From: Syntrophomonadaceae bacterium
Lineage (GTDB): Bacteria > Bacillota > Syntrophomonadia > Syntrophomonadales > DTU052
Length of the DNA: 64,000 nt
NCBI GenBank assembly: GCA_012729505.1
Contig: JAAYDA010000073.1
Coordinates: forward strand, 1 to 64,000
Direction of reading: 5' to 3'
Translations under genes and position numbers: made by a program
Shown here: piece by piece, positions 1 through 64,000 of the stretch
Layout: each line of letters opens with the position of its first letter
Numbering within the stretch: position 1 is the stretch's first letter
Notes under the pieces: generated by a model
What the model saw: the letters and a program-made list of their open reading frames with translations, nothing else
What the model was told of the DNA's origin: nothing
Database searches by the model: none

Positions 1-79
1 CACAACAAGCCAGAACGTTTTCGTTTATTCTTTTCGCTGGTGAGACATACTAATAAAAAACCAGTGAGGGGGAGTTTTC

Positions 80-532
80 TTGAAGAAGCTTAATGAAAGG
101 ATCAGCTTCCTGCAGGGTTTGGGACAGGGCATGAATGTGGCGGGCAGCAGCCCTCAGGGAACAATGATAATCGAGATGCTGGGAGTTATGTCGGACATCG
201 CTGAAAATCTGAACGGTCTGCGGCGCGACTTCGAGAGTTTCAAGATATATGTGGAGAGCATAGATGATGATCTGTATGATCTGGCAGAAAACTTGTACCG
301 GGAGGATGACGAAGACCAATATATTCAAGTGAGCTGTAAGAACTGCGGGGAAGATGTCTATTTTGAAGCCATTTATTTAAATGACGAGGATGTAATTGAA
401 ATCGTCTGTCCCAATTGCGACGAAGTTGTTTATGTTAATGACGGCAGCTTTGATTTCGAAACCGAGGCGATCGGTGATACCCTTGAGAACCGGAATCCAG
501 CCAATCAGGACGGTTCCAGCGCGAACCATTAA
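80..532 (+). CDS. Small acidic zinc-ribbon protein, CD1247 N-terminal-domain type
   Basis: The product is 150 residues. The TTG start at 80 follows a GAGGGGGA ribosome binding site. The first ~75 residues look helical, and two Cys pairs follow (CKNC near residue 87, CPNC near 111), spaced like a single zinc ribbon. The tail is acidic and polar. It resembles the small proteins annotated as CD1247 N-terminal domain proteins in Clostridia, which have no assigned reaction. It is followed by its own terminator and so appears monocistronic. The family call is from memory of the pattern, so I am moderately sure of the family and have no function to offer. Confidence 0.6.
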   Translation: MKKLNERISFLQGLGQGMNVAGSSPQGTMIIEMLGVMSDIAENLNGLRRDFESFKIYVESIDDDLYDLAENLYREDDEDQYIQVSCKNCGEDVYFEAIYLNDEDVIEIVCPNCDEVVYVNDGSFDFETEAIGDTLENRNPANQDGSSANH

Positions 533-572
533 AACTGACAGGTACTCCATTCGGTTGAGGAAACAAATATTA

Positions 573-640
573 AGCCCGGTCCGGAACAGTCCCGATTTGT
601 CTCAATGGTTAAGGGAATGCCTGACCGGGCTGTCTTATTA
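573..640 (+). terminator. Terminator after the zinc-ribbon gene
   Basis: AGCCCGGTC (573-581) pairs with GACCGGGCT (623-631), enclosing about 41 bases. A T-rich tail follows (GTCTTATTAG). It separates the first gene from the oxidoreductase. Confidence 0.65.
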
Positions 641-774
641 GTTGATTTTATCCTTGCAGAGATAAAAAAATTCTCAACTCCTCCAATTACGTGTATTATT
701 AATCTAGAAGGTTAGGATGCAAACTATCTTTTGGGGACGTTATCCCCTCAACAATGTATTTGAGGAGGCTTTTT

Positions 775-2712
775 ATGAAAAGATTGGAGCATTTGCTGGC
801 ACCGATTAAGGTCAGAAACATGGTTATTGCCAATCGGGTCGTTATGCCGCCCATGGGAACTTTTCTGGGCAATGATGATGGAACTGTAAGTGAGGCTAGC
901 CTGGCTTATTTGAAACGGCGGGTTATGGGTGGAGCCGGACTTATCGTGCAGGAAATTACCGCCATCCATCCTGATGGCGCCGCAAGTCCGGCTCAGTTAG
1001 GGATTTATGAGGATCGTTTTATGCCGGGTCTGCGCCAGGTAACTAAGACAGTACATGAGCTGGGCAGTAAGATAATAGTTCAGCTGCACCATGCGGGACG
1101 GGAGAGTCAGTACCAATTGCAAAAAGGCACGGCGGTAGCGCCTTCGGCTATTCCCAGTATGGTCTTTAAGCAGGCTCCCCGGGAGATGACGGAGGATGAC
1201 ATTCGGGATATTATCACGGCTTTCGGCGATGGCGCGGTTAGGGCCCGTGAAGCCGGCTATGATGGAGTAGAACTCCACGCGGCTCATGGCTACCTTCTGG
1301 CCCAATTCCTGTCGGTTCATGCCAACCAGCGTCAGGATCAGTATGGAGGAGATATTGTCCGGCGTGCCCGTTTTATAATTGAGGTACTGGAGGAGGTGCG
1401 GCGTCGGGTAGGTGATGACTATCCCATCTCTATCCGCTTGTCGGTGGATGAATGGATTAAGGGCGGATATACTCCTGAAGATATGCAGCTGGTTGTTCCG
1501 GTATTGGTAAAACACGGCTGTGATATGATCAGCGCTTCCTTTGGAACTCATGGCAGTCCGGCCGGAATTACTCAGGCGCCTATCGAGTATGAGCAGGGCT
1601 TTAACGTTGGTCTGGCTCGAAAAATGAAGGAGGTCGTCGATGTTCCCGTTGTAGGAGTCGGACGCTTTACCGATCCTTTCTTTGCGGATGAGTGTATTGC
1701 CCGGGGAGATGCGGATTTGATTGCTTTTGGCCGTCAGCATCTGGCTGACCCGGATTTTCTTAAAAATGCCCGAGAAGGTCATCCTGAAGATACTATAGAG
1801 TGTCTGGCCTGTAATCAGGGGTGTTTTGAAAGACTTTTGATCGAAAATGGAACTATTCGCTGTGCGATTAATCCGGAAACCGGCCAGGAGCTCATTTATC
1901 CTGCCGGACCTGCCGAAACCAGCCGCAAGGTATGGGTTATAGGGGGTGGCCCGGGTGGGTTGACAGCTGCTTATGAGGCGGCCCGTCTGGGACATAAAGT
2001 CATCCTGTTTGAAAAAGAATCGGAAGTGGGTGGCCAGGTTCGTTATGCGGCTATGGCACCCAATAAAGATCCTTACGGCAAGTGGATTAATGGACTGACC
2101 AAGCGGGCGGAAAAACTGGGAGTTAAGATTAATACCGGCACGGAAGTGACCGGGGACATGATCAGACAGGAACAACCGGAAGCAGTAATTCTGGCTACCG
2201 GTGGCAAGCAGGTTCCCCTGGAAATAGATGGCCGCAATCTTTCGCATGTTACTGACGCTTATGAGATATTGGCGGGCCGGACCGCCCCTGGAAAACATAT
2301 ATTAATTGTTGGCGGCGGGCTGGTGGGTATGGAGACCGCTGATTATTTGGCCGCCCGGGGATGTAATGATATTACCCTGGCGGAACAGTTGCGCAGATCC
2401 CCAGTTCTGAAGCTTACTTCCCATGGATATATGCTGCACTCGCGGCTTAAAAAAGCGGGCTGCAAAATGTTGTTTAATGCCCGGGTAACTGGAATTGACA
2501 AGGATGCTGTCACAGTAATTATTGATGATCAGGAACAGATTCTGGCTCCGGTTGATCAGGTAGTGATAGCAACAGGCACTCGATCCAATGCCGAATTGGA
2601 AAATGTACTTAAAGAAATGGCGATTGACTACAAAATAGTTGGAGATGCCGTTGAAGTTCGGCGGATTGTAGAAGCTACCGACGAAGGTGCTAAGGCCGCC
2701 TGGGCTTTATAG
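775..2712 (+). CDS. NADH:flavin oxidoreductase / 2,4-dienoyl-CoA reductase family (Old Yellow Enzyme with Fe-S and FAD domains)
   Basis: The 645-residue product has the three-part build of 2,4-dienoyl-CoA reductase (FadH type) and related enoate reductases. An FMN TIM barrel spans about residues 1-335. A 4Fe-4S site has Cys343, Cys346, Cys350 and Cys363 (CxxCxxxC-x12-C). A C-terminal FAD/NAD(P) domain carries a GGGPGG dinucleotide motif near 390 and a second GGGLVG near 517. The enzyme would pass NAD(P)H electrons through FAD, the cluster and FMN to an unsaturated, probably CoA-bound, substrate in the cytoplasm. The ATG at 775 is chosen because GAGGAGGCT lies just upstream; an ATG at 754 has no such site. 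A strong terminator follows, so it is transcribed apart from the acyl-CoA operon, although the chemistry fits. The substrate cannot be told from sequence. Confidence 0.85.
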   Translation: MKRLEHLLAPIKVRNMVIANRVVMPPMGTFLGNDDGTVSEASLAYLKRRVMGGAGLIVQEITAIHPDGAASPAQLGIYEDRFMPGLRQVTKTVHELGSKIIVQLHHAGRESQYQLQKGTAVAPSAIPSMVFKQAPREMTEDDIRDIITAFGDGAVRAREAGYDGVELHAAHGYLLAQFLSVHANQRQDQYGGDIVRRARFIIEVLEEVRRRVGDDYPISIRLSVDEWIKGGYTPEDMQLVVPVLVKHGCDMISASFGTHGSPAGITQAPIEYEQGFNVGLARKMKEVVDVPVVGVGRFTDPFFADECIARGDADLIAFGRQHLADPDFLKNAREGHPEDTIECLACNQGCFERLLIENGTIRCAINPETGQELIYPAGPAETSRKVWVIGGGPGGLTAAYEAARLGHKVILFEKESEVGGQVRYAAMAPNKDPYGKWINGLTKRAEKLGVKINTGTEVTGDMIRQEQPEAVILATGGKQVPLEIDGRNLSHVTDAYEILAGRTAPGKHILIVGGGLVGMETADYLAARGCNDITLAEQLRRSPVLKLTSHGYMLHSRLKKAGCKMLFNARVTGIDKDAVTVIIDDQEQILAPVDQVVIATGTRSNAELENVLKEMAIDYKIVGDAVEVRRIVEATDEGAKAAWAL

Positions 2713-2730
2713 GATTAATCAGGTTTTTAG

Positions 2731-2800
2731 AAGCCCCAGCTTCCCATACCATTATTGGTTACGAAGGTGACCGTATTAAGTGGGATGCCGGGGCTTTTTC
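2731..2800 (+). terminator. Branched rho-independent terminator
   Basis: AAGCCCC..TTCCCA (2731-2746) pairs with TGGGAT..GGGGCTT (2781-2796), followed by a T-run. A small internal hairpin (GGTTAC GAAG GTGACC) sits in the loop. It closes the oxidoreductase transcript. Confidence 0.8.
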
Positions 2801-2828
2801 TTGCTTAATTGCCATATTTGCTTGAAGT

Positions 2829-2875
2829 GTACCATATGGGACATGGCTTGGCAGACTAAATGTCCCATATGGCAC
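2829..2875. promoter_or_regulatory. Inverted-repeat enhancer (probable upstream activator site)
   Basis: GTACCATATGGGACA (2829-2843) and TGTCCCATATGGCAC (2861-2875) are inverted copies, 14 of 15 matching, with a 17-base spacer. Each arm contains the palindrome CCATATGG. The pair lies about 55-100 bases upstream of the -24/-12 promoter, where sigma-54 activators usually bind. The likely ligand is the activator encoded at 6569-8530 (inference). Confidence 0.75.
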
Positions 2876-2928
2876 AGTAGTGAATTGTCAATGGAGGCAA
2901 TAATGCCAATAGATCCGACATCTTGATA

Positions 2929-2947
2929 TTGGCATGGATATTGCATT
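2929..2947 (+). promoter_or_regulatory. Sigma-54 (-24/-12) promoter
   Basis: The sequence TTGGCATGGATATTGCATT matches the RpoN consensus (TGGCAC-N5-TTGCA). GG is at 2931-2932, GC at 2943-2944, and exactly 10 bases lie between them. It sits 45 bases before the SDR gene and has no competing -35/-10 element. Confidence 0.85.
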
Positions 2948-2990
2948 ATTAATTAGGTATAGGAGCTGAAACTTAATATAAGGGAGGATT

Positions 2991-3773
2991 ATGATGAGAT
3001 CCAACAAGGAATTATTTGATTTAACGGGACAGGTGGCTGTAGTTACCGGCGGTGCAGCGGGCATAGGGGTTCAGATGTCCTATGCGTTGGCGGAAGCTGG
3101 TGCCGGTGTGGTGCTTGCGGCCCGGAAAATTGACCGTTGTGTTGCAGTGGCGGAAAAGATGTCACAGGAACTGGGAGTGAAGGTGCTGCCGGCCCGTTGT
3201 GATATAACCAGTGAGGAAGAAATCGACAATTTGTTTGAACTGGTGCAGAAAGAGTTTGGCCGTCTCGATATTCTGGTTAACAACTCCGGCGCCGCTTGGG
3301 GCGCTCCTTCGCTGGAGTATCCCCGCAGCGGTTGGGATAAGGTTATCGACACCAATTTGACCGGACCCTGGCTCTGTATGCAGAAGGCCGCAAGGACTAT
3401 GTCCCGGCAGAATTACGGGCGGATTATTAATTTGGCATCAATAGCCTCCTTTGTAGGTGCTAAGCCGGAAATAATGGATGCGGTGGCCTATCAGGCCAGC
3501 AAGGCCGCAATTGCGGGTCTGACAAAGGATCTGGCTGTAAAATGGGCGCCTTACAATATTACTGTTAATGCTATTGCGCCGGGGTGGTTTCCATCTCGCA
3601 TGACCCAGGGCAGCTTGGAGACAAACGAAGATGTCTATTTGGAGATGATTCCTATGGGTCGTTTTGGTGGTGAGGATGAGCTGAAGGCGGCCACTTTATT
3701 CCTGGCCTCTCCGGGTGCCAGCTATGTCACCGGGGTTATTCTCAGTGTTGATGGGGGCTATGTTGCTATGTAG
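2991..3773 (+). CDS. Short-chain dehydrogenase/reductase
   Basis: The 260-residue classical SDR has the TGGAAGIG cofactor motif near residues 19-26, an NNSG motif near 97 and the catalytic set Ser150/Ser153, Tyr167 and Lys171. Family members interconvert an alcohol or 3-hydroxyacyl group and a ketone with NAD(P). Being first in an operon with a thiolase and an acyl-CoA dehydrogenase, it may act as a 3-hydroxyacyl-CoA dehydrogenase or a secondary-alcohol dehydrogenase (inference). AGGGAGGA precedes two adjacent ATG codons (2991 and 2994), and either may start translation. Transcription should depend on sigma-54 and the downstream activator. Confidence 0.85.
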   Translation: MMRSNKELFDLTGQVAVVTGGAAGIGVQMSYALAEAGAGVVLAARKIDRCVAVAEKMSQELGVKVLPARCDITSEEEIDNLFELVQKEFGRLDILVNNSGAAWGAPSLEYPRSGWDKVIDTNLTGPWLCMQKAARTMSRQNYGRIINLASIASFVGAKPEIMDAVAYQASKAAIAGLTKDLAVKWAPYNITVNAIAPGWFPSRMTQGSLETNEDVYLEMIPMGRFGGEDELKAATLFLASPGASYVTGVILSVDGGYVAM

Positions 3774-3831
3774 CTGTAATTTTTTGTGTGTAGTGATAAG
3801 ACAGAGGTGAATTTGAAAGGAGATGGCGCAG

Positions 3832-5139
3832 ATGACTTTTAAGAAGAGCGGGGATGACATGGTTTGTGTAGCAGCCACCAGAACTCCATTCGGACGTTTT
3901 GGCGGTTCACTGAAGGATGTAGACATCTATGACTTGGGAGCTCTGGCGATGAAGAATTCTATGGACCGGATAGCCTTCAATCCGGAACTGATTGATGAGG
4001 TCTGGTGGGGGTGTGGTGATACCACTAACTGTAAAGACCCGTATACACCGGTTACTGCCCGGCAGAGTATGCTGAAAGCCGGTATTCCGCCGGAGAAGCC
4101 TTCCGTAACCTTTGATCAGGCATGTATCTCCGGGATGGATGCCGTTAAATACGGCTGCCGGAGCATCCGGCTGGGTGAGGCTGAAGTGGTCATGACCGGC
4201 GGAGCCACCAGCTTCAGTACTGTACCTTTCCTCCTGCGTGACATTCGCTGGGAAGGTAAGCGTCACACTTCCTTCCTGGTGGAGGACCCCATCATTCCTC
4301 TTGGTTATAAGGATTATGCACCGGTGGCGGTTGATTCCGGAAATGTCGCAGAGGAATACGGAATCTCTCGGGAGGAGCAGGATGAGTTTGCTCTCAACAG
4401 TCATATGAATTATGGCCGGGCTTGGGAGCAGGGGTTTTTCAAAAAAGAGATGGTACCCTATGAGATTGTGAAAAAGGACCGCAAAGGCAATGTACTGTCC
4501 ACCCAGTCCCTGGATATCGACGAGCAGTACCGGCCCAACATTAAGATCGAAGATCTCTCAAGGCTGAAACCGATTTTCGGCAATCCTACCGTTACTGCCG
4601 GTAATGCGCCTGGCATGAATGATGGTGCCAGTGCCCAGATATTTATGAAGCGTGAGAAAGCTGAGGAAATGGGGCTTGAAATCATCTACACAGTGGTGGA
4701 GATGTCTTCTATTGCGCTGCAGCCGCGGATAATGCCGGTATCGCCGGCTTTTGCCATTAAAAAGTGCCTGGACCTCACTGGTTTGACTGTTGATGAGCTG
4801 AAGTTTGTTGAAATCAATGAGGCCTTTGCCTGTGTGCCCCTGGTAGCCACCAAACTGTTGTCTAATCAGAGATTCCTGACGGGAGATTACCAGGCTATGG
4901 TAAATGAGGCGTCGGAGAAGCCCATTCTTGACAATGATGCCGGGCTCTATCAGGAATTGAAAAATAAGCTGAATGTCAACGGGAGTGCTATTGCGGTAGG
5001 ACATGCCAATACCGCCAGCGGTGCCCGGATCATGATGACCGCTGCTTATAATCTGAAAGAAAAAGGCGGCGGCTATGGAGCATGTGCAATCTGTGGAGGC
5101 TTGACCCAGGGAGCCGGATGTATCATTTGGGTTGAATAA
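3832..5139 (+). CDS. Thiolase (acetyl-CoA acetyltransferase family)
   Basis: The 435-residue thiolase has its nucleophilic Cys98 in QACISG, the NEAFA motif, a catalytic His391 and a C-terminal CGG motif carrying the second Cys. Thiolases cleave 3-ketoacyl-CoA with CoA, or condense two acyl-CoAs. The His motif reads GHANTASG instead of the usual GHPxGxSG, a proline-to-alanine change beside the catalytic His, while the catalytic residues are kept. The ATG at 3832 is preferred because GAAAGGAG ends at 3822, directly abutting the other ATG at 3823. It is the second gene of the sigma-54 operon, 58 bases after the SDR. Confidence 0.88.
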   Translation: MTFKKSGDDMVCVAATRTPFGRFGGSLKDVDIYDLGALAMKNSMDRIAFNPELIDEVWWGCGDTTNCKDPYTPVTARQSMLKAGIPPEKPSVTFDQACISGMDAVKYGCRSIRLGEAEVVMTGGATSFSTVPFLLRDIRWEGKRHTSFLVEDPIIPLGYKDYAPVAVDSGNVAEEYGISREEQDEFALNSHMNYGRAWEQGFFKKEMVPYEIVKKDRKGNVLSTQSLDIDEQYRPNIKIEDLSRLKPIFGNPTVTAGNAPGMNDGASAQIFMKREKAEEMGLEIIYTVVEMSSIALQPRIMPVSPAFAIKKCLDLTGLTVDELKFVEINEAFACVPLVATKLLSNQRFLTGDYQAMVNEASEKPILDNDAGLYQELKNKLNVNGSAIAVGHANTASGARIMMTAAYNLKEKGGGYGACAICGGLTQGAGCIIWVE

Positions 5140-5216
5140 CTTCTGCTTTAGCGGCAGCGAGACCGACATATAATCATCTCCGCTGCCGGGAGTCTACAAT
5201 ATTTGGAGGTAGAACG

Positions 5217-6359
5217 ATGATCAGTTTTGAATTGACGGATGAACAAAAGGAGATGAAATCTCTGGCCCGAAAATTTACGGGTTCAGAGATAATTCCGGTG
5301 GCTGCCCAATATGATAAAACCGGTGAGATGCCCTGGGAAATCATTAATAAAGCCTTTGATATCGGCCTGTGGAATTTTAATCTTCCTGCCAGATATGGCG
5401 GATTGGAACTGGACCATGTGACCGAGGCCATTCTGGTGGAGGAATTGGCTTATGGCTGTCTGGGTATAGCCGGTACCTGGGATGGCAATACTTTGGCCCT
5501 GGTTCCGATCCAGATAGCCGGAACCGAGGAGCAGATGGACCGGTGGCTTCCTCAGTTTGGGGAGGCGCCTTTACTGGGATCGTTTTGTCTCACCGAGCCT
5601 AATGCTGGCTCTGATGCTTCTGCAATGTCGACTTTTGCGAAAAAAGTGGGTGATGAGTATATACTGACGGGAACCAAGTGCTTCATTACCCATGGCGGCA
5701 TTGCGGCTATGAATACTGTTTTTGCCAAGACCGATCGGAGTCAGAAGGGGACCCGGGGGATTAGCGGGTTTCTGGTACCGGGGGATGCACCGGGGCTGTC
5801 GATGGGTAAGGTGGAAGATAAAATGGGTGACCGGGCATCTCATGTGGCCGAGGTTATCTTTGATGAGGTTCGCATTCCCGCCCGGGATCTCTTAGGTGCC
5901 GAGGGTGAAGGATTCAAGATCGCTATGCGGACTTTGGATCAGACCAGGATGAGCATTGGCGCCGCCGCAGTAGGGGTGGCCCGGCGGGCATATGAGGAGG
6001 CTCTGGAATACTCCAAGCAAAGAGCGCAGTTTGGACGTCCTATCAGCGGCAACCAGGCAATTGCCTTCATGCTGGCGGATATGGCAACCCAGATTGAGGC
6101 CGCCCGGGGTTTGGTATGGCAGGCTGCCTGGCAGATCGACAATGGCAACCCGGATCCCAAGCTGGGAGCTATGGCCAAGCTCTTTGCCGGTGATGCGGCC
6201 ATGAAGATCACAGTTGATGCTCTGCAGATTTTCGGCGGCTACGGATATATGCGGGAGTACCCTCTGGAAAAGCTGATGCGCGATGCCAAGATCCTGCAGA
6301 TCTATGAAGGGACGCAACAGATTCAGCGGATGGTAATCTCGGGGCGGGTCCTGGCTTGA
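5217..6359 (+). CDS. Acyl-CoA dehydrogenase
   Basis: The 380-residue flavoprotein has the full-length acyl-CoA dehydrogenase layout: helical N-domain, a beta-domain with LTEPNAGSD near residue 125, and a C-domain with Glu364 in YEGTQQIQ at the catalytic-base position. It would oxidise an acyl-CoA to the 2-enoyl-CoA, passing electrons to an electron-transfer flavoprotein not encoded here. GGAGGT precedes the ATG. As third gene of the operon with SDR and thiolase it suggests a beta-oxidation-like route. No enoyl-CoA hydratase gene is in the window, so the cassette is incomplete on its own. Confidence 0.9.
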   Translation: MISFELTDEQKEMKSLARKFTGSEIIPVAAQYDKTGEMPWEIINKAFDIGLWNFNLPARYGGLELDHVTEAILVEELAYGCLGIAGTWDGNTLALVPIQIAGTEEQMDRWLPQFGEAPLLGSFCLTEPNAGSDASAMSTFAKKVGDEYILTGTKCFITHGGIAAMNTVFAKTDRSQKGTRGISGFLVPGDAPGLSMGKVEDKMGDRASHVAEVIFDEVRIPARDLLGAEGEGFKIAMRTLDQTRMSIGAAAVGVARRAYEEALEYSKQRAQFGRPISGNQAIAFMLADMATQIEAARGLVWQAAWQIDNGNPDPKLGAMAKLFAGDAAMKITVDALQIFGGYGYMREYPLEKLMRDAKILQIYEGTQQIQRMVISGRVLA

Positions 6360-6400
6360 TTCACGGTGCTGTTGGCATGAATGATTGACGGATTAATTGA

Positions 6401-6439
6401 TCCCGGCTTGATGTGGCCATTGCCCTTGTTAAGCCGGGA
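6401..6439 (+). terminator. Hairpin after the acyl-CoA operon
   Basis: TCCCGGCTT (6401-6409) is exactly complementary to AAGCCGGGA (6431-6439). No clear T-run follows, so it may be a transcript-end stabiliser or weak terminator rather than a classical one. Confidence 0.45.
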
Positions 6440-6568
6440 CCACTTTCTAAATTCCGGGTATGCTGGCAGTTTATCCCGGAGGTTGGATTTAGGATCCCCG
6501 GTTCGGGTTTCTTCCGGGATGCTATAATCTATATATGGAGGCGGTATCTGTTTTGCGGAGGGATCACT

Positions 6569-8530
6569 ATGAAGGAAAACAAGAAGGAAATAATCAAAAT
6601 CTGGAAGTCGCTGCGCGAACTGGGGGAGTATGACGGCATAACTCTATCTCCTGAAATCCAGGAGTCCTGGCAGCGAAGTGAAGCCTTTGGGGTTAACCCG
6701 TACAAGAGATGCTGTGATATAATAATCAGTCCCGCTGAACTGGAGGAACGGAAAGCGGCCAATCAAGACTTAATTGAACATTCCACGATTATGATGGGAC
6801 ACCTCCACCGTTTTATGGAGGGCTCCGGATTCGTATTTGCCTTGACTGACCGCGACGGGTATTTTCTGAAGCGGATTGGAGATAAAGAAGGGCTGGACTT
6901 TACCGGCGGTGCTAACCTGACAGAGGGCGCTAAATGGTCGGAAGATATTATGGGGACCAATGCCAACTCTTTAGCTCTGGTTCTGGGTAAACCGGTGCAG
7001 CTGCTGGGTTATGAGCACTTCTGTCTCTGTGCATCAATAGCTACCTGCTCTGCATCCCCTATATTTGATAAGGACGGCTGTCTGATCGGTGTGATGAACA
7101 TAATTGGTCCTTACCACCTGGTCAACCGGCATACGATGGGGATGGCGGTGGCGACTTCCCGGGCCATAGAACGCCAGATGGCTTTGCATAACGCTTACCA
7201 GCAGAGTGAGATGGCTAATCTTCATAAAGCTGCCATTATGGACTCCATATCTGACGGAGTATTAACCCTGGATCATGAGGGACGTATCATCCATATAAAT
7301 CAACAAGGGGCAGCAAACCTTGGTATTGATTATTCGGGTGCTGTTGGAGAGAAGCTGACCGGCTTGATGGTACCGGAGAATGAGCTGTTTTTTACCAGGA
7401 TTAGTGGTAAACGCAGACTTTTGGGGGAACCTCTGGTAATCCGCCGCAAGAATGACAGCGTCAAGCTGGCGGTGAGCTGCACCCCCCTGGCTTCCAAGGA
7501 GCAGGAAACGTTGGGTACCGTCGTCATCATTCAGCCGATGCAGCAGTATAAAAAGATGATTGAAAGGATCTCCGGCGCTCAGGCCAAGATGACCTTCAGT
7601 GACATAATTGGCCGAAGTGCTGATTTTGAATATGCCATTCAATGTGCCGAGATGGCTGCCAAAACTGATTCCAACATTCTCCTGCTGGGGGAAAGCGGTG
7701 TGGGCAAGGATATGTTTGCCCAGGCCATCCATAATGCCGGCAGCCGATGTCGGGAACCCTTCTTTGCTATCAACTGTGCCGCACTTCCTAGGGAATTGGT
7801 ATCCAGTGAACTGTTCGGCTATGAGGAAGGCGCCTTTACCGGTGCCCGAAAGGGAGGCAATCCGGGGAAATTCGAATTGGCTGATCAGGGAACCATATTT
7901 CTGGACGAGATTGGAGAAATGCCATTGGACCTGCAGGGTTCCCTCTTGCGGGTTTTGGAGGAAGGGAATGTAGTTCGCCTGGGGGGACGGGATATAACCA
8001 GTGTCAATGTCCGAATAATAGCCGCCACTAATAAAAACCTGAAGGAAGAGGTCCGGAAGGGCAACTTCCGTTTGGATCTCTATTACCGGCTGCGGGTTAT
8101 TGATATCAAAATCCCGCCGTTAAGGGATAGAAAGGATGATATCCCCATCCTGGTAGATTATTTTATAAAGACTATCGCTCCCCGCCTGGGGAAGGAGATA
8201 ACCCAGGTGGATGAAAAGGTTTTGGACATACTCTCCAACTATGATTGGCCCGGCAATGTAAGGGAATTAAGCAATGTGATTGAACGGGCCATCAATATGA
8301 GCACGGAAGAAACTCTGACGGCAGACGATATTTCGCTGGACTTGAAGTGCAATCTTGACGATCAGGCACATGTCTGGCGAAAACGGCTCCCTAAAGATCC
8401 GGAGATGCAGGAACAGATAATCAGGAGTATTCTGCACAAAAACAACTACAACAAGACCAGGGCGGCCCAAGAGCTGGGTATATCCCGCAGCAGCCTCTAT
8501 CGCAAGATGGGAAGATTCTCAATTCAATAA
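6569..8530 (+). CDS. Sigma-54-dependent transcriptional activator (AcoR/PrdR-like: GAF-PAS-AAA+-Fis)
   Basis: The 653-residue enhancer-binding protein has an N-terminal GAF-like sensor (about 55-200), a PAS domain (about 215-320), a sigma-54-interacting AAA+ domain and a Fis-type helix-turn-helix at the C-terminus (about 620-650). Walker A is GESGVGKD at 374-381; the sigma-54 contact loop reads EGAFTGA; Walker B is IFLDEIGE. It would hydrolyse ATP to open RpoN promoters when its sensor binds an unknown signal. There is no receiver domain, so it is not part of a two-component system. The ATG at 6569 follows GCGGAGGG; an upstream GTG at 6413 has none. Its position after an operon with a -24/-12 promoter and paired palindrome makes it the probable activator of 2991-6359. 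Confidence 0.9.
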   Translation: MKENKKEIIKIWKSLRELGEYDGITLSPEIQESWQRSEAFGVNPYKRCCDIIISPAELEERKAANQDLIEHSTIMMGHLHRFMEGSGFVFALTDRDGYFLKRIGDKEGLDFTGGANLTEGAKWSEDIMGTNANSLALVLGKPVQLLGYEHFCLCASIATCSASPIFDKDGCLIGVMNIIGPYHLVNRHTMGMAVATSRAIERQMALHNAYQQSEMANLHKAAIMDSISDGVLTLDHEGRIIHINQQGAANLGIDYSGAVGEKLTGLMVPENELFFTRISGKRRLLGEPLVIRRKNDSVKLAVSCTPLASKEQETLGTVVIIQPMQQYKKMIERISGAQAKMTFSDIIGRSADFEYAIQCAEMAAKTDSNILLLGESGVGKDMFAQAIHNAGSRCREPFFAINCAALPRELVSSELFGYEEGAFTGARKGGNPGKFELADQGTIFLDEIGEMPLDLQGSLLRVLEEGNVVRLGGRDITSVNVRIIAATNKNLKEEVRKGNFRLDLYYRLRVIDIKIPPLRDRKDDIPILVDYFIKTIAPRLGKEITQVDEKVLDILSNYDWPGNVRELSNVIERAINMSTEETLTADDISLDLKCNLDDQAHVWRKRLPKDPEMQEQIIRSILHKNNYNKTRAAQELGISRSSLYRKMGRFSIQ

Positions 8531-8648
8531 GGCAGCACCGTACGAACGGACTCGGGCATTTTCTGAGTATTGGTTTAGTTAAATAATTTCATATGCCTGT
8601 CATCACTATACTTCCCAACGACAATTCCTAAAAATCTCTCCAGTTGAA

Positions 8649-8668
8649 ACTTATTTTATAAAATAAGT
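8649..8668. promoter_or_regulatory. Perfect 20-base palindrome upstream of the ECF sigma gene
   Basis: ACTTATTTTA/TAAAATAAGT is a perfect palindrome starting at the end of a TGAAAC element (8644-8649) that resembles an ECF-type -35 box. It lies 35 bases before the sigma-factor start and may be an operator or part of an autoregulated promoter (inference). Confidence 0.5.
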
Positions 8669-8703
8669 GTATAGATAAATGAAATCTCCAGGAGGGGTAT
8701 CAG

Positions 8704-9285
8704 ATGGACACCCGGGAAGATCACCAGTTGGTCCTGGAATGCCGGCAGGGAGAGGAGTACGCTTACCGGGTATTACTCTCCCGGTATGAAGGCTATATCT
8801 ATAGTCTGTGCTTCCGGCTGACCGGAGAGCGGGAAGATGCCTTGGAATTGTCCCAGGAGGCCATGGTTAAAATAGTTGCCGGGCTTGACAGTTACCAGAT
8901 CAGCCGCCCATTTAAACCGTGGCTCCGCCAAGTGGTAATCAATACCGGAATCAATTTCCTGCGTCGGCGTTCTCCGGAGCTTCTGTCGCTGGACCAGGAT
9001 ATCGCTGATGGCATAACCTTGGGTGATTTCCTTGCCGCTGACAATAGCGGGAACCCTCAGATGCGGGTGGAATGGCTGGAAACCAAAAAAGCGCTGGAAA
9101 TGGGCCTCCAGAAATTGCCCCCTGAGTATCGGCTGGTAATTATCCTGCGCCACCAGGAAGGTATGAGCTATAAAGAGATAGCGGACGCGGCAGGGATACC
9201 GGTCGGAACTGTTAAAACCCATCTTTTCCGCGCTCGCAGCCAGCTGCGGGTAATGCTGAAGGATGTTTACGGATGGGAGGCTTAG
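8704..9285 (+). CDS. ECF-family RNA polymerase sigma factor
   Basis: The 193-residue product has sigma region 2 (about 25-95, with the helix ALELSQEAMVKI and the RPFKPWLRQVVIN segment) and region 4 (about 130-185, with EGMSYKEIADAAGIPVGTVK as its helix-turn-helix). There are no regions 1 or 3, typical of group 4 (ECF) sigma factors. It follows a good AGGAGGGG site. The next gene is a zinc anti-sigma factor overlapping by 13 bases, and the operon ends with a GerW-type gene, so it may work in envelope stress or sporulation (inference). Confidence 0.9.
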   Translation: MDTREDHQLVLECRQGEEYAYRVLLSRYEGYIYSLCFRLTGEREDALELSQEAMVKIVAGLDSYQISRPFKPWLRQVVINTGINFLRRRSPELLSLDQDIADGITLGDFLAADNSGNPQMRVEWLETKKALEMGLQKLPPEYRLVIILRHQEGMSYKEIADAAGIPVGTVKTHLFRARSQLRVMLKDVYGWEA

Positions 9286-9713
9286 TCACATTGAAATGTG
9301 ATCGTCAAATGTTGCAGTCCTTGTTGGACCGGGAATTGGAACCGGAACTGGCTAAAAAAGCCAACCGCCACCTGGCTGAATGTCGTGAATGCCGGCAGGA
9401 GCTTTCCCGGCTCAAACTAATATGGCTGGAGCTGGAGCAGGTGGAGGAAATCGTCATACCACCGGAAATATCCTTTTTGCGTCAGCAGGCTATATCTGTT
9501 GCCAAGGCTTTGTCACATACCCCGGAGGATGAATTCTCCTACTGGCATACTCAAAAACTGGCCTGGGAACCGTTGGCAGTGGCGATCACCATGCTTCCGG
9601 GGACCCAGACGGTAGGCGCGACTGCCAAAATGATTGGCAGCAAAGTTCCTGCCGCTCTTGAGGCCTTGGGCAAGAAAGGCCTAAAAGCAGTATTTCGGAG
9701 GCGAAGCTCTTGA
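9273..9713 (+). CDS. Zinc-finger (zf-HC2) anti-sigma factor
   Basis: The 146-residue product has an HLAECRECRQEL motif (HxxxCxxC, about residues 33-44), the signature of zinc-binding anti-sigma domains that clamp an ECF sigma factor. The C-terminal half is only mildly hydrophobic with no convincing membrane helix, so it may be soluble and redox- or metal-responsive rather than a membrane stress sensor. The start is uncertain: ATG at 9273 overlaps the sigma gene, while TTG at 9291 has a better-placed GGGAGG. Its target is presumably the preceding sigma factor. Confidence 0.8.
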   Translation: MGGLVTLKCDRQMLQSLLDRELEPELAKKANRHLAECRECRQELSRLKLIWLELEQVEEIVIPPEISFLRQQAISVAKALSHTPEDEFSYWHTQKLAWEPLAVAITMLPGTQTVGATAKMIGSKVPAALEALGKKGLKAVFRRRSS

Positions 9714-10342
9714 GTGGTCTTATGGTTCTGTTGCTGATTATTATGGGTCTCTTCCTTGTTCCATTGGTACTGCCGGTGAGTTTCCAGGGTCAGGTACGGA
9801 TAAAGGAATCTCTCAGCGGACATGGAGAAGTGTCAGGCTTCGGTGGTTTGATTAAGCTCCGGGTCGACAAAGAGGCTGGAAATGAAACCCGACAATACCT
9901 GAAGATATTAGCCTGGGAAAAGATTCTAAGCGGAGGAAAGCCTGCTAAGACAGCCTCCGAACGAAAGCAGGACCGCAGCCGGTTTAAAGATGTAATTACC
10001 CGGGAACTGCTGAATGCGGTCTACCGTTACCTGAAAAGGCTGGTAAAATGTCTTCGGCTTGAGGCGGGTTTGGAGGGTGAGTACGGCACAGGCGATCCGG
10101 CTTTAACCGGATTTCTGGCAGGTGTGATTGCTGCCCTGGCCAGCCAACAGCTTCGGATATGTCTGAATCCAAACTTCATGGAGGCATCTCTGGATATGGA
10201 AGGAGAGGTGCAGGGCAGGTTTTTCCCGATAGTGGTGTTATGGCATACGGTGGTCCTGCTTCTCTCAGCCCCGGTTCGGTCTCTTTGGTGGCCAAAGTTT
10301 ACTAATAAAAAAAGAGTACGGGAGGTCGTTGGAAGTGTTTAA
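9710..10342 (+). CDS. DUF2953 family membrane-associated protein
   Basis: The 210-residue product begins with a hydrophobic segment (about residues 2-22) and has a second hydrophobic stretch near 172-190. The middle is basic and soluble. It matches the pattern of DUF2953 proteins, which in spore formers commonly sit next to gerW/ytfJ as here. TTG at 9710 is the start, translationally coupled to the stop of the anti-sigma gene, with CGGAGG upstream. No catalytic motif is seen. A sporulation link is inferred from its neighbour only. Confidence 0.75.
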   Translation: MSGLMVLLLIIMGLFLVPLVLPVSFQGQVRIKESLSGHGEVSGFGGLIKLRVDKEAGNETRQYLKILAWEKILSGGKPAKTASERKQDRSRFKDVITRELLNAVYRYLKRLVKCLRLEAGLEGEYGTGDPALTGFLAGVIAALASQQLRICLNPNFMEASLDMEGEVQGRFFPIVVLWHTVVLLLSAPVRSLWWPKFTNKKRVREVVGSV

Positions 10343-10691
10343 AGAAAATATTGAAACCATAGCGTCAAAGCTGGAGAATCTGGTGTCAACCAAAACCATG
10401 GTCGGTACCCCCATCGTCAGCGGGAATGTTACTATCATACCCATCCTGTCCGCTGCTTTTGGGTTCGGATCGGGGGTTGGTGAAGGCGGTGAGAAATCCG
10501 GCCATCATCACGGTAAAGGAACCGGTGGCGGTGGCGGTGCCAAGGTGGATCCGATTGCCATGGTGGTGATTCAGGATGGTGAAGTGAAGGTCTACTCTCT
10601 GGGCAAGGGAGGCACTCTGGAAAAGCTGGCTGAGCTTATCCCGACGGTACTTGGCAGTGTGCAAAAAGAATGTGAATGCCGCCCTATTTGA
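10329..10691 (+). CDS. ytfJ: GerW family sporulation protein (YtfJ)
   Basis: The 120-residue protein has the GerW/YtfJ layout: an N-terminal helix, the GTPIVSGNVTIIPI strand motif near residues 27-40, a glycine- and histidine-rich central loop, and a C-terminal DPIAMVVIQDGEVKVY segment. In Bacillus the family is needed for normal spore germination. It starts at TTG 10329 after GGGAGGT, overlapping the DUF2953 gene by 14 bases, and is the last gene of the ECF operon. Its presence is the best evidence in the window that the organism sporulates. Confidence 0.9.
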   Translation: MEVFKENIETIASKLENLVSTKTMVGTPIVSGNVTIIPILSAAFGFGSGVGEGGEKSGHHHGKGTGGGGGAKVDPIAMVVIQDGEVKVYSLGKGGTLEKLAELIPTVLGSVQKECECRPI

Positions 10692-10759
10692 CAGCAGGCC
10701 GGTCCGTTCCTCCACCAACTATGGCCATTACGGATAAATTTGCATTCCGTTCGCAAACC

Positions 10760-10788
10760 TTGTTAAAAAGGAAAAAAATTGGTAAAAT
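10760..10788 (+). promoter_or_regulatory. Sigma-70-type promoter for the HipA-like gene
   Basis: TTGTTA (10760-10765), a 17-base spacer and TAAAAT (10783-10788) lie 40 bases before the ATG at 10828, which itself follows GGAGGGAGGG. The gene thus has its own promoter, separate from the sporulation operon. Confidence 0.65.
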
Positions 10789-10827
10789 AATGTGCCAACA
10801 ATTAATATTTGGAGGGAGGGAATACGG

Positions 10828-11979
10828 ATGATCTACACGCTGATGAATAAGCATACCCCGGTGGTGGAACTGAACATTGACGAAGAGACAGGCGCGATTT
10901 TAAAGGTCACCCAGGTGGTTCATCCGGAATACCTTCCCGTGGGCATTGCGATGATCAAAGGAGTTCCCGACAGGAAAAGCCTGAACGATTGGTGGCGGGG
11001 ACGTTCCATTCCCGCCAGCCGCTCCGGTATTCGGGAGGCTCTTGAGATCCTGAACGTATCCTATACAGAACAGCTTCTCACCAAATGCTACGGGCTGAGT
11101 TTGTCCGACCAGTATTGGATCAACCCCAAAGCGCATCCCTTTAAGTGGGAGGATATCAATTTCTTTCACAATCCTTTTTCTGATGATGTGGGAAACGCGC
11201 TCTTTGGGCAGGCGACCCCCGGCAGCGAACTGGACCTGCTCTCGCCCTGCAACACATCCGACGGATGGCTGCGTAAGAAATGGAAAATCATTGACGGTGA
11301 ACGCTGCCTGATCAAGTCGGGAAGCAATCCGTTTCAGCAGGAACCCCTTAACGAGGTGATTGCCACTTCTCTGCACCGGCGTTTAAACTGCGGGGCCTAT
11401 GTGCCGTACCGCCTCATTTGGGAGGATCAGATCCCTTACAGCATCTGCGAGAATATCATCACACCGGAGACGGAACTGGTCAGCGCCTACCACATCTACC
11501 GCAGCCAAAAGAAGCGCAACCACCATTCGGTATACGAGCATTTCCTGCTTTGCTGCGAGCATTTGGGCATCCCCGGCATTAAGGAGTTCTTAAACTATCT
11601 TCTGGCCTTTGACTTTCTGATCGCCAATACGGACCGGCATTTTGGAAACTTCGGCGCTATCCGCAATGTGGATACTTTGGCCTGGGCAGGCCCTGCACCC
11701 ATCTATGACAGCGGCACCAGCCTCTGGCATGACCAGGTTACCGGAGCCATTCATCCGGGGGGCGAAGCGTCCAGTTATCCTTTCAGGCCGACCCACGCCC
11801 AGCAGATCGCTCTGGCCGGCAGTCTGGACTGGATTGATTTTTCCGCCCTGCGGGATATTGACGAGGAGTTTCGGGTGTTTCTGTCCGCATCTCCCTACAT
11901 TGATGAGGCTCGTACAGACGCGCTGTGCCAGGGTTTAAAAGGTCGGGTGCGGCAGTTGGAACAGCTTGCGTTGCAGTAG
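10828..11979 (+). CDS. HipA-like kinase domain protein
   Basis: The 383-residue protein carries kinase signatures of the HipA/CtkA group: NTDRHFGNFG at 267-276 (catalytic loop, Asp269 and Asn274) and PIYDSGTSLW near 291-300 (Mg-binding Asp294). HipA toxins phosphorylate targets such as glutamyl-tRNA synthetase. The N-terminal ~130 residues do not look like the HipA N-domain, and no HipB-type antitoxin gene is beside it, so it may not be a classical toxin. Similar proteins are often labelled excisionase in databases, without support in the sequence. It sits at the edge of the accessory island. Confidence 0.7.
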   Translation: MIYTLMNKHTPVVELNIDEETGAILKVTQVVHPEYLPVGIAMIKGVPDRKSLNDWWRGRSIPASRSGIREALEILNVSYTEQLLTKCYGLSLSDQYWINPKAHPFKWEDINFFHNPFSDDVGNALFGQATPGSELDLLSPCNTSDGWLRKKWKIIDGERCLIKSGSNPFQQEPLNEVIATSLHRRLNCGAYVPYRLIWEDQIPYSICENIITPETELVSAYHIYRSQKKRNHHSVYEHFLLCCEHLGIPGIKEFLNYLLAFDFLIANTDRHFGNFGAIRNVDTLAWAGPAPIYDSGTSLWHDQVTGAIHPGGEASSYPFRPTHAQQIALAGSLDWIDFSALRDIDEEFRVFLSASPYIDEARTDALCQGLKGRVRQLEQLALQ

Positions 11980-12046
11980 CGGCAGCAGAAGTCTACGGGG
12001 CCTTCCCAGGGTGAAATGAAGCCTGAACCGGAATCGCCGGACTTTG

Positions 12047-12310
12047 ATGAACCTTGCAAAAGTATCCGCAAACGGTCAGGTCACGGTTCCCATAGAAATT
12101 CGCCGCAAGCTTATGCTCAAAGAAGGAGATAAGATAATTTTTATTGAACGAGAAAACGGTGAAATCGTCATTAACAATGCGTCTGCTACGGCTATTCTGA
12201 AAGCGCAAAAGGCATTTGAAGGAGTGGCTGATACAGCCGGTATCCAGGATGAGGATCAGATACAGACTTTTGTGGATGAGGTACGCTACAGAAAGAACCC
12301 AAAACCATGA
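12047..12310 (+). CDS. AbrB/SpoVT-type antitoxin
   Basis: The 87-residue protein opens with the swapped-hairpin AbrB domain (KVSANGQVTVPIEIRRKL), complete through about residue 45, followed by a short helical tail of the kind that wraps a PIN toxin. The ATG at 12047 is used; a TTG at 12044 is possible and neither has a strong ribosome binding site. The stop overlaps the start of a PIN-domain reading frame, the standard antitoxin-toxin arrangement, but that toxin is truncated. It may now be an orphan antitoxin or local regulator. Confidence 0.75.
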   Translation: MNLAKVSANGQVTVPIEIRRKLMLKEGDKIIFIERENGEIVINNASATAILKAQKAFEGVADTAGIQDEDQIQTFVDEVRYRKNPKP

Positions 12311-12456
12311 AGATATTGGCTGACACGAACATCCTTATATCCGCATTGCTCTGGCCTGATTCAAAGCCTGCCACTGCTCTTCTCCACGCCGCAAGATATC
12401 ACGAATTGGTGCTGTGCGACATAAAAAAACATTTTACCCCTCAGAATAAGAGATAA
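12307..12456 (+). pseudogene. Truncated PIN-domain toxin
   Basis: The ATG at 12307 overlaps the AbrB stop (ATGA). The first 38 residues are a clean PIN N-terminus (KILADTNILISALLWP, with the first catalytic Asp at residue 6). The frame then leaves the family after VLCD and stops at residue 49. Real PIN toxins are about 130 residues with three more acidic residues, so this copy should be inactive. The break falls just before an AT-rich stretch near 12420. Confidence 0.75.
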
Positions 12457-12615
12457 AATGTAGCTTTTTACATGGTGCGAGTGGCGATACAGCATTTTTT
12501 GAAAAACCCAGTAAAATCAATGGTTTACAGGCAGTCCAAAGCAGTATTTACTAATTCTATGCGACCAGATCATATTAACAGACACTGTCTGTTGCTTTTG
12601 ATATTTCAAACTCAG

Positions 12616-13020
12616 TTAGGCGCTAACCCAATTTTCGAGATCAAGACCTTCTACTCGCTCAAATTCGCGGACATTATTAGTAACGATGACAAGCCCTTTG
12701 GCCTTCGCGTGCGCCGCAATCAGCATATCCATAGCTCCAATCGGGGTTCCTTGCCGTCGTAGCGCCGTGCAAATTTTCCCGTATTCTACAGCTGCTTCAT
12801 CGTCAAATGGCAAGATTTCCACAATGGCAAGGAATTGATTCAAAGCAAGTGCATTTTTTTCCGGGTAAGCGCTTGCCTCTACGCCTTGCATGAGTTCAGC
12901 AAGTGTAATTGCGGAAATGGTAATCCCGTCGCGCATATTTGAATGGAGATTTATCAGCACATTTTCCGGCCTTTTCTTGATAAGATACACGCAAATATTG
13001 GTGTCCAGCATGTATTTCAT
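12616..13020 (-). CDS. vapC: VapC-type PIN-domain ribonuclease toxin
   Basis: The 134-residue PIN protein has the acidic set Asp6, Glu42 and Asp98, plus the TNN motif near 114. VapC enzymes are Mg-dependent RNases, often cutting initiator tRNA or rRNA. The length is normal and the frame is intact, so it should be active. It overlaps the upstream antitoxin gene by 4 bases (ATGA on the minus strand). It forms a complete toxin-antitoxin module in an otherwise decayed island. Confidence 0.9.
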
Positions 13021-13247
13021 AACGTCTTCCTCGGCGCTTGAACGCCTTGATTACGACCGTCCGCAAAAAAATCATCGGTAAAGCTGTCAAGACCATTGAG
13101 AAAGGTTTCCCACACCTGCTCTTTTGGAAATAACATAACAGTATTGCCCACTTTTTTAACATAGACTTCACTGCCCGAAAAACGGCATTCTTTCGGCAAC
13201 CGGACAGCTTGGCTCTGTCCATTGACAAATAATTTCGCAGTCTCCAC
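13017..13247 (-). CDS. vapB: VapB-type antitoxin
   Basis: The 76-residue product begins [20 protein letters not shown], a typical VapB/MazE swapped-hairpin DNA-binding domain, with an acidic, aromatic C-terminal toxin-binding tail. The GTG at 13247 is the start, with GAGGTGAT upstream; the frame extends further but has no other initiation site. It neutralises the VapC next to it and should repress the operon through the palindrome at 13262-13291. Confidence 0.88.
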
Positions 13248-13261
13248 TTTTATCACCTCAT

Positions 13262-13291
13262 CTATAGTATATACTACAATATATACTATAG
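13262..13291. promoter_or_regulatory. VapB operator palindrome
   Basis: CTATAGTATATA (13262-13273) and TATATACTATAG (13280-13291) are perfect 12-base inverted repeats with a 6-base spacer, ending 15 bases before the vapB start on the minus strand. The position and symmetry fit the autoregulatory operator of a VapBC operon. Confidence 0.8.
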
Positions 13292-13797
13292 TCAAAACTT
13301 TATGCAATTTAACAAAAATTAAGACCGAAGAGGTCAAATTTACCCTTCGGTCCGTGGTACGAGTGTTCATAAAGACAAACTCGGAAATTCGTAGAAAATA
13401 AAGGTTTTTGGCAGCAAGCAAACAAATATTACAACACTATATTCGCAAAACAAACCGACAAATAAGAATTTACAGTTTCTACACAAAAACATAATAGGCC
13501 GAAACACTTCTAATTTGCTAGTTAAACTCGCAAGTCTGGCAAATTGTCTTAAAAAATCATTCCTGCAGAATGACTGCTCAATACTAATCTGTGAGGGGAA
13601 GGAGAAACATTGGGTAGAGGTGACCCTGGAACTGGGTTCAGACAGCGTCATGAGTATTCCGGAGCAAATTACACCATCTGTCCGGTGATTGGAAACCGCC
13701 ATTCCGTTTTAGTGTAAACCGTTTGAGAAGCCTCCTCCGATATAATGTATCAATGCACCTGTGGGTGTAAATACATTTGAAGGAGGTCATCACAAAA
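13292..13797. other. Non-coding stretch between vapBC and the IS21 remnant
   Basis: No convincing gene is seen. GACCGAAG/CTTCGGTC forms a small hairpin at about 13323-13352. The rest is AT-rich up to about 13550, then shows short unassignable open frames. The last ~80 bases before 13798 look like the native leader of the istA remnant, with GGAGGT just before its ATG. Confidence 0.5.
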
Positions 13798-14484
13798 TGA
13801 CCAAGTACAAGGCCATACGAGAAAAGCTGGTAGCCTTTAATGCCCGGTTATTTCAAAAGAAAGAGGGCAGCCGGATCAGTTTGTTTCTTGCGGAAGAACA
13901 GCCACTTTTGGCACCTTTACCTGCTACCCCCTATGAACTGGCGGCTTGGAAAAAAGCCACTGTTCAGTTCAATTATCATATATCTGTCGACAGAATGCTA
14001 TATTCAGTCCCTTGTGAATATATCAAACGCAAGGTCGATGTAAGGATAACAGAAACGACCATTGAGGTCTTTTTTAACCACAATCGTCTATGTTCACATG
14101 CCCGTCTCCACGGAAGACCTGGGCAGTACAGCACCATTGTGGAGCATATGCCGGAAGACCACCAGAAATATCTGAAATGGAACGGCGACCGGTTCCACAA
14201 ATGGGCTGATAAAATTTGAATCAACACATATCAGGCAGTTGATGCAATACTTACCTCCAAACGGGTGGAACAACAGAGCTACAAAAGCTGTATGGGGCTT
14301 CTGAAACTTGCGGATAAATATTCCGCAGAGCATTTAGAAGCGGCCTGTAAAAAGGCTCTCTCCTACACTGCAGCGGAGTATTCAAACCATACTTACAGCC
14401 GGGAAGGAAAGTCAGATTACTGATCAATCCCAAGCTTCTGAATCCACCACAAACAAATACGGCATCACCAGAGGTGCCGGTTAG
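13798..14484 (+). pseudogene. istA: istA transposase remnant
   Basis: The frame starts MTKYKAIREKL after GGAGGT and jumps almost at once into the C-terminal third of IstA (NARLFQKKEGSR, then the SVDRMLYSVPCEYIKRKVDV segment). The helix-turn-helix and DDE core are deleted. The frame breaks near 14215 and continues in another frame as YQAVDAILTSKRVEQQSYKS. It shifts again near 14370 to ILTAGKESQITDQSQ and stops at 14484. Intact IstA is about 500 residues. Confidence 0.8.
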
Positions 14485-14505
14485 TATGGGAGGTAAGCAG
14501 CTATT

Positions 14506-14966
14506 ATGACAAACCAAAGTACAATCGATAAATTGATTGAAATGCGCCTTACTGCGCTGGCGGATGCATTCCGCAACCAACTGAGCGATCCAAGAATGAA
14601 AGAAGTTCCTTTCGAAGACCGCCTGGGCATGCTGGTGGATATCGAATACACCAGCCGTAAAAACAACCGTCTGAGAAGGTTGATCCGGCAGGCTGAATTA
14701 GATCAGCCAGATGCCAGCATCATGGATATCAACTATACTTCAGGCAGAAAGCTGAATAAGTCGTTACTGAAAAGACCATTTTCTGTTCTCAGTTCCGTCA
14801 GGAAGGCTGGTACGATCAGTTAGGCGGTGAAAACAGCACGATAGCGGATGCCATTCTTGACCGCATCGTACACGATGCATACAAAATCAATATTGAAAGC
14901 ATCGATCCATCAAAAGACATTTCAATGCGTGAAGTATATGGTCTGGATAAATTGCTAAGCGAGTAA
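14506..14966 (+). pseudogene. istB: istB ATPase remnant
   Basis: The N-terminal IstB segment (LIEMRLTALADAFRNQL and FEDRLGMLVDIEYTSRKN) is in frame from 14506 to about 14760. The Walker A and B core is missing. The C-terminal segment (STIADAILDRIVHDAYKI, ending GLDKLLSE) follows in another frame to the stop at 14966. Intact IstB is about 250 residues. Confidence 0.8.
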
Positions 14967-15010
14967 AAAAGTTATCAAGTGCGGTTCCCTTGTGTATTCA
15001 AGGAGGTTTT

Positions 15011-15589
15011 ATGAAGGAAAAACTTACGCACGAAAATGAAAACAATTCGTTGGAAAAATCCACAGCCTATCGGATCAAAAACAAAACCTTTATTGTGGAA
15101 CAGGTATTCCCCAAGGAGGGCAAAGAGCTTAATTCCCTTATGGCTCGTGATCGGGAGATTGACAATGTGATTGAGCATCTGTATGAAGACAATGTTGCCG
15201 GGAAGCTGTCAGATGAGCGCTTTATGAAGATGACTAAACGCTACGAGGAAGAACAGAGTGAACTCGTGAAGCTAATTAAATCCCTCAAAGCGGAGATTGG
15301 CACGGAGAGCGATAAGACCATGACTACTGATATTTTTATCGCCACGGTTCGGAAATACACCCGTACAAGGAAGCTGACCCAGCGTATGCTCAACGAGTTG
15401 ATTGACCACATAGAAGTGCATCAAGCTGAAAAGGTGGAAGGCGTTCATGTGCAGAAACTTACGATTCACTACAACTGTGTTGGGTCTATCGAGATACCGG
15501 ATATGCTGCCGCTGCCAGAGCCGGATGTACTCATACAAACGAGAAAGGGGGTAGCCGTCAACTACTCCCCGTCACAAAAGGCCGTATAA
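15011..15589 (+). pseudogene. Fused TnpW / serine-recombinase C-terminus (conjugative transposon scar)
   Basis: A 192-residue open frame begins at ATG 15011 after AGGAGGT. The first ~45 residues resemble the small TnpW proteins of clostridial transposons (EKSTAYRIKNKTFIVEQVF). The remainder is the C-terminal part of a TnpX/TndX-like large serine recombinase with a DUF4368-type end (LTQRMLNELIDHIEVHQAEK). The catalytic serine domain is absent, so it cannot recombine DNA. The clean in-frame junction near residue 48 suggests a deletion joined two genes of one element. Whether the fusion protein is made is unknown. Confidence 0.7.
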
Positions 15590-15639
15590 AATTGGTCGAG
15601 TGGTCTTACGACTTTCAAATGCTGTAAGGCCACTCGGTA

Positions 15640-15726
15640 TGGTGCGGCAGAGAGGACTTGAACCTCCACCTGTGTGAACAGACTAGAACCTGAATCTAGC
15701 GCGTCTGCCGATTCCGCCACTGCCGC
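15640..15726 (-). tRNA. tRNA-Leu (anticodon CAG)
   Basis: The minus strand folds into a class II tRNA: acceptor GCGGCAG/CTGCCGC, D-arm containing GGCGGAATCGGCAGACGC, anticodon stem CTAGA/TCTAG around TTCAGGT (anticodon CAG), a long variable arm, and a T-arm with GGTTCAAGTCC. Discriminator A and an encoded CCA (15640-15642) complete the 3' end. It lies between the transposon scar and the HepT remnant, a usual hotspot for element insertion. Confidence 0.92.
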
Positions 15727-15734
15727 ATTTTGTT

Positions 15735-16022
15735 CTATATATTTGGCCGCCCCAATGTCTCGGCGACATTAATTATTCTATACGGCAAATCGTCAACTGT
15801 CAACCAAAACCAAGAAAACGGAAAAGTGAGATATGGGAAGCGGCCAAGGGACCGCTTTTTCGCATTAGGAAGCACATTAATCAAAACAACACTGTCCAAA
15901 TAAAACTCATCACCGGTATGGCTTATATGTTTCCAGCCATCTTGTATGCGGTCAATAATAATTTCTATCTCAGAAATTTCATTACGAATCCTTCCGGCCA
16001 AAGTAAGGTATATTCTCTTCAT
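15735..16022 (-). pseudogene. Truncated HepT-like toxin
   Basis: The first ~50 residues (RIRNEISEIEIIIDRIQDGW, then GDEFYLDSVVLI) match the N-terminus of HepT-like ribonuclease proteins. After residue ~52 the sequence stops resembling the family and ends at residue 95, nine bases before the tRNA-Leu gene. The HEPN active site (RX4-6H motif) would lie in the lost part. It overlaps its partner nucleotidyltransferase by 4 bases. Confidence 0.65.
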
Positions 16023-16402
16023 ACCTCCAGCCCCTCAATTTCAATCACATTACGTAATGAAGATCGACATCCTGAAACATCAACCAAATCAATTTTGAAC
16101 TCAGTAGTTAAACCAGTTACGGCTCCTACTGCCGCAAAAAACATTTCATCGGGTATATCCCACGCGGCCAGATCAATATCAGACCAATACGTAAAAGAAG
16201 AATGGTCGATTAAAGAACCAAACACCATTACTTTACGGGCACCATAGTTTTCTTTTAGAATCTTTGCAGCTTTCTTAGCGATTTCCCATGCAGCTTCGTA
16301 ACGCTTAGATAAAGACGGATCCCCCCTGTGAGCATCTTGCTTAAGAGTAAAAGGATATTTCTGTTTATAATATGTTGTTAAATCTCCGGATTTTGTATCC
16401 AT
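16019..16402 (-). CDS. MNT-type nucleotidyltransferase antitoxin
   Basis: The 127-residue protein has the minimal nucleotidyltransferase motif: Gly62-Ser63, then Asp75 and Asp77 (GS-x11-DxD). In MntA/HepT systems this enzyme AMPylates the HepT RNase to silence it. It starts at 16402 after AAGGAGG. The gene is intact while its HepT partner is truncated, so the toxin was lost and the antitoxin remains. Confidence 0.82.
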   Translation of the reverse strand: MDTKSGDLTTYYKQKYPFTLKQDAHRGDPSLSKRYEAAWEIAKKAAKILKENYGARKVMVFGSLIDHSSFTYWSDIDLAAWDIPDEMFFAAVGAVTGLTTEFKIDLVDVSGCRSSLRNVIEIEGLEV

Positions 16403-16464
16403 ATCCTTTCCTCCTTCAGTATATTCCGCGAAATATTATTGTAATTAATTATCAGTAAAATTAT

Positions 16465-16484
16465 ACCATATGAGGGATTGAAAC
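16465..16484 (+). repeat. Possible orphan CRISPR-type half repeat
   Basis: ACCATATGAGGGATTGAAAC closely resembles the 3' half of the CRISPR-type repeat at 63766-63795: its last 16 bases differ at two positions, plus one inserted base. There is only one copy, with no spacers or cas genes nearby, so it may be chance. Confidence 0.3.
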
Positions 16485-16659
16485 CTCAAGTAACCTATTG
16501 ATTGTTCATAGAATCAGCGATGGCCTCAGGTGTATTCTCATCCTTCGCTTCTTTCCAAATTGCGGATACACCAGTGATCGGACAAATTCCGTCTGCTTCA
16601 ATCCTTTTTCGGATATGATTCGTTTGATGCGCTCTCCTAAAGTGGATGATGTACTGATA

Positions 16660-18273
16660 TTAATCGGCAATTATCGTTTCACCCTTCTCTTTTAACATAT
16701 TCAGGTACACCATCAGCTCTTTGCGGGAAGCAACGTTCAGCTTTATATAAATTCGTTTGTTGTGGGTCTTAATGGTGTTGATGGACAGATAGAGAATGTC
16801 AGCTATCTCTTTGGCGGTATGTCCTTCCATATAGAGATTGAATACTGCACGTTCAGCAGGTGAAAGGCTGCCGATATTCTCCACGAATGCCTCAAACAAG
16901 CCGGTGGTATGGGCTTTGGAAACGATGGGTCCGGGTTTTATAGGCTCGGACTGATCTTGTGCCGCCAGGAACTCAAACAGGTCGTCAATTTCCTGTATAT
17001 TTGTTTTTTTGAAATTTGTGGCGTCTTTTTGCTGCATCTGCTTAAGCGCTTCTACAACAGGGGTAATGTAGCGGCGGCTTAAAAGCGCGGCGGCCGCAAC
17101 GCTGAAAGTCAGCAGCAGGACCAGCAAAATGAGAATGAAAGAATTTTGTGCCGCTACATAATCAGAAAAATCTTGCTCGGGAATCATAACTGCCACCGCC
17201 CAGCCGTTACCGGCGTGGGCGGAATCTTTTGGATACAGGTTAATAGGTTTGTAAAGACCGGCGTAAACGCCTCCCGTGGAGGTTGTGAAACTGTAAAGCC
17301 CTTTTCCATGCGCTTTTAGCCCCATACTCCCACTGAGGTCCTTGGGGCTTGCCAAACAGCTTCCGGCGAACAAGGCGCCGGATATATCGAAAGTCTCATC
17401 GTTATATGGCGAGAGCATCGAAAAAACTCGGGTATGAACAGAATTATCCGGGGAATTTTGCAGCTTAAACAGCATGGCGCTTATCTCAAAGCCGCAGGCT
17501 CCCAATATCGTTCCATCACGGGCGACTAATGGCACAGTCAGAAGAATGGCTTCCTGATAATCATTCTGCAGGATGCTCTTCGGGTTCCAATAGTATAACC
17601 GCGAGAGAGGAAGGTTGCTTCCTTTGGCGGTATCAATCACGGTGTGAAAAAAATCCCCCTCGGTTACCGCAAATTCCATTTGCCACTGCGGCAGTACTGT
17701 AAGTCCGTTTTGGCGGCTAATGTGAGCCGGTCCGCGCATATAACGGATGGATGACTCGGAGCGGTTGGCCGCGTTTGGCTCCATGTTCTTGAGGAACAGC
17801 CCGGCCCGTGAAAAAGCCGCGTTTTCCAAAACAGGATTTACCGTTGCGTCCAGTATCAGAAAGGCTCCGCTGACCTTGTTTTTTTCCAGAGCACCGTAGA
17901 GAATTTCCAGGCAGCTGTGCAATATAGAATTCAAGCATTCGGGTGAATCTTGCATCTCCGCAGGTGACAGCTTTTGTTCCTTCAGGGATTCTTCAATCTG
18001 CTCAGTCAGGCGTTTAGAGATTGCGACCCCCTCAACAGAAATGATGCCACAATCGGTGCTGATGTCTTCTGCTACGTGAGTCAGCTCGTTTTCAAGAAAA
18101 GCACGGCTCTCCTTCATTCCGGCTGTAAAAACGCCGGCAGCAATCAATAGCAGAAACAGGCCTGCCATCACCGCCATAAGAAATAAAAGAAAAAAAGCCA
18201 ACAGCCGTTTTTGCAGCGTCAGGCTGCCAGGCCAAAAAGACCGGACTTCGCTTAGCAGCTTAAACGGGTTCAT
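16660..18273 (-). CDS. Membrane-anchored LuxR-type transcriptional regulator with extracellular sensor
   Basis: The 537-residue protein has a first membrane helix (about 24-50), a ~320-residue extracellular region resembling a Cache-type ligand-binding domain, a second membrane helix (about 377-399), a short linker, and a LuxR/GerE helix-turn-helix at the C-terminus (about 470-525, with LSPAERAVFNLYMEGHTAKE and SINTIKTHNKRI). There is no kinase or receiver domain, so the signal would pass across the membrane straight to the DNA-binding domain. The neighbouring upstream gene on the same strand encodes a solute-binding lipoprotein that may present the ligand (inference). Confidence 0.82.
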   Translation of the reverse strand: MNPFKLLSEVRSFWPGSLTLQKRLLAFFLLFLMAVMAGLFLLLIAAGVFTAGMKESRAFLENELTHVAEDISTDCGIISVEGVAISKRLTEQIEESLKEQKLSPAEMQDSPECLNSILHSCLEILYGALEKNKVSGAFLILDATVNPVLENAAFSRAGLFLKNMEPNAANRSESSIRYMRGPAHISRQNGLTVLPQWQMEFAVTEGDFFHTVIDTAKGSNLPLSRLYYWNPKSILQNDYQEAILLTVPLVARDGTILGACGFEISAMLFKLQNSPDNSVHTRVFSMLSPYNDETFDISGALFAGSCLASPKDLSGSMGLKAHGKGLYSFTTSTGGVYAGLYKPINLYPKDSAHAGNGWAVAVMIPEQDFSDYVAAQNSFILILLVLLLTFSVAAAALLSRRYITPVVEALKQMQQKDATNFKKTNIQEIDDLFEFLAAQDQSEPIKPGPIVSKAHTTGLFEAFVENIGSLSPAERAVFNLYMEGHTAKEIADILYLSINTIKTHNKRIYIKLNVASRKELMVYLNMLKEKGETIIAD

Positions 18274-18330
18274 TCTTTTTTCCTCTTTTCAATGAAAAAT
18301 AAATCAATCATTTTTTATCCGATGTCTAAT

Positions 18331-18449
18331 CTGCCCTAAGACCCCCGCCTCTAAAGGCGGCGGGTGCCCAAGGGCAGTTAAGTCCCTGGATCCGTGCGAC
18401 TAAGATTCAGATGGAGTCAAAACGCCACCTGAATCAAGTCTTACTTTAT
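18331..18449. repeat. Palindromic repeat element, copy 1 (possible IS200/IS605-type end)
   Basis: CTGCCCT (18331-18337) pairs with AGGGCAG (18371-18377) around an inner CCGCC/GGCGG hairpin. A second imperfect hairpin follows (GACTAAGATTCAGATGG against CCACCTGAATCAAGTC). The blocks 18398-18417 and 18431-18449 recur exactly, inverted, at 35964-35983 and 35933-35951. The element overlaps the stop codon of the solute-binding protein. The paired GC-rich hairpins look like IS200/IS605-type element ends, but no tnpA or tnpB is present. Confidence 0.6.
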
Positions 18450-19802
18450 AAAATCTGCCCACAGATCCTCAGACAATCTGTTAATGCCGGTTCCGGTCAG
18501 TACCTGCTGACGTCCTTTGTACATGGTTTGCCTGATTTGTTCTTCATAATCCTTGTTCATGGCATCAAAACCGGCGTAGTTGGGCGCTACGATAAACGAG
18601 TATTCAGCGTACATTCGCTTTGCTGCTTCTAACAGCTTTTTCATGTTGATGTTATCAACCGCGGCAATCTCCTGAGATATATTTTCATCATTGGCCTCTT
18701 TCGTCACAGGAAGATAACCGGTAGATGAAATAAAGCGCATATTGATATCCGGGCTGGTGAACCATTTGAGAAAGATGGCGGCGGCGTATTCCTGTTCCGG
18801 CGTGGATTTCTTGATTACCATGCCTGCTCCCCGCTGCAGGGCGATTTTTTCTCCGCCTTCAAAGGTTGGATATGGAAGGATGGTATATGAAACTTTCTCG
18901 ATGGTGTTGTCAGGATAGGTTATTGTATCTCCGTAAAACAAAATCCCCGCCGTTGAGCCGGTGGAGCATATGATATCACCGGTTTTGGAAAGGTCGGAGG
19001 AATAGCCGTTGTATACAGCGAAACCGCCGGATAATGCTGAGGGAATACAAAAATCCCAGATCTTTTTATAACTTAATGTGTCGGTCAAAAGCCGGTCCGG
19101 GCCCGCAAACATACTGCCCATTTGCGCCATACCTGTCTGTGCGATATTAGACCATGAATCCGCCGTGTAAAAGGTCTTACCGTCGTTGGGAATATCCGGA
19201 GTTTCAGCATCTGTCCACTCATAATATTTTGCAGCTGCGGCCGCAATTCCTTCGAAGGTGGCCAGACTTTCAACGGAAACACCTGTCGCGGCAGAAAAAC
19301 GGTCAAAAAGTGTTTGGTTGACAAACAGTACCTCGGTGGACTTGGCAATGGGAAACACATAGAGTTTATCATCTGAAAGACGGCCTTCTTCAATATATTG
19401 CGGAATGTATTCGGCTAGCTCGCTGGCGGTGAATTGATGTTCCAATGGGGCTAGCAGTCCTTTAGCGGCAAGCAGAGCCGCCGTTTTTGGGTAGGCAGTC
19501 ACAAGGTCCGGCATTTGGGGTGCACCGGGGTCTCCATTGGCGATCATTGCCAGCTTTTCTTCCTGTTCCTTCATAGCGGTAACGGAGGTAACGTTCAGGA
19601 TAATGCCGCGCTCCCGGCCAACGGTTACGTTGAACTCGTCTATCAGCTTATCCATGGTGGTTTGCATTTGACCGCCATAATTGTGCCACATGGTGATAGT
19701 CACCGGGTTCTTAGGGTCCAGCTTGGTACCGCCTTGGCATCCGGTCAGCATTCCGTACAGCAAGACAGCAACCAGCAGCATTGCCGGAATTATTCTTCTC
19801 AT
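18441..19802 (-). CDS. Extracellular solute-binding lipoprotein (sugar ABC type)
   Basis: The 453-residue protein has a lipoprotein signal with lipobox LTGC (Cys22) and the cluster B / family 1 solute-binding pattern: VTITMWHNYGGQ near the start, a long Glu- and Ala-rich helix, and FLKWFTSPDINMRF near residue 345. Such proteins bind carbohydrates outside the membrane and hand them to an ABC permease. No permease or ATPase gene is beside it; the same-strand downstream neighbour is the membrane LuxR regulator. It may act as a ligand-capturing co-sensor, or its permease is elsewhere. Confidence 0.85.
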   Translation of the reverse strand: MRRIIPAMLLVAVLLYGMLTGCQGGTKLDPKNPVTITMWHNYGGQMQTTMDKLIDEFNVTVGRERGIILNVTSVTAMKEQEEKLAMIANGDPGAPQMPDLVTAYPKTAALLAAKGLLAPLEHQFTASELAEYIPQYIEEGRLSDDKLYVFPIAKSTEVLFVNQTLFDRFSAATGVSVESLATFEGIAAAAAKYYEWTDAETPDIPNDGKTFYTADSWSNIAQTGMAQMGSMFAGPDRLLTDTLSYKKIWDFCIPSALSGGFAVYNGYSSDLSKTGDIICSTGSTAGILFYGDTITYPDNTIEKVSYTILPYPTFEGGEKIALQRGAGMVIKKSTPEQEYAAAIFLKWFTSPDINMRFISSTGYLPVTKEANDENISQEIAAVDNINMKKLLEAAKRMYAEYSFIVAPNYAGFDAMNKDYEEQIRQTMYKGRQQVLTGTGINRLSEDLWADFIK

Positions 19803-20035
19803 GTTATGTATTCCTCCCCCGGAATATTAATTCAATTGTTGTGCAGCCGCCTGAAAAGTCACCCGAAAATCGGCTCTGTTATCCCGCAAAATCACCCCAG
19901 GGGTGATTACAAACTCTGTATGGAACCTTATACTGAGAGCGAAAATCGGCCCGATAAAGCAGCTATCTGGAAAAAATTATACTGTGATAATCTAACTAAA
20001 TCAATCATTGGTCAGACACGAGAGAGGGTGAGAAT
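19803..20035. other. Divergent intergenic region with a perfect palindrome
   Basis: This region lies between the solute-binding protein (minus strand) and the zinc-ribbon cassette (plus strand). AATCACCCC (19890-19898) and GGGGTGATT (19900-19908) form a perfect palindrome around one base, a plausible operator about 90 bases upstream of the lipoprotein gene. No other gene or clear promoter is seen. Confidence 0.45.
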
Positions 20036-20142
20036 ATGAACGATGAAAAAAGGAGGGACTTATAGACGCGGTTACAGAGGCCATCCGCAAAATGGACTAT
20101 GGCGCGCTGCAAAAGCTGAACATGTTTATTGCGGGATTATAG
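20036..20142 (+). pseudogene. Small open frame interrupted by a frameshift
   Basis: ATG 20036 follows GAGAGGGTGAG but stops after nine codons. One frame over, the same stretch reads KEGLIDAVTEAIRKMDYGAL and ends at 20142. One extra A in the A-run at 20046-20051 would restore a ~36-codon gene. It resembles short helical proteins seen in Clostridia, but no name can be given. A sequencing error in the A-run is possible. Confidence 0.35.
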
Positions 20143-20179
20143 GTCCAGCGAAGCAGTAGGCGGGAGGAGGAGAAATGAT

Positions 20180-20470
20180 TTGAAAGTGGAGCTTATATTA
20201 AAAAGCGTGATGAAAAGAGAAAATGGCGATTATGTTTTTTCTTATTTCTGTGATTTATGTGATACAGCTTTCACAACTAAGCGGATTGCCGCCGCCGATG
20301 TCAAGGAAGCGACCCGGCTTTCTATAGAAGAAGCGCGACGACATTTCAACCGCTGTCATTCTTGCCATATATGGGTGTGTGATGACCACTACAACGAGGC
20401 CGTGATGATGTGTACCATTTGCAGTCCCCGCGAAAAGAAAAGAGGAGATGATTCCGATGGCAACCTATAA
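20180..20470 (+). CDS. Cys/His-rich zinc-binding protein (cassette gene 1)
   Basis: The 96-residue protein starts at TTG 20180 after GAGGAGGAG. It has CDLC near residue 24 and a C-terminal cluster HFNRCHSCHIWVCDDHYNEA ending MCTIC. The same cluster recurs in the 20801-21553 product (HFHRCHSCHKYVCDVCHNEE), so the two are paralogues of one binding fold. It overlaps the next gene by 14 bases. No enzyme motif is seen and I do not recognise the family. Confidence 0.7.
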   Translation: MKVELILKSVMKRENGDYVFSYFCDLCDTAFTTKRIAAADVKEATRLSIEEARRHFNRCHSCHIWVCDDHYNEAVMMCTICSPREKKRGDDSDGNL

Positions 20471-20786
20471 ACAGCCCTGCCATCACTGTAGTACATATAT
20501 TGAGAGTGATGCCCGTTTTTGCCCTGAATGCGGAAGTTACAGCCCCTTCGGCTATTCTTGCCCAACATGTCTGAGTGCTATAAAAAAGGGATGGTCCCTT
20601 TGCGCTGGGTGCGGAAGGTCGTTGATCATCACTTGCCCAAACTGCGGGCAAGAGAGCTTTGTGCAGGAAAAATGCCAGGCTTGCGGCGTTTCCCTGATGC
20701 GTCGCTGTGAGAACTCTCGCTGTAGAGAACTGCAATTTTTCGAAAATACGAAATGCACTGCCTGTGGCAAGAAAATTAAAAAATAG
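20457..20786 (+). CDS. Tandem zinc-ribbon protein (cassette gene 2)
   Basis: The 109-residue protein consists almost wholly of zinc-ribbon knuckles: CHHC, CPEC, CPTC, CAGC, CPNC, CQAC, CENSRC and CTAC, eight Cys pairs that could bind four zinc ions. It ends in a basic tail. The ATG at 20457 is preferred because AGAGGAG ends at 20447, touching the other ATG at 20448. Domains like this usually mediate protein or nucleic-acid contacts. Its role in the cassette is unknown. Confidence 0.75.
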   Translation: MATYKQPCHHCSTYIESDARFCPECGSYSPFGYSCPTCLSAIKKGWSLCAGCGRSLIITCPNCGQESFVQEKCQACGVSLMRRCENSRCRELQFFENTKCTACGKKIKK

Positions 20787-20800
20787 AGGGGGACAGTTTC

Positions 20801-21553
20801 GTGTTAAAAGCGTTTACTCGAAATTATGAGGATAATTCCACTGAGGCAGGGTTCCAGTTCACTTTCTATTGTGACAATTGCTCGGATGGATATAAAAGCA
20901 GCTTCATTGAATCGGAAACTTACAAAAAAGGAAAAGGGCTGAGAGGACTGGCGGCCGGTGTGGGGCTGCTGGGGAGTCTGATCGGAGGAAGTGCTTCCAG
21001 CCTGGGTTATGCTGCCGAAAGGGGAAGTAATATCCTTTCAGAACGGTTTACCGGTATGAGTCCCGAATGGCAGAAGGAGCATGATAAAGCATTTGAGCGA
21101 GGGCAGAATGAAGCTCATAGCCATTTCCACCGCTGTCATTCCTGTCACAAGTATGTCTGTGATGTCTGCCACAACGAGGAGGAAGGATTATGTGTGGAAT
21201 GTGCTCCGCGTCAGGAAATCTTTGTTGCTAAGGCACGTGCCGATGCTATGCGGCGCAACATTGAGGAAGCCGGTGATAGTGCCACCGTCTGGCAAGGCAG
21301 GATTGAGAGCAAGCAGGCTGTATGTTCTTCCTGCGGCAAACCGGCGGGTTCAGGCAAGTTTTGCAGCAATTGTGGCGCCTCTATGGAGCTGGCGGTCTGT
21401 CTAAAATGCGGGGCTAAAAATGCGCACGATGTTCGTTTCTGCAATAATTGCGGCACACCCATGAACGCCCCTAAAGCAGTCAACTGTCCCGGTTGTGGGG
21501 AGGAAAATTCGCCCGGCACCAACTTCTGCGGTGGCTGTGGTACAAAGCTTTAA
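20801..21553 (+). CDS. Glycine-helix and multi-zinc-ribbon protein (cassette gene 3)
   Basis: The 250-residue product starts at GTG 20801 after GAGGGGGA. It has an N-terminal CDNC knuckle and a Gly/Ala-rich stretch (about 47-75, GLAAGVGLLGSLIGG) that could associate with membranes. The HFHRCHSCHKYVCDVCHNEE cluster follows near 107-126. Three C-terminal zinc ribbons follow (CSSC/CSNC, CLKC/CNNC, CPGC/CGGC). It combines the features of the two preceding gene products, suggesting they assemble together. Function unknown. Confidence 0.75.
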   Translation: MLKAFTRNYEDNSTEAGFQFTFYCDNCSDGYKSSFIESETYKKGKGLRGLAAGVGLLGSLIGGSASSLGYAAERGSNILSERFTGMSPEWQKEHDKAFERGQNEAHSHFHRCHSCHKYVCDVCHNEEEGLCVECAPRQEIFVAKARADAMRRNIEEAGDSATVWQGRIESKQAVCSSCGKPAGSGKFCSNCGASMELAVCLKCGAKNAHDVRFCNNCGTPMNAPKAVNCPGCGEENSPGTNFCGGCGTKL

Positions 21554-21575
21554 TTACCAATGAGGAGAGAGCATC

Positions 21576-22760
21576 ATGTCATCAAGTGAATACTCCGCAC
21601 ATTTAAAATGCCTTCAATTAACGGGGCAAGTGAAGCTGACCATAGATGAGGCCGGGCTTTTTATCGCTTCGTTATTTGACGGAATTGTAATTCTATATTC
21701 GGAAATAACTGCTATTGACTTGAGGGACTATGCAGTCCAGATTCATAGCGATGCCGACATATACACATTATCCCGTTTTGAAAGGGGCTGTGAACCATTT
21801 TATAATACACTCAACGAAGCTTTTAATAAAAAGGTGCGTAAAGCCTTGTTCGTTACCGACACGCCGGTCTTCAGGACGAGGGGTGAATACCGTTATGAAG
21901 AGGAAGACAAGAACGTGAGCGGGAAGGCTGTTATTGAAGTCTATAAGGACTGTGTCCTGATTCTGCCACCTGACGATGGCGCCCGGAGAATACCTATTTG
22001 TTTTGCCGGTGGTATGCAGGATAATGATTTTGAGCTTATTCTAAGCCTCGGCACCGGTGAGAGCTATTCATTTATACGTCTGGGGCACGATACGGATACT
22101 TTTGTGGAATGCTTGGCCGACAGGCTGCATTTTCTGCGGACTCGCGCGCTTAGCGCTGTTCGCGCACTGGACGGCAGCCTTAATTCTGCGCAGGCATCGG
22201 CAATCGCAAAGCTGATGCCGGAGGGTGTTGCTGTACCGCTTCACAAACTTGCGGCGATAGCGCCGTCTTTTGTCACGGCGGTGGAAGCGCAGGTAAGCCA
22301 AAGCCGCGTAGGCAATGAATACCGGTTTTTCAAGGAGATATGTGACCCCTTGGAGGTTTGCGTTGGGATGAAGTCAGGATTGGCCGGAGAGCAAAACCAG
22401 GATGTTTTGTGGATTATTGCGCCCGGCAAGAAACCAGGTGTAGCGGCGGTGGAGCTGGCGACGGGAGTGGAAACGGCGGCGGCTACATTTATGTACAGGT
22501 TTTTGGAAAGCTGGGGTGTCTTTTACCCGGCCCTTAATCGCGCTATGGAAGCGGTGAATTTTAAACGAGAGATTATCCGGCTGACGGATGATGAGCTAAA
22601 AATGCCTGAATATGCTGATTACGCCATGGCGGTAAAACGTACGAGGGCTTTGAGATTTTTGCGGGACCGGTTTGCCGGACGTGTCATACATGCATCGGAA
22701 GAATCCTGGAAGCGGGAGATAGTGTCTTACATGAATCCTGTTCAGATTGCCATTAATTAA
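21576..22760 (+). CDS. Conserved hypothetical protein with PH-like N-terminus (cassette gene 4)
   Basis: The 394-residue protein has a beta-rich N-terminal ~90 residues in a pattern like a bacterial PH domain (LTIDEAGLFIASLFDGIVIL and YSEITAIDLRDYAVQIHS). A second similar beta-rich unit follows (about 110-200), then a helical C-terminal half. There is no signal peptide, clear membrane helix or catalytic motif. It follows the zinc-ribbon genes by 22 bases with its own AGGAGAG site, so it belongs to the same operon. PH-like modules often bind lipids or proteins; here that is only inference. Confidence 0.65.
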   Translation: MSSSEYSAHLKCLQLTGQVKLTIDEAGLFIASLFDGIVILYSEITAIDLRDYAVQIHSDADIYTLSRFERGCEPFYNTLNEAFNKKVRKALFVTDTPVFRTRGEYRYEEEDKNVSGKAVIEVYKDCVLILPPDDGARRIPICFAGGMQDNDFELILSLGTGESYSFIRLGHDTDTFVECLADRLHFLRTRALSAVRALDGSLNSAQASAIAKLMPEGVAVPLHKLAAIAPSFVTAVEAQVSQSRVGNEYRFFKEICDPLEVCVGMKSGLAGEQNQDVLWIIAPGKKPGVAAVELATGVETAAATFMYRFLESWGVFYPALNRAMEAVNFKREIIRLTDDELKMPEYADYAMAVKRTRALRFLRDRFAGRVIHASEESWKREIVSYMNPVQIAIN

Positions 22761-22826
22761 CACAAAGCCCCCTATATTCGAGATTCCATCTAGTTTATCA
22801 TGTAGAAAAGCAAGGGGGTTATAACA

Positions 22827-22967
22827 ATGAAGAAGAAAAAACCGCGGATTGCAAAAATACGGGACATAGGTGTTTTTCATTTGCGGAGCCGAAAAGCCGG
22901 CCCCCAGACTCGGAAGAAGAAAGCCATAAAAAAGTTTTCGGTCCAGGATGAATTGTCAAAGCATTAA
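22827..22967 (+). CDS. Small basic protein, 46 residues
   Basis: ATG 22827 follows AAGGGGG at a normal distance. The product is strongly basic (MKKKKPRIAKIRD, later TRKKKAIKKF), with about a third Lys plus Arg, no Cys and no signal. It could be a small RNA- or DNA-binding protein, or a chance frame; the ribosome binding site and its fit between neighbours favour a real gene. No family is recognised. Confidence 0.45.
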   Translation: MKKKKPRIAKIRDIGVFHLRSRKAGPQTRKKKAIKKFSVQDELSKH

Positions 22968-23066
22968 CGAATCCCTGCTGGTGTTTAAATTTTCCGGGGA
23001 TAGAGGACATACTTGCTTTGGTGCAGAAAATTAGGAAGACCGTAATGGAATGAGAGGAGTGGTATC

Positions 23067-23756
23067 ATGGCGTTAAACAGAAAGAATAAAATGACTTTTT
23101 TGATTCTGTTGGTTTTTGGATTGGCTTTGTTGATGGCAGGATGCGGAGGGAACCAGCCTTCTGAACCAACGGGTTCGGATTCTTCCGCCGGCAACGATCA
23201 GATCCAGGTTGAGGACCTGCTGAGTAAAGGGGAAAATATTTCGGGTTTGTCCTTTGATTCGGTAATATCCCAGGAAGGCAGCGAGATAATGGTTACCAAG
23301 GTTTGGCAAAAGGGTTCCAATATGAGAATCGAGATGGATATGCCCGCAGATGAGGGCAAGATGGTGAGCCTGGTCCGGGGTGATGAGCAGGTTATGTATT
23401 CATACAACGAAGCGCAGGGCATGGCCATGAAAATGCCTCTGGCACAGTCCGAAGTGAATACTGAAACACCGGAGGATTACATAGCCGGCTTGACAGCGGA
23501 AAACATGAAATATGTAAAGACTGAAATAATTGATGGCAGACAGTGCCAGGTCTATGATGTAAGCACTGCTGATGCTGAGAGCAGGATGTGGATCTGGAAG
23601 GATTATGGCTTGCCTCTGAAAATAGAAACCATTGTTGAGGGTGAAGCCATGGTATTTGAATACAGAAATATTAAAGTCGGAGATATTGCCGACTCTCAGT
23701 TTGAATTGCCTGCTGGAATAGAGGTAATGGATTTGGAAAATATGCAGATTCCCTAA
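23067..23756 (+). CDS. Lipoprotein with LolA-like fold
   Basis: The 229-residue lipoprotein has lipobox LMAGC (Cys26) and a Ser/Gly-rich linker. Its ~170-residue beta-rich domain resembles LolA-like outer-membrane-lipoprotein-sorting proteins and Firmicutes relatives (KVWQKGSNMRIEMDMPADEG, later SRMWIWKDYGLPLKIET). In Gram-positives such proteins sit on the outer face of the membrane and may bind hydrophobic ligands. The ATG follows GAGAGGAG. It ends 54 bases before the convergent cbiL. Confidence 0.75.
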   Translation: MALNRKNKMTFLILLVFGLALLMAGCGGNQPSEPTGSDSSAGNDQIQVEDLLSKGENISGLSFDSVISQEGSEIMVTKVWQKGSNMRIEMDMPADEGKMVSLVRGDEQVMYSYNEAQGMAMKMPLAQSEVNTETPEDYIAGLTAENMKYVKTEIIDGRQCQVYDVSTADAESRMWIWKDYGLPLKIETIVEGEAMVFEYRNIKVGDIADSQFELPAGIEVMDLENMQIP

Positions 23757-23809
23757 AGGAGCAAGCAGGAAGCCATAATATAATCACCATGAGAAACTAA
23801 CCATAGCTG

Positions 23810-24499
23810 TCAGGGCTTGATAATGATAGTTGTAAAATAGCCCTCGTCATCTGTTTCATCAATGTTTCTGAATACGCGCTGGGTGGGGAGGCCGCAGTCG
23901 GTTACCAGTGAGGAGCGCTCCGCCAGTCCCTGCTGGCGGAGAAGGCTTTTTATCTCCGGCAGTGTATGGCCGGACTTCATCAGCACCTTGCCTCCCGGCC
24001 AAGCCAGGGCAGAGGACAGATCTGTTATGGATGCCGGGATAATATGCAGGGGCGAGTTCATAGCGGTTAGGCTTTGATTCAGCAGGGCGGCACAAGCGCA
24101 AAAGCTGGTTACACCAGGAATTGTTTCAGCCTCGTAGCCTCTTTCCAGGAGGATGCGGCAGATATAAGAATATGAGCTGTATAGTGATGCATCACCCAGA
24201 TTAAGCATAGCAACATCCTGTCCGGCATCCAGGTGTACCGCGATGCGGCCAGCTGCCTGGCTATGGCTTTCAGCCAATTTTTTCGGGTCGCGGGTCATGA
24301 GCAAATCCAGGTACTCAATGTGCTTGCCGGAGGTATCCACAACCTCGGCTGCTATTTTTAATGCCAGAGATTTTCCGCCGGTGGTGCGCGGTGCTGCCAG
24401 GACATTGCACTTCCGGATACGGGCTGCCGCCTTTAACGTCATAAGTGACGGGTCTCCAGGCCCGACACTTACTCCGTACAGTTTACCTGGTTTCATCAT
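23810..24499 (-). CDS. cbiL: Cobalt-precorrin-2 C20-methyltransferase
   Basis: The 229-residue tetrapyrrole methylase has the N-terminal GVSVGPGDPSLMTLKA motif, an LGDASLYSSYSYI motif near residue 101 and an IPGVTSF motif near 126, diagnostic of CbiL/CobI. It adds the C20 methyl group to cobalt-precorrin-2 using S-adenosylmethionine. The step is missing from the main operon at 39-52 kb, so this separate gene completes the pathway. No cobalamin riboswitch lies upstream; it diverges from the trp leader. Start at ATG 24499 or 24496, both after CAGGAGGAG. Confidence 0.9.
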   Translation of the reverse strand: MMKPGKLYGVSVGPGDPSLMTLKAAARIRKCNVLAAPRTTGGKSLALKIAAEVVDTSGKHIEYLDLLMTRDPKKLAESHSQAAGRIAVHLDAGQDVAMLNLGDASLYSSYSYICRILLERGYEAETIPGVTSFCACAALLNQSLTAMNSPLHIIPASITDLSSALAWPGGKVLMKSGHTLPEIKSLLRQQGLAERSSLVTDCGLPTQRVFRNIDETDDEGYFTTIIIKP

Positions 24500-24629
24500 T
24501 GCTCCTCCTGTATTTGCCAGATGGTTTTTGCTTCATAGAGGGATTCTATGTGTGGGCTGATTATCCCTTGATATGTCGTTTATTTTCAAGAAGATGGTCT
24601 CAGTAACTATATATAAAAATATACTGATA

Positions 24630-24658
24630 TTGACAAACGAAAAAGACGGAGGTATTAT
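24630..24658 (+). promoter_or_regulatory. Promoter of the trp operon
   Basis: A consensus TTGACA (24630-24635), a 17-base spacer and TATTAT (24653-24658) lie just before the T-box leader. Confidence 0.8.
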
Positions 24659-24664
24659 ATTTAA

Positions 24665-24952
24665 TAAATTTAATAAGAACCTTTGATTGAGAATAGTATT
24701 TCATCTCTTAGAACTTTCAGAGAGCCGCCGGTGGTGGGAGTGCGGCAGTGCGGAGATGAGGGAATGGACTCATGAGGGCGGCAGGAAAGCAGTTTTGCGC
24801 TGTTAGTAATGGCTGACGGGAACTCCACCCGTTATCAAGGGAGCGTATATGTTGGTATACGGAATGAGTGGGCGAATTTCGCCAATTTTGGGTGGTACCG
24901 CAGAAGCTGACGCTTTTGTCCCTGGGCAGGGACAGAAGCGTTTCTTATTTTT
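24665..24952 (+). ncRNA. Tryptophan-specific T-box leader
   Basis: The leader shows a Stem I region around 24720-24790 with specifier codon TGG at 24765-24767 (GGGAATGGACTCAT), and the conserved T-box TTGGGTGGTACCGCAG (24888-24903). Its terminator pairs ACGCTTTTGTCCCT (24910-24923) with AGGGACAGAAGCGT (24928-24941), followed by a T-run. Uncharged tRNA-Trp should bind and favour the antiterminator, so the trp genes are expressed when tryptophan is short. Confidence 0.92.
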
Positions 24953-25039
24953 CAGGAGGTTTGTATGGGACTGATACGATGGCGAGGGTGCAGGATGGCA
25001 TATTTTTTTATCTCACTCTATTTTTGAGGAGGCGGATTA

Positions 25040-26518
25040 ATGTTTTATCCATCACTGGAAGAGGCCAGGAGGCTGGCGGAAGGATACTCTGTTATCCCGG
25101 TGGCCCTGGAGCTGATGGGGGATATAAAGACTCCCATCCAAATTTTACGAACCTTGCAGTGCGGCAGTGAACGCTGCTTCATTTTAGAAAGCGTTATCAG
25201 CACCGATAACTGGAGCCGGTACAGTTTTTTAGGCTATGAGCCCCCAATGACCATCAGCGGATCAGATGGGGTTGTGACAACAACAAAAAACGGAGTATCT
25301 GAAAGCCGGAGCCAGGATCCCATTAAGCTTATCCGTGAAATACTGTCCGGGTACAAAAGCCCGGCGATTGACAGGCTGCCGCCCTTCACCGGCGGGTTTG
25401 TGGGCTATTTTTCTTATGATTTCGTCAAATACACCCAGCCGGCCCCCGTATTGGCGGCGGCAAACAACGAAGGCTTTGATGACTTCAGGCTGATGCTTAT
25501 TGACAAGGTCATTGCTTTTGATCACCTGAAGCAAAAGATCTTCCTGATTGTCAATATATCAACGGAACACCTGGAGCGGAATTATGTTAATGCTGTGGCG
25601 GAACTGAAGGATATGGAAAGGCTGGTAATGGAGAGCCGGGATTTCTCTGGGCAAGGTGCACAATGCGGCCGGTTTTCGGCGTTGTTTCCCAAAGTGGAAT
25701 TCTGCCGCAATGTGGAGATATTGCAGCATCACATTAGAGAAGGCGACATTTTCCAGGCCGTCTTGTCCAACCGGTTTACTGCTCCTTTTACAGGCTCACT
25801 GCTGGAAACATACCGCATCCTGCGCACCACGAACCCGTCGCCTTACATGGTTTATATGCGTATTGACGACCTGGAAATCGCCTGCGCGTCTCCCGAGACT
25901 TTGGTCTCCCTGCGAGACGGCAAGTTAAGCTCATTTCCGCTGGCGGGAACGCGGCCCCGAGGCGAGAACGAGGCAGAAAATGCCCGGCGGGCCGAAGAAC
26001 TGCTAAAGGATGAAAAAGAACTCAGTGAACATGACATGCTGGTGGATCTGGCCAGAAACGATCTGGGAAAGATCAGTGTTTTTGGCAGCGTTAAAGTAGA
26101 CAGCTACCATCAGGTAAAACCCTATTCACATGTAATGCATATTGCTTCCATGGTGACCGGTGATATGGCCGAGGGAAAGGATGCTCTTGATGCTGTAACC
26201 GCCGCTCTCCCAGCGGGAACCCTTTCCGGTGCTCCCAAGAAAAAGGCCTGTGAGCTGGTTGACGGGCTGGAAAAAACGAAGCGCGGCCCGTACGGAGGGG
26301 CCATGGGCTATATGGATTTTACGGGAAATGCCGATTTTTGCATTGGAATCCGGATGGCGGTAAGAAAGGGAAACAAGGTTTTTGTTCAGGCCGGTGCCGG
26401 TATTGTTGCTGACAGCCGGCCGGAGTCTGAGTATAAAGAAATGCTGTATAAGGTGCAAGGGGTTATGAACGCTCTTCAAGGGGGAAGGGGGGAACAGAAT
26501 GATTCTGATTATAGATAA
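25040..26518 (+). CDS. trpE: Anthranilate synthase component I
   Basis: The 492-residue TrpE converts chorismate, with ammonia from TrpG, to anthranilate in the cytoplasm. The N-domain has LESVISTDNWSRYSF, containing the tryptophan feedback-site motif. The chorismate-binding domain has the LAGTRPRGE, DLARNDLG and SGAPKKKA motifs. GAGGAGG precedes the ATG. It is the first gene of the T-box-controlled trpEGDCFBA operon and overlaps trpG by 20 bases. Confidence 0.95.
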   Translation: MFYPSLEEARRLAEGYSVIPVALELMGDIKTPIQILRTLQCGSERCFILESVISTDNWSRYSFLGYEPPMTISGSDGVVTTTKNGVSESRSQDPIKLIREILSGYKSPAIDRLPPFTGGFVGYFSYDFVKYTQPAPVLAAANNEGFDDFRLMLIDKVIAFDHLKQKIFLIVNISTEHLERNYVNAVAELKDMERLVMESRDFSGQGAQCGRFSALFPKVEFCRNVEILQHHIREGDIFQAVLSNRFTAPFTGSLLETYRILRTTNPSPYMVYMRIDDLEIACASPETLVSLRDGKLSSFPLAGTRPRGENEAENARRAEELLKDEKELSEHDMLVDLARNDLGKISVFGSVKVDSYHQVKPYSHVMHIASMVTGDMAEGKDALDAVTAALPAGTLSGAPKKKACELVDGLEKTKRGPYGGAMGYMDFTGNADFCIGIRMAVRKGNKVFVQAGAGIVADSRPESEYKEMLYKVQGVMNALQGGRGEQNDSDYR

Positions 26519-27083
26519 CTACGATAGTTTTACCTACAACCTGTACCAATTGGCGGGAAGCTATTGCCCGGACATACATGTTATTCGCAACGATGAACTC
26601 ACCATAAAGGAAATAGAGGCTTTGGAGGTCAGCCATATTATCCTGTCTCCCGGACCTGGAAGACCGGAGAACGCAGGTGTATGCGGAGAGGCGGCCAGGA
26701 AACTGGCGGAGAAATGTCCCATATTGGGGATCTGTCTTGGGCATCAGGCGATTTGCCAGGCCTACGGAGCGGATATAGGTTATGCGGCGGAGCTAATGCA
26801 CGGAAAGAAAAGCACTGTGCATATAGCAAACGGCAGTCCGATCTTTGCCGGTTTACCGCCGCTTATGGAGGCGGGGCGCTATCATTCTCTGGCCGTGAAA
26901 AGAGAGACTCTGCCGGATGAGCTGCTCATTATCGCTGAAACCCAGGATGGCCAGGTAATGGGCGTAAAGCATCGGGCCTATCATCTATATGGGCTGCAAT
27001 TTCATCCCGAATCCATTCTGACTCGGGGTGGGACGCGAATTATCGAAAATTTTCTTGCCTGCCCGGGAGGTGGCTCTCAATGA
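26499..27083 (+). CDS. trpG: Anthranilate synthase component II (glutamine amidotransferase)
   Basis: The 194-residue class I amidotransferase has the nucleophile Cys in GICLGHQA (near residue 78) and the His-Glu pair in FHPESI (near 170). It releases ammonia from glutamine for TrpE. Proteins of this type may also serve PabB in folate synthesis. It overlaps trpE by 20 bases and trpD by 4, which implies coupled translation. Confidence 0.95.
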   Translation: MILIIDNYDSFTYNLYQLAGSYCPDIHVIRNDELTIKEIEALEVSHIILSPGPGRPENAGVCGEAARKLAEKCPILGICLGHQAICQAYGADIGYAAELMHGKKSTVHIANGSPIFAGLPPLMEAGRYHSLAVKRETLPDELLIIAETQDGQVMGVKHRAYHLYGLQFHPESILTRGGTRIIENFLACPGGGSQ

Positions 27084-28096
27084 TTGAACAGGCGATTTAC
27101 AGTGTTCTTGCCGGTAAGGGGCTTAGCTTATCCGAAACGCGAAATGTAATGCAGCAAATCATGGAGGGTGAGGCGAAGCCTTCACAGATTGGGGCATTTC
27201 TGGCCGCCATGCGTATGAAGGGGGAAACCATTGAAGAGATTACTGCCTGTGCTGAAATCATGAGAGAAAAGTGTGTCAAAATGAATCCCGGCATCGATGT
27301 TTTGGATATCGTAGGTACTGGCGGAGACCGGCTGTTTACTTTCAACATATCTACGGTAGCCGCTTTTATCGTAGCGGCGGCGGGGGTACCGGTGGCCAAG
27401 CACGGCGGACGCAGCGTATCCAGCAAGTGTGGCAGCGCCGATGTTCTGGAGGCTTTGGGTGCCAATATCAATCTTACTGCAGAGCAGAGCAAGAGAGTGC
27501 TGGATGAAACCGGCATATGCTTTATGCATGCACAGGTATATCATACCGCCATGAAGCATGTGGCCCCCATACGCAAGGAACTGGGAGTGCGGACAATTTT
27601 TAATATTCTCGGACCTCTGGCCAATCCGGCAGGGGCCACCTATCAGCTTCTGGGCGTCTACGACGAAAATCTGGTCGAACCGTTGGCCAGGGTCTTGTCA
27701 AATCTGGGAGTAAAGAGGGCGATGGTGGTTCATGGCCATGATGGATTGGATGAAATATCCCTGACAAGCGCGTCCACCATCTGTGAAGTAGCAGAGGGGA
27801 GACTCAACAGCTACTTTATATCGCCGGAGCAGTTCGGTTTGCAGCGTTGTGCCGCCGCTGCGCTCACGGGGGGATCGCCGGAAGAGAACGCGGCAATAGC
27901 TCGGTCCGTTTTATCAGGAGAGTTGGGGCCGAAACGGGATATTGCGGCACTCAATGCCGCCTGCTGCATCTATATGTTCAAAAACGATGTAACAATGCGC
28001 CAGTGTGTCCGCATTGCCCAAGAGGCCATCGACAGCGGAGCTGCCCGGGCCAAAATGGAGGAGTTTGTACGTGTGACGGGTGAGGTGGCGAAATGA
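27080..28096 (+). CDS. trpD: Anthranilate phosphoribosyltransferase
   Basis: The 338-residue TrpD joins anthranilate and PRPP to give phosphoribosyl-anthranilate. It carries the DIVGTGGD PRPP-binding loop near residue 75, KHGGRSVSSKCGSADVLE and the GPLANPA motif. The length is normal. It overlaps trpG and trpC by 4 bases each. Confidence 0.95.
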   Translation: MIEQAIYSVLAGKGLSLSETRNVMQQIMEGEAKPSQIGAFLAAMRMKGETIEEITACAEIMREKCVKMNPGIDVLDIVGTGGDRLFTFNISTVAAFIVAAAGVPVAKHGGRSVSSKCGSADVLEALGANINLTAEQSKRVLDETGICFMHAQVYHTAMKHVAPIRKELGVRTIFNILGPLANPAGATYQLLGVYDENLVEPLARVLSNLGVKRAMVVHGHDGLDEISLTSASTICEVAEGRLNSYFISPEQFGLQRCAAAALTGGSPEENAAIARSVLSGELGPKRDIAALNAACCIYMFKNDVTMRQCVRIAQEAIDSGAARAKMEEFVRVTGEVAK

Positions 28097-28869
28097 ACAT
28101 ACTCCATCAGATTGTGACTGCTGCCCGGGGACGGGTGGAACGGGACAAAAGGTGTATGCCTGTTTTTCCGGCTCCGCCGCCCAGGCCCTTTACGAGCTTT
28201 GCTTTTGAAAAGGCGTTGGGGAAGGAGGGGGTGTCCTATATTTGTGAGGTGAAAAAGGCTTCCCCTTCTAAAGGAATCATAGCAGAGGATTTTCCCTATG
28301 TAGATATCGCCCGGGAATATGAGGAGGCGGGGGCGGACGCAATTTCCGTGCTGACGGAGCCGGATTATTTCATGGGCAGTGACGCGCATATGAGGGAGAT
28401 TCGCAGCAGGATTAATCTGCCGTTGCTGCGCAAGGACTTCATCATTGATCCATACCAGATTCAGCAAAGCCGTTTCCTGGGCGCAGACGCGATTCTGCTC
28501 ATCGCCGCAATTTTAAGCCCCGCGCAAATTATGCGTTTTATCGGCATAGCGGATGAATACGGTCTTTCCTCCCTGGTGGAGGTCCATGACGAGCAGGAGC
28601 TTAAAATCGCCCTGGAGGCGGGAGCGCGGGTGATCGGCGTCAACAACCGCAACCTGCGTACATTTACGGTTGATCTGCACAACAGCATCCGTCTTCGGAA
28701 GCTGACGCCCAAAGATGTTATTTTCGTGGCCGAGAGCGGGATTCGAACCAGGGAAGATATGGCGGCCTTGCGGGAAAGCGATGCAGACGCAGTGCTCATC
28801 GGCGAAGCGCTCATGATCGCAAAGGATAAGAAGGGGTTCTTAGCCGGACTGAAAGGCGGGGACGTATGA
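28093..28869 (+). CDS. trpC: Indole-3-glycerol phosphate synthase
   Basis: The 258-residue TIM-barrel enzyme closes the indole ring of CdRP. CEVKKASPSKG (about 50-60) carries the catalytic Lys, followed by LLRKDFIID, VGVNNRNL-type residues (VIGVNNRNLRTF) and a phosphate loop near AESGIRT. It is separate from TrpF, unlike the fused enteric enzyme. It overlaps both neighbours by 4 bases. Confidence 0.95.
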   Translation: MNILHQIVTAARGRVERDKRCMPVFPAPPPRPFTSFAFEKALGKEGVSYICEVKKASPSKGIIAEDFPYVDIAREYEEAGADAISVLTEPDYFMGSDAHMREIRSRINLPLLRKDFIIDPYQIQQSRFLGADAILLIAAILSPAQIMRFIGIADEYGLSSLVEVHDEQELKIALEAGARVIGVNNRNLRTFTVDLHNSIRLRKLTPKDVIFVAESGIRTREDMAALRESDADAVLIGEALMIAKDKKGFLAGLKGGDV

Positions 28870-29474
28870 TAAAGGTGAAGATATGTGGTTTGTGTACCGT
28901 TGAGGATGCAGGCAAAGTCAACCGCTGCCTTCCCGATTATGTGGGCTTTGTATTTGCAGAAGGCAGCAAAAGAAGGATAACCTGCTCCCAGGCCCGTGAA
29001 ATGAAAAAAATGCTTGCAGCGGGCATCCGGGCAGTTGGCGTTTTTGTGAATCAGGAAATTCCCATGATCGCCGGATTAGTCCGGGAGGGGATTATTGATG
29101 TGGTGCAGCTTCATGGTGACGAAAGTATAAGGGATATTCTGGAGCTGAGAAGACATGTAAGCTGTCCGGTGATCAAAGCAGTTCCTGTTGGCAATACATT
29201 TCCGGCCCGGCTTCCCGCCGGGGCGGATTACCTTCTGTTCGACACGGCCACCCGGGAACGGGGTGGCTCAGGTAAAAGATTTGACTGGGCTTTGGTGGCT
29301 TCGGTAAACGTTCCCTTCTTTCTGGCGGGGGGATTAAATGAAGAAAATGTTTCAGAGGCACTGCAAATGATTTCACCGTACTGTGTTGATGTCAGCAGCG
29401 GGGTAGAAACAGATGGCGTAAAGGATGAAGAAAAAATGCGCCGGTTCATCCGGCTGATAAGGGAGGGTAAATGA
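28866..29474 (+). CDS. trpF: Phosphoribosylanthranilate isomerase
   Basis: The 202-residue TIM barrel begins KVKICGLCT, with the catalytic Cys in KICG, and has VQLHGDES near 78 and the catalytic Asp in LLFDT near 126. It performs the Amadori rearrangement of PRA to CdRP. The common motif is KICGLT; here the Thr is preceded by an extra Cys (LCT). Overlaps of 4 bases at both ends place it within the operon. Confidence 0.94.
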
Positions 29475-30661
29475 ATATGGAATTCGGTTTTTATGGATCT
29501 TATGGGGGGCAGTATGTTCCGGAAACCCTGATGAGTGCCATTCAGGAGCTGGAGCAGGCTTATGAGTATTTTAAAGGTGATCCCGGGTTTCGCCGGGAAT
29601 TGGACCTGCTTTTGCAAAACTACGCGGGGCGTCCGTCCCTGCTTTATTACGCGGAGAATTTGACCAAAAATGTTGGCGGTGCGAAGATCTATCTCAAACG
29701 TGAGGATTTAAACCATACCGGCTCACACAAGATCAACAATGTTCTGGGTCAGACTTTGCTGGCCAGGCGCATGGGAAAAAAACGGATAATTGCGGAGACC
29801 GGGGCGGGTCAGCATGGCGTTGCCGCCGCAACAGCCGCAGCGCTGATGGGCTTGGAGTGCGAGGTGTTCATGGGCAAGGAGGACATGGAGCGGCAGGCAC
29901 TGAACGTATTTCGCATGGAGCTTTTAGGGGCCCGGGTTCATCAGGTAACATCGGGTACTATGACGCTGAAGGATGCTGTCAATGAAGCGATGCGCGAATG
30001 GTCCCGGCGGGTGGACGATACTTTGTATGTGCTGGGCTCTGTCATGGGGCCCCATCCCTATCCGATGATGGTCCGGGATTTTCAGCGGGTAATCGGCACA
30101 GAGCTCAAAAAGCAAATGCTGGAACGGGAAGGACGGCTGCCTGATGCGGTTGTGGCCTGTGTCGGGGGCGGTTCCAATGCTATGGGAGCCTTTTATGATT
30201 TTATCACGGACTCTTCGGTCCGCTTAATCGGCTGTGAGGCTGCGGGCCGCGGCATCGAAAGCGGCCAACACGCCGCAACTATTGCCAAGGGTTCCCTTGG
30301 CGTCCTGCATGGAATGAAGAGCTTGTTCTGCCAGGATGAGTACGGTCAGATCGACCCGGTTTACTCCATTTCCGCAGGTCTTGATTATCCGGGTATAGGC
30401 CCGGAACATGCTTACCTTCATGATACGGGAAGGGCCCGGTATGTACCGGTTACCGACGAGGAAGCGGTGCAGGCTTTTGAATATCTCTCCCGGCAGGAGG
30501 GGATTATTCCTGCCCTGGAATCGGCCCATGGGGTTGCCTATGCGGTAAAGCTGGCCAGGGAACTGGAAAAAGATCAGATTGTGGCGGTCTGTCTCTCCGG
30601 ACGGGGCGATAAGGATGTGGCGGCAATTGCACGATATAAGGGAGGGGATTTGTATGAGTAA
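29471..30661 (+). CDS. trpB: Tryptophan synthase beta chain
   Basis: The 396-residue PLP enzyme couples indole to serine. The PLP Lys lies in HTGSHKINN near residue 86, AETGAGQHG follows near 108, and CVGGGSNA binds the phosphate near 230. The length is normal for TrpB1. It overlaps trpF by 4 and trpA by 8 bases. Confidence 0.95.
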
Positions 30662-31424
30662 GATTGCGGAGGCTTTTCAGGGCAAGAAAGCTTTTATTGC
30701 CTATCTTATGGCGGGAGATCCGGATCTGGCCACCTCAGCGGAGTATATTCTGGCCGCCCAGGAAGCCGGTGCCGATCTGATTGAAATCGGAATTCCCTTT
30801 TCCGATCCGATTGCGGAGGGGGAGGTCATCCAGCAGGCCGGTATCCGGGCTCTTAAAGCCGGTGCGCGCCTTGACCGGATATTTGAGATGGTGACCTCAC
30901 TGCAAGGCAAGATCCGGGCGCCAATAGTATTTATGACCTACTTAAATCCTGTGTTCGTCTACGGGTACGACAGGTTTTTCAAAAAGTGCCGGGACATAGG
31001 CGTTTGTGGCATCATTATCCCTGACCTGCCCTTTGAACAGCAGCAGGAAGCCGCAGATCCGGCGGCTGAGTATGGCATTGAAGTCATAGCCCTGGTCGCG
31101 CCCACATCCTCTGAGCGGATCAGCCGGATCGCAAAGGATGCAAAAGGGTTTATTTATCTTGTATCGTCCTTGGGAGTTACCGGGGTGCGAAATGAGATTA
31201 AGACGGATATCAGAGCCCGGGTTGAGGAGCTCCGAGCGGTAACTTCTCTCCCTATCGCGGTGGGATTTGGGATTTCCACGCCGGAGCAGGCTGCGGAGTA
31301 TTCCCAATATGCAGACGGGGTTATCGTCGGCAGCGCAATCGTCAGCCTAATTGGGGAGTATGGGGGCAAGGCCCGCGGTCCGTTAAAGGAATATATTGCC
31401 AATATGAAGGCTGCCTTACGATAA
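30654..31424 (+). CDS. trpA: Tryptophan synthase alpha chain
   Basis: The 256-residue TIM barrel cleaves indole-3-glycerol phosphate to indole. It has YLMAGDPD, the catalytic Glu in [11 protein letters not shown] (near residue 45) and the catalytic Asp in the IIPDLPFE segment. The ATG at 30654 follows GGGAGGGG and overlaps trpB by 8 bases. It is the last gene of the operon; a terminator follows 34 bases downstream. Confidence 0.94.
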
Positions 31425-31457
31425 TGTTCCGATACAAGGCAATTCGGGAGTATTAGT

Positions 31458-31503
31458 CTATCTCACCCCAGAGTGGCTGGGGTGATCGATAGTTTAATTT
31501 TTT
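31458..31503. terminator. Bidirectional terminator between trpA and the ABC cluster
   Basis: CTATCTCACCCCA (31458-31470) pairs with TGGGGTGATCGATAG (31478-31492), followed by TTTAATTTTTT on the plus strand. It ends the trp operon and lies at the end of the minus-strand ABC cluster as well. Confidence 0.82.
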
Positions 31504-32615
31504 CACAGTGCATCGGCGCTGTTGGCGATTTTCAGCCCCATGGACAGGGCCTCTTCATAGAGTTCTTTGTTTTTTTCATTCATTTGGCCATAGCTTTTCA
31601 GACAGTTGATTACGGTTTCACAGGATTTCAGCATCTGCAGGGCATTGGCATAGGTTTCATGGTCAATCTTCTCAAAGCTATTTGCCAAAAACACCTGAGC
31701 GGCCAAGTCGCGGGCGATCTGATAATCGATATCGTTTTCATGGAGAATGCCGGTCACAAAAGGGATCCTCTTTTTTTGCAGGGTCCGGTATTCTGCAATA
31801 CCGGTTCCGCCTCCGGCTATGACAAAGACTTTGGGTTCGCCCTGGGGCCGTTCCATCTCAAAGCTGCCAAACAGGGGATTATAGCTTCCATTGGATAATT
31901 CGTACAGTTCACTGATGAGCTCTCTTTGAAATATCTCCCGGGGACTTCCGAAGTGAGTAATATATTCGCCTTTTACACACATGACCAGATCCGATGCTTT
32001 CTGGGCCATATCCAGCTGGTGGAGGGACATGATAACCGTTATATTCCGCTCCTCCGCCATGATTCTTAAAATATTGAGAAGCTCAAGCTCATAGCGCACA
32101 TCCAGATAGGAGGTAGGCTCGTCTAATACTATTATCTGCGGCTCCTGACAAATGGCCCGGGCCAACAGAATTCTCTGCCGCTGTCCATCGCTGACCTGGG
32201 TGAAATCTTGGTCCCTTAGATCCCAGGCATTTACCAGCTCCATGGCATTCCTGACCTGAAGCTGATCCTGCTCCGAGAGTATGCCCAGCATTCCCGTATA
32301 AGGATATCGTCCGGTGGCCACCACATCCTGGCAGGTCATAAGCTCCGTCTTTAACCTTTCGGTAAGGACCACCGCTACCTGGTACGACATATCCCGGCTG
32401 CTCATATCATCTATGGAGCGGTTGCCGATATATACGGTGCCGTAAATGTTTTTCAGGTGTTTGGTAATGCTTTTCAGGATCGTTGATTTACCGGAACCGT
32501 TGGGACCGATCAAGGTCAGTATCTGCCCTTTTCTGAGCTTTATTTCAATGTCTCTGATCAGTGGCTTGCCATTGTAGCCGACTGTCAGCTGCTGGGTGCG
32601 GAAAAAATAATCCAT
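31503..32615 (-). CDS. FecE/BtuD-type ABC transporter ATPase with extra C-terminal domain
   Basis: The first ~255 residues are a complete ABC ATPase: Walker A GPNGSGKS, a signature close to VSDGQRQRI, Walker B IIVLDEPTSYLD and an H-loop His. It would power uptake through the permease encoded upstream. A further ~115 residues follow (from about GEPKVFVIAGGGTGIAEYRT), not part of the ATPase fold and with a Rossmann-like glycine motif. ATG 32615 is used; a GTG at 32627 would overlap the permease. The extension is discussed as a finding. Substrate by context: corrinoid, cobalt complex or heme. Confidence 0.85.
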   Translation of the reverse strand: MDYFFRTQQLTVGYNGKPLIRDIEIKLRKGQILTLIGPNGSGKSTILKSITKHLKNIYGTVYIGNRSIDDMSSRDMSYQVAVVLTERLKTELMTCQDVVATGRYPYTGMLGILSEQDQLQVRNAMELVNAWDLRDQDFTQVSDGQRQRILLARAICQEPQIIVLDEPTSYLDVRYELELLNILRIMAEERNITVIMSLHQLDMAQKASDLVMCVKGEYITHFGSPREIFQRELISELYELSNGSYNPLFGSFEMERPQGEPKVFVIAGGGTGIAEYRTLQKKRIPFVTGILHENDIDYQIARDLAAQVFLANSFEKIDHETYANALQMLKSCETVINCLKSYGQMNEKNKELYEEALSMGLKIANSADAL

Positions 32616-32617
32616 GA

Positions 32618-33655
32618 TCAGTTCCACGCTTTCCTTTTCATCAAGATGCCTATAACGATGGGGGCCCCAATAACTGCGGTCACGGAGCTGATGCTGAGTT
32701 CCGTGGGGGCAAAGAGGGTTCTGGCAATCAAATCACAGCCCAGGCAGAAAATTGCGCCTCCCAAAAAGCATACCGGAATTACCATCAGGGGCTTGGAGGT
32801 TTTCAAGAATGATCTTACCAGATGCGGCACTGCGATTCCCACAAAGGAAATGGGTCCGGCAAAGGCCACCACCGAGGCGCACAGCATACTGGAGAGCAAG
32901 ACCAGCATAACACGGAACAATTTAATATTAACACCCATGCTTTGGGCGTAGCTCTCTCCCAGCTGAAAAGCTCCTATGGGCTTGGACATAAGAAACACTA
33001 CGGCGGAGGTGAACAGCACCACCACTGCCATGACCTGCACATCCGCCCAGGAAGTGCCCGAAAAGCTGCCCAGGGACCAGTTATGCAGGTTTACAATGCT
33101 GGCGTCGTCGGCAAAGGTAATGATAAAGTCGGTAATGGCTGAGAATATGTAGCCCAGCATCACACCGCTGACAATGAGCAGGGAGGCCCGCTGCACCTGT
33201 CTCGCCACCAGCAAAACAAAGCCCATGGAAATCATGGCGCCAACAAAAGCCGCTGCTATTAAGACTGCGGCACTGACCGTATGGTATTGACTGAGAAGGG
33301 TGACCATAACGATTGCCACCATCAGCTTTGCACCGGATGAAATTCCCAAAACATAAGGGCCGGCAATAGGGTTATTAAAAAAGGTTTGCAGCAAAAATCC
33401 CGACAAGGCCAGGGCACCGCCCAGGATGATGGCCGACATGACCCGGGGCAGCCGCACCTTCCAGATTATATCGTAATCAGTGGCGCTCCCTCCTTGATCG
33501 AACAAAATTTTTACAATGTCGTCAATGGGTACGGAGACGCTTCCCAGATTGATATTCAATAAGAACAATACCACAAAAAGGATAAGGAATACTGTCAGGG
33601 TTACACTGTATCTCAACTGCCGGTTGGCACCTTCATTTTCAAGTTCCATTAACAT
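32618..33655 (-). CDS. FecCD/BtuC-type ABC transporter permease
   Basis: The 345-residue protein has about nine or ten hydrophobic helices and FecCD family motifs (RLPRVMSAIILGGALALSG near 68-86, GPISFVGIAVPHLVR near 265). This family imports iron-siderophores, heme or cobalamin. It lies 2 bases from the ATPase gene and 26 from the binding protein. Control by the cobalamin riboswitch at 37.2 kb points to a corrinoid or cobalt substrate (inference). Confidence 0.88.
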   Translation of the reverse strand: MLMELENEGANRQLRYSVTLTVFLILFVVLFLLNINLGSVSVPIDDIVKILFDQGGSATDYDIIWKVRLPRVMSAIILGGALALSGFLLQTFFNNPIAGPYVLGISSGAKLMVAIVMVTLLSQYHTVSAAVLIAAAFVGAMISMGFVLLVARQVQRASLLIVSGVMLGYIFSAITDFIITFADDASIVNLHNWSLGSFSGTSWADVQVMAVVVLFTSAVVFLMSKPIGAFQLGESYAQSMGVNIKLFRVMLVLLSSMLCASVVAFAGPISFVGIAVPHLVRSFLKTSKPLMVIPVCFLGGAIFCLGCDLIARTLFAPTELSISSVTAVIGAPIVIGILMKRKAWN

Positions 33656-33681
33656 CTTTTCCGCCGTGTATCACCCTCTCT

Positions 33682-34833
33682 TTACTGCAGCCGGTACATA
33701 AAATTCAGCTTGGTCAAGCCTTTTTCATTTTCTGTAAAAACCCGGTGCAGGTCGGAAATCATTAATCCCAGCTGGGTGGTTTCCTGAAACAGGTTTTGGC
33801 TTATACACCATACATTGCCGTTTTGTACAGCCTTAAAATCCTCCAGCAAGCGGTTTTTCCTGATCAGATCTTCGAGGGAAGAAAGCTCGCCGCCAATGGT
33901 GCTGTTGTATATGATGAAATCGGCCTCCTTGGCGGTGGCGTAAAACTTCTCCATCTCCAGTGTTACGGTGCTGGTGTCTTTGGCCGGGTCCCCCAGATCT
34001 TCGAATATATAATTACCTCCGGCCAGCTCAATCATTTTTGTCACATAATCTCCCGATTTCCTGGCCACAGCAGAGCCTGATGTATTGATATAGAAAAATG
34101 CCACCGTTTTACCGGTGTTTTCTTGACCGGCGGCTTCGTTCATATAGGCGATCTGCTCATTAAAAAGACGCGTTGCCTCAGCTTCCTTGCCTGTCAGCAC
34201 TCCGTACAGCTTTATCCACTCGGTTCGTCCCAAGGGGTGAGGTTCGTAGCTGGACTGTTCTATCAGAACCGGAATACCCACTTCCTCCAGCTTGTCTTTC
34301 ACTTCAGGAACATGGTTTATCATAGTGGACTCGATGGCCAAACAACACTTATTTGCCATAATAAGCTCGTAGTCGGGTCTGCTGTATTTCCCGGCGTACA
34401 GAATGTCACCGGCTTCCATGGCTGCCCGGGCGTTTTCGATATACCAACCCTCGGCTTTTGTCCCCGACAGGCGGATGCTGTCCAGAGAATCCAGGGCATC
34501 AAACAGGCCCATGGCTGAAGTGGCCGCCAGATAGATGTTGTCCACAGGCTGCCGCAGAACCGTAATATCCTTATCTATATTGGCAGGAATCCGGCTGTTC
34601 TCCGGAACCACCAGATATCTGCTGCCGTCAGATATGGTTATCAGCGCATAATCGCCCTGGTAATAGTCCGCCCGGAAATTCCTGGCATACCGGAGCTCCA
34701 GGCTGCTTTCTGCCTGCCAGCCGTTGCCAAGCCCTCTATTCCACAAATTCAGGGAGTTTTGGGCACACCCGGTCAGCAAAGAGATGATCAGTATTAAGCT
34801 TAATGTCAGGAGCACATATGGTTTTATTCTCAT
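33682..34833 (-). CDS. Periplasmic-binding lipoprotein of the FecB/BtuF type
   Basis: The 383-residue lipoprotein has lipobox LLTGC (Cys23) and a class III helical-backbone binding fold, with LAATSAMGLFDALDSLDSIR near 107 and VPEVKDKLEEVGIPVLIEQ near 180. It would capture the ligand outside the membrane and deliver it to the FecCD permease. Iron-hydroxamate, heme and B12 binding proteins share this pattern, so the ligand is not set by sequence. Confidence 0.85.
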   Translation of the reverse strand: MRIKPYVLLTLSLILIISLLTGCAQNSLNLWNRGLGNGWQAESSLELRYARNFRADYYQGDYALITISDGSRYLVVPENSRIPANIDKDITVLRQPVDNIYLAATSAMGLFDALDSLDSIRLSGTKAEGWYIENARAAMEAGDILYAGKYSRPDYELIMANKCCLAIESTMINHVPEVKDKLEEVGIPVLIEQSSYEPHPLGRTEWIKLYGVLTGKEAEATRLFNEQIAYMNEAAGQENTGKTVAFFYINTSGSAVARKSGDYVTKMIELAGGNYIFEDLGDPAKDTSTVTLEMEKFYATAKEADFIIYNSTIGGELSSLEDLIRKNRLLEDFKAVQNGNVWCISQNLFQETTQLGLMISDLHRVFTENEKGLTKLNFMYRLQ

Positions 34834-34841
34834 TCGTTAGT

Positions 34842-35327
34842 CTATACCTTTTTTCTCTTTAGGTTTATGAGTAAACCGGCGGCTATAACGGCCATTAGAA
34901 CCGCTGCCATGACTGGGAGCCCTGTGCCGCCTTCTGACCGGGGCTTAAGAGTGGCGGAATCGAAACGCAGGGTATACTGAATTTCGTGGGGCTGGCTCAT
35001 GGCGACGGTCTGGGCCCTGATGTCCATATCCTCATCAAAGGAAACCGGAATCTCAAATGTTGCATTCCCCTCGGTATTGATGGGGTAATAATAAACTTCG
35101 TTTATCAGCATGTACTGGTAATAGGGGCTGCTCCATATGACCACCGCCGTGGGTATGCCGTCCTCAATGGTTACCCTGGCCGGAGACTCCACCTGCCCTT
35201 TGCCCGAACCACCTGACAGGGCCACATCTGCGGTATACTCACCTGCAGGAGGAAGCTCACCGGCCCAAGCCGCTGCTGAAGGCATAATTATCAGCAGGAG
35301 TAAAAACAGAATCAGGTATTTTTTCAT
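34842..35327 (-). CDS. Signal-peptide and C-terminally anchored envelope protein, possible metal/tetrapyrrole-binding domain
   Basis: The 161-residue protein has a signal peptide (about 1-22, cleavage near AWAG), a ~110-residue beta-rich domain, and a C-terminal hydrophobic helix (about 137-156) ending LKRKKV that would anchor it. Conserved-looking features are IWSSPYYQYMLINEVYYYPI and AMSQPHEIQYTLRFDS. The domain aligns by eye with the next protein at 35405, so the two are paralogues. Size and position beside a FecCD importer recall NEAT-type heme relay proteins, but no NEAT signature is seen. The ATG at 35327 is chosen because the signal peptide begins there. Confidence 0.65.
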   Translation of the reverse strand: MKKYLILFLLLLIIMPSAAAWAGELPPAGEYTADVALSGGSGKGQVESPARVTIEDGIPTAVVIWSSPYYQYMLINEVYYYPINTEGNATFEIPVSFDEDMDIRAQTVAMSQPHEIQYTLRFDSATLKPRSEGGTGLPVMAAVLMAVIAAGLLINLKRKKV

Positions 35328-35404
35328 AGGCACACCTCGTCCGCCAATAATCCTCAATATGGAAACAGGAGCTGCATAGGCCCCTGTTTTTCTGTATTCC
35401 AATG

Positions 35405-35917
35405 CTATTCCGCCTTGATGGCATCTTCTGGTATCAGGTCGGACTGAAAAACCAAAACCCGGTCATACCATGTTTCCTTGCGGATGCTCCAGGCGGCTAC
35501 GTTAATGTCCTGGTTCAGAGCGGTTACCGGCACCCGGTAAGTATACTTGCCCTCATCATTTTCGGCATAATAGATGCATTTGTCATCTGTATCGGCCAGA
35601 GCCTCCTTACCGGTACCCATATATAATTTCAGATAGCCCTGACCGCTGAGAGTCAGGACGGCCCACATTTCTCCCTCCGTTACGGTCAATTGCGCGTCGA
35701 TAATCCGAAACATGGAGGAACTGGAGGATACCTGGATGGGATAAGTTCCATCTGTAATCTGGTTTCCCAAAATGGGCTGCGGCACCTGGCCCCCGGGCTC
35801 TTCATGGTTGACAGAGGAGGGCGCTTGGCTGTCACCAGGTAAAGCTGCTGTACCACATCCTGTAAGCATTATACAGGTTAACAGGCTGGCCAGGAAGAAT
35901 ACCAGTTGTTTTTTCAT
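35405..35917 (-). CDS. Lipoprotein paralogous to the anchored envelope protein
   Basis: The 170-residue lipoprotein has lipobox LTGC (Cys21), a Pro/Ser-rich linker, and a ~110-residue beta-rich domain (DGTYPIQVSSSSSMFRI, AVLTLSGQGYLKLYMG, YTYRVPVTALNQDINVAAWS). The order and spacing of these blocks match the protein encoded at 34842-35327. It may be the first acceptor of a ligand passed to the binding protein (inference). The gene follows the exported chelatase gene on the same strand across a 185-base gap with a hairpin and a repeat. Confidence 0.65.
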   Translation of the reverse strand: MKKQLVFFLASLLTCIMLTGCGTAALPGDSQAPSSVNHEEPGGQVPQPILGNQITDGTYPIQVSSSSSMFRIIDAQLTVTEGEMWAVLTLSGQGYLKLYMGTGKEALADTDDKCIYYAENDEGKYTYRVPVTALNQDINVAAWSIRKETWYDRVLVFQSDLIPEDAIKAE

Positions 35918-35932
35918 TCGGCCATTCTCCTA

Positions 35933-35990
35933 ATAAAGTAAGACTTGATTCGGTGGATTATTAACTCCATCTGAATCTTAGTCCCTGGAT
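35933..35990. repeat. Palindromic repeat element, copy 2 (inverted)
   Basis: The blocks 35933-35951 and 35964-35983 are exact inverted copies of 18431-18449 and 18398-18417. The GC-rich CCGCC/GGCGG hairpin of copy 1 is absent. The element sits in the leader of the 35405-35917 gene. Confidence 0.6.
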
Positions 35991-36017
35991 AAAAGCTAGT
36001 TGGTTACAGATATCCAG

Positions 36018-36051
36018 CCCGTCCGGCGTCATAAGGAATGAACCGGACGGG
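36018..36051. terminator. Hairpin between cbiK and the envelope genes
   Basis: CCCGTCCGG (36018-36026) pairs perfectly with CCGGACGGG (36043-36051). The minus strand has no T-run after it, so it may attenuate or process the transcript rather than stop it. Confidence 0.45.
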
Positions 36052-36102
36052 TGGTCTTGTATTGCTATATATGTACGGAGAGATTCCTTTAGTTACTTAT
36101 TC

Positions 36103-36981
36103 TTATGGAGTTATTAATTCTCCTGCGTTCCTGACAACCATGTCTTGTATACCCGGATACTGACCCAAACCCTTCAGGACACATTCGACCTGGTAGTCCT
36201 TCGCTTCAAAAGCGCTCTTCCAGGAATCCTCTTCATCTCCTGCCATATCATTGGCGGCATGATCGCCGGCCACGATCATAAGGGGCAGCAGCACCACCTT
36301 GGATGCGCCGGAATCGGCTACAAGGGCCATGATTTCTTCCAAATCAGGCTCGGCTTCAACAGTACCGATGAAGTAGTTTTTATGGCCCAGCTCAGTTATG
36401 CGTTGCTGAAGCTTGGAGTAGGTGGCGTTGGCTTCATGTTCGGTGCCGTGGCCCATGAAAACTATGGCGGTGTCATCGGCAACATAGGCTTTGGTTTCTT
36501 CGGTTATGACAGAGATGAGCTGATCATAATCGGCATCCGAGACCAGCAGGGCTTTGCCGATTTTGAAGGTTTCGAATTTGTCCGCATAAGGTGTGGTTTC
36601 GGCCACAACGTCGTCATATTCATAGCCGGTCATGACATGGGTAGGCTGTATAATCACTTCTTTTACCCCTTCGGCAGCCAGGCGGTCCATGGCTTCGGTC
36701 ACGTTGTCGATTATCAGGCCGTCCCGCTCCGCCAGCTTGTCTATGATGATCTGACTGGTAAACGCCCGCCGGACTTCATAGTCGGGATAGGCTGTCTGCA
36801 AGGCGGCTTCAATGGCGCCGATGGTCAAATCACGGGTATCATTGTAGCTGGTGCCGAAGCTGACCACCAGCAAGACCTTGTCGGGAGAGGAGCTGCTGGG
36901 GGCGGGGGAATTCGAGGCGCACCCTGTCGAAAGCAATAGGGCCAAGGTCAGTGATAAAATGGTCATAAGATTTTTTTTCAT
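36103..36981 (-). CDS. cbiK: Exported sirohydrochlorin cobaltochelatase, CbiK type
   Basis: The 292-residue protein is a CbiK-family class II chelatase, inserting cobalt into sirohydrochlorin (or a related metal-tetrapyrrole role). It has VVSFGTSYNDTR near residue 40, QPTHVMTGYEYDDV near 113 and VFMGHGTEHEAN near 170 with the metal-binding His. Unlike cytoplasmic CbiK it begins with a lipoprotein signal, lipobox STGC (Cys21) and a Ser/Pro linker, so it should be tethered outside the membrane. Periplasmic CbiK variants are known in Desulfovibrio. It is the first gene behind a cobalamin riboswitch and precedes an uptake ABC cluster. It is the only cobaltochelatase in the window. Confidence 0.85.
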   Translation of the reverse strand: MKKNLMTILSLTLALLLSTGCASNSPAPSSSSPDKVLLVVSFGTSYNDTRDLTIGAIEAALQTAYPDYEVRRAFTSQIIIDKLAERDGLIIDNVTEAMDRLAAEGVKEVIIQPTHVMTGYEYDDVVAETTPYADKFETFKIGKALLVSDADYDQLISVITEETKAYVADDTAIVFMGHGTEHEANATYSKLQQRITELGHKNYFIGTVEAEPDLEEIMALVADSGASKVVLLPLMIVAGDHAANDMAGDEEDSWKSAFEAKDYQVECVLKGLGQYPGIQDMVVRNAGELITP

Positions 36982-37079
36982 TGGTAATTCTCCTTTTTTT
37001 GTTTATTGCCATTATATTATCGTTGGTGAGAAACTTAACCGGGAGTGCTTCGCCAACGAAAACACGGCCGAAAACCCAA

Positions 37080-37108
37080 ATAAAAAACGTCTGCAAGCTG
37101 CAGACGTT
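37080..37108 (-). terminator. Riboswitch-controlled terminator before cbiK
   Basis: On the minus strand AACGTCTGCA and TGCAGACGTT (37086-37108) form a perfect 10-bp stem followed by TTTTTTATTT. It lies between the cobalamin aptamer and cbiK, as expected for a transcription-terminating expression platform. Confidence 0.82.
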
Positions 37109-37204
37109 GGTTTAGTCATGGAATAATATACCCGCAAAAAAGCAGGTATGATTATTATTGCATTCTTACCCCGGTGGTCCGCAGGGCTGTATGCGCCGCG
37201 CAAT

Positions 37205-37381
37205 CAACACGACAGAAAACAGGCAAGTATTCTGGCTTATCGCTTGCGTCCCCAGAGAACGCCCCTTCGGCGCCTTCCCGGAATCTCTTCCAGTGGCATC
37301 AGCCCAAGTTCAGCGAAATACAGCAACGGCCTTGCGTGGGATTCACACCCAGCTTCCATAACCTGTTTCCAATATTTAATT
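37205..37381 (-). ncRNA. Cobalamin riboswitch upstream of cbiK
   Basis: The minus strand contains the aptamer core: GCTGGGTGTGAATCCCACGC, then CCGTTGCTGTAT, GATGCCACTGG, GGGAAGGCGCCGAA, and GCCAGAATACTTGCCTGT. These match the conserved blocks of AdoCbl riboswitches. Bound cobalamin should favour the downstream terminator and shut off cbiK and, if co-transcribed, the uptake genes. Confidence 0.92.
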
Positions 37382-37387
37382 GTGGTC

Positions 37388-37416
37388 AGTATAGGTTGCC
37401 ACAAGCATTTTGTCAA
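37388..37416 (-). promoter_or_regulatory. Promoter of the cbiK cluster
   Basis: On the minus strand TTGACA (37411-37416), a 17-base spacer and TATACT (37388-37393) precede the aptamer directly. Confidence 0.82.
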
Positions 37417-37570
37417 TAATATAACAGCACCGATGCTTCACAACATTGGCTGGCTCTAATTGATATTTTCAAAGCACTTGCCAAAAGACTTCCATTTATG
37501 CAGACGATTCATATTGGGACCAGCGGGCGACACAAATATTTAGGGGGAGCTTTGGCTTTCGCTTCCGACC

Positions 37571-37845
37571 CGGGGTGTGTTCCACTTGCTCCCGGAATGA
37601 GAACCGGCAAATTCAACTGCTTAGGTTCGGCCTCCGAGCAGCACACTGCCAATTCGCCCTCCGTGGCTCAATGGCGGACTCAGGACCTCCTATCCTTCGG
37701 CTGCTCTCCGGCTTCACCTTCGCAGAAGTTTGCTCGGTCCTCATCCCAAAAAGGAAGTTCAGCGCTCCACGCTGAACCAAGCGGGAAGTACAAATCTCTT
37801 TTTATGAGATTTGGATCCCGCCTGACTACGTTGGAACACACCCCG
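37571..37845. ncRNA. Probable structured RNA of unknown class
   Basis: CGGGGTGTGTTCCA (37571-37584) is perfectly complementary to TGGAACACACCCCG (37832-37845). The ~247 bases between contain many shorter hairpins, for example GTTCAGCG/CGCTGAAC (about 37760-37782), AAATCTC/GAGATTT (about 37793-37812) and AGGACC/GGTCCT. No protein is supported. It does not match tmRNA, SRP, RNase P, 6S, group I or group II signatures known to me. The strand is undecided. It lies between two cobalamin-controlled operons. Confidence 0.5.
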
Positions 37846-38138
37846 TGCCACTAATTCCCCGCTTCCCAATTATGTGGATGACATTCTCCCTATAACTGAT
37901 CAACAACATTTTTAAAAAAAATAGTGTTGCAAAAATGTTATTAAGTTGTCTTTAGAAATAAGAAGTGGTTAAAGTGGCACAATCTTAGGGTTTGGTGGTC
38001 AGCTTACTGCGTCACAGGAAAGTGAAGAAACATTTTATGGAGAATATAATGTTGCAAAAAAGAATGGAGTTTCGTTATATCAAACTCATTTAACACGTAT
38101 TTATCCATGGTAAAATAGAATACTAAGGAGGAATCATT

Positions 38139-38762
38139 ATGAATAAAAAGAACGTAATTGGAATTGTTGGCGCGATTATGATAGTTGCACTTGTATTCGT
38201 ATATAGTATGGTTCAAACTAGTGCTCAAGCCATCTCCGTACCTGAGAAAGCATTTCGAATCACTAAAGTAATGAAAGAAATGGGTACAACTAAAGCAGAT
38301 TTACACAAGTATAAAAATACAACTAGCACTAAATTAGTTGAGTTAGAAAAGAATTACCCTAATGAGGCTATCCAGGTTACAATTACTTTTAACAAACCGC
38401 TGTCTGAAAAAGATTTAGTGCAAATAAAAAATGAACATGATATTGACATACACGTTTTGAGAGGCCGAACAATCGAAAAAAGAACTAATCTTAGAGGAAC
38501 TTTACAGTTCGCTGTAGATGAAGACCTGCAATTTGATCAAGAAATACTTAATCACATGATCTCCTCAAACGAAGCAGCCTTTCAAGGATTTATAGAAGTA
38601 GTTGGACATATTCAAGTTGAAAACATTGATAAACTTTGTCAAAATAAATTGGTGTTTCTAGTTGATCCAGGTGCGGACCAACGCTTAGTTGATAATCCAA
38701 ACAAAAAAAGTGTTCCAGGAGCATTTTGGAAACTTGAGGATTGTGGGCTGGTTGCCGATTAG
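38139..38762 (+). CDS. Exported or membrane-anchored protein of unknown function
   Basis: The 207-residue protein begins with an N-terminal hydrophobic segment (about 5-27) that could be a signal or anchor, followed by a Lys/Glu-rich domain with no known motif (VTITFNKPLSEKDLVQIKNE near 88). The ATG follows AAGGAGG. The gene is clearly more AT-rich than the neighbouring cob genes and uses A/T-ending codons, which suggests recent acquisition. It is not linked to the riboswitch, which begins downstream of it. Confidence 0.6.
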   Translation: MNKKNVIGIVGAIMIVALVFVYSMVQTSAQAISVPEKAFRITKVMKEMGTTKADLHKYKNTTSTKLVELEKNYPNEAIQVTITFNKPLSEKDLVQIKNEHDIDIHVLRGRTIEKRTNLRGTLQFAVDEDLQFDQEILNHMISSNEAAFQGFIEVVGHIQVENIDKLCQNKLVFLVDPGADQRLVDNPNKKSVPGAFWKLEDCGLVAD

Positions 38763-38811
38763 GTGTTAATGGGTATATAATTGCCCGGTCTGTGAAAACG
38801 CGCATAATAGC

Positions 38812-38840
38812 TTGACAACCGCGGTCTTTTGGCGCATAAT
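38812..38840 (+). promoter_or_regulatory. Promoter of the cbi/cob operon
   Basis: TTGACA (38812-38817), a 17-base spacer and CATAAT (38835-38840) lie immediately before the second cobalamin aptamer. Confidence 0.82.
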
Positions 38841-38846
38841 GATCCA

Positions 38847-38975
38847 AAATTATACTGGGAAAGCAGGGTGCAATTCCCTCGCAAGTCCGTTACCGTAACA
38901 GCCGGGTTTCCAGAGTTCATATTCCTTTGCGGGCACCGAAGGATATGGTTTAAGAAGGAAACGATTTTCTCGTAA
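38847..38975 (+). ncRNA. Cobalamin riboswitch upstream of cbiD
   Basis: The core reads CTGGGAAAGCAGGGTGCAAT, TCCCTCGCAAGTCCGTTACC and GTAACAGCCGGGT, matching cobalamin aptamer blocks. A CATATTCCTT/GAAGGATATG hairpin follows. It is shorter than the cbiK riboswitch and lacks an obvious GCCACTG arm, so it may be a compact variant. The terminator at 38979-39012 is its likely output. Confidence 0.85.
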
Positions 38976-38978
38976 ATC

Positions 38979-39012
38979 AACCCTCGGCGCTTTCAACGCC
39001 GGGGGTTTTTTA
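38979..39012 (+). terminator. Terminator of the cbiD riboswitch, also covering the ribosome binding site
   Basis: CCCTCGGCG (38981-38989) pairs with CGCCGGGGG (38997-39005), followed by TTTTTTTA. The ATG of cbiD is only a few bases further, so the G-run of this stem may also serve as ribosome binding site. The hairpin could then block transcription and translation together. Confidence 0.78.
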
Positions 39013-39013
39013 T

Positions 39014-40153
39014 ATGAGATTTATGCGAAATGTAAAGGGTAAATTACTGAGCCGGGGGTATACCACCGGCGCCTGTGCGGCCGCGGCGGCCAAGGCGGCG
39101 GCTGATATGCTCCTGGGGGGTGTTCCGGTGGGGCAGGTGTCAATCATGATGCCCCAGGGGACGGCCTTGGACTTAAAGGTGTTGGATATTGAGCTGGGTG
39201 ACGATTGGTCCAGCTGTGCAGTTCGCAAGGATGCCGGTGACGACCCGGATGTGACCGGCGGTATCCTTGTATACGCCCGGGTGGAAAAAATCTGGTCGGG
39301 CATAGATATAGACGGAGGCCAGGGGGTAGGCCGCGTAACCAGGCCGGGCCTTGATCAGCCGCCGGGTGCGGCGGCCATCAATTCTGTGCCTCGTGAAATG
39401 ATAAAGAGGGAATTGGATGAAATTGCGGAAAGATACAGCTATGCAGGGGGCTTTTCGGTGGTCATTTCCATTCCTGGCGGCCTGGAGCTGGCCCAGCGTA
39501 CATTTAACCCCCGTCTGGGCATAGAGGGAGGTCTTTCAGTGATCGGCACCACTGGGATCGTAGAGCCTATGAGCAATCAGGCGGTGACAGACACCATTCG
39601 CCTGGAGCTCAGGCAGTTGAAGGAGACCGGTGTCCGGGATGTGCTGTTTACCCCGGGCAAATACGGTGAAACCTTTGTCCGTCAGAGTCTGGGGCTGTCT
39701 ATGGATGGTCATGTGACCTGCTCCAATTTCATCGGCGACGCTATTGACGGGGCGGTTGAGCTGGGCTTTACCCGAATATTATTGGTGGGCCATATAGGCA
39801 AGCTGGTTAAGCTGGGCATTGGTGTGACCAACACTCATTCCTCCTTCGGAGACGGGCGAATGGAAACATTGCTGGCCTGTGCTCTGGAGGCGGGTGCGGA
39901 GCTTTCTCTTCTTAAAGGTATTGCAAATAGTGTCACTACCGATGGGGCCCTGGCTCTGCTTGGGGAGGCGGGGCTCCTTAATGAGACTATGGATGTGTTA
40001 GGAAGGCGAATAGATATGTGCCTGAGAAAGAGAGTGCCGGAGGGTGTGACTATCGGTTTTTTATGCTTTTCCAAGGCTGATCCCATCCGGGGGATATTGA
40101 CCCAAAGCGCCGATGCGGAACGGCTTTTGGAGATATGGAGGATCAAGGGATGA
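39014..40153 (+). CDS. cbiD: Cobalt-precorrin-5B C1-methyltransferase
   Basis: The 379-residue CbiD methylates C1 of cobalt-precorrin-5B in the anaerobic pathway. It has the family start SRGYTTGACAAAAAKAA, then TTGIVEPMS near 176 and GHIGKLVKLGIG near 256. ATG 39014 or ATG 39023 could start; the second leaves more room from the terminator stem. It is the first gene of the operon, overlapping cbiF by 4 bases. Confidence 0.94.
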   Translation: MRFMRNVKGKLLSRGYTTGACAAAAAKAAADMLLGGVPVGQVSIMMPQGTALDLKVLDIELGDDWSSCAVRKDAGDDPDVTGGILVYARVEKIWSGIDIDGGQGVGRVTRPGLDQPPGAAAINSVPREMIKRELDEIAERYSYAGGFSVVISIPGGLELAQRTFNPRLGIEGGLSVIGTTGIVEPMSNQAVTDTIRLELRQLKETGVRDVLFTPGKYGETFVRQSLGLSMDGHVTCSNFIGDAIDGAVELGFTRILLVGHIGKLVKLGIGVTNTHSSFGDGRMETLLACALEAGAELSLLKGIANSVTTDGALALLGEAGLLNETMDVLGRRIDMCLRKRVPEGVTIGFLCFSKADPIRGILTQSADAERLLEIWRIKG

Positions 40154-40908
40154 TTAATTTTGTAGGGGCCGGTCCTGGTGCGCCGGACCTTATTACTCTG
40201 CGAGGGGCGGAGCTTCTTAAAACCGCCGATGCCATAATATATGCGGGGTCCCTGATAAATCCGGCCCTCCTTGAATATGCCGGATCCGGCTGTGAGCTGC
40301 ACAACAGTGCGGAGATGACCCTGGATCAGGTCATGGCAGTGCTGCTCAGGGTGCACCGCGCCGGAGGAATGGCGGTTCGGCTCCATACCGGCGACCCTTC
40401 CATTTATGGCGCTGTTCGTGAACAGATGGACAGACTTAAGGCGGAGGGTGTGCCTTATGAGATTTGTCCGGGGGTATCCAGCTTTTGCGGTGCGGCGGCG
40501 GCACTTAAAACCGAATACACCTTGCCACAGGTGAGCCAAAGTGTAATTATCACCCGCAGGGCAGGCAGAACCCCGGTGCCCCCAGGGGAGAGTATCAGTT
40601 CCTTCGCGGCTCATGGGGCGAGTATGGTGATATTTTTGAGCACGGGATTAGCCGAAAAAGTGCAGGGGGAGCTGCTGGCCGGCGGCTATAATGCTGATAC
40701 CCCCGCTGCTATTGTCTACAAGGCCACCTGGCCCGATGAAAAGGTATTTCGCTGTACAGTAGGCACCATTGCAGAGACTGCGGCGCAAAATGGTGTCTCC
40801 AATATGGCCCTCATCCTGGTGGGAGACTTTATGGGTTATGATTATCAGCTTTCCAGGCTGTACGATCCGGCCTTTACCCACGCTTTTCGTCAGGGGAGTG
40901 AAGGATGA
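40150..40908 (+). CDS. cbiF: Cobalt-precorrin-4 C11-methyltransferase
   Basis: The 252-residue SAM-dependent tetrapyrrole methylase has VGAGPGAPDLITLRG at the N-terminus, LHTGDPSIYGAVREQM near 83 and CPGVSSFCGAAA near 112. It methylates C11 of the contracted corrin macrocycle. The ATG at 40150 overlaps the cbiD stop (ATGA); an ATG at 40135 lies inside the ribosome binding region. It overlaps cbiG by 4 bases. Confidence 0.94.
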   Translation: MINFVGAGPGAPDLITLRGAELLKTADAIIYAGSLINPALLEYAGSGCELHNSAEMTLDQVMAVLLRVHRAGGMAVRLHTGDPSIYGAVREQMDRLKAEGVPYEICPGVSSFCGAAAALKTEYTLPQVSQSVIITRRAGRTPVPPGESISSFAAHGASMVIFLSTGLAEKVQGELLAGGYNADTPAAIVYKATWPDEKVFRCTVGTIAETAAQNGVSNMALILVGDFMGYDYQLSRLYDPAFTHAFRQGSEG

Positions 40909-41918
40909 ACGCGGCAATTATCGCCTTCAGTGAGAGGGGCTGTGCCCTGGGGGAACAGATCGTGGATTATTTCGCCCAAAGGGGTGATATGGCCGGGCTT
41001 ACCCGCTGTCCTTCCGGGGGCCTGGCGGAATGGACGAAGGCGCATTTTCACCATGACGCGCTTATATTCATTGGCGCCTGCGGCATCGCCGTTCGGGCTA
41101 TAGCTCCTTTTTTAGCCGGTAAAACCAAGGACCCGGCGGTGGTGGTCATTGATGAGCTGGGTATCCACGTGGTCTCATTACTGTCGGGACATACGGGAGG
41201 CGCCAACCATCTGACCGTGAGTCTGGCAGACTTTCTCCAGGCCACACCTGTAATCACCAGCGCCACTGATGTACACGGCATCTTTGCCATCGACACCTGG
41301 GCGGCAATGAGGGGGATCAGGATTGCCAACCCTGAACACATCAAGGGTATTTCCGGGCGGCTTCTGGCAGGTGAGACTATTGCTGTTAATAGTATCTTTC
41401 CGGTTGCAGGCCCACTGCCGGACGGCTTTCGGCTCGGTGATCATGAGGAGGATGTGCTTATTTCCTGCTTCAACCGGGAGGATAAGGAAACGCTGCAACT
41501 GATTCCTCCAGTTGTAACCCTGGGTATCGGTTGCAAGAAGGATGTTCCAGTGGAAAGCATTGAGGAGGCTTTTGAGCATACGCTGAAAAAAGCCAACTGT
41601 CATCCTTTGGCCATAGAGCGGGTGTGCAGTATCCGGCAGAAAGAGAAGGAACCGGGTATTTTAGAGTTTTGCCGGCGGAAAAGTTTTGATTACCAGACCT
41701 TTTCGGTTCAGGAACTGATGGCAGTTCCCGGCACATACACCTCTTCTGGGTTTGTAAAGGAAATTACCGGTGTGGACAATGTGTGTGAACGCAGCGCGGT
41801 GCTGGGCAGCGGAGCAGGAGGGCAGCTGCTGCTGGGCAAAACCGCCCTGAATGGCGTGACTATGGCTCTGGCCATCTCACCGTATACCATATCTTTTGAA
41901 GAGGCGGATGAAGTATGA
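40905..41918 (+). CDS. cbiG: Cobalt-precorrin-5A hydrolase
   Basis: The 337-residue CbiG opens the delta-lactone and releases the C20 fragment as acetaldehyde. It has the N-domain IGACGIAVRAIAPFL, then VVVIDELGIHVVSLLSGHTGGAN, and the C-domain LGIGCKKDVPVESIEEAF. CbiG marks the oxygen-independent pathway. Overlaps of 4 bases at both ends. Confidence 0.94.
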   Translation: MNAAIIAFSERGCALGEQIVDYFAQRGDMAGLTRCPSGGLAEWTKAHFHHDALIFIGACGIAVRAIAPFLAGKTKDPAVVVIDELGIHVVSLLSGHTGGANHLTVSLADFLQATPVITSATDVHGIFAIDTWAAMRGIRIANPEHIKGISGRLLAGETIAVNSIFPVAGPLPDGFRLGDHEEDVLISCFNREDKETLQLIPPVVTLGIGCKKDVPVESIEEAFEHTLKKANCHPLAIERVCSIRQKEKEPGILEFCRRKSFDYQTFSVQELMAVPGTYTSSGFVKEITGVDNVCERSAVLGSGAGGQLLLGKTALNGVTMALAISPYTISFEEADEV

Positions 41919-42646
41919 AGAAGCTTTATGTGGTTGGAATCGGACCGGGTGATGCTGGGAATATGACGGCAGTATCTCGCAATGCTATTGAGCAAGCGGA
42001 TGTTATTGTGGGTTACTCCAGATACATAGAGCTGGTTGCGCCCTTGTATCCGGAAAAACCAACCCTCCATACTCCTATGACCCGTGAGGTCCAGCGCTGT
42101 CGCCAGGCGCTTCTCCTGGCGGCTCAGGGCAAAACTGTGGCGGTTGTGTGCAGTGGTGATGCAGGTGTGTACGGTATGGCGGGACTGTTATATGAGTTGT
42201 CGGAGGAGTACCCGCCTATTGATATTGAGATTATCCCGGGGGTGACGGCGGCCTTGGCCGGGGCTGCTGTATTAGGTGCTCCCCTGACTCATGATTTTGC
42301 GGTGGTAAGTCTGTCAGACCTGCTGACACCGTGGGAACTCATAGAAAAGCGGCTTTCCTGTGCGGCGGCTGCGGATTTCTGCATAGCTCTATATAATCCG
42401 GCCAGCAAGCAACGCCGCGATTATTTGTCAAAAGCCGTTGATATTCTGCTTCGGTACAAAGCGCCGGGAACTGTCTGCGGCCTGGTGCGCAATATTGGCC
42501 GGGAGGGACAGTATGCCGAGATAATGTCCCTTGAACTGTTGAGACGGGCTCAGGCGGACATGCTTACTACGGTTTTTGTAGGTAATGCCCAGACCAAAGA
42601 GTTAAATGGCAAAATGGTGACCCCAAGGGGGTATCGGCTTGACTGA
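41915..42646 (+). CDS. cbiH: Cobalt-factor III C17-methyltransferase
   Basis: The 243-residue methylase performs C17 methylation and ring contraction. It begins LYVVGIGPGDAGNMT and has VCSGDAGVYGMAGL near 78, IIPGVTAALAGAAVLG near 105 and ALYNPASKQR near 158, the CbiH/CobJ pattern. It lacks the extra ferredoxin-like domain seen in some CbiH60 proteins. It overlaps cbiG by 4 and cbiJ by 8 bases. Confidence 0.93.
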   Translation: MKKLYVVGIGPGDAGNMTAVSRNAIEQADVIVGYSRYIELVAPLYPEKPTLHTPMTREVQRCRQALLLAAQGKTVAVVCSGDAGVYGMAGLLYELSEEYPPIDIEIIPGVTAALAGAAVLGAPLTHDFAVVSLSDLLTPWELIEKRLSCAAAADFCIALYNPASKQRRDYLSKAVDILLRYKAPGTVCGLVRNIGREGQYAEIMSLELLRRAQADMLTTVFVGNAQTKELNGKMVTPRGYRLD

Positions 42647-43391
42647 GGTGGTGCTGTTCGGCGGAACGGAAGAGGGCAGGATTTTGGGCAGTCTCCTGGG
42701 ACAAAAGGGCATAGAGGCTCTTATTTGTGTGGCCACAGAATACGGCGCCGGGCTCTTGCCATCTTATGATACGGTTCGGGTTCATACGGGGCGGCTGGAC
42801 AGGGAAGAGATGATAAGGCTCCTGGAAGCTGAGAAGCCTCGTCTGGTTATAGATGCCACCCATCCCTTTGCCGCCGGGGCCAGGGAAAATATCAAGACTG
42901 CCTGTGAAGAAGCAGGCATAAAGCGTCTCGGCCTTAGTCGTGAGTCCCTGGACAGCAGTGGCTGTGTAACCTTTTCTCAGATTGAAAAGCTTATTTCTTG
43001 GGCGAATGACCGGCCCGGCATCATATTCTCCGCTCTGGGGGCCAAGGAGGCCGGCCTTCTTACCGGGATTGACGGCTACAAGGAGCGGGTATGGCTTCGC
43101 ATATTGCCTGATGCGGCTGGGATTTCCGCCTGTCTGGCGGCAGGGTTTCCGGCCCGGCACATTATCTGTATGCAGGGACCCTTTTCCAAGGAGCTGAATG
43201 CCGCCATGTTTCGGGCGGCGGATGCGGATATTCTCCTTACTAAGGAGTCGGGCCGGGCCGGAGGGTATTTGGAAAAACTGGAGGCTGCCCGGGAATGCGG
43301 CATGACTGCGGCAGTACTTATGCGTCCCTGTCAGGAGGATGGGATGACCCTGGCCGCTTTGGCAAAACTCATCGAGGAGGATGCCCTATGA
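42639..43391 (+). CDS. cbiJ: Cobalt-precorrin-6A reductase
   Basis: The 250-residue CbiJ/CobK reduces the macrocycle with NAD(P)H. It has VLFGGTEEGRILGSLL at the start, VIDATHPFAAGARENI near 71 and ILLTKESGRAGGYLEK near 196. The start is TTG 42639, after CAAGGGGG, overlapping cbiH by 8 bases. It overlaps the cbiE-cbiT gene by 4 bases. Confidence 0.92.
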   Translation: MTEVVLFGGTEEGRILGSLLGQKGIEALICVATEYGAGLLPSYDTVRVHTGRLDREEMIRLLEAEKPRLVIDATHPFAAGARENIKTACEEAGIKRLGLSRESLDSSGCVTFSQIEKLISWANDRPGIIFSALGAKEAGLLTGIDGYKERVWLRILPDAAGISACLAAGFPARHIICMQGPFSKELNAAMFRAADADILLTKESGRAGGYLEKLEAARECGMTAAVLMRPCQEDGMTLAALAKLIEEDAL

Positions 43392-44572
43392 AGCGGGTGG
43401 TGATCGTTGGAACAGGCATGAATGCCGATATGTTAACGGCAGAGGGGCTGCAGGCAGTGGAAGAGGCGGATGTTCTTATAGGAGCACCCCGGCTCATAGC
43501 TCAGTTTGAAAGGCTGGGCAAGCCATCCTTTGCCGAATATGCACCTGAGGCGGTGGCCGCAATTGTGGCTGACTATGATAAGGAACGCTTTTGTGTTCTG
43601 GTATCCGGAGATTCGGGTTTTTACAGCGGGGCGGAGGGAGTGAGCAGGGTCCTCAAGAAATACTCACCCACCCTGATCCCCGGCATTTCCTCCTTAAGCT
43701 ATTTCTTTGCCCGGCTGAAGCGGCCTTGGCAGGATGCGGAGGTGGTAAGCTGCCATGGCCGCGGCGGGAACCTTGTTGATACGGTCCGCCGCCACCTTCT
43801 GACCTTCGTCTTGACCGGAGGCAATTCAGGCGAGCTGGGAGATGAGCTGACTCAGGCCGGGTTCGGGACTTTAACCGCCTTTGTGGGAGAAAATCTGGGG
43901 ATGCCGGAGGAGCGGATTCTCAGGCTGCCGGTATCTGACCTTTCTGACGCCGGAACAGGGAAATTGGCAGTGCTCTTGGTGGAAAATCCAGGTTATGACG
44001 GACGTGTCCGTTTTGGTATCCCCGACCAGGAATTTATACGGGGTGATCTGCCTATGACTAAGTCGGAAGTGCGGGCTGTAACCATGAGCAGACTGGCCTT
44101 ATTTCCAGAGTCTGTCTGCTGTGACATCGGCGCGGGAACCGGGTCGGTTACCGTTGAGATGGCCCTGGCCGCCTATAAGGGGCGGGTGTTCGCTGTGGAT
44201 AAAAACCAGGAAGCCATCAGGCTGGTGAGGGAGAACTGCCGGGCCTTCCGGGTGGGCAATGTGACCCCCATATCAGGGGAAGCACCGGAGGCCTTGGTGA
44301 CATTGCCTCCATTGGATGCAGCCTTTATCGGGGGAAGCTCGGGCAGGCTCAGGGAGATTTTCGATGCTTTGCTCGGGAAGAATCCCCATATCCGTATGGT
44401 GATTAACGCCGTTACTTTGGAAACGCTGTATGAGGGGACTGAGGCCTTTGCTGCCCATGGAATAACTCCCGAAATTATTCAGGCAGGGGTGACCAGAGCC
44501 GTACCGGCCGGGAAATTACATATGCTCAAAGGGGGCTCGCCGGTGTTCATCCTCAGTGGAGGCGGGAAATGA
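43388..44572 (+). CDS. cbiET: Fused cobalt-precorrin-7 C5-methyltransferase and precorrin-6B C15-methyltransferase (decarboxylating)
   Basis: The 394-residue fusion has CbiE at about 1-200 (VVIVGTGMNADMLTAEG, VSGDSGFYSGAEGV, then IPGISSLSYFFARL). CbiT follows at about 205-394 with SAM motif CDIGAGTGSVTVEMAL near 242. One chain thus methylates C5 and C15 and removes the C12 acetate carboxyl, like CobL. The ATG at 43388 overlaps cbiJ by 4 bases; an earlier in-frame extension has no initiation site. Confidence 0.93.
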   Translation: MKRVVIVGTGMNADMLTAEGLQAVEEADVLIGAPRLIAQFERLGKPSFAEYAPEAVAAIVADYDKERFCVLVSGDSGFYSGAEGVSRVLKKYSPTLIPGISSLSYFFARLKRPWQDAEVVSCHGRGGNLVDTVRRHLLTFVLTGGNSGELGDELTQAGFGTLTAFVGENLGMPEERILRLPVSDLSDAGTGKLAVLLVENPGYDGRVRFGIPDQEFIRGDLPMTKSEVRAVTMSRLALFPESVCCDIGAGTGSVTVEMALAAYKGRVFAVDKNQEAIRLVRENCRAFRVGNVTPISGEAPEALVTLPPLDAAFIGGSSGRLREIFDALLGKNPHIRMVINAVTLETLYEGTEAFAAHGITPEIIQAGVTRAVPAGKLHMLKGGSPVFILSGGGK

Positions 44573-45903
44573 ACAGGATAATGATTACAGGCACTCATTC
44601 CGGCTGTGGCAAGACCACTGTCACCTGTGGGTTGCTGATGGCCTTGAAGGATCGGGGGCTTCAGCCGACGGCCTTCAAATGCGGGCCGGACTATATTGAT
44701 CCCATGTTTCACCGTCGGGCTATAGGTGTGCCCGGCTACAATCTTGATCCTTTCTTTTCCACCGGGGAACAGCTTAAGGGCCGGATCGTGAAGAGCGGAG
44801 GGGGCATTTCCCTGCTGGAGGGGGCTATGGGCTACTATGACGGCATCGGTCCGGAGGGGTGGTGCAGCGCATATGATGTGGCCCGGGCCACCCGGACTCC
44901 TGCCGTATTGGTGATAGATGCCAAGGGCATGTACACTTCGGCTGCGGCGGTGCTCCAAGGCTTTTTGAATTATCAGGCCCCAAGCGGCATCCGAGGTGTC
45001 ATCTTCAATAATACTTCACCTATGGTCTATGAGGGACTGGCTGTTTTGGCGGAAGGAATGGGGATAAAGCCATTGGGCTTTTTGCCCCGGGAGCCGAAGG
45101 CCGTCTTCGAAAGCCGTCACCTGGGGCTGGTAACGGCGGGAGAATTGGCACATATAGAGGAAAAGCTGGCCCGGTTAGGTGATCTGGCCGAAAGCTATAT
45201 TGATATAAAGGGTCTTATTAAGTTGGCTGCTAATGCACCTGCTCTGAATGGGGCCTTGCCGGATATGCGACCCCTGGGCCGGGTGCGACTGGGGGTGGCC
45301 CGGGATGAAGCCTTCTGTTTTCTCTATGAAGAAAACCTGGAACTGCTTACTGCCCTGGGAAGTGAGATCATATTTTTCAGCCCGATTAATGATGAGGGGC
45401 TGCCGGAAGGCATAAGCGGTCTTTACCTGTGCGGCGGGTATCCTGAGCTGCACCTGGAGGCCTTGTCGGGAAACTCATCAATGCTCCAGGCCATAAAAGC
45501 TGCAGTATGTGGAGGGATGCCTGCTATCGCCGAATGTGGGGGATTTCTTTACCTGCACAATACCTTGGATGGCTTTCCTATGGCAGGTGTTATTGATGCT
45601 CAGGCCTACCGGACTGAGAAGCTGAGCAGATTTGGTTACATTACTCTGCAGGCAAAGGTGGATAACCTGCTTTGTGCCGCCGGGGATACCATACCCGGCC
45701 ACGAGTTCCACTATTATCAAAGCAGCCATTGTGGAGCTGACTTTGGGGCGGAAAAGCCCGGGTCTCAAAGGAGCTGGCCCTGTGTTCATGCTACTGAGAC
45801 GCTGTATGCGGGCTTTCCGCATCTGTACTTTGAGGCTAACCCTGTTTTTGCTGAGAATTTTGTGAGAAAGGCCATTGAATATGAAGTTAATAAACATTCT
45901 TGA
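44569..45903 (+). CDS. cbiA: Cobyrinate a,c-diamide synthase
   Basis: The 444-residue ATP- and glutamine-dependent amidase has the P-loop GTHSGCGKTTVTCGLL near residue 7, then KCGPDYIDPMFH, and a C-terminal GATase domain with GLYLCGGYPELH and the nucleophile Cys in AIAECGGFLYL. It amidates the a and c carboxylates of cobyrinic acid. It overlaps cbiE-T by 4 and cobT by 23 bases. Confidence 0.94.
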   Translation: MNRIMITGTHSGCGKTTVTCGLLMALKDRGLQPTAFKCGPDYIDPMFHRRAIGVPGYNLDPFFSTGEQLKGRIVKSGGGISLLEGAMGYYDGIGPEGWCSAYDVARATRTPAVLVIDAKGMYTSAAAVLQGFLNYQAPSGIRGVIFNNTSPMVYEGLAVLAEGMGIKPLGFLPREPKAVFESRHLGLVTAGELAHIEEKLARLGDLAESYIDIKGLIKLAANAPALNGALPDMRPLGRVRLGVARDEAFCFLYEENLELLTALGSEIIFFSPINDEGLPEGISGLYLCGGYPELHLEALSGNSSMLQAIKAAVCGGMPAIAECGGFLYLHNTLDGFPMAGVIDAQAYRTEKLSRFGYITLQAKVDNLLCAAGDTIPGHEFHYYQSSHCGADFGAEKPGSQRSWPCVHATETLYAGFPHLYFEANPVFAENFVRKAIEYEVNKHS

Positions 45904-46936
45904 ACTTATCAAGCCGGTAAATAATGCGGTATATGCCGCTTGTCTGGAGCGTTTTGACGCAATAGCCAAGCCGGTGGGCAGTTTGGGCGGGTTGGAAACT
46001 CTGCTGGCCCGCATTGGGGCGGTCTATGCCGATGAGAATATAGATATTGGGAAGAAGTGTGTGCTGGTGTTCTGTGCTGACAATGGGGTGGTATCTGAGG
46101 GAGTGGCCCGGAATAATGAGGATGTTACCACAGCTATTGCCCGGATGATGGCTCTTGGAAAATCCAGCGTATGTGTTATGGCTGAGGCCTGTGGCGCCCA
46201 GGTGTTCCCGGTGGATGTGGGCATGAAAGATACGGTAAAAGGGCTGATTGATCGAAAGATCATGAACGGAACGGGCAATATTTCCAACGGCCCGGCCATG
46301 AGCAGGGATATGGCAGTGGCCGCTATGGAGGTGGGTGCCCGCCTTGCCAGACAAAAACAGAGGGAAGGCTTTCGACTGGTGGCCACCGGGGAAGTGGGCA
46401 TTGGCAACACTACTACCGCCAGTGCCATGGCCAGTGTTTTGCTGGACCGGCCGGTTGCTGAAATGACAGGGCGGGGCGCGGGCCTGTCTGATGAGGGATT
46501 ATCCAGGAAGATAGCCGTTATTGAACAGGCTATCAATCATAATCGCCCCAACCCTGATGATCCTTTGGATATTCTGTGCAAGCTGGGGGGACTGGATATT
46601 GCTGCGATGACCGGGGTGTTTTTAGGGGGCGCGGCTTACGGTGTGCCGGTGGTAATGGATGGGGTAATCTCTGCTGTGGCAGCACTTTGTGCAGTGCGGA
46701 TAAAACCTTTGGTGCGGGATTATATTATCCCATCTCATATCAGTGCGGAGCCGGCCAGTCCCCTCCTTTGTCAGGCATTGGGCTTGGAACCCATTTTGAA
46801 GGCGGACATGCGGCTGGGAGAAGGAACCGGAGCAGTGGCCTTGTTTCCTCTGCTGGATATGGCGGCGGCAGTCTATCACCGGGCCGCACTCCTTGTAGAT
46901 ATAGTTGGGGTACCATCTCAGGAGGATTTATGCTGA
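45881..46936 (+). CDS. cobT: Nicotinate-nucleotide:dimethylbenzimidazole phosphoribosyltransferase
   Basis: The 351-residue CobT makes alpha-ribazole phosphate, activating the lower base. It has AKPVGSLGGLETLLARIG near 26, TGEVGIGNTTTASAM near 167 and the catalytic Glu in RLGEGTGAVALFPLLD near 312. The ATG at 45881 lies inside the end of cbiA. It overlaps cobU by 7 bases. The identity of the lower base cannot be judged. Confidence 0.94.
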   Translation: MKLINILELIKPVNNAVYAACLERFDAIAKPVGSLGGLETLLARIGAVYADENIDIGKKCVLVFCADNGVVSEGVARNNEDVTTAIARMMALGKSSVCVMAEACGAQVFPVDVGMKDTVKGLIDRKIMNGTGNISNGPAMSRDMAVAAMEVGARLARQKQREGFRLVATGEVGIGNTTTASAMASVLLDRPVAEMTGRGAGLSDEGLSRKIAVIEQAINHNRPNPDDPLDILCKLGGLDIAAMTGVFLGGAAYGVPVVMDGVISAVAALCAVRIKPLVRDYIIPSHISAEPASPLLCQALGLEPILKADMRLGEGTGAVALFPLLDMAAAVYHRAALLVDIVGVPSQEDLC

Positions 46937-47445
46937 TATTGGTAATGGGAAAAAACGGCAGCGGTAAAAGCGCCTTTGCCGAAGCCCTCGCCGTTCACCA
47001 CCGGGAGACCCGTTATTATATTGCTACTATGCTGCCCCATGGACAGGAGGGTCTGTACCGGGTGGAAAGGCATAAAATCCAGCGGGCGGGGATGGGCTTT
47101 ATCACCCTGGAGCTTCCTTATGCCGTAGGAAGTGCCGATGTATCCTCAGATGCTGCGGTGCTGGTGGAGGATGTATCCAATCTGCTGGCCAATGTGGTTT
47201 TTGATCGGGACCGGTCAGCAGCAGAAGTGCTGGAAGATATAAAGCTGCTCTGCCGTCGGGTGGGCTGTGTTATAGCAGTAACTATCAGTGAGTTTGACGA
47301 CGGCAATTACAGTGAAGAAACCATGGGGTATATTCAGGCCCTCCAATGGCTGAACCGGCAGCTGTTTAATCTGGCGGATATAGTGGTGGAGATGGATGAA
47401 AACCAGCCGATTTACAGAAAAGGAGCACCGGATGAAATATTTTAA
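46930..47445 (+). CDS. cobU: Adenosylcobinamide kinase / guanylyltransferase
   Basis: The 171-residue CobU phosphorylates adenosylcobinamide and adds GMP. It has a P-loop GKNGSGKSAFAE at residues 8-19 (the family usually reads GGxRSGKS), YIATMLPHGQEG with the GMP-site region and RHKIQR near 48, and VEDVSNLLANVVF in the Walker-B-like position. The P-loop and following segments diverge from the classical CobU type, so the guanylyltransferase part is inferred mainly from context. ATG 46930 overlaps cobT by 7 bases; it overlaps cobS by 14. Confidence 0.8.
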   Translation: MLILVMGKNGSGKSAFAEALAVHHRETRYYIATMLPHGQEGLYRVERHKIQRAGMGFITLELPYAVGSADVSSDAAVLVEDVSNLLANVVFDRDRSAAEVLEDIKLLCRRVGCVIAVTISEFDDGNYSEETMGYIQALQWLNRQLFNLADIVVEMDENQPIYRKGAPDEIF

Positions 47446-48193
47446 TCCTCTATGGATTGCCATCAGCACCTACAGCATATTGCCTGCTCCATCCGTGGAA
47501 TGGCGTCGTGAACATATGGGTGCGGCCATATGCTTCTTGCCGGTTGTGGGCATATTCATTGGTCTGGCTCTTCTCCTGTGGCAATGGCTGTGTCTTAAGC
47601 TCCGGGTGGAACCGGCCCTTTTTGCGGCAGTGGCGGCGGTGCTGCCTCTGTTGTTAACCGGCGGTATTCATATGGACGGGTTTATGGATACCATGGATGC
47701 CTTGGGCTCTCATCAGCCCAGGGAACGGAAGCTGGAGATCATGAAGGATCCCAATGTGGGAGCCTTTGCGGTTATGGGATGCGGGGCATATCTGCTTTTG
47801 AGCTTTGGCTTGTACTGGGGACTATATCAAGGGGGCCTTCTGAAAGTGGCGGCCGTTGGTTTTGTTCTTTCCCGGGCCTTGGGTGCACTGGGGGCCCTGA
47901 CCCTGCCTGGTGCAGGAAATGGCGGTATGCTCACGGCTTTTACCGCCTATGCAAGAAATCCTGGTGCAGTGGCGGCCATGGTTCTGGTCTCTTGCCTGTG
48001 GGGGGGGACCATGGTACTCCTTGACCTGGAGCCCGGGCTGGGTGGTGTGGCTTTTGGGATTCTGGCTTTTTGGGGATATGGGGCCATGGCAAAAAGAGAG
48101 TTTGGCGGGGCAACGGGAGATACCACCGGCTTCTTTATCCAGGTTTGCGAACTGTTCATCTTGTTTGGCGTGGTGACAGGAGGTCTGCTATGA
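47432..48193 (+). CDS. cobS: Adenosylcobinamide-GDP ribazoletransferase (cobalamin synthase)
   Basis: The 253-residue integral membrane enzyme joins adenosylcobinamide-GDP and alpha-ribazole (phosphate). It has about six hydrophobic helices and the acidic signature GGIHMDGFMDTMDALGSH near 81, with DPNVGAFAVMG near 110. The common motif is GGLHEDGLADTADG; here Met replaces the first acidic residue. The ATG at 47432 follows AAAAGGAG inside the end of cobU. Confidence 0.92.
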   Translation: MKYFNPLWIAISTYSILPAPSVEWRREHMGAAICFLPVVGIFIGLALLLWQWLCLKLRVEPALFAAVAAVLPLLLTGGIHMDGFMDTMDALGSHQPRERKLEIMKDPNVGAFAVMGCGAYLLLSFGLYWGLYQGGLLKVAAVGFVLSRALGALGALTLPGAGNGGMLTAFTAYARNPGAVAAMVLVSCLWGGTMVLLDLEPGLGGVAFGILAFWGYGAMAKREFGGATGDTTGFFIQVCELFILFGVVTGGLL

Positions 48194-48227
48194 AGCTGAA
48201 GCGGCGGCCATTCCGGGGAGAATTGTC

Positions 48228-49184
48228 ATGCTGATCTATTCCACCCTGGCTCTGGGTCTGGGCTTTCTTATGGACCTTATAATAGGGGATCCCCAAGGAT
48301 GGCCCCACCTGGTGCGGCTGATGGGTCGAATCATAGGCTGGCTGGAGGGGCTGCTTTATCCTCTGGCCAATAAGAGCCTGAGCGGTGCTCTGCTGGTAGT
48401 GATGACTCTGATGATTTGTACCGTAGTCCCGGGGGCTTTGCTGTATGCCGCCTTTTGGATTTCCCCGCGGCTGTTCTTCATCCTGGAAGCCCTGCTCTGC
48501 TGGCAGCTGCTGGCCATCAAGAGCTTAAGGGTTGAAAGTGGTCAGGTGTATGCCGCTCTTATGGAAAATGACATAGGCAAGGCGAGAAAGGCAGCAGCCA
48601 TGATCGTGGGCCGGGATACAGAGGGCTTGGATGAGGCCGGAGTGACTCGGGCCACCGTGGAGACGGTGGCGGAAAACACCTGTGATGGTGTGGTGGGACC
48701 GATTTTTTATATCATGCTGGGAGGCGCACCTTTGGGTTGTCTATATAAGGCGGTAAATACTATGGATTCCATGATAGGATACAAAAATGCGCGGTATGAG
48801 GAATTCGGCAGCTTTGCCGCCAAGCTGGATGATGTGCTGAATTTTATTCCTTCCCGGCTGGCTGCGCTGCTGATGATCGGGGCGGTATGGCTGGGCCGCG
48901 GGGATTCGAAAAATGCTCTGGACATTTGGCGGCGGGATCGCTTTAATCATGCCAGCCCTAATTCCGCTCAGACTGAGGCGGTGGCGGCTGGGGCTATGGG
49001 GGTTCGGCTGGGGGGAAACGCCTATTATTCCGGCAAACTGCATGAAAAGCCGTATATCGGCGATGATGTCCGTCCTGTCCAGGCGGCTGACATTGGCCAT
49101 TCTCACCAATTGCTGTATGTAACGGCCATTTTCATGCTGGTTTTGGCATTGATGGTGAGGGGGATAATGTATGGAACTATATGA
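48228..49184 (+). CDS. cbiB: Adenosylcobinamide-phosphate synthase
   Basis: The 318-residue membrane protein attaches the aminopropanol (phosphate) arm to adenosylcobyric acid. It has the CbiB motifs LIIGDPQGWPHLVRLMG near 17, AAAMIVGRDT and TVAENTCDGVVGPIFY near 144. Several hydrophobic helices match the family. ATG 48228 follows GGGGAGA. It overlaps the next gene by 14 bases. Confidence 0.94.
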   Translation: MLIYSTLALGLGFLMDLIIGDPQGWPHLVRLMGRIIGWLEGLLYPLANKSLSGALLVVMTLMICTVVPGALLYAAFWISPRLFFILEALLCWQLLAIKSLRVESGQVYAALMENDIGKARKAAAMIVGRDTEGLDEAGVTRATVETVAENTCDGVVGPIFYIMLGGAPLGCLYKAVNTMDSMIGYKNARYEEFGSFAAKLDDVLNFIPSRLAALLMIGAVWLGRGDSKNALDIWRRDRFNHASPNSAQTEAVAAGAMGVRLGGNAYYSGKLHEKPYIGDDVRPVQAADIGHSHQLLYVTAIFMLVLALMVRGIMYGTI

Positions 49185-50211
49185 ACACGGGGGAGATATT
49201 TATGGGGATGAAAATATCCTCCTGGATTTCTCGGTCAGCACCAATCCACTGGGGATGCCTGATTTGGTCAAACAGGCCATCATAAGCCACATTCCGGAAT
49301 ACGCCTGTTATCCTGATCCCTGCTGCCGCAAGCTCAGAGCGGCCCTGGCGGAGAGGAATGGCCTGGAGGATTCCATGGTGCTGTGCGGGAGCGGGGCGAT
49401 GGAGTTAATATTTGCCCTGTGTGCCTGCTTCAAACCCCGAAGTACCGTTGTCCTGGCGCCAACCTTCTCGGAATACCAACGGGCAGCAGAGGTTTTCGGC
49501 GGCCAGGTGAAGGAACATCGTCTTTTGGAGACGGGCGGCTTTGCATTGACCGACAGTATTTTGGCAGACCTTACTCCCCAGGTGGATCTGATGTTTATGT
49601 GCAATCCCAACAATCCTACCGGGCAGTTGGCCGATCCGGTGCTGTTGCGGAAAATAGCGGAGGCCTGCGGTGAAAATGAAATACTGCTCATAATCGATGA
49701 GTGTTTTTTGGACTTTACCCGGCAGGGGGAGAGTATGCTGGCGAAAATCATGGAATATCCGAATCTGATGATCCTGCAGGCATTTACTAAGATATACGCC
49801 ATGGCCGGGCTGAGGCTGGGGACTCTGTATTGTGCAGACCAGGAGCGTCTGGCTAATATTGCTGAGTTTATGCCTCCCTGGAGTGTTTCCGCCGTGGCTC
49901 AGGCGGCAGGAATTGCGGCTTTGCAGGAAAAGGGCTGGATGGAGAATACCCGGAGAATCGTGGATAAAGAGCGAGGGTTTATGGAAGCGGCCCTTGGTGA
50001 GCTGGGACTAGTGGTATATCCCAGTGATGCCAATTACTTGCTGATTAAAAGTGAAAGACCACTTTACAGGCCCCTTAAGTCCCGGGGGATCTTGGTGCGT
50101 TCCGGTGTAAATTTTTCCGGGCTGGGTGAAGAGTATATACGCATCGGGATTCAAACGAGGGACAATAACAGAGTGCTGCTGGATGTGATGAGGGAGGTTC
50201 TTAATGGCTAA
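49171..50211 (+). CDS. cobD: L-threonine-O-3-phosphate decarboxylase
   Basis: The 346-residue class I/II PLP aminotransferase-fold enzyme gives (R)-1-amino-2-propanol phosphate for CbiB. It has FSVSTNPLGMP near 22, YPDPCCRKLRAALAER near 47, MFMCNPNNPTGQL near 137, and the PLP Lys in AFTKIYAMAGLRLG near 207. It resembles histidinol-phosphate aminotransferase, but its place between cbiB and cbiP supports CobD. Confidence 0.9.
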   Translation: MELYEHGGDIYGDENILLDFSVSTNPLGMPDLVKQAIISHIPEYACYPDPCCRKLRAALAERNGLEDSMVLCGSGAMELIFALCACFKPRSTVVLAPTFSEYQRAAEVFGGQVKEHRLLETGGFALTDSILADLTPQVDLMFMCNPNNPTGQLADPVLLRKIAEACGENEILLIIDECFLDFTRQGESMLAKIMEYPNLMILQAFTKIYAMAGLRLGTLYCADQERLANIAEFMPPWSVSAVAQAAGIAALQEKGWMENTRRIVDKERGFMEAALGELGLVVYPSDANYLLIKSERPLYRPLKSRGILVRSGVNFSGLGEEYIRIGIQTRDNNRVLLDVMREVLNG

Positions 50212-51694
50212 AGCGATTATGGTGCAGGGAACCATGTCCAATGCCGGAAAAAGCCTGGTCTGTACCGGGTTGTGCCGGGCATTTAAGCAGGACGGCTATC
50301 ATGTGGCACCTTTTAAAGCCCAGAACATGGCCTTAAACTCCTTTGTTACTGATGAGGGGCTGGAGATGGGACGTGCTCAGGCAGTACAAGCGGAAGCTTG
50401 CGGTATTGCTCCCAGTGTGCGTATGAATCCCATTTTACTTAAGCCGGTAACCGATGTGGGTTCACAGGTCATTGTTAATGGTCAGGTGTGGGGCAACCTG
50501 AGTGCCCGGGAGTATTTTGCCGTGAAGCAGTCTCTCCTGCCGGGTATTATACAGGCCTACAACTCCCTGGCGGAGGAATTCGATATCATCGTATTAGAAG
50601 GAGCAGGCAGCCCCGCCGAGATCAACCTGAAAAAAGATGACCTGGTTAATATGGGTATGGCCAAGCTGGCCCGGGCGCCGGTGCTGTTAGTGGGTGACAT
50701 TGACTGTGGCGGTGTATTCGCCCAGCTCTACGGCACTGTGGCTCTGCTGGAGGAAGAGGAGCAAAAGATGGTAAAGGCTGCTATCATTAACAAGTTTCGC
50801 GGAGATGTCAGCTTGCTGGAGCCGGGCCTGACCATGCTGGAAAATCTGACCGGCAAGCCGGTGGCGGGAGTTATTCCCTATCTGTCTGTGGATATAGAGG
50901 GGGAGGACAGCCTGGCCCGGCCTTTAACCCGAAAGACAGGCGGAACGGTGCTGGACATAGGGATCATCGATTTTCCCCACCTGTCAAATTTCACTGATTT
51001 TGCGGTGCTGGAAGCCAGCCCCGGTATAGGTGTTCGCTATATCCGCAGGGCGCATGAGCTGGGGCGGCCCGATATGATCATCCTCCCCGGTACAAAGAAC
51101 ACTATTTCCGATCTGAAATGGCTGCGGGAATGGGGATTGGAAGCTGCCATTACAGAGCTGGCTGTCCGGGGAACGATAGTTTTTGGCTTGTGCGGCGGCT
51201 ATCAGATGCTGGGCCGGCATATCCTTGACCGGGAAGGTGCAGAGGGAGGCGGTGAGATAGAAGGAATGGGCCTCCTGCCTGTGCATACTAAGTTTAGTTG
51301 GGAGAAACGCCTCATCCATACTAAGGCCAGGGTGATCAATGCGGAAGGGGCCTTTGAACGACTCACCGGTGTGGAATTGGAAGGGTATGAGATTCATATG
51401 GGCCAAACGGTGACAGAGCCAGATGCCAAGCCTTTTTTGCTGATGGAAAATGGCCGGGAGGACGGTTGCGTGCTGGGCAATGTGTACGGCACCTATCTCC
51501 ACGGCTTTTTTGATGCCAAGGCCTGTCGGGAAGCGGTGTTTCCCGCTTTGGCCTGCCGGAAGGGAGCTGCTTTGGAAACGGAAGTCTTTGACTTTAAAGA
51601 CTACAAGGAAAGACAATACGACCTGCTGGCCCAAAGCATACGCGAAAGCCTGGATATGAAATTGATTTATCGTATACTGGAGGAGGGTTTATGA
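50204..51694 (+). CDS. cbiP: Cobyric acid synthase
   Basis: The 496-residue ATP/glutamine amidotransferase amidates carboxylates b, d, e and g. It starts with VQGTMSNAGKSLVCTGLCRA, has KAQNMALNSFVT near 39 and LEGAGSPAEINL near 130. The GATase domain carries Cys in VFGLCGGYQMLG near 331 and His in YLHGFFD near 430. It overlaps cobD by 8 and cbiC by 4 bases. Confidence 0.95.
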   Translation: MAKAIMVQGTMSNAGKSLVCTGLCRAFKQDGYHVAPFKAQNMALNSFVTDEGLEMGRAQAVQAEACGIAPSVRMNPILLKPVTDVGSQVIVNGQVWGNLSAREYFAVKQSLLPGIIQAYNSLAEEFDIIVLEGAGSPAEINLKKDDLVNMGMAKLARAPVLLVGDIDCGGVFAQLYGTVALLEEEEQKMVKAAIINKFRGDVSLLEPGLTMLENLTGKPVAGVIPYLSVDIEGEDSLARPLTRKTGGTVLDIGIIDFPHLSNFTDFAVLEASPGIGVRYIRRAHELGRPDMIILPGTKNTISDLKWLREWGLEAAITELAVRGTIVFGLCGGYQMLGRHILDREGAEGGGEIEGMGLLPVHTKFSWEKRLIHTKARVINAEGAFERLTGVELEGYEIHMGQTVTEPDAKPFLLMENGREDGCVLGNVYGTYLHGFFDAKACREAVFPALACRKGAALETEVFDFKDYKERQYDLLAQSIRESLDMKLIYRILEEGL

Positions 51695-52326
51695 GGGTGG
51701 AACTGGAAATACTCCTGCCCGGGGAGATTGAGGGCCGCAGCTTTGAAATAATAGAAAGGGAGCTTTTGCATCCCCTTGATTCGGAGCTGGCCCCGGTAAT
51801 AAAACGGGTCATACACACTACGGCAGACTTCGATTATGCAGAAACTCTGTGCTTTTCTAAGACAGCTTTGGCGGCGGGGCGGGATGCTCTTCAGGCCGGA
51901 GAGCTGATTGTTACCGATACCAATATGGCCAGGGCAGGCATCAACAAAGGGGCCCTTGCTCAGCTGGGGACGGAGGTGCTGTGCTTTATGGCTGATGAGG
52001 ATGTGGCCGCGGCGGCTATGGAAAGGAATACCACCCGGGGGGCGGCATCCATGGACAAGGCTGCCTTGATTTCCGGCCGTCCCATTCTTGCCATCGGCAA
52101 CGCCCCTACTGCCCTCATACGTTTGTATGAGCTTATAGGGGAAGGGCGCATAACCCCGTCACTGATCATCGGAGTGCCTGTAGGCTTTGTGAACGTGGTT
52201 CAGGCCAAGGAGCTCATAATGGAGACTGATGTGCCATATATCGTGGCCCGGGGCCGGAAGGGCGGCAGCAATGTGGCCGCTGCCATCGTAAACGCTCTGA
52301 TGTATCAGCTTACCAGGCCGCAATGA
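51691..52326 (+). CDS. cbiC: Cobalt-precorrin-8 methylmutase
   Basis: The 211-residue CbiC moves the methyl group from C11 to C12, giving cobyrinic acid. The catalytic His lies in RVIHTTADFDYAE near residue 36, followed by IVTDTNMARAGINK near 72 and IGVPVGFVNVVQAKE near 152. It is the last recognised corrin-ring gene of the operon, although it acts before cbiA and cbiP. Confidence 0.94.
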   Translation: MRVELEILLPGEIEGRSFEIIERELLHPLDSELAPVIKRVIHTTADFDYAETLCFSKTALAAGRDALQAGELIVTDTNMARAGINKGALAQLGTEVLCFMADEDVAAAAMERNTTRGAASMDKAALISGRPILAIGNAPTALIRLYELIGEGRITPSLIIGVPVGFVNVVQAKELIMETDVPYIVARGRKGGSNVAAAIVNALMYQLTRPQ

Positions 52327-52452
52327 TTGTATTGCGGAGAGGATGACAGGTCCTGTTTTTGGGGGAGGAGATTACTTGGAGCCGATTTCCGGGCAGGATA
52401 ACAATGGACCTGCATTTATTAAACGGACTGCATATTTACGGGAGAAACGTTT

Positions 52453-52722
52453 ATGAAGCAACCTAAGAAAGCCTGTTTTTTTTCCCACCAAGAATGCGAA
52501 TATTTTCCTTGTCACGTTACTGACAGGCCGGAGGACTTTAATTGCTTGTTTTGCTATTGCCCCCTTTATCCCTTGGGTGAGGACTGTGGAGGCAACTATT
52601 CCTACAATGCCCAAGGGGTCAAAAGCTGCAGTCAATGCATATTCCCCCATGAGCGCAGCAACTATTCCGCCATCCTCAGCAGACTCCCGGAGAGTGCGAA
52701 AATCGCAAGGAAAAAAGATTAG
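52453..52722 (+). CDS. Cysteine-rich small-domain protein linked to cobalamin genes
   Basis: The 89-residue protein has nine Cys in the pattern FFSHQECEYFPCH, NCLFCYCPLYPLGEDCGG and KSCSQCIFPH, matching the zf-like Cys-rich small domain (PF04071) often found by or fused to cobalamin genes. It presumably binds a metal or iron-sulphur cluster; a cobalt-handling role is possible but unproven. It follows cbiC by 126 bases on the same strand and converges on the CoA-transferase gene. Confidence 0.78.
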   Translation: MKQPKKACFFSHQECEYFPCHVTDRPEDFNCLFCYCPLYPLGEDCGGNYSYNAQGVKSCSQCIFPHERSNYSAILSRLPESAKIARKKD

Positions 52723-52741
52723 CACTGGAGATGGCCGAGGG

Positions 52742-54076
52742 TTATGTTATACGGTTTGACCTGACCCAAATATGAAGCCGGTCCGCATCTTTAATTAGCT
52801 GGTCCCGGAAATCCGGATGTGCGATGGAAATAAGCTTTTCCGCTCTTTCCCAGACAGAAAGCCCCTTTAATGATACCATTCCCCATTCAGTAGCCACAAA
52901 ATGGGTCAAAGTACGAGGCAAGGTAACAATGGTTCCCGGAGAGATAGTTGGTTTGATGCGGGAATGAGTGGTTCCATCCTTCTTCTTGAAGGTGGATGCC
53001 AGACATATAATACCTTTTCCTCCCGGGGAATCGAAAGCCGCCTTGATCAAATCCATCTGCCCGCCTGTGCCACTGATATGCCGGCCTTGAGAAGCTTCGG
53101 AGGCCACCTGTCCGTACAGATCCACTTCAATACAGTTGTTTATGGCAACAAAATCAGGATTTCGCGCGGCCACAGCAGGGGTATTGGTGTATTGTCCGCT
53201 ATGTAAGGAGCATACCGGGTTGTTATGAATAAAATCATATAGCCTCTGGCTGCCAATAGCGAAGCCGTAAACCATTTTCCCGGGATCGGTAACTTTACGT
53301 GAACCGTCGATACAACCGGCTTCGTACATATCAACATAGGCTTCCGCTAACATTTCGGTATGAACACCCAGATGCCGGATGCCTGCATCGGCGATCTTTT
53401 GGCCGACAAGATTGGGCATAGATCCGATTCCTAATTGAATGCATGAACCATCATGGATTTCATTAACGATATGCTGGGCAATGGCCGCATCACTGGCCAG
53501 GGGCGCCCCTGCCATGACTTCAACCAGAGGAGGATTTTCGCCTTCAACTATATAAGCCGCTTCGGAAATATGAACCAATTCGTTGCCGTTCCCCATAGCG
53601 GCAGGCATCTGTTCGTTGACCTCGAGGATCAGCTTCCTGGTTTTGTTTATTAGTGCCCGGCAGTAGGTTCCCTGGGGACCAACATTGAAATAACCCTTGT
53701 CATTCATGGGGCCTACGGTCATCATGGTGACATCGCTGGGTAAAGTGGAATAGATATAATCCAATTCATGAAAAGCAATGGGAAGATAGCTGCATAGGTT
53801 GCGGTCATGGTATTGCCGCTCAATTTTACTTTGATGCCAGGTATTATAAATGAAGTGTTCTCTTTCCGGATCAGCTTCAATACAGCTTATGGGAGAAAGG
53901 CAAAAGCAGCCGCGAATCTTTACTCCTTCCAGCTGGTCTTTACGGGCTGCCAAAGCGTGGTCAAGGGTAATCGGCTTGCCATTAAAGGGATTCCAATCCA
54001 CCCAATCTCCTGACTTTACAATTTCAACGGCTGCATCAGCGGTTACCAGTTTGCTGCGATAATCATTCCATACCAT
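52742..54076 (-). CDS. Acetyl-CoA hydrolase/transferase family CoA-transferase
   Basis: The 444-residue protein belongs to the class I CoA-transferases of the 4-hydroxybutyrate / butyryl-CoA:acetate type. It has WNPFNGKPITLDHALA near 28, CIQLGIGSMPNLVG near 215, and a C-domain with CIEVDLYGQVASE (likely holding the catalytic Glu), HISGTGGQMDL and PTISPGTIVTLPRT. It swaps CoA between acyl-CoA and acetate, for example to release butyrate or activate a fatty acid. It could supply substrates for the acyl-CoA operon at 3-6 kb (inference). GGAGGAAT precedes the start. Confidence 0.88.
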   Translation of the reverse strand: MVWNDYRSKLVTADAAVEIVKSGDWVDWNPFNGKPITLDHALAARKDQLEGVKIRGCFCLSPISCIEADPEREHFIYNTWHQSKIERQYHDRNLCSYLPIAFHELDYIYSTLPSDVTMMTVGPMNDKGYFNVGPQGTYCRALINKTRKLILEVNEQMPAAMGNGNELVHISEAAYIVEGENPPLVEVMAGAPLASDAAIAQHIVNEIHDGSCIQLGIGSMPNLVGQKIADAGIRHLGVHTEMLAEAYVDMYEAGCIDGSRKVTDPGKMVYGFAIGSQRLYDFIHNNPVCSLHSGQYTNTPAVAARNPDFVAINNCIEVDLYGQVASEASQGRHISGTGGQMDLIKAAFDSPGGKGIICLASTFKKKDGTTHSRIKPTISPGTIVTLPRTLTHFVATEWGMVSLKGLSVWERAEKLISIAHPDFRDQLIKDADRLHIWVRSNRIT

Positions 54077-54185
54077 CTTCAGTCATTCCTCCATGATTAT
54101 AATGTTGTCTATATTAAATTGTCAGTCAAATAAAGGATACGCCGGAATTCCTCTAACGTCAATTCTGAAGGATTAATATAGAAAA

Positions 54186-54207
54186 GCCCCGGCACGAAGG
54201 CCGGGGC
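54186..54207 (-). terminator. Terminator of the flavodiiron gene
   Basis: GCCCCGGC (54186-54193) pairs with GCCGGGGC (54200-54207). On the minus strand TTTTCTATATT follows, so it ends the flavodiiron transcript coming from 56852. Confidence 0.85.
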
Positions 54208-54242
54208 CCGTCATCGGCCTGACCAGATTGTCGATTATGAAC

Positions 54243-56852
54243 TTAGTCTACGGGATCAAACACGTTCTTCGGTGCTCCACAGACCGGACAAATATCCGGT
54301 GGTTCCGGGCCTTCATGAATATAACCGCAACGGCGGCATTTCCACTTGTTGGCTTTAGGCTTGGCACCTTTGCCCAGGGCGCGCAGAGCCGAGGTGGCCC
54401 TGACTTTAGGCGCAATAATAATAGCTCCGATCAGAACGCCGTCTTTCATGAAGTATTTCTTATAGGTGCTGGTACTGGGATCATTGATCTCAACGATCCG
54501 GGCTTCATCTGCCGTTAAATTGACTTCGCCGACGGAGAAGATTTCTTTGTCAAATACGGCCAGCAAGGTGGACAGTTTGGGCGGATCATATTCCAGCCAG
54601 TCCCCGGCGGCATTGGCGCCGGCCACGCGGGCCATGTCACTGGCCACCGACCAGAGGCCGGCCACCGTATCATTGAATTCGGCCACATCGCCGCAGGCAA
54701 ATACGTCACTGGCACTGGTGCGCATACTGGAGTCCACGACTATGCCTTTATTCACACTGATACCGGCTTCTTTAGCAAGCTCAACGTTAGGTCTGACTCC
54801 CGTCGAGAGCAGAACCAGATCACAGGGTATTTCACGTCCGTCAGCCAGTTTTACTGACGAAACCTTGCCGTCACCGATGATTTCAGAAGTTGAGGCTTCG
54901 AGATAAAGGTTGATGCCGGCTTTGGTGAGGGCGTCCTCTAACCAGGATGAAGATCCCTGATCCAGTTGACGAGGCATTAGGCGCGGCATATATTCAATTA
55001 TATTAACCTCAAATCCGCCTTCATGCAGTTCGAAAGCGGCTTCCAGTCCCAGAACTCCGCCGCCGATGATTACGGCCTTTTTTAGGCCCTGGCTGTATTC
55101 CCGGATGCGATCGGCATCCTGGAGGCTGCGCAAGGTGAATACCCCTTCCAGATCTTTGCCGGGAATCGGAGGGATATTGCAGCGCGATCCCGTGGCAACC
55201 ACCAAACGGGAGTAGGGCACGGCAGAGCCGTCGGCCAGGACAACTTTTTTGCCGGGCAGATCGAAAGAAACGATCTTAGCTGAATTGATCATTTCAATTT
55301 TGTGTTCGTTAAACCAATTGCCGGAATGGACCATCAGACTTTCATCAGCGGGCCTTTCTACCATCACTTCCGCCAAAGCGGTTCGATAATAAACGGGGAA
55401 AGGCTCTTCGGAATAAATCTTGATTGTACCGGTCCGGTCCCGTTTGCGAATGGCTTCTGCAGCGGTTAAAGCGGCAATGCCGCCGCCGGCTATGACATAG
55501 GTGTCGCCGGTGTCATTTGAGAACTCATCTTCAGCCAGAACCCGCACAAAGTTCTCTTTAGTTACTCCACAGGCCGGACATACTTCCGGGGGTTCTTCTC
55601 CCTGGAATACCTGTCCGCAAACGAGACAGCGCCAGCTGGTCTTTGATTTCGGCTGAACGAAGTCCGCCAGCTTTCGCCCGAAATTAACTCCCCATTCGTA
55701 GACTTCCTCCAATTGGGGTTCCGAGGGTTTAAAGTTGACTTTGATGCCAGGCACCACCTGCATCCGCAGGGATTTCAATCGGGTCTCGATATTGGGCACC
55801 GCCTCACCGCTCCAACCGTAGGAACCGAAAGCACCCGCCAGTTTGCCTCCGTGTACTACCGGTGACAGGCTGTTAAGGAGTTGCCAGATGGGTGGAAGGG
55901 CATCACCCACCATAGTAGGCGAGCCGATTAGCAAAGCATCCGCGGCCTCAATCTCCTTGATAACATCAGCCACCGGGGTTTCCTCCAAATCAAAGGCACG
56001 AATATCAAAATCACCCATCATGGAGACACCATCGATGATCATTTCAGCCATTGATTTGGTATAGCCGTAAGCGGACACATAAGGAACCAGAACCAAAGGC
56101 TTGTCACCCTTAGCTGCCGGTGCGCTCCATTCCCGGTAGCTGGCAAACACCTTATCCAGGTTGTAACGCAGGATAGGGCCGTGGCCGGTGCAGATAACAT
56201 CAATGGGCAAATTCTTGATTTTGTCCAGGGCTTCTGCCATGTAGGATTTGTAAGGGGCGATTATATTGTCAAAATAATACTTGAATTCCGCTAGATAATC
56301 TTCAGTGATATGGTCGTCAAACATTTCCTCACTGCTGTAATGGGCACCAAAAGCGTCACAGGTAAACAGGACCTTGTCTTCCGGACAGTAGGTGAACATC
56401 GAGTCCGGCCAATGGAGGAAGGGTGCGTCAATAAAGCGTAGGGTCTTGTCCCCCAGGGAAATGGAATCGCCATCCTTGACCTCCATTTTTTTGACATCCT
56501 GGTTGGCAATCTCCGCCAGGAAAGTATGGGCGATGGGGGTACCCACTACTATGGCCTTGGGGGCCAGCTTGAGGAACTCAACAATGGAGCCGGTGTGATC
56601 AGGCTCCGTGTGATTCAGGATCAGATAATCGATCTGGGTCGGATCGATTACGGTTTTGATGCGCTCCAGAAATTCAGGCAGGAACTTGTCTTTGACAGCT
56701 TCGATTAAAGCCACCTTTTCCGAACCTTTTACAAGGTAGGCGTTATATGTGGTTCCAAACTCAGTATTCATAACAATATCGAAGACTCTGAGTTCAGGAT
56801 CGCGCACTCCCACCCACCAGATGCCATCTTTAACCGGTAAAGCCTTGCTCAT
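54243..56852 (-). CDS. Flavodiiron protein fused to rubredoxin, NADH:rubredoxin oxidoreductase and a second rubredoxin
   Basis: The 869-residue protein has four parts. The metallo-beta-lactamase-like diiron domain (1-250) keeps all ligands: His81, Glu83, Asp85, His86, His147, Asp166 and His224. A flavodoxin-like FMN domain follows (254-400). A short-spaced rubredoxin has Cys409/412/425/428. An FAD/NAD reductase domain (about 451-800) carries VIAGGGIAALTA. The C-terminus is another short-spaced rubredoxin with Cys839/842/855/858. It should carry NADH electrons to the diiron site to reduce O2 to water (or NO), protecting the anaerobe. ATG 56852 follows TAAGGAGG. Confidence 0.92.
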   Translation of the reverse strand: MSKALPVKDGIWWVGVRDPELRVFDIVMNTEFGTTYNAYLVKGSEKVALIEAVKDKFLPEFLERIKTVIDPTQIDYLILNHTEPDHTGSIVEFLKLAPKAIVVGTPIAHTFLAEIANQDVKKMEVKDGDSISLGDKTLRFIDAPFLHWPDSMFTYCPEDKVLFTCDAFGAHYSSEEMFDDHITEDYLAEFKYYFDNIIAPYKSYMAEALDKIKNLPIDVICTGHGPILRYNLDKVFASYREWSAPAAKGDKPLVLVPYVSAYGYTKSMAEMIIDGVSMMGDFDIRAFDLEETPVADVIKEIEAADALLIGSPTMVGDALPPIWQLLNSLSPVVHGGKLAGAFGSYGWSGEAVPNIETRLKSLRMQVVPGIKVNFKPSEPQLEEVYEWGVNFGRKLADFVQPKSKTSWRCLVCGQVFQGEEPPEVCPACGVTKENFVRVLAEDEFSNDTGDTYVIAGGGIAALTAAEAIRKRDRTGTIKIYSEEPFPVYYRTALAEVMVERPADESLMVHSGNWFNEHKIEMINSAKIVSFDLPGKKVVLADGSAVPYSRLVVATGSRCNIPPIPGKDLEGVFTLRSLQDADRIREYSQGLKKAVIIGGGVLGLEAAFELHEGGFEVNIIEYMPRLMPRQLDQGSSSWLEDALTKAGINLYLEASTSEIIGDGKVSSVKLADGREIPCDLVLLSTGVRPNVELAKEAGISVNKGIVVDSSMRTSASDVFACGDVAEFNDTVAGLWSVASDMARVAGANAAGDWLEYDPPKLSTLLAVFDKEIFSVGEVNLTADEARIVEINDPSTSTYKKYFMKDGVLIGAIIIAPKVRATSALRALGKGAKPKANKWKCRRCGYIHEGPEPPDICPVCGAPKNVFDPVD

Positions 56853-57103
56853 AAAATACCTCCTTAGCATGCTGTATATATCCATTTTGCCATTTTCCAC
56901 AGATAAAGTGAAGTAAATTAACAATAGATGACGGGGGGAGGCTTTGGTTCGCACCAAAGCTGGATAGGGGAGCAAATATCAGAGCTGCGTTGAAAGCGGC
57001 GGAACCGGGCCTTGGTTCAGCTCCATAGCAATCCGGAAGATCTAATTATAGCGAGGTTTTCAGGCGGATTGGAAAAGCATTTCAAAATTAATGAAGGGCT
57101 GTA

Positions 57104-57132
57104 TTTAAAATAGGCCTTCACTGGTATATAAT
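57104..57132 (+). promoter_or_regulatory. Promoter of the glutamate dehydrogenase gene
   Basis: TTTAAA (57104-57109), a 17-base spacer and a perfect TATAAT (57127-57132) lie about 50 bases before the GTG start. Confidence 0.65.
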
Positions 57133-57180
57133 TAGATTTATTTCGCGGTTATTTTTTAAAATGTGGGGAGGACTACTTCA

Positions 57181-58467
57181 GTGAATAACAATTCATACAA
57201 TCCTTATCTGAATGCTCAGGCTCAGTTTGATCGAGTGGCGGAAATGATCGGACTGGACGAGGCAACGCGGGAATTGCTGCGGCAACCAATGAAAGAATAC
57301 CATTTCACAATTCCGGTGCGCATGGATGATGGCAGCAACAAAATATTCAACGGTTATCGTATTCAGCACAACGATGCGAGGGGACCTGCCAAAGGCGGAA
57401 TCCGTTTCCATCCTCAGGAAACTGTTGATACCGTGCGTGCGTTGTCTATGTGGATGACATGGAAATGCGCGGTCGTTGACATCCCTCTCGGCGGAGCGAA
57501 AGGCGGAATAGTTTGTGATCCGCGCAACTTGAGTGACGGCGAACAGGAACGCCTTTGCCGCGGATGGGTTCGCAAGCTTGCCAAAGATATGGGACCTTTT
57601 ATAGATGTGCCGGCTCCGGACGTTATGACGAATGCGAAACATATGCTGTGGATGCTCGATGAATTTGAAGCGATTCACGGCGGAAGATTTCCTGGATTTA
57701 TAACCGGCAAACCGGTAGGAATGGGCGGCTCCCTGGGAAGAACCGAAGCAACCGGATATGGTTTGATTTATACCGTGCGGGAAGCGCTGCGGGAGCAGGG
57801 TATTAAAATCGAAAATACTTCGGCCAGCATTCAAGGATTTGGCAATGTCGCTCAGTATGCGGCCCAGCTGTATCAGGAACTGGGCGGGCATGTGGTGTCG
57901 GTTTGCTGTTGGGATAATGAGGACAAGACCGTTTACTCATTCCATAAAGCCGAAGGCCTGGATGGCAAGATCTTGTCAGAAATGACGGATGCTTTCGGCA
58001 GCATTGATAAAGATAAAGCCCGTGATCTGGGATGCAACATGCAGGCCGGGGATGCCTGGATCGAGCAAGACGTGGATATATTGATGCCTTGTGCGATAGA
58101 AAATCAAATAACCATGAGAAATGTGGGCAAGATCAGCAAACAGGTTAAAATAATCGCTGAAGGCGCCAATGGCCCGGTTAATACCGAGGCCGATGAAATC
58201 ATCAGAAATAGCGGCATTTTTGTAATTCCTGACTTCCTGGCCAATGCCGGCGGAGTCACCTGCAGTTATTTTGAGCAGGTCCAATCTAACAACAACTATT
58301 ATTGGGAAAAGGAAGATGTGCTGCAGAAACTGGATGCCAAGATGACTTCGGCTTTTAAAGCTGTCAGCGAGCTGTCCGGAAAAAATAATATTTATATGCG
58401 CGATGCCGCGTATGTAATCTCCATTAACCGCGTAGCGCAGGCGGTCAAAATGCGCGGCTGGGTTTAA
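57181..58467 (+). CDS. gdhA: Glutamate dehydrogenase
   Basis: The 428-residue enzyme interconverts glutamate and 2-oxoglutarate plus ammonia. It has RVDDGSNKIF-like RMDDGSNKIFNG near 50, GPAKGGIRFHP and GGAKGGI with the catalytic Lys residues, PAPDVMTN near 146 and a Rossmann domain with IQGFGNVAQYAA near 220. The GTG at 57181 is chosen because GGGGAGGA lies 8 bases upstream; an in-frame GTG at 57163 is the ribosome binding site itself. Cofactor preference was not determined. Confidence 0.93.
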   Translation: MNNNSYNPYLNAQAQFDRVAEMIGLDEATRELLRQPMKEYHFTIPVRMDDGSNKIFNGYRIQHNDARGPAKGGIRFHPQETVDTVRALSMWMTWKCAVVDIPLGGAKGGIVCDPRNLSDGEQERLCRGWVRKLAKDMGPFIDVPAPDVMTNAKHMLWMLDEFEAIHGGRFPGFITGKPVGMGGSLGRTEATGYGLIYTVREALREQGIKIENTSASIQGFGNVAQYAAQLYQELGGHVVSVCCWDNEDKTVYSFHKAEGLDGKILSEMTDAFGSIDKDKARDLGCNMQAGDAWIEQDVDILMPCAIENQITMRNVGKISKQVKIIAEGANGPVNTEADEIIRNSGIFVIPDFLANAGGVTCSYFEQVQSNNNYYWEKEDVLQKLDAKMTSAFKAVSELSGKNNIYMRDAAYVISINRVAQAVKMRGWV

Positions 58468-58542
58468 TAATCTTGGGATAAGACGGGAGGATGCTTCACC
58501 ATCTCTCCCGTCCGCTCACTAAACAGATAAGGTGGTTGCTTC

Positions 58543-61500
58543 ATGAATGACGGGGAAACGAACAACCAATACCTTCTGGAGAACCTCAAGGAAAGAGCTA
58601 AAGAACTGGAATGCCTTTACCGGGTGGACGAGGTTCTGGATGACCGGCGATTGTCCCTCCCGGATATTTTTCGGGAGCTGACCCGGGTCATTCCCTCCGG
58701 CTGGCAGTTTCCGCATATCTGCAAGGCCCGGATAATCTATGAGAATTTCTGTTACCAGACACCCGGCGTCTATTCGGCTTTTTTCTCCGAGAGCAGCAAT
58801 ATAATACTGGGTGATCAGGTGGTTGGCAAAGTTGAGGTTATTTACGCCGTCAAAGTGGACAAAGGTCCGGAAGGGTTTTTTCTGGAAAAGGAACGCAAGC
58901 TTCTTAAAACGATAGCCGACCGCATTGGTTATACCATACTCCGCCGCAATATGGAAATGGTATTGCGGGAATGGAAAACTTCGCGTCCCTCGAATGGGGA
59001 AAAGAGCAGAACCAGCAACGAATGGATGGTCATGATTGATTTTGTCAGCCGGACTGACCCCGGCATGCTTCTGTATGTCTGTAAGCAGATGATCAATCAC
59101 CTGCATCGGCGCGGGGTTAAAGAGGCTGAAGAAGTCCTGTGGGATTTAGGGTCTAATTCCCGGGGATTCCTGGGAGCCGGAGAGCTTAACTATCCTTCCG
59201 AAAAGCTGACCCTGGGAAATATGGACAGCATCAGCGAGAGAACTTTTCAGATTGCTTCCCAGCATCTGAGCGATAGCGAGATAACCACCCGGCTCAGGAT
59301 TTGGATTCAGGAAGCCAAAGATTATTCCTTGATCAAAGTGGTTGACAACATCAATGCTTCGGTCAAGGAAATCGTTAAGGTTATTACCCGGTACCGCAGC
59401 ATTACCAGTCAGAGCAATCCTCACTATTCCCCCATGGAACACTGGCTGGTAGTGGCCTTGATTCGACGCTTTTTATCCGGCAAACTTGAGTTTATCAACG
59501 TGGCCCGGCAGCATCTGGTCATAGATGATTTCTACGATGTGGTCATTCGCCTCATATTTCCCGAGGGGAGCCATGGCAAGGTTGGGGGCAAGAGCACCGG
59601 CCTCTTCCTGGCGCAGCAGATTATCAGGAAGGCGGCGGAAGAAAAGCCTCTCTTGCAGGCGGTCAAGGTTCCTAAAACCTGGTATATCACGACGGATGCC
59701 AGCAAAGAATTTTTGCATTATAATAATCTCGAAGAATTAAACGTACAGAAGTACAAAGAAATGTTCGAGATCAGGATTGGTTATCCCAACATTATTCAAA
59801 TTCTGAAAAACTCTGAGTTTCCCGAGAGTATTATTAAGAGCCTGGCCATGGCCCTTGATGAATTTGGGGATAGCCCCATAATCGTCAGAAGCTCAAGTCT
59901 GCTGGAAGACCAGTTGGGGGCGGCTTTTTCGGGGAAATACAAGAGTCTTTTCCTGGCTAATCAGGGAAGCAAGCGTCAGCGCCTGGATGCCCTCATGGAT
60001 GCGATCGTCGAAGTGTATGCTTCAATTTACAGCCCTGATTCCATTCAATACCGGACGGAGCGAGGGCTGCTTGATTTCAAGGAAGAGATGGGAATTATGA
60101 TTCAGGAGGTGGTGGGGAACAAGATTGGGCCTTACTATCTGCCGTTATTTGCCGGGGTGGCATTCAGCAACAATGAGTTTCGGTGGTCACCTCGAATTGA
60201 GCGGGAAGACGGTCTGGTGCGAATGGTGATGGGACTCGGCACTCGGGCGGTTGACCGGTTGAGTGATGATTTTCCGGTGCTGATTTCCCCGGGGCGCCCC
60301 GGGCTTCGGGTCAACCAGGTCCCCGAAGAAGTGAAGCGGTATTCTCCCAAGAAAGTGGATGTCATCAATCTGGAGAAGAATGTCTTTGAAACTGTCGAGA
60401 TTGCATCGCTGGTGAAAGAATATGGGAAGTTTATTCCCGAGGCTCACCGGATTTTTTCCGTTTATCAGCGGGATCATATCAAAAAAGCGATGGCCTTCGA
60501 TATGGACTTTGAGCGCGACGATCTGGTGGTGACATTTGACGGCCTGATAAACGATACCTCGTTTGTCAAGACGGTAGATCTTATCCAGAGAAACCTCCGG
60601 GAAAAGCTGGGATTTCCGGTTGATATCGAATTCGCTTCGGATGGCAGCAATTTTTACCTTTTGCAGTGCCGGCCGCAAAGTTTTGGCCGGGACAACGCTC
60701 CGGCTGCCATCCCCAAAGATATTGCGGCTCAGAATGTGATTTTCTCAGCCCGGCGCTATATTGCGAACGGCATAATTACGGATATTTCTCATATTGTATA
60801 TGTTGATCCCGAGGAATATAGCCGTCTCCGGGAGCTTGACGACCTGATGAACGTAGGCAAGGCAGTGGGGATGTTAAACTTCCTGCTTCCCCGACAACGA
60901 TTTATTCTGATGGGACCGGGCCGATGGGGGAGTCGGGGCGATATTAAACTGGGGGTACAGGTCAGTTACTCGGATATCAATAATACGGCGGCTCTGATCG
61001 AGATAGCTATGCAGAGATCGAACTATGTTCCGGATCTTTCTTTCGGGACTCACTTCTTTCAGGATTTGGTGGAGGCCAATATTCGCTATTTGCCTCTTTA
61101 TCCGGATGACGGCGGCGTACTTTTCAATCGGAGTTTTTTGACCAGATCCGAGAACATCCTGGCCCGGCTTCTGCCTGAATTCAAATATTTAGAAAATGTA
61201 GTCCGCGTCATAGACGTTCCCATGGTCGCGGACGGCAAAATACTTAATATTTCCATGAACGCTGATCTCGAGGAGGCACTTGGTTATCTTGCCTCCTATT
61301 CGGGGGAGGGAATTCCGGGCTACAGCGAAGCGGAAGATAAAAAAGCGGTGAAGTCCAGTGAACCTTATGCGGACGACCGATTCTGGCGCTGGCGTCACTA
61401 TATGGCAGAGAAAGTGGCCGCAAGACTGGACGCTCAGCAATTCGGGGTAAAGAATATTTATCTGTTTGGCAGCAGCAACAACGGTACAGCCGGTCCCGGC

Positions 61501-61743
61501 AGCGATATTGATCTGCTGGTCCATTTCGTCGGAACGCCGGAGCAGCGGGAGGAACTGATGACCTGGTTCGAAGGTTGGAGCATGTGCCTGGCGGAGATGA
61601 ATTATTTGAAAACCGGCTACACTTCGGAAGGATTGCTGGATGTCCATGTAGTGACAGATAACGATATTGACCAGAAGACATCTTACGCAGCCAAAATCAA
61701 TGCTATTACTGACCCGGCCCTACTGCTGGAGATGAAAAACTGA
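58543..61743 (+). CDS. Large GAF-like / PEP-synthase ATP-grasp / nucleotidyltransferase fusion
   Basis: The 1066-residue protein has a GAF-like N-domain (about 15-150), a helical linker, and a pyruvate-phosphate-dikinase-type ATP-binding domain (about 340-720, with GKVGGKSTGLFLAQ, IVRSSSLLEDQLGAAFSGKY near 445, and FYLLQCRPQS near 703). A ~200-residue segment of unknown fold follows (GPGRWGSRGDIKLGVQVSYS). The C-terminus is a nucleotidyltransferase (YLFGSSNNGTAGPGSDIDLL near 972). There is no swivelling phospho-His domain or PEP barrel, so it is not PEP synthase or PPDK. It could be a nucleotide-dependent regulator or modification enzyme. It lies 75 bases after gdhA on the same strand. Confidence 0.75.
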   Translation: MNDGETNNQYLLENLKERAKELECLYRVDEVLDDRRLSLPDIFRELTRVIPSGWQFPHICKARIIYENFCYQTPGVYSAFFSESSNIILGDQVVGKVEVIYAVKVDKGPEGFFLEKERKLLKTIADRIGYTILRRNMEMVLREWKTSRPSNGEKSRTSNEWMVMIDFVSRTDPGMLLYVCKQMINHLHRRGVKEAEEVLWDLGSNSRGFLGAGELNYPSEKLTLGNMDSISERTFQIASQHLSDSEITTRLRIWIQEAKDYSLIKVVDNINASVKEIVKVITRYRSITSQSNPHYSPMEHWLVVALIRRFLSGKLEFINVARQHLVIDDFYDVVIRLIFPEGSHGKVGGKSTGLFLAQQIIRKAAEEKPLLQAVKVPKTWYITTDASKEFLHYNNLEELNVQKYKEMFEIRIGYPNIIQILKNSEFPESIIKSLAMALDEFGDSPIIVRSSSLLEDQLGAAFSGKYKSLFLANQGSKRQRLDALMDAIVEVYASIYSPDSIQYRTERGLLDFKEEMGIMIQEVVGNKIGPYYLPLFAGVAFSNNEFRWSPRIEREDGLVRMVMGLGTRAVDRLSDDFPVLISPGRPGLRVNQVPEEVKRYSPKKVDVINLEKNVFETVEIASLVKEYGKFIPEAHRIFSVYQRDHIKKAMAFDMDFERDDLVVTFDGLINDTSFVKTVDLIQRNLREKLGFPVDIEFASDGSNFYLLQCRPQSFGRDNAPAAIPKDIAAQNVIFSARRYIANGIITDISHIVYVDPEEYSRLRELDDLMNVGKAVGMLNFLLPRQRFILMGPGRWGSRGDIKLGVQVSYSDINNTAALIEIAMQRSNYVPDLSFGTHFFQDLVEANIRYLPLYPDDGGVLFNRSFLTRSENILARLLPEFKYLENVVRVIDVPMVADGKILNISMNADLEEALGYLASYSGEGIPGYSEAEDKKAVKSSEPYADDRFWRWRHYMAEKVAARLDAQQFGVKNIYLFGSSNNGTAGPGSDIDLLVHFVGTPEQREELMTWFEGWSMCLAEMNYLKTGYTSEGLLDVHVVTDNDIDQKTSYAAKINAITDPALLLEMKN

Positions 61744-61776
61744 GACGAGGAAACCCCTTGGTCTCTGCGCTCAAAG

Positions 61777-61840
61777 CCAGAACCAAAGGTTTGTCATCCC
61801 CAACTGCCGGTGCGCTCCATTCCCGGCAGCCGGCAAACAC
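61777..61840 (-). pseudogene. Fragment of a second flavodiiron gene
   Basis: These 64 bases align without gaps to 56087-56150 inside the flavodiiron gene, with 57 identities and only transitions. On the minus strand they read VFAGCREWSAPAVGDDKPLV against VFASYREWSAPAAKGDKPLV. No further homology continues on either side. Confidence 0.7.
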
Positions 61841-62118
61841 TGACGCGGTAACCGCATCGATAGTAAACGATGCGGTTTTTATCGTACCTATAAGGCTATA
61901 TATCCCCGATTTGCCGGGGGATACAGAGCTTTATCTTGATTTGCTGCGAAACTCAAGCTAAAGGATGATGTTTGGGGGAGTAGGGCCCCTGTTATTTTGT
62001 TGGAAATCACGGATGGATTCCAACAAAATTTGCCAAAGATATTGACATTTGGCAGGGAATTGCAGGTAAATAGCGAAAGGCTTGTACTAAGAAGGTCGAA
62101 GTAAGGGAGTATCAAGCT
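61841..62118. other. Intergenic region with partial CRISPR-type repeat
   Basis: Apart from the repeat at 61875-61895 and a CCGCATCG/CGATGCGG hairpin (about 61852-61875), no gene or clear signal is seen. Confidence 0.5.
61875..61895 (+). repeat. Partial CRISPR-type repeat
   Basis: The 21 bases beginning GTTTTTATCGTACCTATAAG match the first 21 of the 30-base repeat at 63766-63795 exactly; the GAAAC end is missing. No spacer array is attached. Confidence 0.55.
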
Positions 62119-62241
62119 ATGCGCATTAATGTTGAGTTAACCTGTGACCAAGAACTCAAATTGTGCTTGGAGGTTCAGAATTACGAAATAGTCTCTCACT
62201 CTTCTTTTGTAGGTGTTCATGAGGTAGAGGTGGCTATATGA
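62119..62241 (+). CDS. Small protein upstream of the hicA remnant
   Basis: A 40-residue frame from ATG 62119, after AAGGGAG, overlaps the hicA start by 4 bases (ATGA). It reads MRINVELTCDQELKLCLEVQ and ends EVEVAI. It is too short for a usual HicB antitoxin and shows no motif. It could be a minimal partner or a fragment. Confidence 0.4.
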   Translation: MRINVELTCDQELKLCLEVQNYEIVSHSSFVGVHEVEVAI

Positions 62242-62444
62242 GTAAACTGCCTTTGATATCTCCGGGAGACCTTGAGAAGCTTTTGCTTTATCTGGGCTTT
62301 TACAGGAAACGGCAAAGAGGCAGTCATGTATTTTACCAACATTCTGATGGAAGATCCGTCGTACTTCCTTTCCATTCCGGAGAAGACTTTGCGCAGCGCC
62401 GATACGCCGGGAGGCAGGAACAAATGGCCTCCGTTCCCCTGTAA
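62238..62444 (+). pseudogene. Frameshifted HicA-type mRNA interferase
   Basis: The first ~50 residues match HicA: LISPGDLEKLLLYLGFYRKR, then QRGSHVFYQH with the catalytic His, and VVLPFHSGED. The family's C-terminal KTLRS-type helix appears in the neighbouring frame (about 62384-62400), so a frameshift lies near 62380. The protein made would lose its last helix. Confidence 0.7.
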
Positions 62445-62459
62445 TACGGGCAGAGCAGC

Positions 62460-62487
62460 TTACAATTCCATGGGAAAAGGGTATAAT
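62460..62487 (+). promoter_or_regulatory. Promoter of the fic gene
   Basis: TTACAA (62460-62465), a 16-base spacer and a perfect TATAAT (62482-62487) lie 25 bases before the GTG start. Confidence 0.65.
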
Positions 62488-62511
62488 AATAGAGTGAGAA
62501 GAGGTGATCAA

Positions 62512-63366
62512 GTGGAACTGAACCATCTGCTTAAAAGGATAGATGCCAACCGCGAAAAAATAAATGACCGCCGCCCGCTGAGCCCGGAGGAAATCAAGGA
62601 GCTGGACCGGTATTACCGTATCGGCGTTACCTATTCCAGCAACGCGCTGGAAGGCAATTCCCTCACGCTGTCCGAAACCAAATTGCTGCTGGAGGACGGC
62701 ATTACCGTGGGCGGTAAGCCGCTGAGGGATTGTTACGAAGCCACCGGCCACGCCAAAGCCTATGACTATATGCTGACCGCCGCCCGCGCGAAAGAAATCG
62801 CCTTTACCGAAGAAGTGATATGCAAGCTGCATTTTCTTTTCTACAACGCCATTGACAGCGAACAGGCCGGGCGCTACCGCAGCCATCAGGTATTCATCAC
62901 CGGAACGGAATATATACCGCCCGCGCCGGAGGAAGTCCCCGCGCTGATGAAGGATTTTATCGCCCAACTGAACGAAAAGAAAGACCGTATGCACCCGGTT
63001 TTATTCGCCGCCTTTGCCCACCGGCGGCTGGTGGATATTCACCCCTTTAGCGACGGGAACGGCCGCGCCGCGCGGCTTCTGATGAACCTGATTCTGATCG
63101 GCAAAGGATATTGCGTCCTGTCCATCCCGCCGGTTTTGCGCATGGAATATATTTCGGCGCTGATTGCCGCGCAGCGGGAGGAAAAGCCGACCGATGAACC
63201 GTTCAACCGGCTGATCGCGGAATGCGAACTGGAAGCCCAGCGGGATTATGGGCGTATGTTCCGAATCCCCTTTGATAAAAAGCCCCCGGTTCGGGAGCCG
63301 CTTGCACAGCCTGAGCCGTCCTCCGGCCAAAAGGCGCGCAGAACCAAGGGAGAGCCGAAGCAGTAG
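62512..63366 (+). CDS. Fic family AMP-transferase with N-terminal inhibitory motif
   Basis: The 284-residue protein has the complete Fic motif HPFSDGNGRAAR at 177-188 (catalytic His177) and a flap strand near 125-135. An N-terminal SNALEG segment (Ser43-Glu47-Gly48) fits the (S/T)xxxE(G/N) inhibitory helix, so it should be a self-inhibited class II Fic enzyme. Fic proteins AMPylate hydroxyl side chains; targets are unknown. The C-terminal ~25 residues are Pro/Lys-rich. The GTG at 62512 follows GAGGTG. It is GC-rich next to its surroundings, suggesting transfer. Confidence 0.88.
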   Translation: MELNHLLKRIDANREKINDRRPLSPEEIKELDRYYRIGVTYSSNALEGNSLTLSETKLLLEDGITVGGKPLRDCYEATGHAKAYDYMLTAARAKEIAFTEEVICKLHFLFYNAIDSEQAGRYRSHQVFITGTEYIPPAPEEVPALMKDFIAQLNEKKDRMHPVLFAAFAHRRLVDIHPFSDGNGRAARLLMNLILIGKGYCVLSIPPVLRMEYISALIAAQREEKPTDEPFNRLIAECELEAQRDYGRMFRIPFDKKPPVREPLAQPEPSSGQKARRTKGEPKQ

Positions 63367-64000
63367 AAAATCATTTCATGTTCATGCGAAGAAAGTCGTT
63401 GGTCTGAAACCGGAATCGCGGTTTTGACCGGCGGCTTTTTTTCGTGTATGAAACAGACCTTGCACATTTGCGGGCACCACATAGGGCAATATGCGTAAAA
63501 TAGCCGCAAGCCCCGCGCCAGGCCGCTTACATTGCGAACTGGAAAAATACGTAGTAAAATGTCAGTAATTCTCATATAAAATCGACCGGCAAAGGGATGA
63601 AGGCATGGCATGGAAACGCGGGTCGCGGGTCGCGCTGCCCCTACTCAGCCGAATACATCGAAGTCAACACCCACCAGAACGCGGTTTAGACAGACCGCAT
63701 TTTAAAAGGCAGTTTGTTTTCCTAATATAATCGCTCCGACCCGGACAAGCAGACCTGCAAGGCGGGTTTTTATCGTACCTATAAGGAATTGAAACCATAT
63801 TGGGTCTGATCAAGGAGTTGTCCGTACCAGAGAGAGGGTTTGTGAGACGATTTAGTATTTGCTCGCTTTTCGCTTACTATCGACACTGCATAAGTTGCGA
63901 TATAATTAATTAGAGGCTTAGTAACTTTTGTGGCAGTCGGCTTATAGCGAGATGATTTTATGAATCGATCCCAACCACCATCGCTACCAATAACAATACA
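63367..64000. other. Distal non-coding region with decayed sequence
   Basis: No complete gene is seen. A short frame near 63505-63550 (RQAAYIANW) recalls the end of ArdC-like antirestriction proteins, but it is too short to call. A CRISPR-type repeat lies at 63766-63795. The final 200 bases hold only an AT-rich stretch, and the window may end inside a gene's leader. Confidence 0.4.
63766..63795 (+). repeat. Solitary CRISPR-type direct repeat
   Basis: A 30-base unit starting GTTTTTATCGTACCTATAAG and ending GAATTGAAAC has the length and the GTTTTTATC...ATTGAAAC ends typical of type I-B/III repeats in Clostridia. Only one full copy is present here, with a 21-base partial copy 1.9 kb upstream. 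No cas genes are in the window. Confidence 0.6.

Follow-up and report, generated by a model that had tools for sequence, protein, structure and literature searches.

What is the role of a compact group of four genes, here called P1 to P4, that joins three zinc proteins to a larger partner and for which the libraries searched give no functional name for P1, P4, or the N-terminal domain of P3? The group lies in the window (the whole stretch of 64,000 nt analyzed here, from a Syntrophomonadaceae bacterium), and its features and those just to its left are as follows.

16660-18273, - strand: C, membrane one-component regulator (537 aa)
18441-19802, - strand: B, orphan solute-binding lipoprotein (453 aa; Pfam SBP_bac_8, 5.9e-29)
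19890-19908: predicted operator, perfect palindrome AATCACCCC-A-GGGGTGATT, between B and P1
19906-19934, + strand: predicted cassette promoter, -35 ATTACA overlapping the operator, 17 nt, -10 TATACT
20180-20470, + strand: P1, zinc protein with HFNRCHSCHxxVCD (TTG start, 96 aa), a minimal version of the P3 N-terminal domain
20457-20786, + strand: P2, zinc-ribbon (DZR) protein with seven CxxC pairs (basis: Pfam DZR, 4.8e-15, and family alignment)
20801-21553, + strand: P3, core protein (GTG start, 250 aa)
20936-21043, + strand: glycine-rich insert of P3 (residues 46-81), placed by pLDDT and by composition over 89 relatives
21576-22760, + strand: P4 (394 aa)

The cassette and its proteins

All four open reading frames are present on the + strand at 20180-22760. 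The gaps between P1 and P2, P2 and P3, and P3 and P4 are -14, 14, and 22 nt, respectively, and this spacing is therefore consistent with a single operon; none exceeds 22 nt, which agrees with the compact four-gene operon described in an earlier note on this DNA. A plausible ribosome-binding site precedes each gene, and a GGAGGAGG site lies upstream of P1. The family alignment places the start of P2 at its second ATG (MATYKQPC), which gives the 14-nt overlap with the end of P1. Between the promoter and P1 there is a short coding-like stretch (20039-20145; MNDEKRRDL / IDAVTEAIRKMDYGALQKLNMFIAGL) that, without its frame change, would encode a single small protein; it may be a decayed gene, a frameshift, or a sequencing error. 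Right after P4 on the same strand is a small basic 46-aa ORF (22827-22967; MKKKKPRIAKIRDIGVFHL...), and a lipoprotein with a DUF4412/LolA-like match lies 306 nt past P4 (23067-23756); in nine P3 loci there are recurrent small lipoproteins that belong to a different cluster (E).

The HFxRCHSCHxxVCD cluster that the earlier note had seen in two of the proteins belongs to P1 and P3. Because these two match in BLASTP (E 4e-12, 53% over 36 residues) and their profiles align with an hhalign probability of 99.6% over 96 columns, the zinc cluster they have in common reflects true homology and not chance. P3 consists of a split zinc domain (about residues 1-35 and 88-140) interrupted by the glycine-rich insert, followed by a helix and a zinc-ribbon tail, and P1 is the N-terminal zinc domain of P3 without the insert and without the tail. 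P2 and the C-terminal tail of P3 match Pfam DZR (PF12773) with 55.9 and 59.5 bits, respectively, well above the gathering cut-off of 27.3, whereas for P1, the N-terminal domain of P3, and the whole of P4 nothing in Pfam or NCBIfam scored above cut-off.

The structural model of P3 (pLDDT 73.5) is poorer than that of P4 and gave no significant match in Foldseek. Its glycine-rich insert (21% glycine compared to 11% for whole P3, over 89 relatives) is predicted to be disordered (pLDDT 38-52), and its maximal KD19 hydrophobicity, 1.47 in the window protein with a family median of 0.77, is too low for a transmembrane helix. The "glycine-rich helix" that the earlier note assigned to the third protein is thus not supported by the model, although the insert could possibly be an amphipathic or peripheral membrane segment. 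The same note took the cassette to be a membrane-associated assembly, a view that finds little backing in the proteins themselves: no transmembrane segment, lipid anchor, or signal peptide was found in any of them, and the KD19 maxima are at most 1.47 for P1 through P3 and 1.71 for P4, the latter inside PH-fold strands.

A stand-alone subfamily of P3 (about 215 aa, "NYSDLSTNKGFQFEFYCDRCGSGYRT") lies outside any cassette and is also present in the window's own family and order; its members are the following.

L141, 8041-8691: stand-alone P3 relative
L142, 8110-8754: stand-alone P3 relative
L144, 7525-8172: stand-alone P3 relative
L145, 997-1641: stand-alone P3 relative
L146, 3015-3674: stand-alone P3 relative

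The existence of these relatives suggests that the P3 domain can work without P4 and that its zinc domain would have a more general role.

The AlphaFold2 model of P4, built from 14 sequences, has a mean pLDDT of 89.3. It comprises a first PH-like unit (residues 1-90; strands 4-66 and helix 73-90), a second one (99-198; strands 99-167 and helix 170-198), a helical linker, and a novel alpha/beta domain (about 200-389). With two seven-strand units, each capped by a helix, P4 as modeled has the tandem PH fold, and its top Foldseek matches in the PDB are double-PH proteins, namely FACT subunits and Rtt106 (E ~1e-4). The earlier note had called the 394-residue protein PH-like from sequence alone, and model and fold search agree with it. 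Like the middle domain of FACT Spt16/Pob3 and Rtt106, P4 carries two PH folds in tandem, but it is only about 10% identical to them, aligns with a low whole-chain TM-score (the domains are differently arranged), and has the extra C-terminal domain, which apart from one weak match was found only in genomes with P4. No bacterial PH family in Pfam matches P4 above cut-off (the best is DUF2794, E 0.08), sequence profiles of the PDB contain no relative of it, and a single-sequence P4 scan of genome contigs found no match, the family being too divergent for exact peptides.

These structural matches bear on the reading that the cassette makes a nucleic-acid- or ribosome-linked complex, in which the P2 and P3 ribbons would bind RNA or DNA, P4 would be an adaptor, and expression would merely be tied to envelope stress. 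Zinc ribbons often bind nucleic acids, and PH folds have many uses, not always membrane binding; ribbons of DNA polymerase D and ribosomal L32/L40e are among the weak profile matches of P3, tandem PH domains of the FACT and Rtt106 chaperones lead the fold matches of P4, and the whole cassette is devoid of transmembrane segments. However, the P3 matches in the PDB profiles are at the level of the ribbon only (E of 0.006 or more), those of P4 to FACT-like proteins reflect fold, and the neighbors of the cassette are surface proteins and regulators rather than translation or DNA-repair genes; we consider this reading rather unlikely.

Conservation and composition of the module

P4 was found in 15 of 399 genomes sampled from the phylum (that of the window and 14 more). 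An independent P3 profile search of the same 399 genomes found P3 in 24, among them all 15 with P4 (hypergeometric p ~2e-21), and in the P4 genomes the order P4-P2-P3 or P3-P4 is contiguous where the assembly allows it (in G266 the locus is divided over two contigs). Pairwise distances are correlated between P3 and P4 (0.76) and between P3 and P2 (0.68), values reached in 0 of 500 permutations and to which the shared history of the organisms contributes. Zinc ribbons are common, low-complexity domains, which could let unrelated ribbon genes lie together by accident; the 15/15 co-occurrence, the adjacency repeated in differing gene orders (P4-P2-P3, P2-P3-P4, and P3-P4), and the promoter in common make this scarcely credible, and the neighborhood survey refutes it. 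The earlier note had asked for just such a survey and held that genes failing to co-occur would speak against a system; the genes do in fact co-occur in many other genomes.

The spread is patchy, in that none of the other 62 genomes in the class carries P4, a pattern that would also suit an anti-phage or other conflict system. Nevertheless, PADLOC and PHROGs gave no notable match (the best in PADLOC, Cas10d at E 0.054 for P1, is not meaningful), no viral or plasmid relatives of P4 were found, the P4 model has single PH-like matches at best in a viral structure library (Foldseek), and the unit has no nuclease, toxin, or NTPase and no defense genes among its recurrent neighbor clusters. A role in conflict is thus most improbable. 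The claim of an undescribed system holds up in that no characterized complex was matched in Pfam, NCBIfam, PADLOC, PHROGs, PDB profiles, or Foldseek.

A scan of genome contigs that used the P3 alignment turned up 425 relatives; the 80 best were kept. Genes at these loci were called with a cysteine bonus, since cysteine-rich genes are otherwise masked by antisense ORFs. Partners within four genes on the same strand were P2 in 67, a gene called X in 56, P4 in 31, and P1 in 17 of the best 80 of the 425 loci, all of them lower bounds because of contig ends. P2-P3 is the near-universal core. X is a fifth subunit, absent from the window, that usually precedes P2; it encodes about 155-190 aa with a glycine-rich amphipathic start, a coiled coil, and two or three ribbons. 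The order P1-P2-P3-P4 without X recurs in L038, and P1-X-P2-P3-P4 is found in four loci. Thus the four-gene cassette of the earlier note is a real and conserved unit, but it is only one variant of a module built on P2-P3 to which X is often added. The P3 relatives are mostly from anaerobic Clostridia, with some in Actinomycetota (Coriobacteriia and Propionibacteriaceae MAGs). One cassette (L060, JAISHD010000014.1) is on a contig labeled as a Methanocalculaceae archaeon, which is probably bacterial and wrongly binned.

The make-up of X points to another possible function, a sub-membrane stress scaffold like PSP, Lia, or YdjFGHL, in which the glycine-rich segments of X and P3 would bind the inner leaflet, P4 would recruit, and the membrane would be repaired or stiffened. 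The glycine-rich amphipathic N-terminus, coiled coil, and ribbons of X fit such a role, and LolA-like/DUF4412 and DUF4870-like envelope proteins recur nearby. According to PMC11237479, the Firmicute ydjFGHL operon (B. subtilis) links zinc ribbons to PspA and to a band-7 protein, and these PSP-associated operons resemble the cassette in having ribbons in small, envelope-linked, signal-controlled operons. On the other hand, PspA, band-7, PspC, Toastrack, and TPM-phosphatase proteins were not recognized among the recurrent neighbors at about 96 loci (clusters and sequences inspected), P3, P4, and X are not described in the consulted passages of that paper, and the window itself has no X; such a scaffold is quite unlikely.

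Divergent putative sensors, predicted operator and promoter

The earlier note placed the four genes correctly but left out what is divergent from them, namely B, the membrane LuxR regulator C, and the operator and promoter, and these are the best clues to the function of the cassette. C has transmembrane segments at residues 26-44 and 380-398 around an extracytoplasmic region of about 335 residues and ends in a LuxR (GerE) helix-turn-helix (HTH; Pfam GerE, 2.8e-14; the only other matches are overlapping ones to sigma-70 region 4). With membrane segments, a LuxR HTH, and no kinase domain, it is a transmembrane LuxR regulator. B has a signal sequence with an LTGC lipobox, and no ABC permease or transporter genes lie alongside it.

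C is present in 14 P3 loci, and B adjoins it in nearly all loci with C. In the window the C-B pair points away from the cassette, as it does in L035, L038, L051 (Syntrophomonas zehnderi), L052, L053 (Bittarella), L076, and L103 (an Eggerthellaceae MAG). Distantly related organisms share this arrangement of C-B divergent from P1 or X, and for 20 of the 21 P1 genes a LuxR-type regulator or B is no more than two genes away. The membrane regulators next to cassettes are of three unrelated sensor types. Besides C there is a D-type, a multi-transmembrane LuxR protein with about 12 such segments in L066; the L072 (663 aa) and L105 (690 aa) regulators have a secreted, right-handed beta-helix-like outer part, transmembrane segments, and the same HTH.

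A regulon of C dedicated to the cassette was considered and is ruled out. An independent search of the 399 genomes gave 19 strong C matches, 8 of them in P3 genomes (p 2e-6), often elsewhere in the genome, and the other 11 of the 19 genomes have no P3; in genomes without the cassette, C and B lie opposite other operons, encoding a TPR protein or lipoproteins. Judging from these arrangements, C would be a broader envelope regulator. Among L170-L187, one family has C-B opposite a TPR protein (about 400 aa) and a CsgG/FlgO-like secreted protein, and another has it opposite gene(s) of unknown family.

The operator is the sole match to its pattern in the window at up to three mismatches (0.03 expected from shuffling), and at the same threshold the organism's own genome contains 12 sites compared to 1 in a reversed control. 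Matches there in radC (C38) and in a ribonuclease-like gene (C15) lie inside coding sequence and are attributed to chance. The consensus across genomes, AATCACCCC-N-GGGGTGATT, is kept between the divergent genes at other C/B loci and is also found upstream of cassettes led by X. With a slightly degenerate pattern at up to one mismatch, 18 C-bearing genomes contain 32 sites against 2 control matches, and all 18 have at least one. The background quantiles of the upstream-operator survey contain true sites and are thus too strict; shuffled, reversed, and promoter controls were used instead. At 34 of 38 sites a -10 element of at least 5/6 lies, in one direction, 16-18 nt after a hexamer that overlaps an operator arm (control 2.8%). 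In the window, the promoter centers the operator near -42, which is the class II activator position for LuxR-type proteins; the comparison among genomes lends good support to the prediction that the operator is positioned for class II activation by C.

The operator is not confined to loci with a divergent C-B pair, since it lies 83-113 bp upstream of the first cassette gene in L089, L091, L104, L067/L148, and L074, which lack one. The D-type loci L066, L069, and L075 have a related palindrome, ATCCCCCC-N2-GGGGGAT. On the far side of the operator palindrome, the divergent regions of L171-L177, L104, and L089 contain two additional direct half-sites (GGGGTGATTTTTGGGGTGATTTT), an arrangement that suggests cooperative binding. 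A membrane LuxR protein is within six genes in 26 of 96 P3 loci and in 70 of the 96 none is so near, and only about 11 of 89 P3 loci have a clear upstream operator. Many cassettes are therefore likely to be controlled otherwise than by a nearby membrane LuxR protein and this operator.

The genome's two other intergenic sites of the strong, promoter-type kind are both ahead of giant surface proteins. The first (C41:1075) precedes a DUF4870-like small membrane protein, a DUF6591 lipoprotein, and a 1902-aa SLH/InlB-repeat protein. The second (C77:9689) precedes an AraC-type regulator, a short ORF, a lipoprotein, and an Ig-like-repeat protein of at least 1499 aa. In other genomes, sites are ahead of a giant lipoprotein (G383) and of a beta-helix surface protein with a small lipoprotein (G438), and in L067/L148 a lipoprotein of 1988/2108 aa directly follows P3. 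The regulon thus seems to concern largely the cell surface. The operon at C41 spans 1075-7970 of L202, and its DUF4870-like and DUF6591 proteins recur beside C-B or P3 in other genomes.

What the cassette may do

The explanation that we prefer, tentatively and at somewhat under an even chance, is a signal-responsive cell-envelope program in which an outside signal induces surface proteins and, along with them, a zinc-ribbon/PH adaptor complex in the cytoplasm. An outside ligand would bind the orphan lipoprotein B, and B would signal to the outer domain of C. C would then bind the palindrome beside the -35 box, in the class II position, and activate the divergent cassette, a step that is well supported by comparison, as is its predicted activation of giant surface-protein and lipoprotein operons elsewhere in the genome. 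P1 through P4 (with X in many relatives) are inherited as one cytoplasmic module, as its conservation shows. Within it, P4 may assemble with the zinc domains of P1 and P3 and with the P2 and P3 ribbons, and its tandem PH folds would then serve as an adaptor or as a surface for docking. Placed on the inner side of the membrane or close to it, this complex would support the envelope or surface change induced by the same signal.

Regulation of the cassette by membrane sensors is, as a prediction, well supported; its biochemical role and its membrane attachment we infer. The weakest step is the last, that an adaptor complex of P1 through P4 near the membrane would support the surface change. A scaffold or adaptor role is favored over an enzyme because no catalytic domain was found. 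A bolder form of the adaptor-complex explanation, possible though doubtful, is that P1-X-P2-P3-P4 is a new sub-membrane assembly with a unique zinc domain and a tandem-PH adaptor whose C-terminal domain is exclusive to it, placed under several unrelated membrane LuxR sensors and coupling an outside signal to surface remodeling.

The closest known regulators are the transmembrane LuxR-type proteins DadR, HcdR, and CadR of Eggerthella lenta, which activate adjacent target genes on a signal (Dong et al. 2022, PMC9734109). Like these, C has a membrane-anchored LuxR HTH, has no kinase, and is encoded beside its putative target genes, and the D-type regulator of cassette locus L066, with its roughly 12 membrane segments, has the published E. 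lenta layout. In contrast, two membrane segments flank the large outer domain of C, and C has a partner in the orphan solute-binding lipoprotein B; the third kind of regulator at cassettes has a beta-helix-like secreted part. The E. lenta targets are metabolic enzymes and not a zinc-ribbon/PH cassette, and the text of PMC9734109 mentions no binding motif or palindrome. No description of the cassette was found in the literature searched. The known kind here would be a membrane-sensor-controlled envelope operon, and the new element an undescribed output module.

P3 relatives occur in hundreds of anaerobes from gut, rumen, termite gut, and digesters, including the named isolates Syntrophomonas zehnderi, Bittarella massiliensis, Eubacterium aggregans, and Diplocloster modestus. 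The operator and promoter make the system testable in that they name a regulator, a site, co-regulated surface proteins, and subunits. If the proposed assembly is real, unrelated membrane-bound LuxR sensors would have been placed independently over one cassette, and a tandem-PH adaptor connected to such sensors in bacteria would represent a novel type of envelope signaling output.
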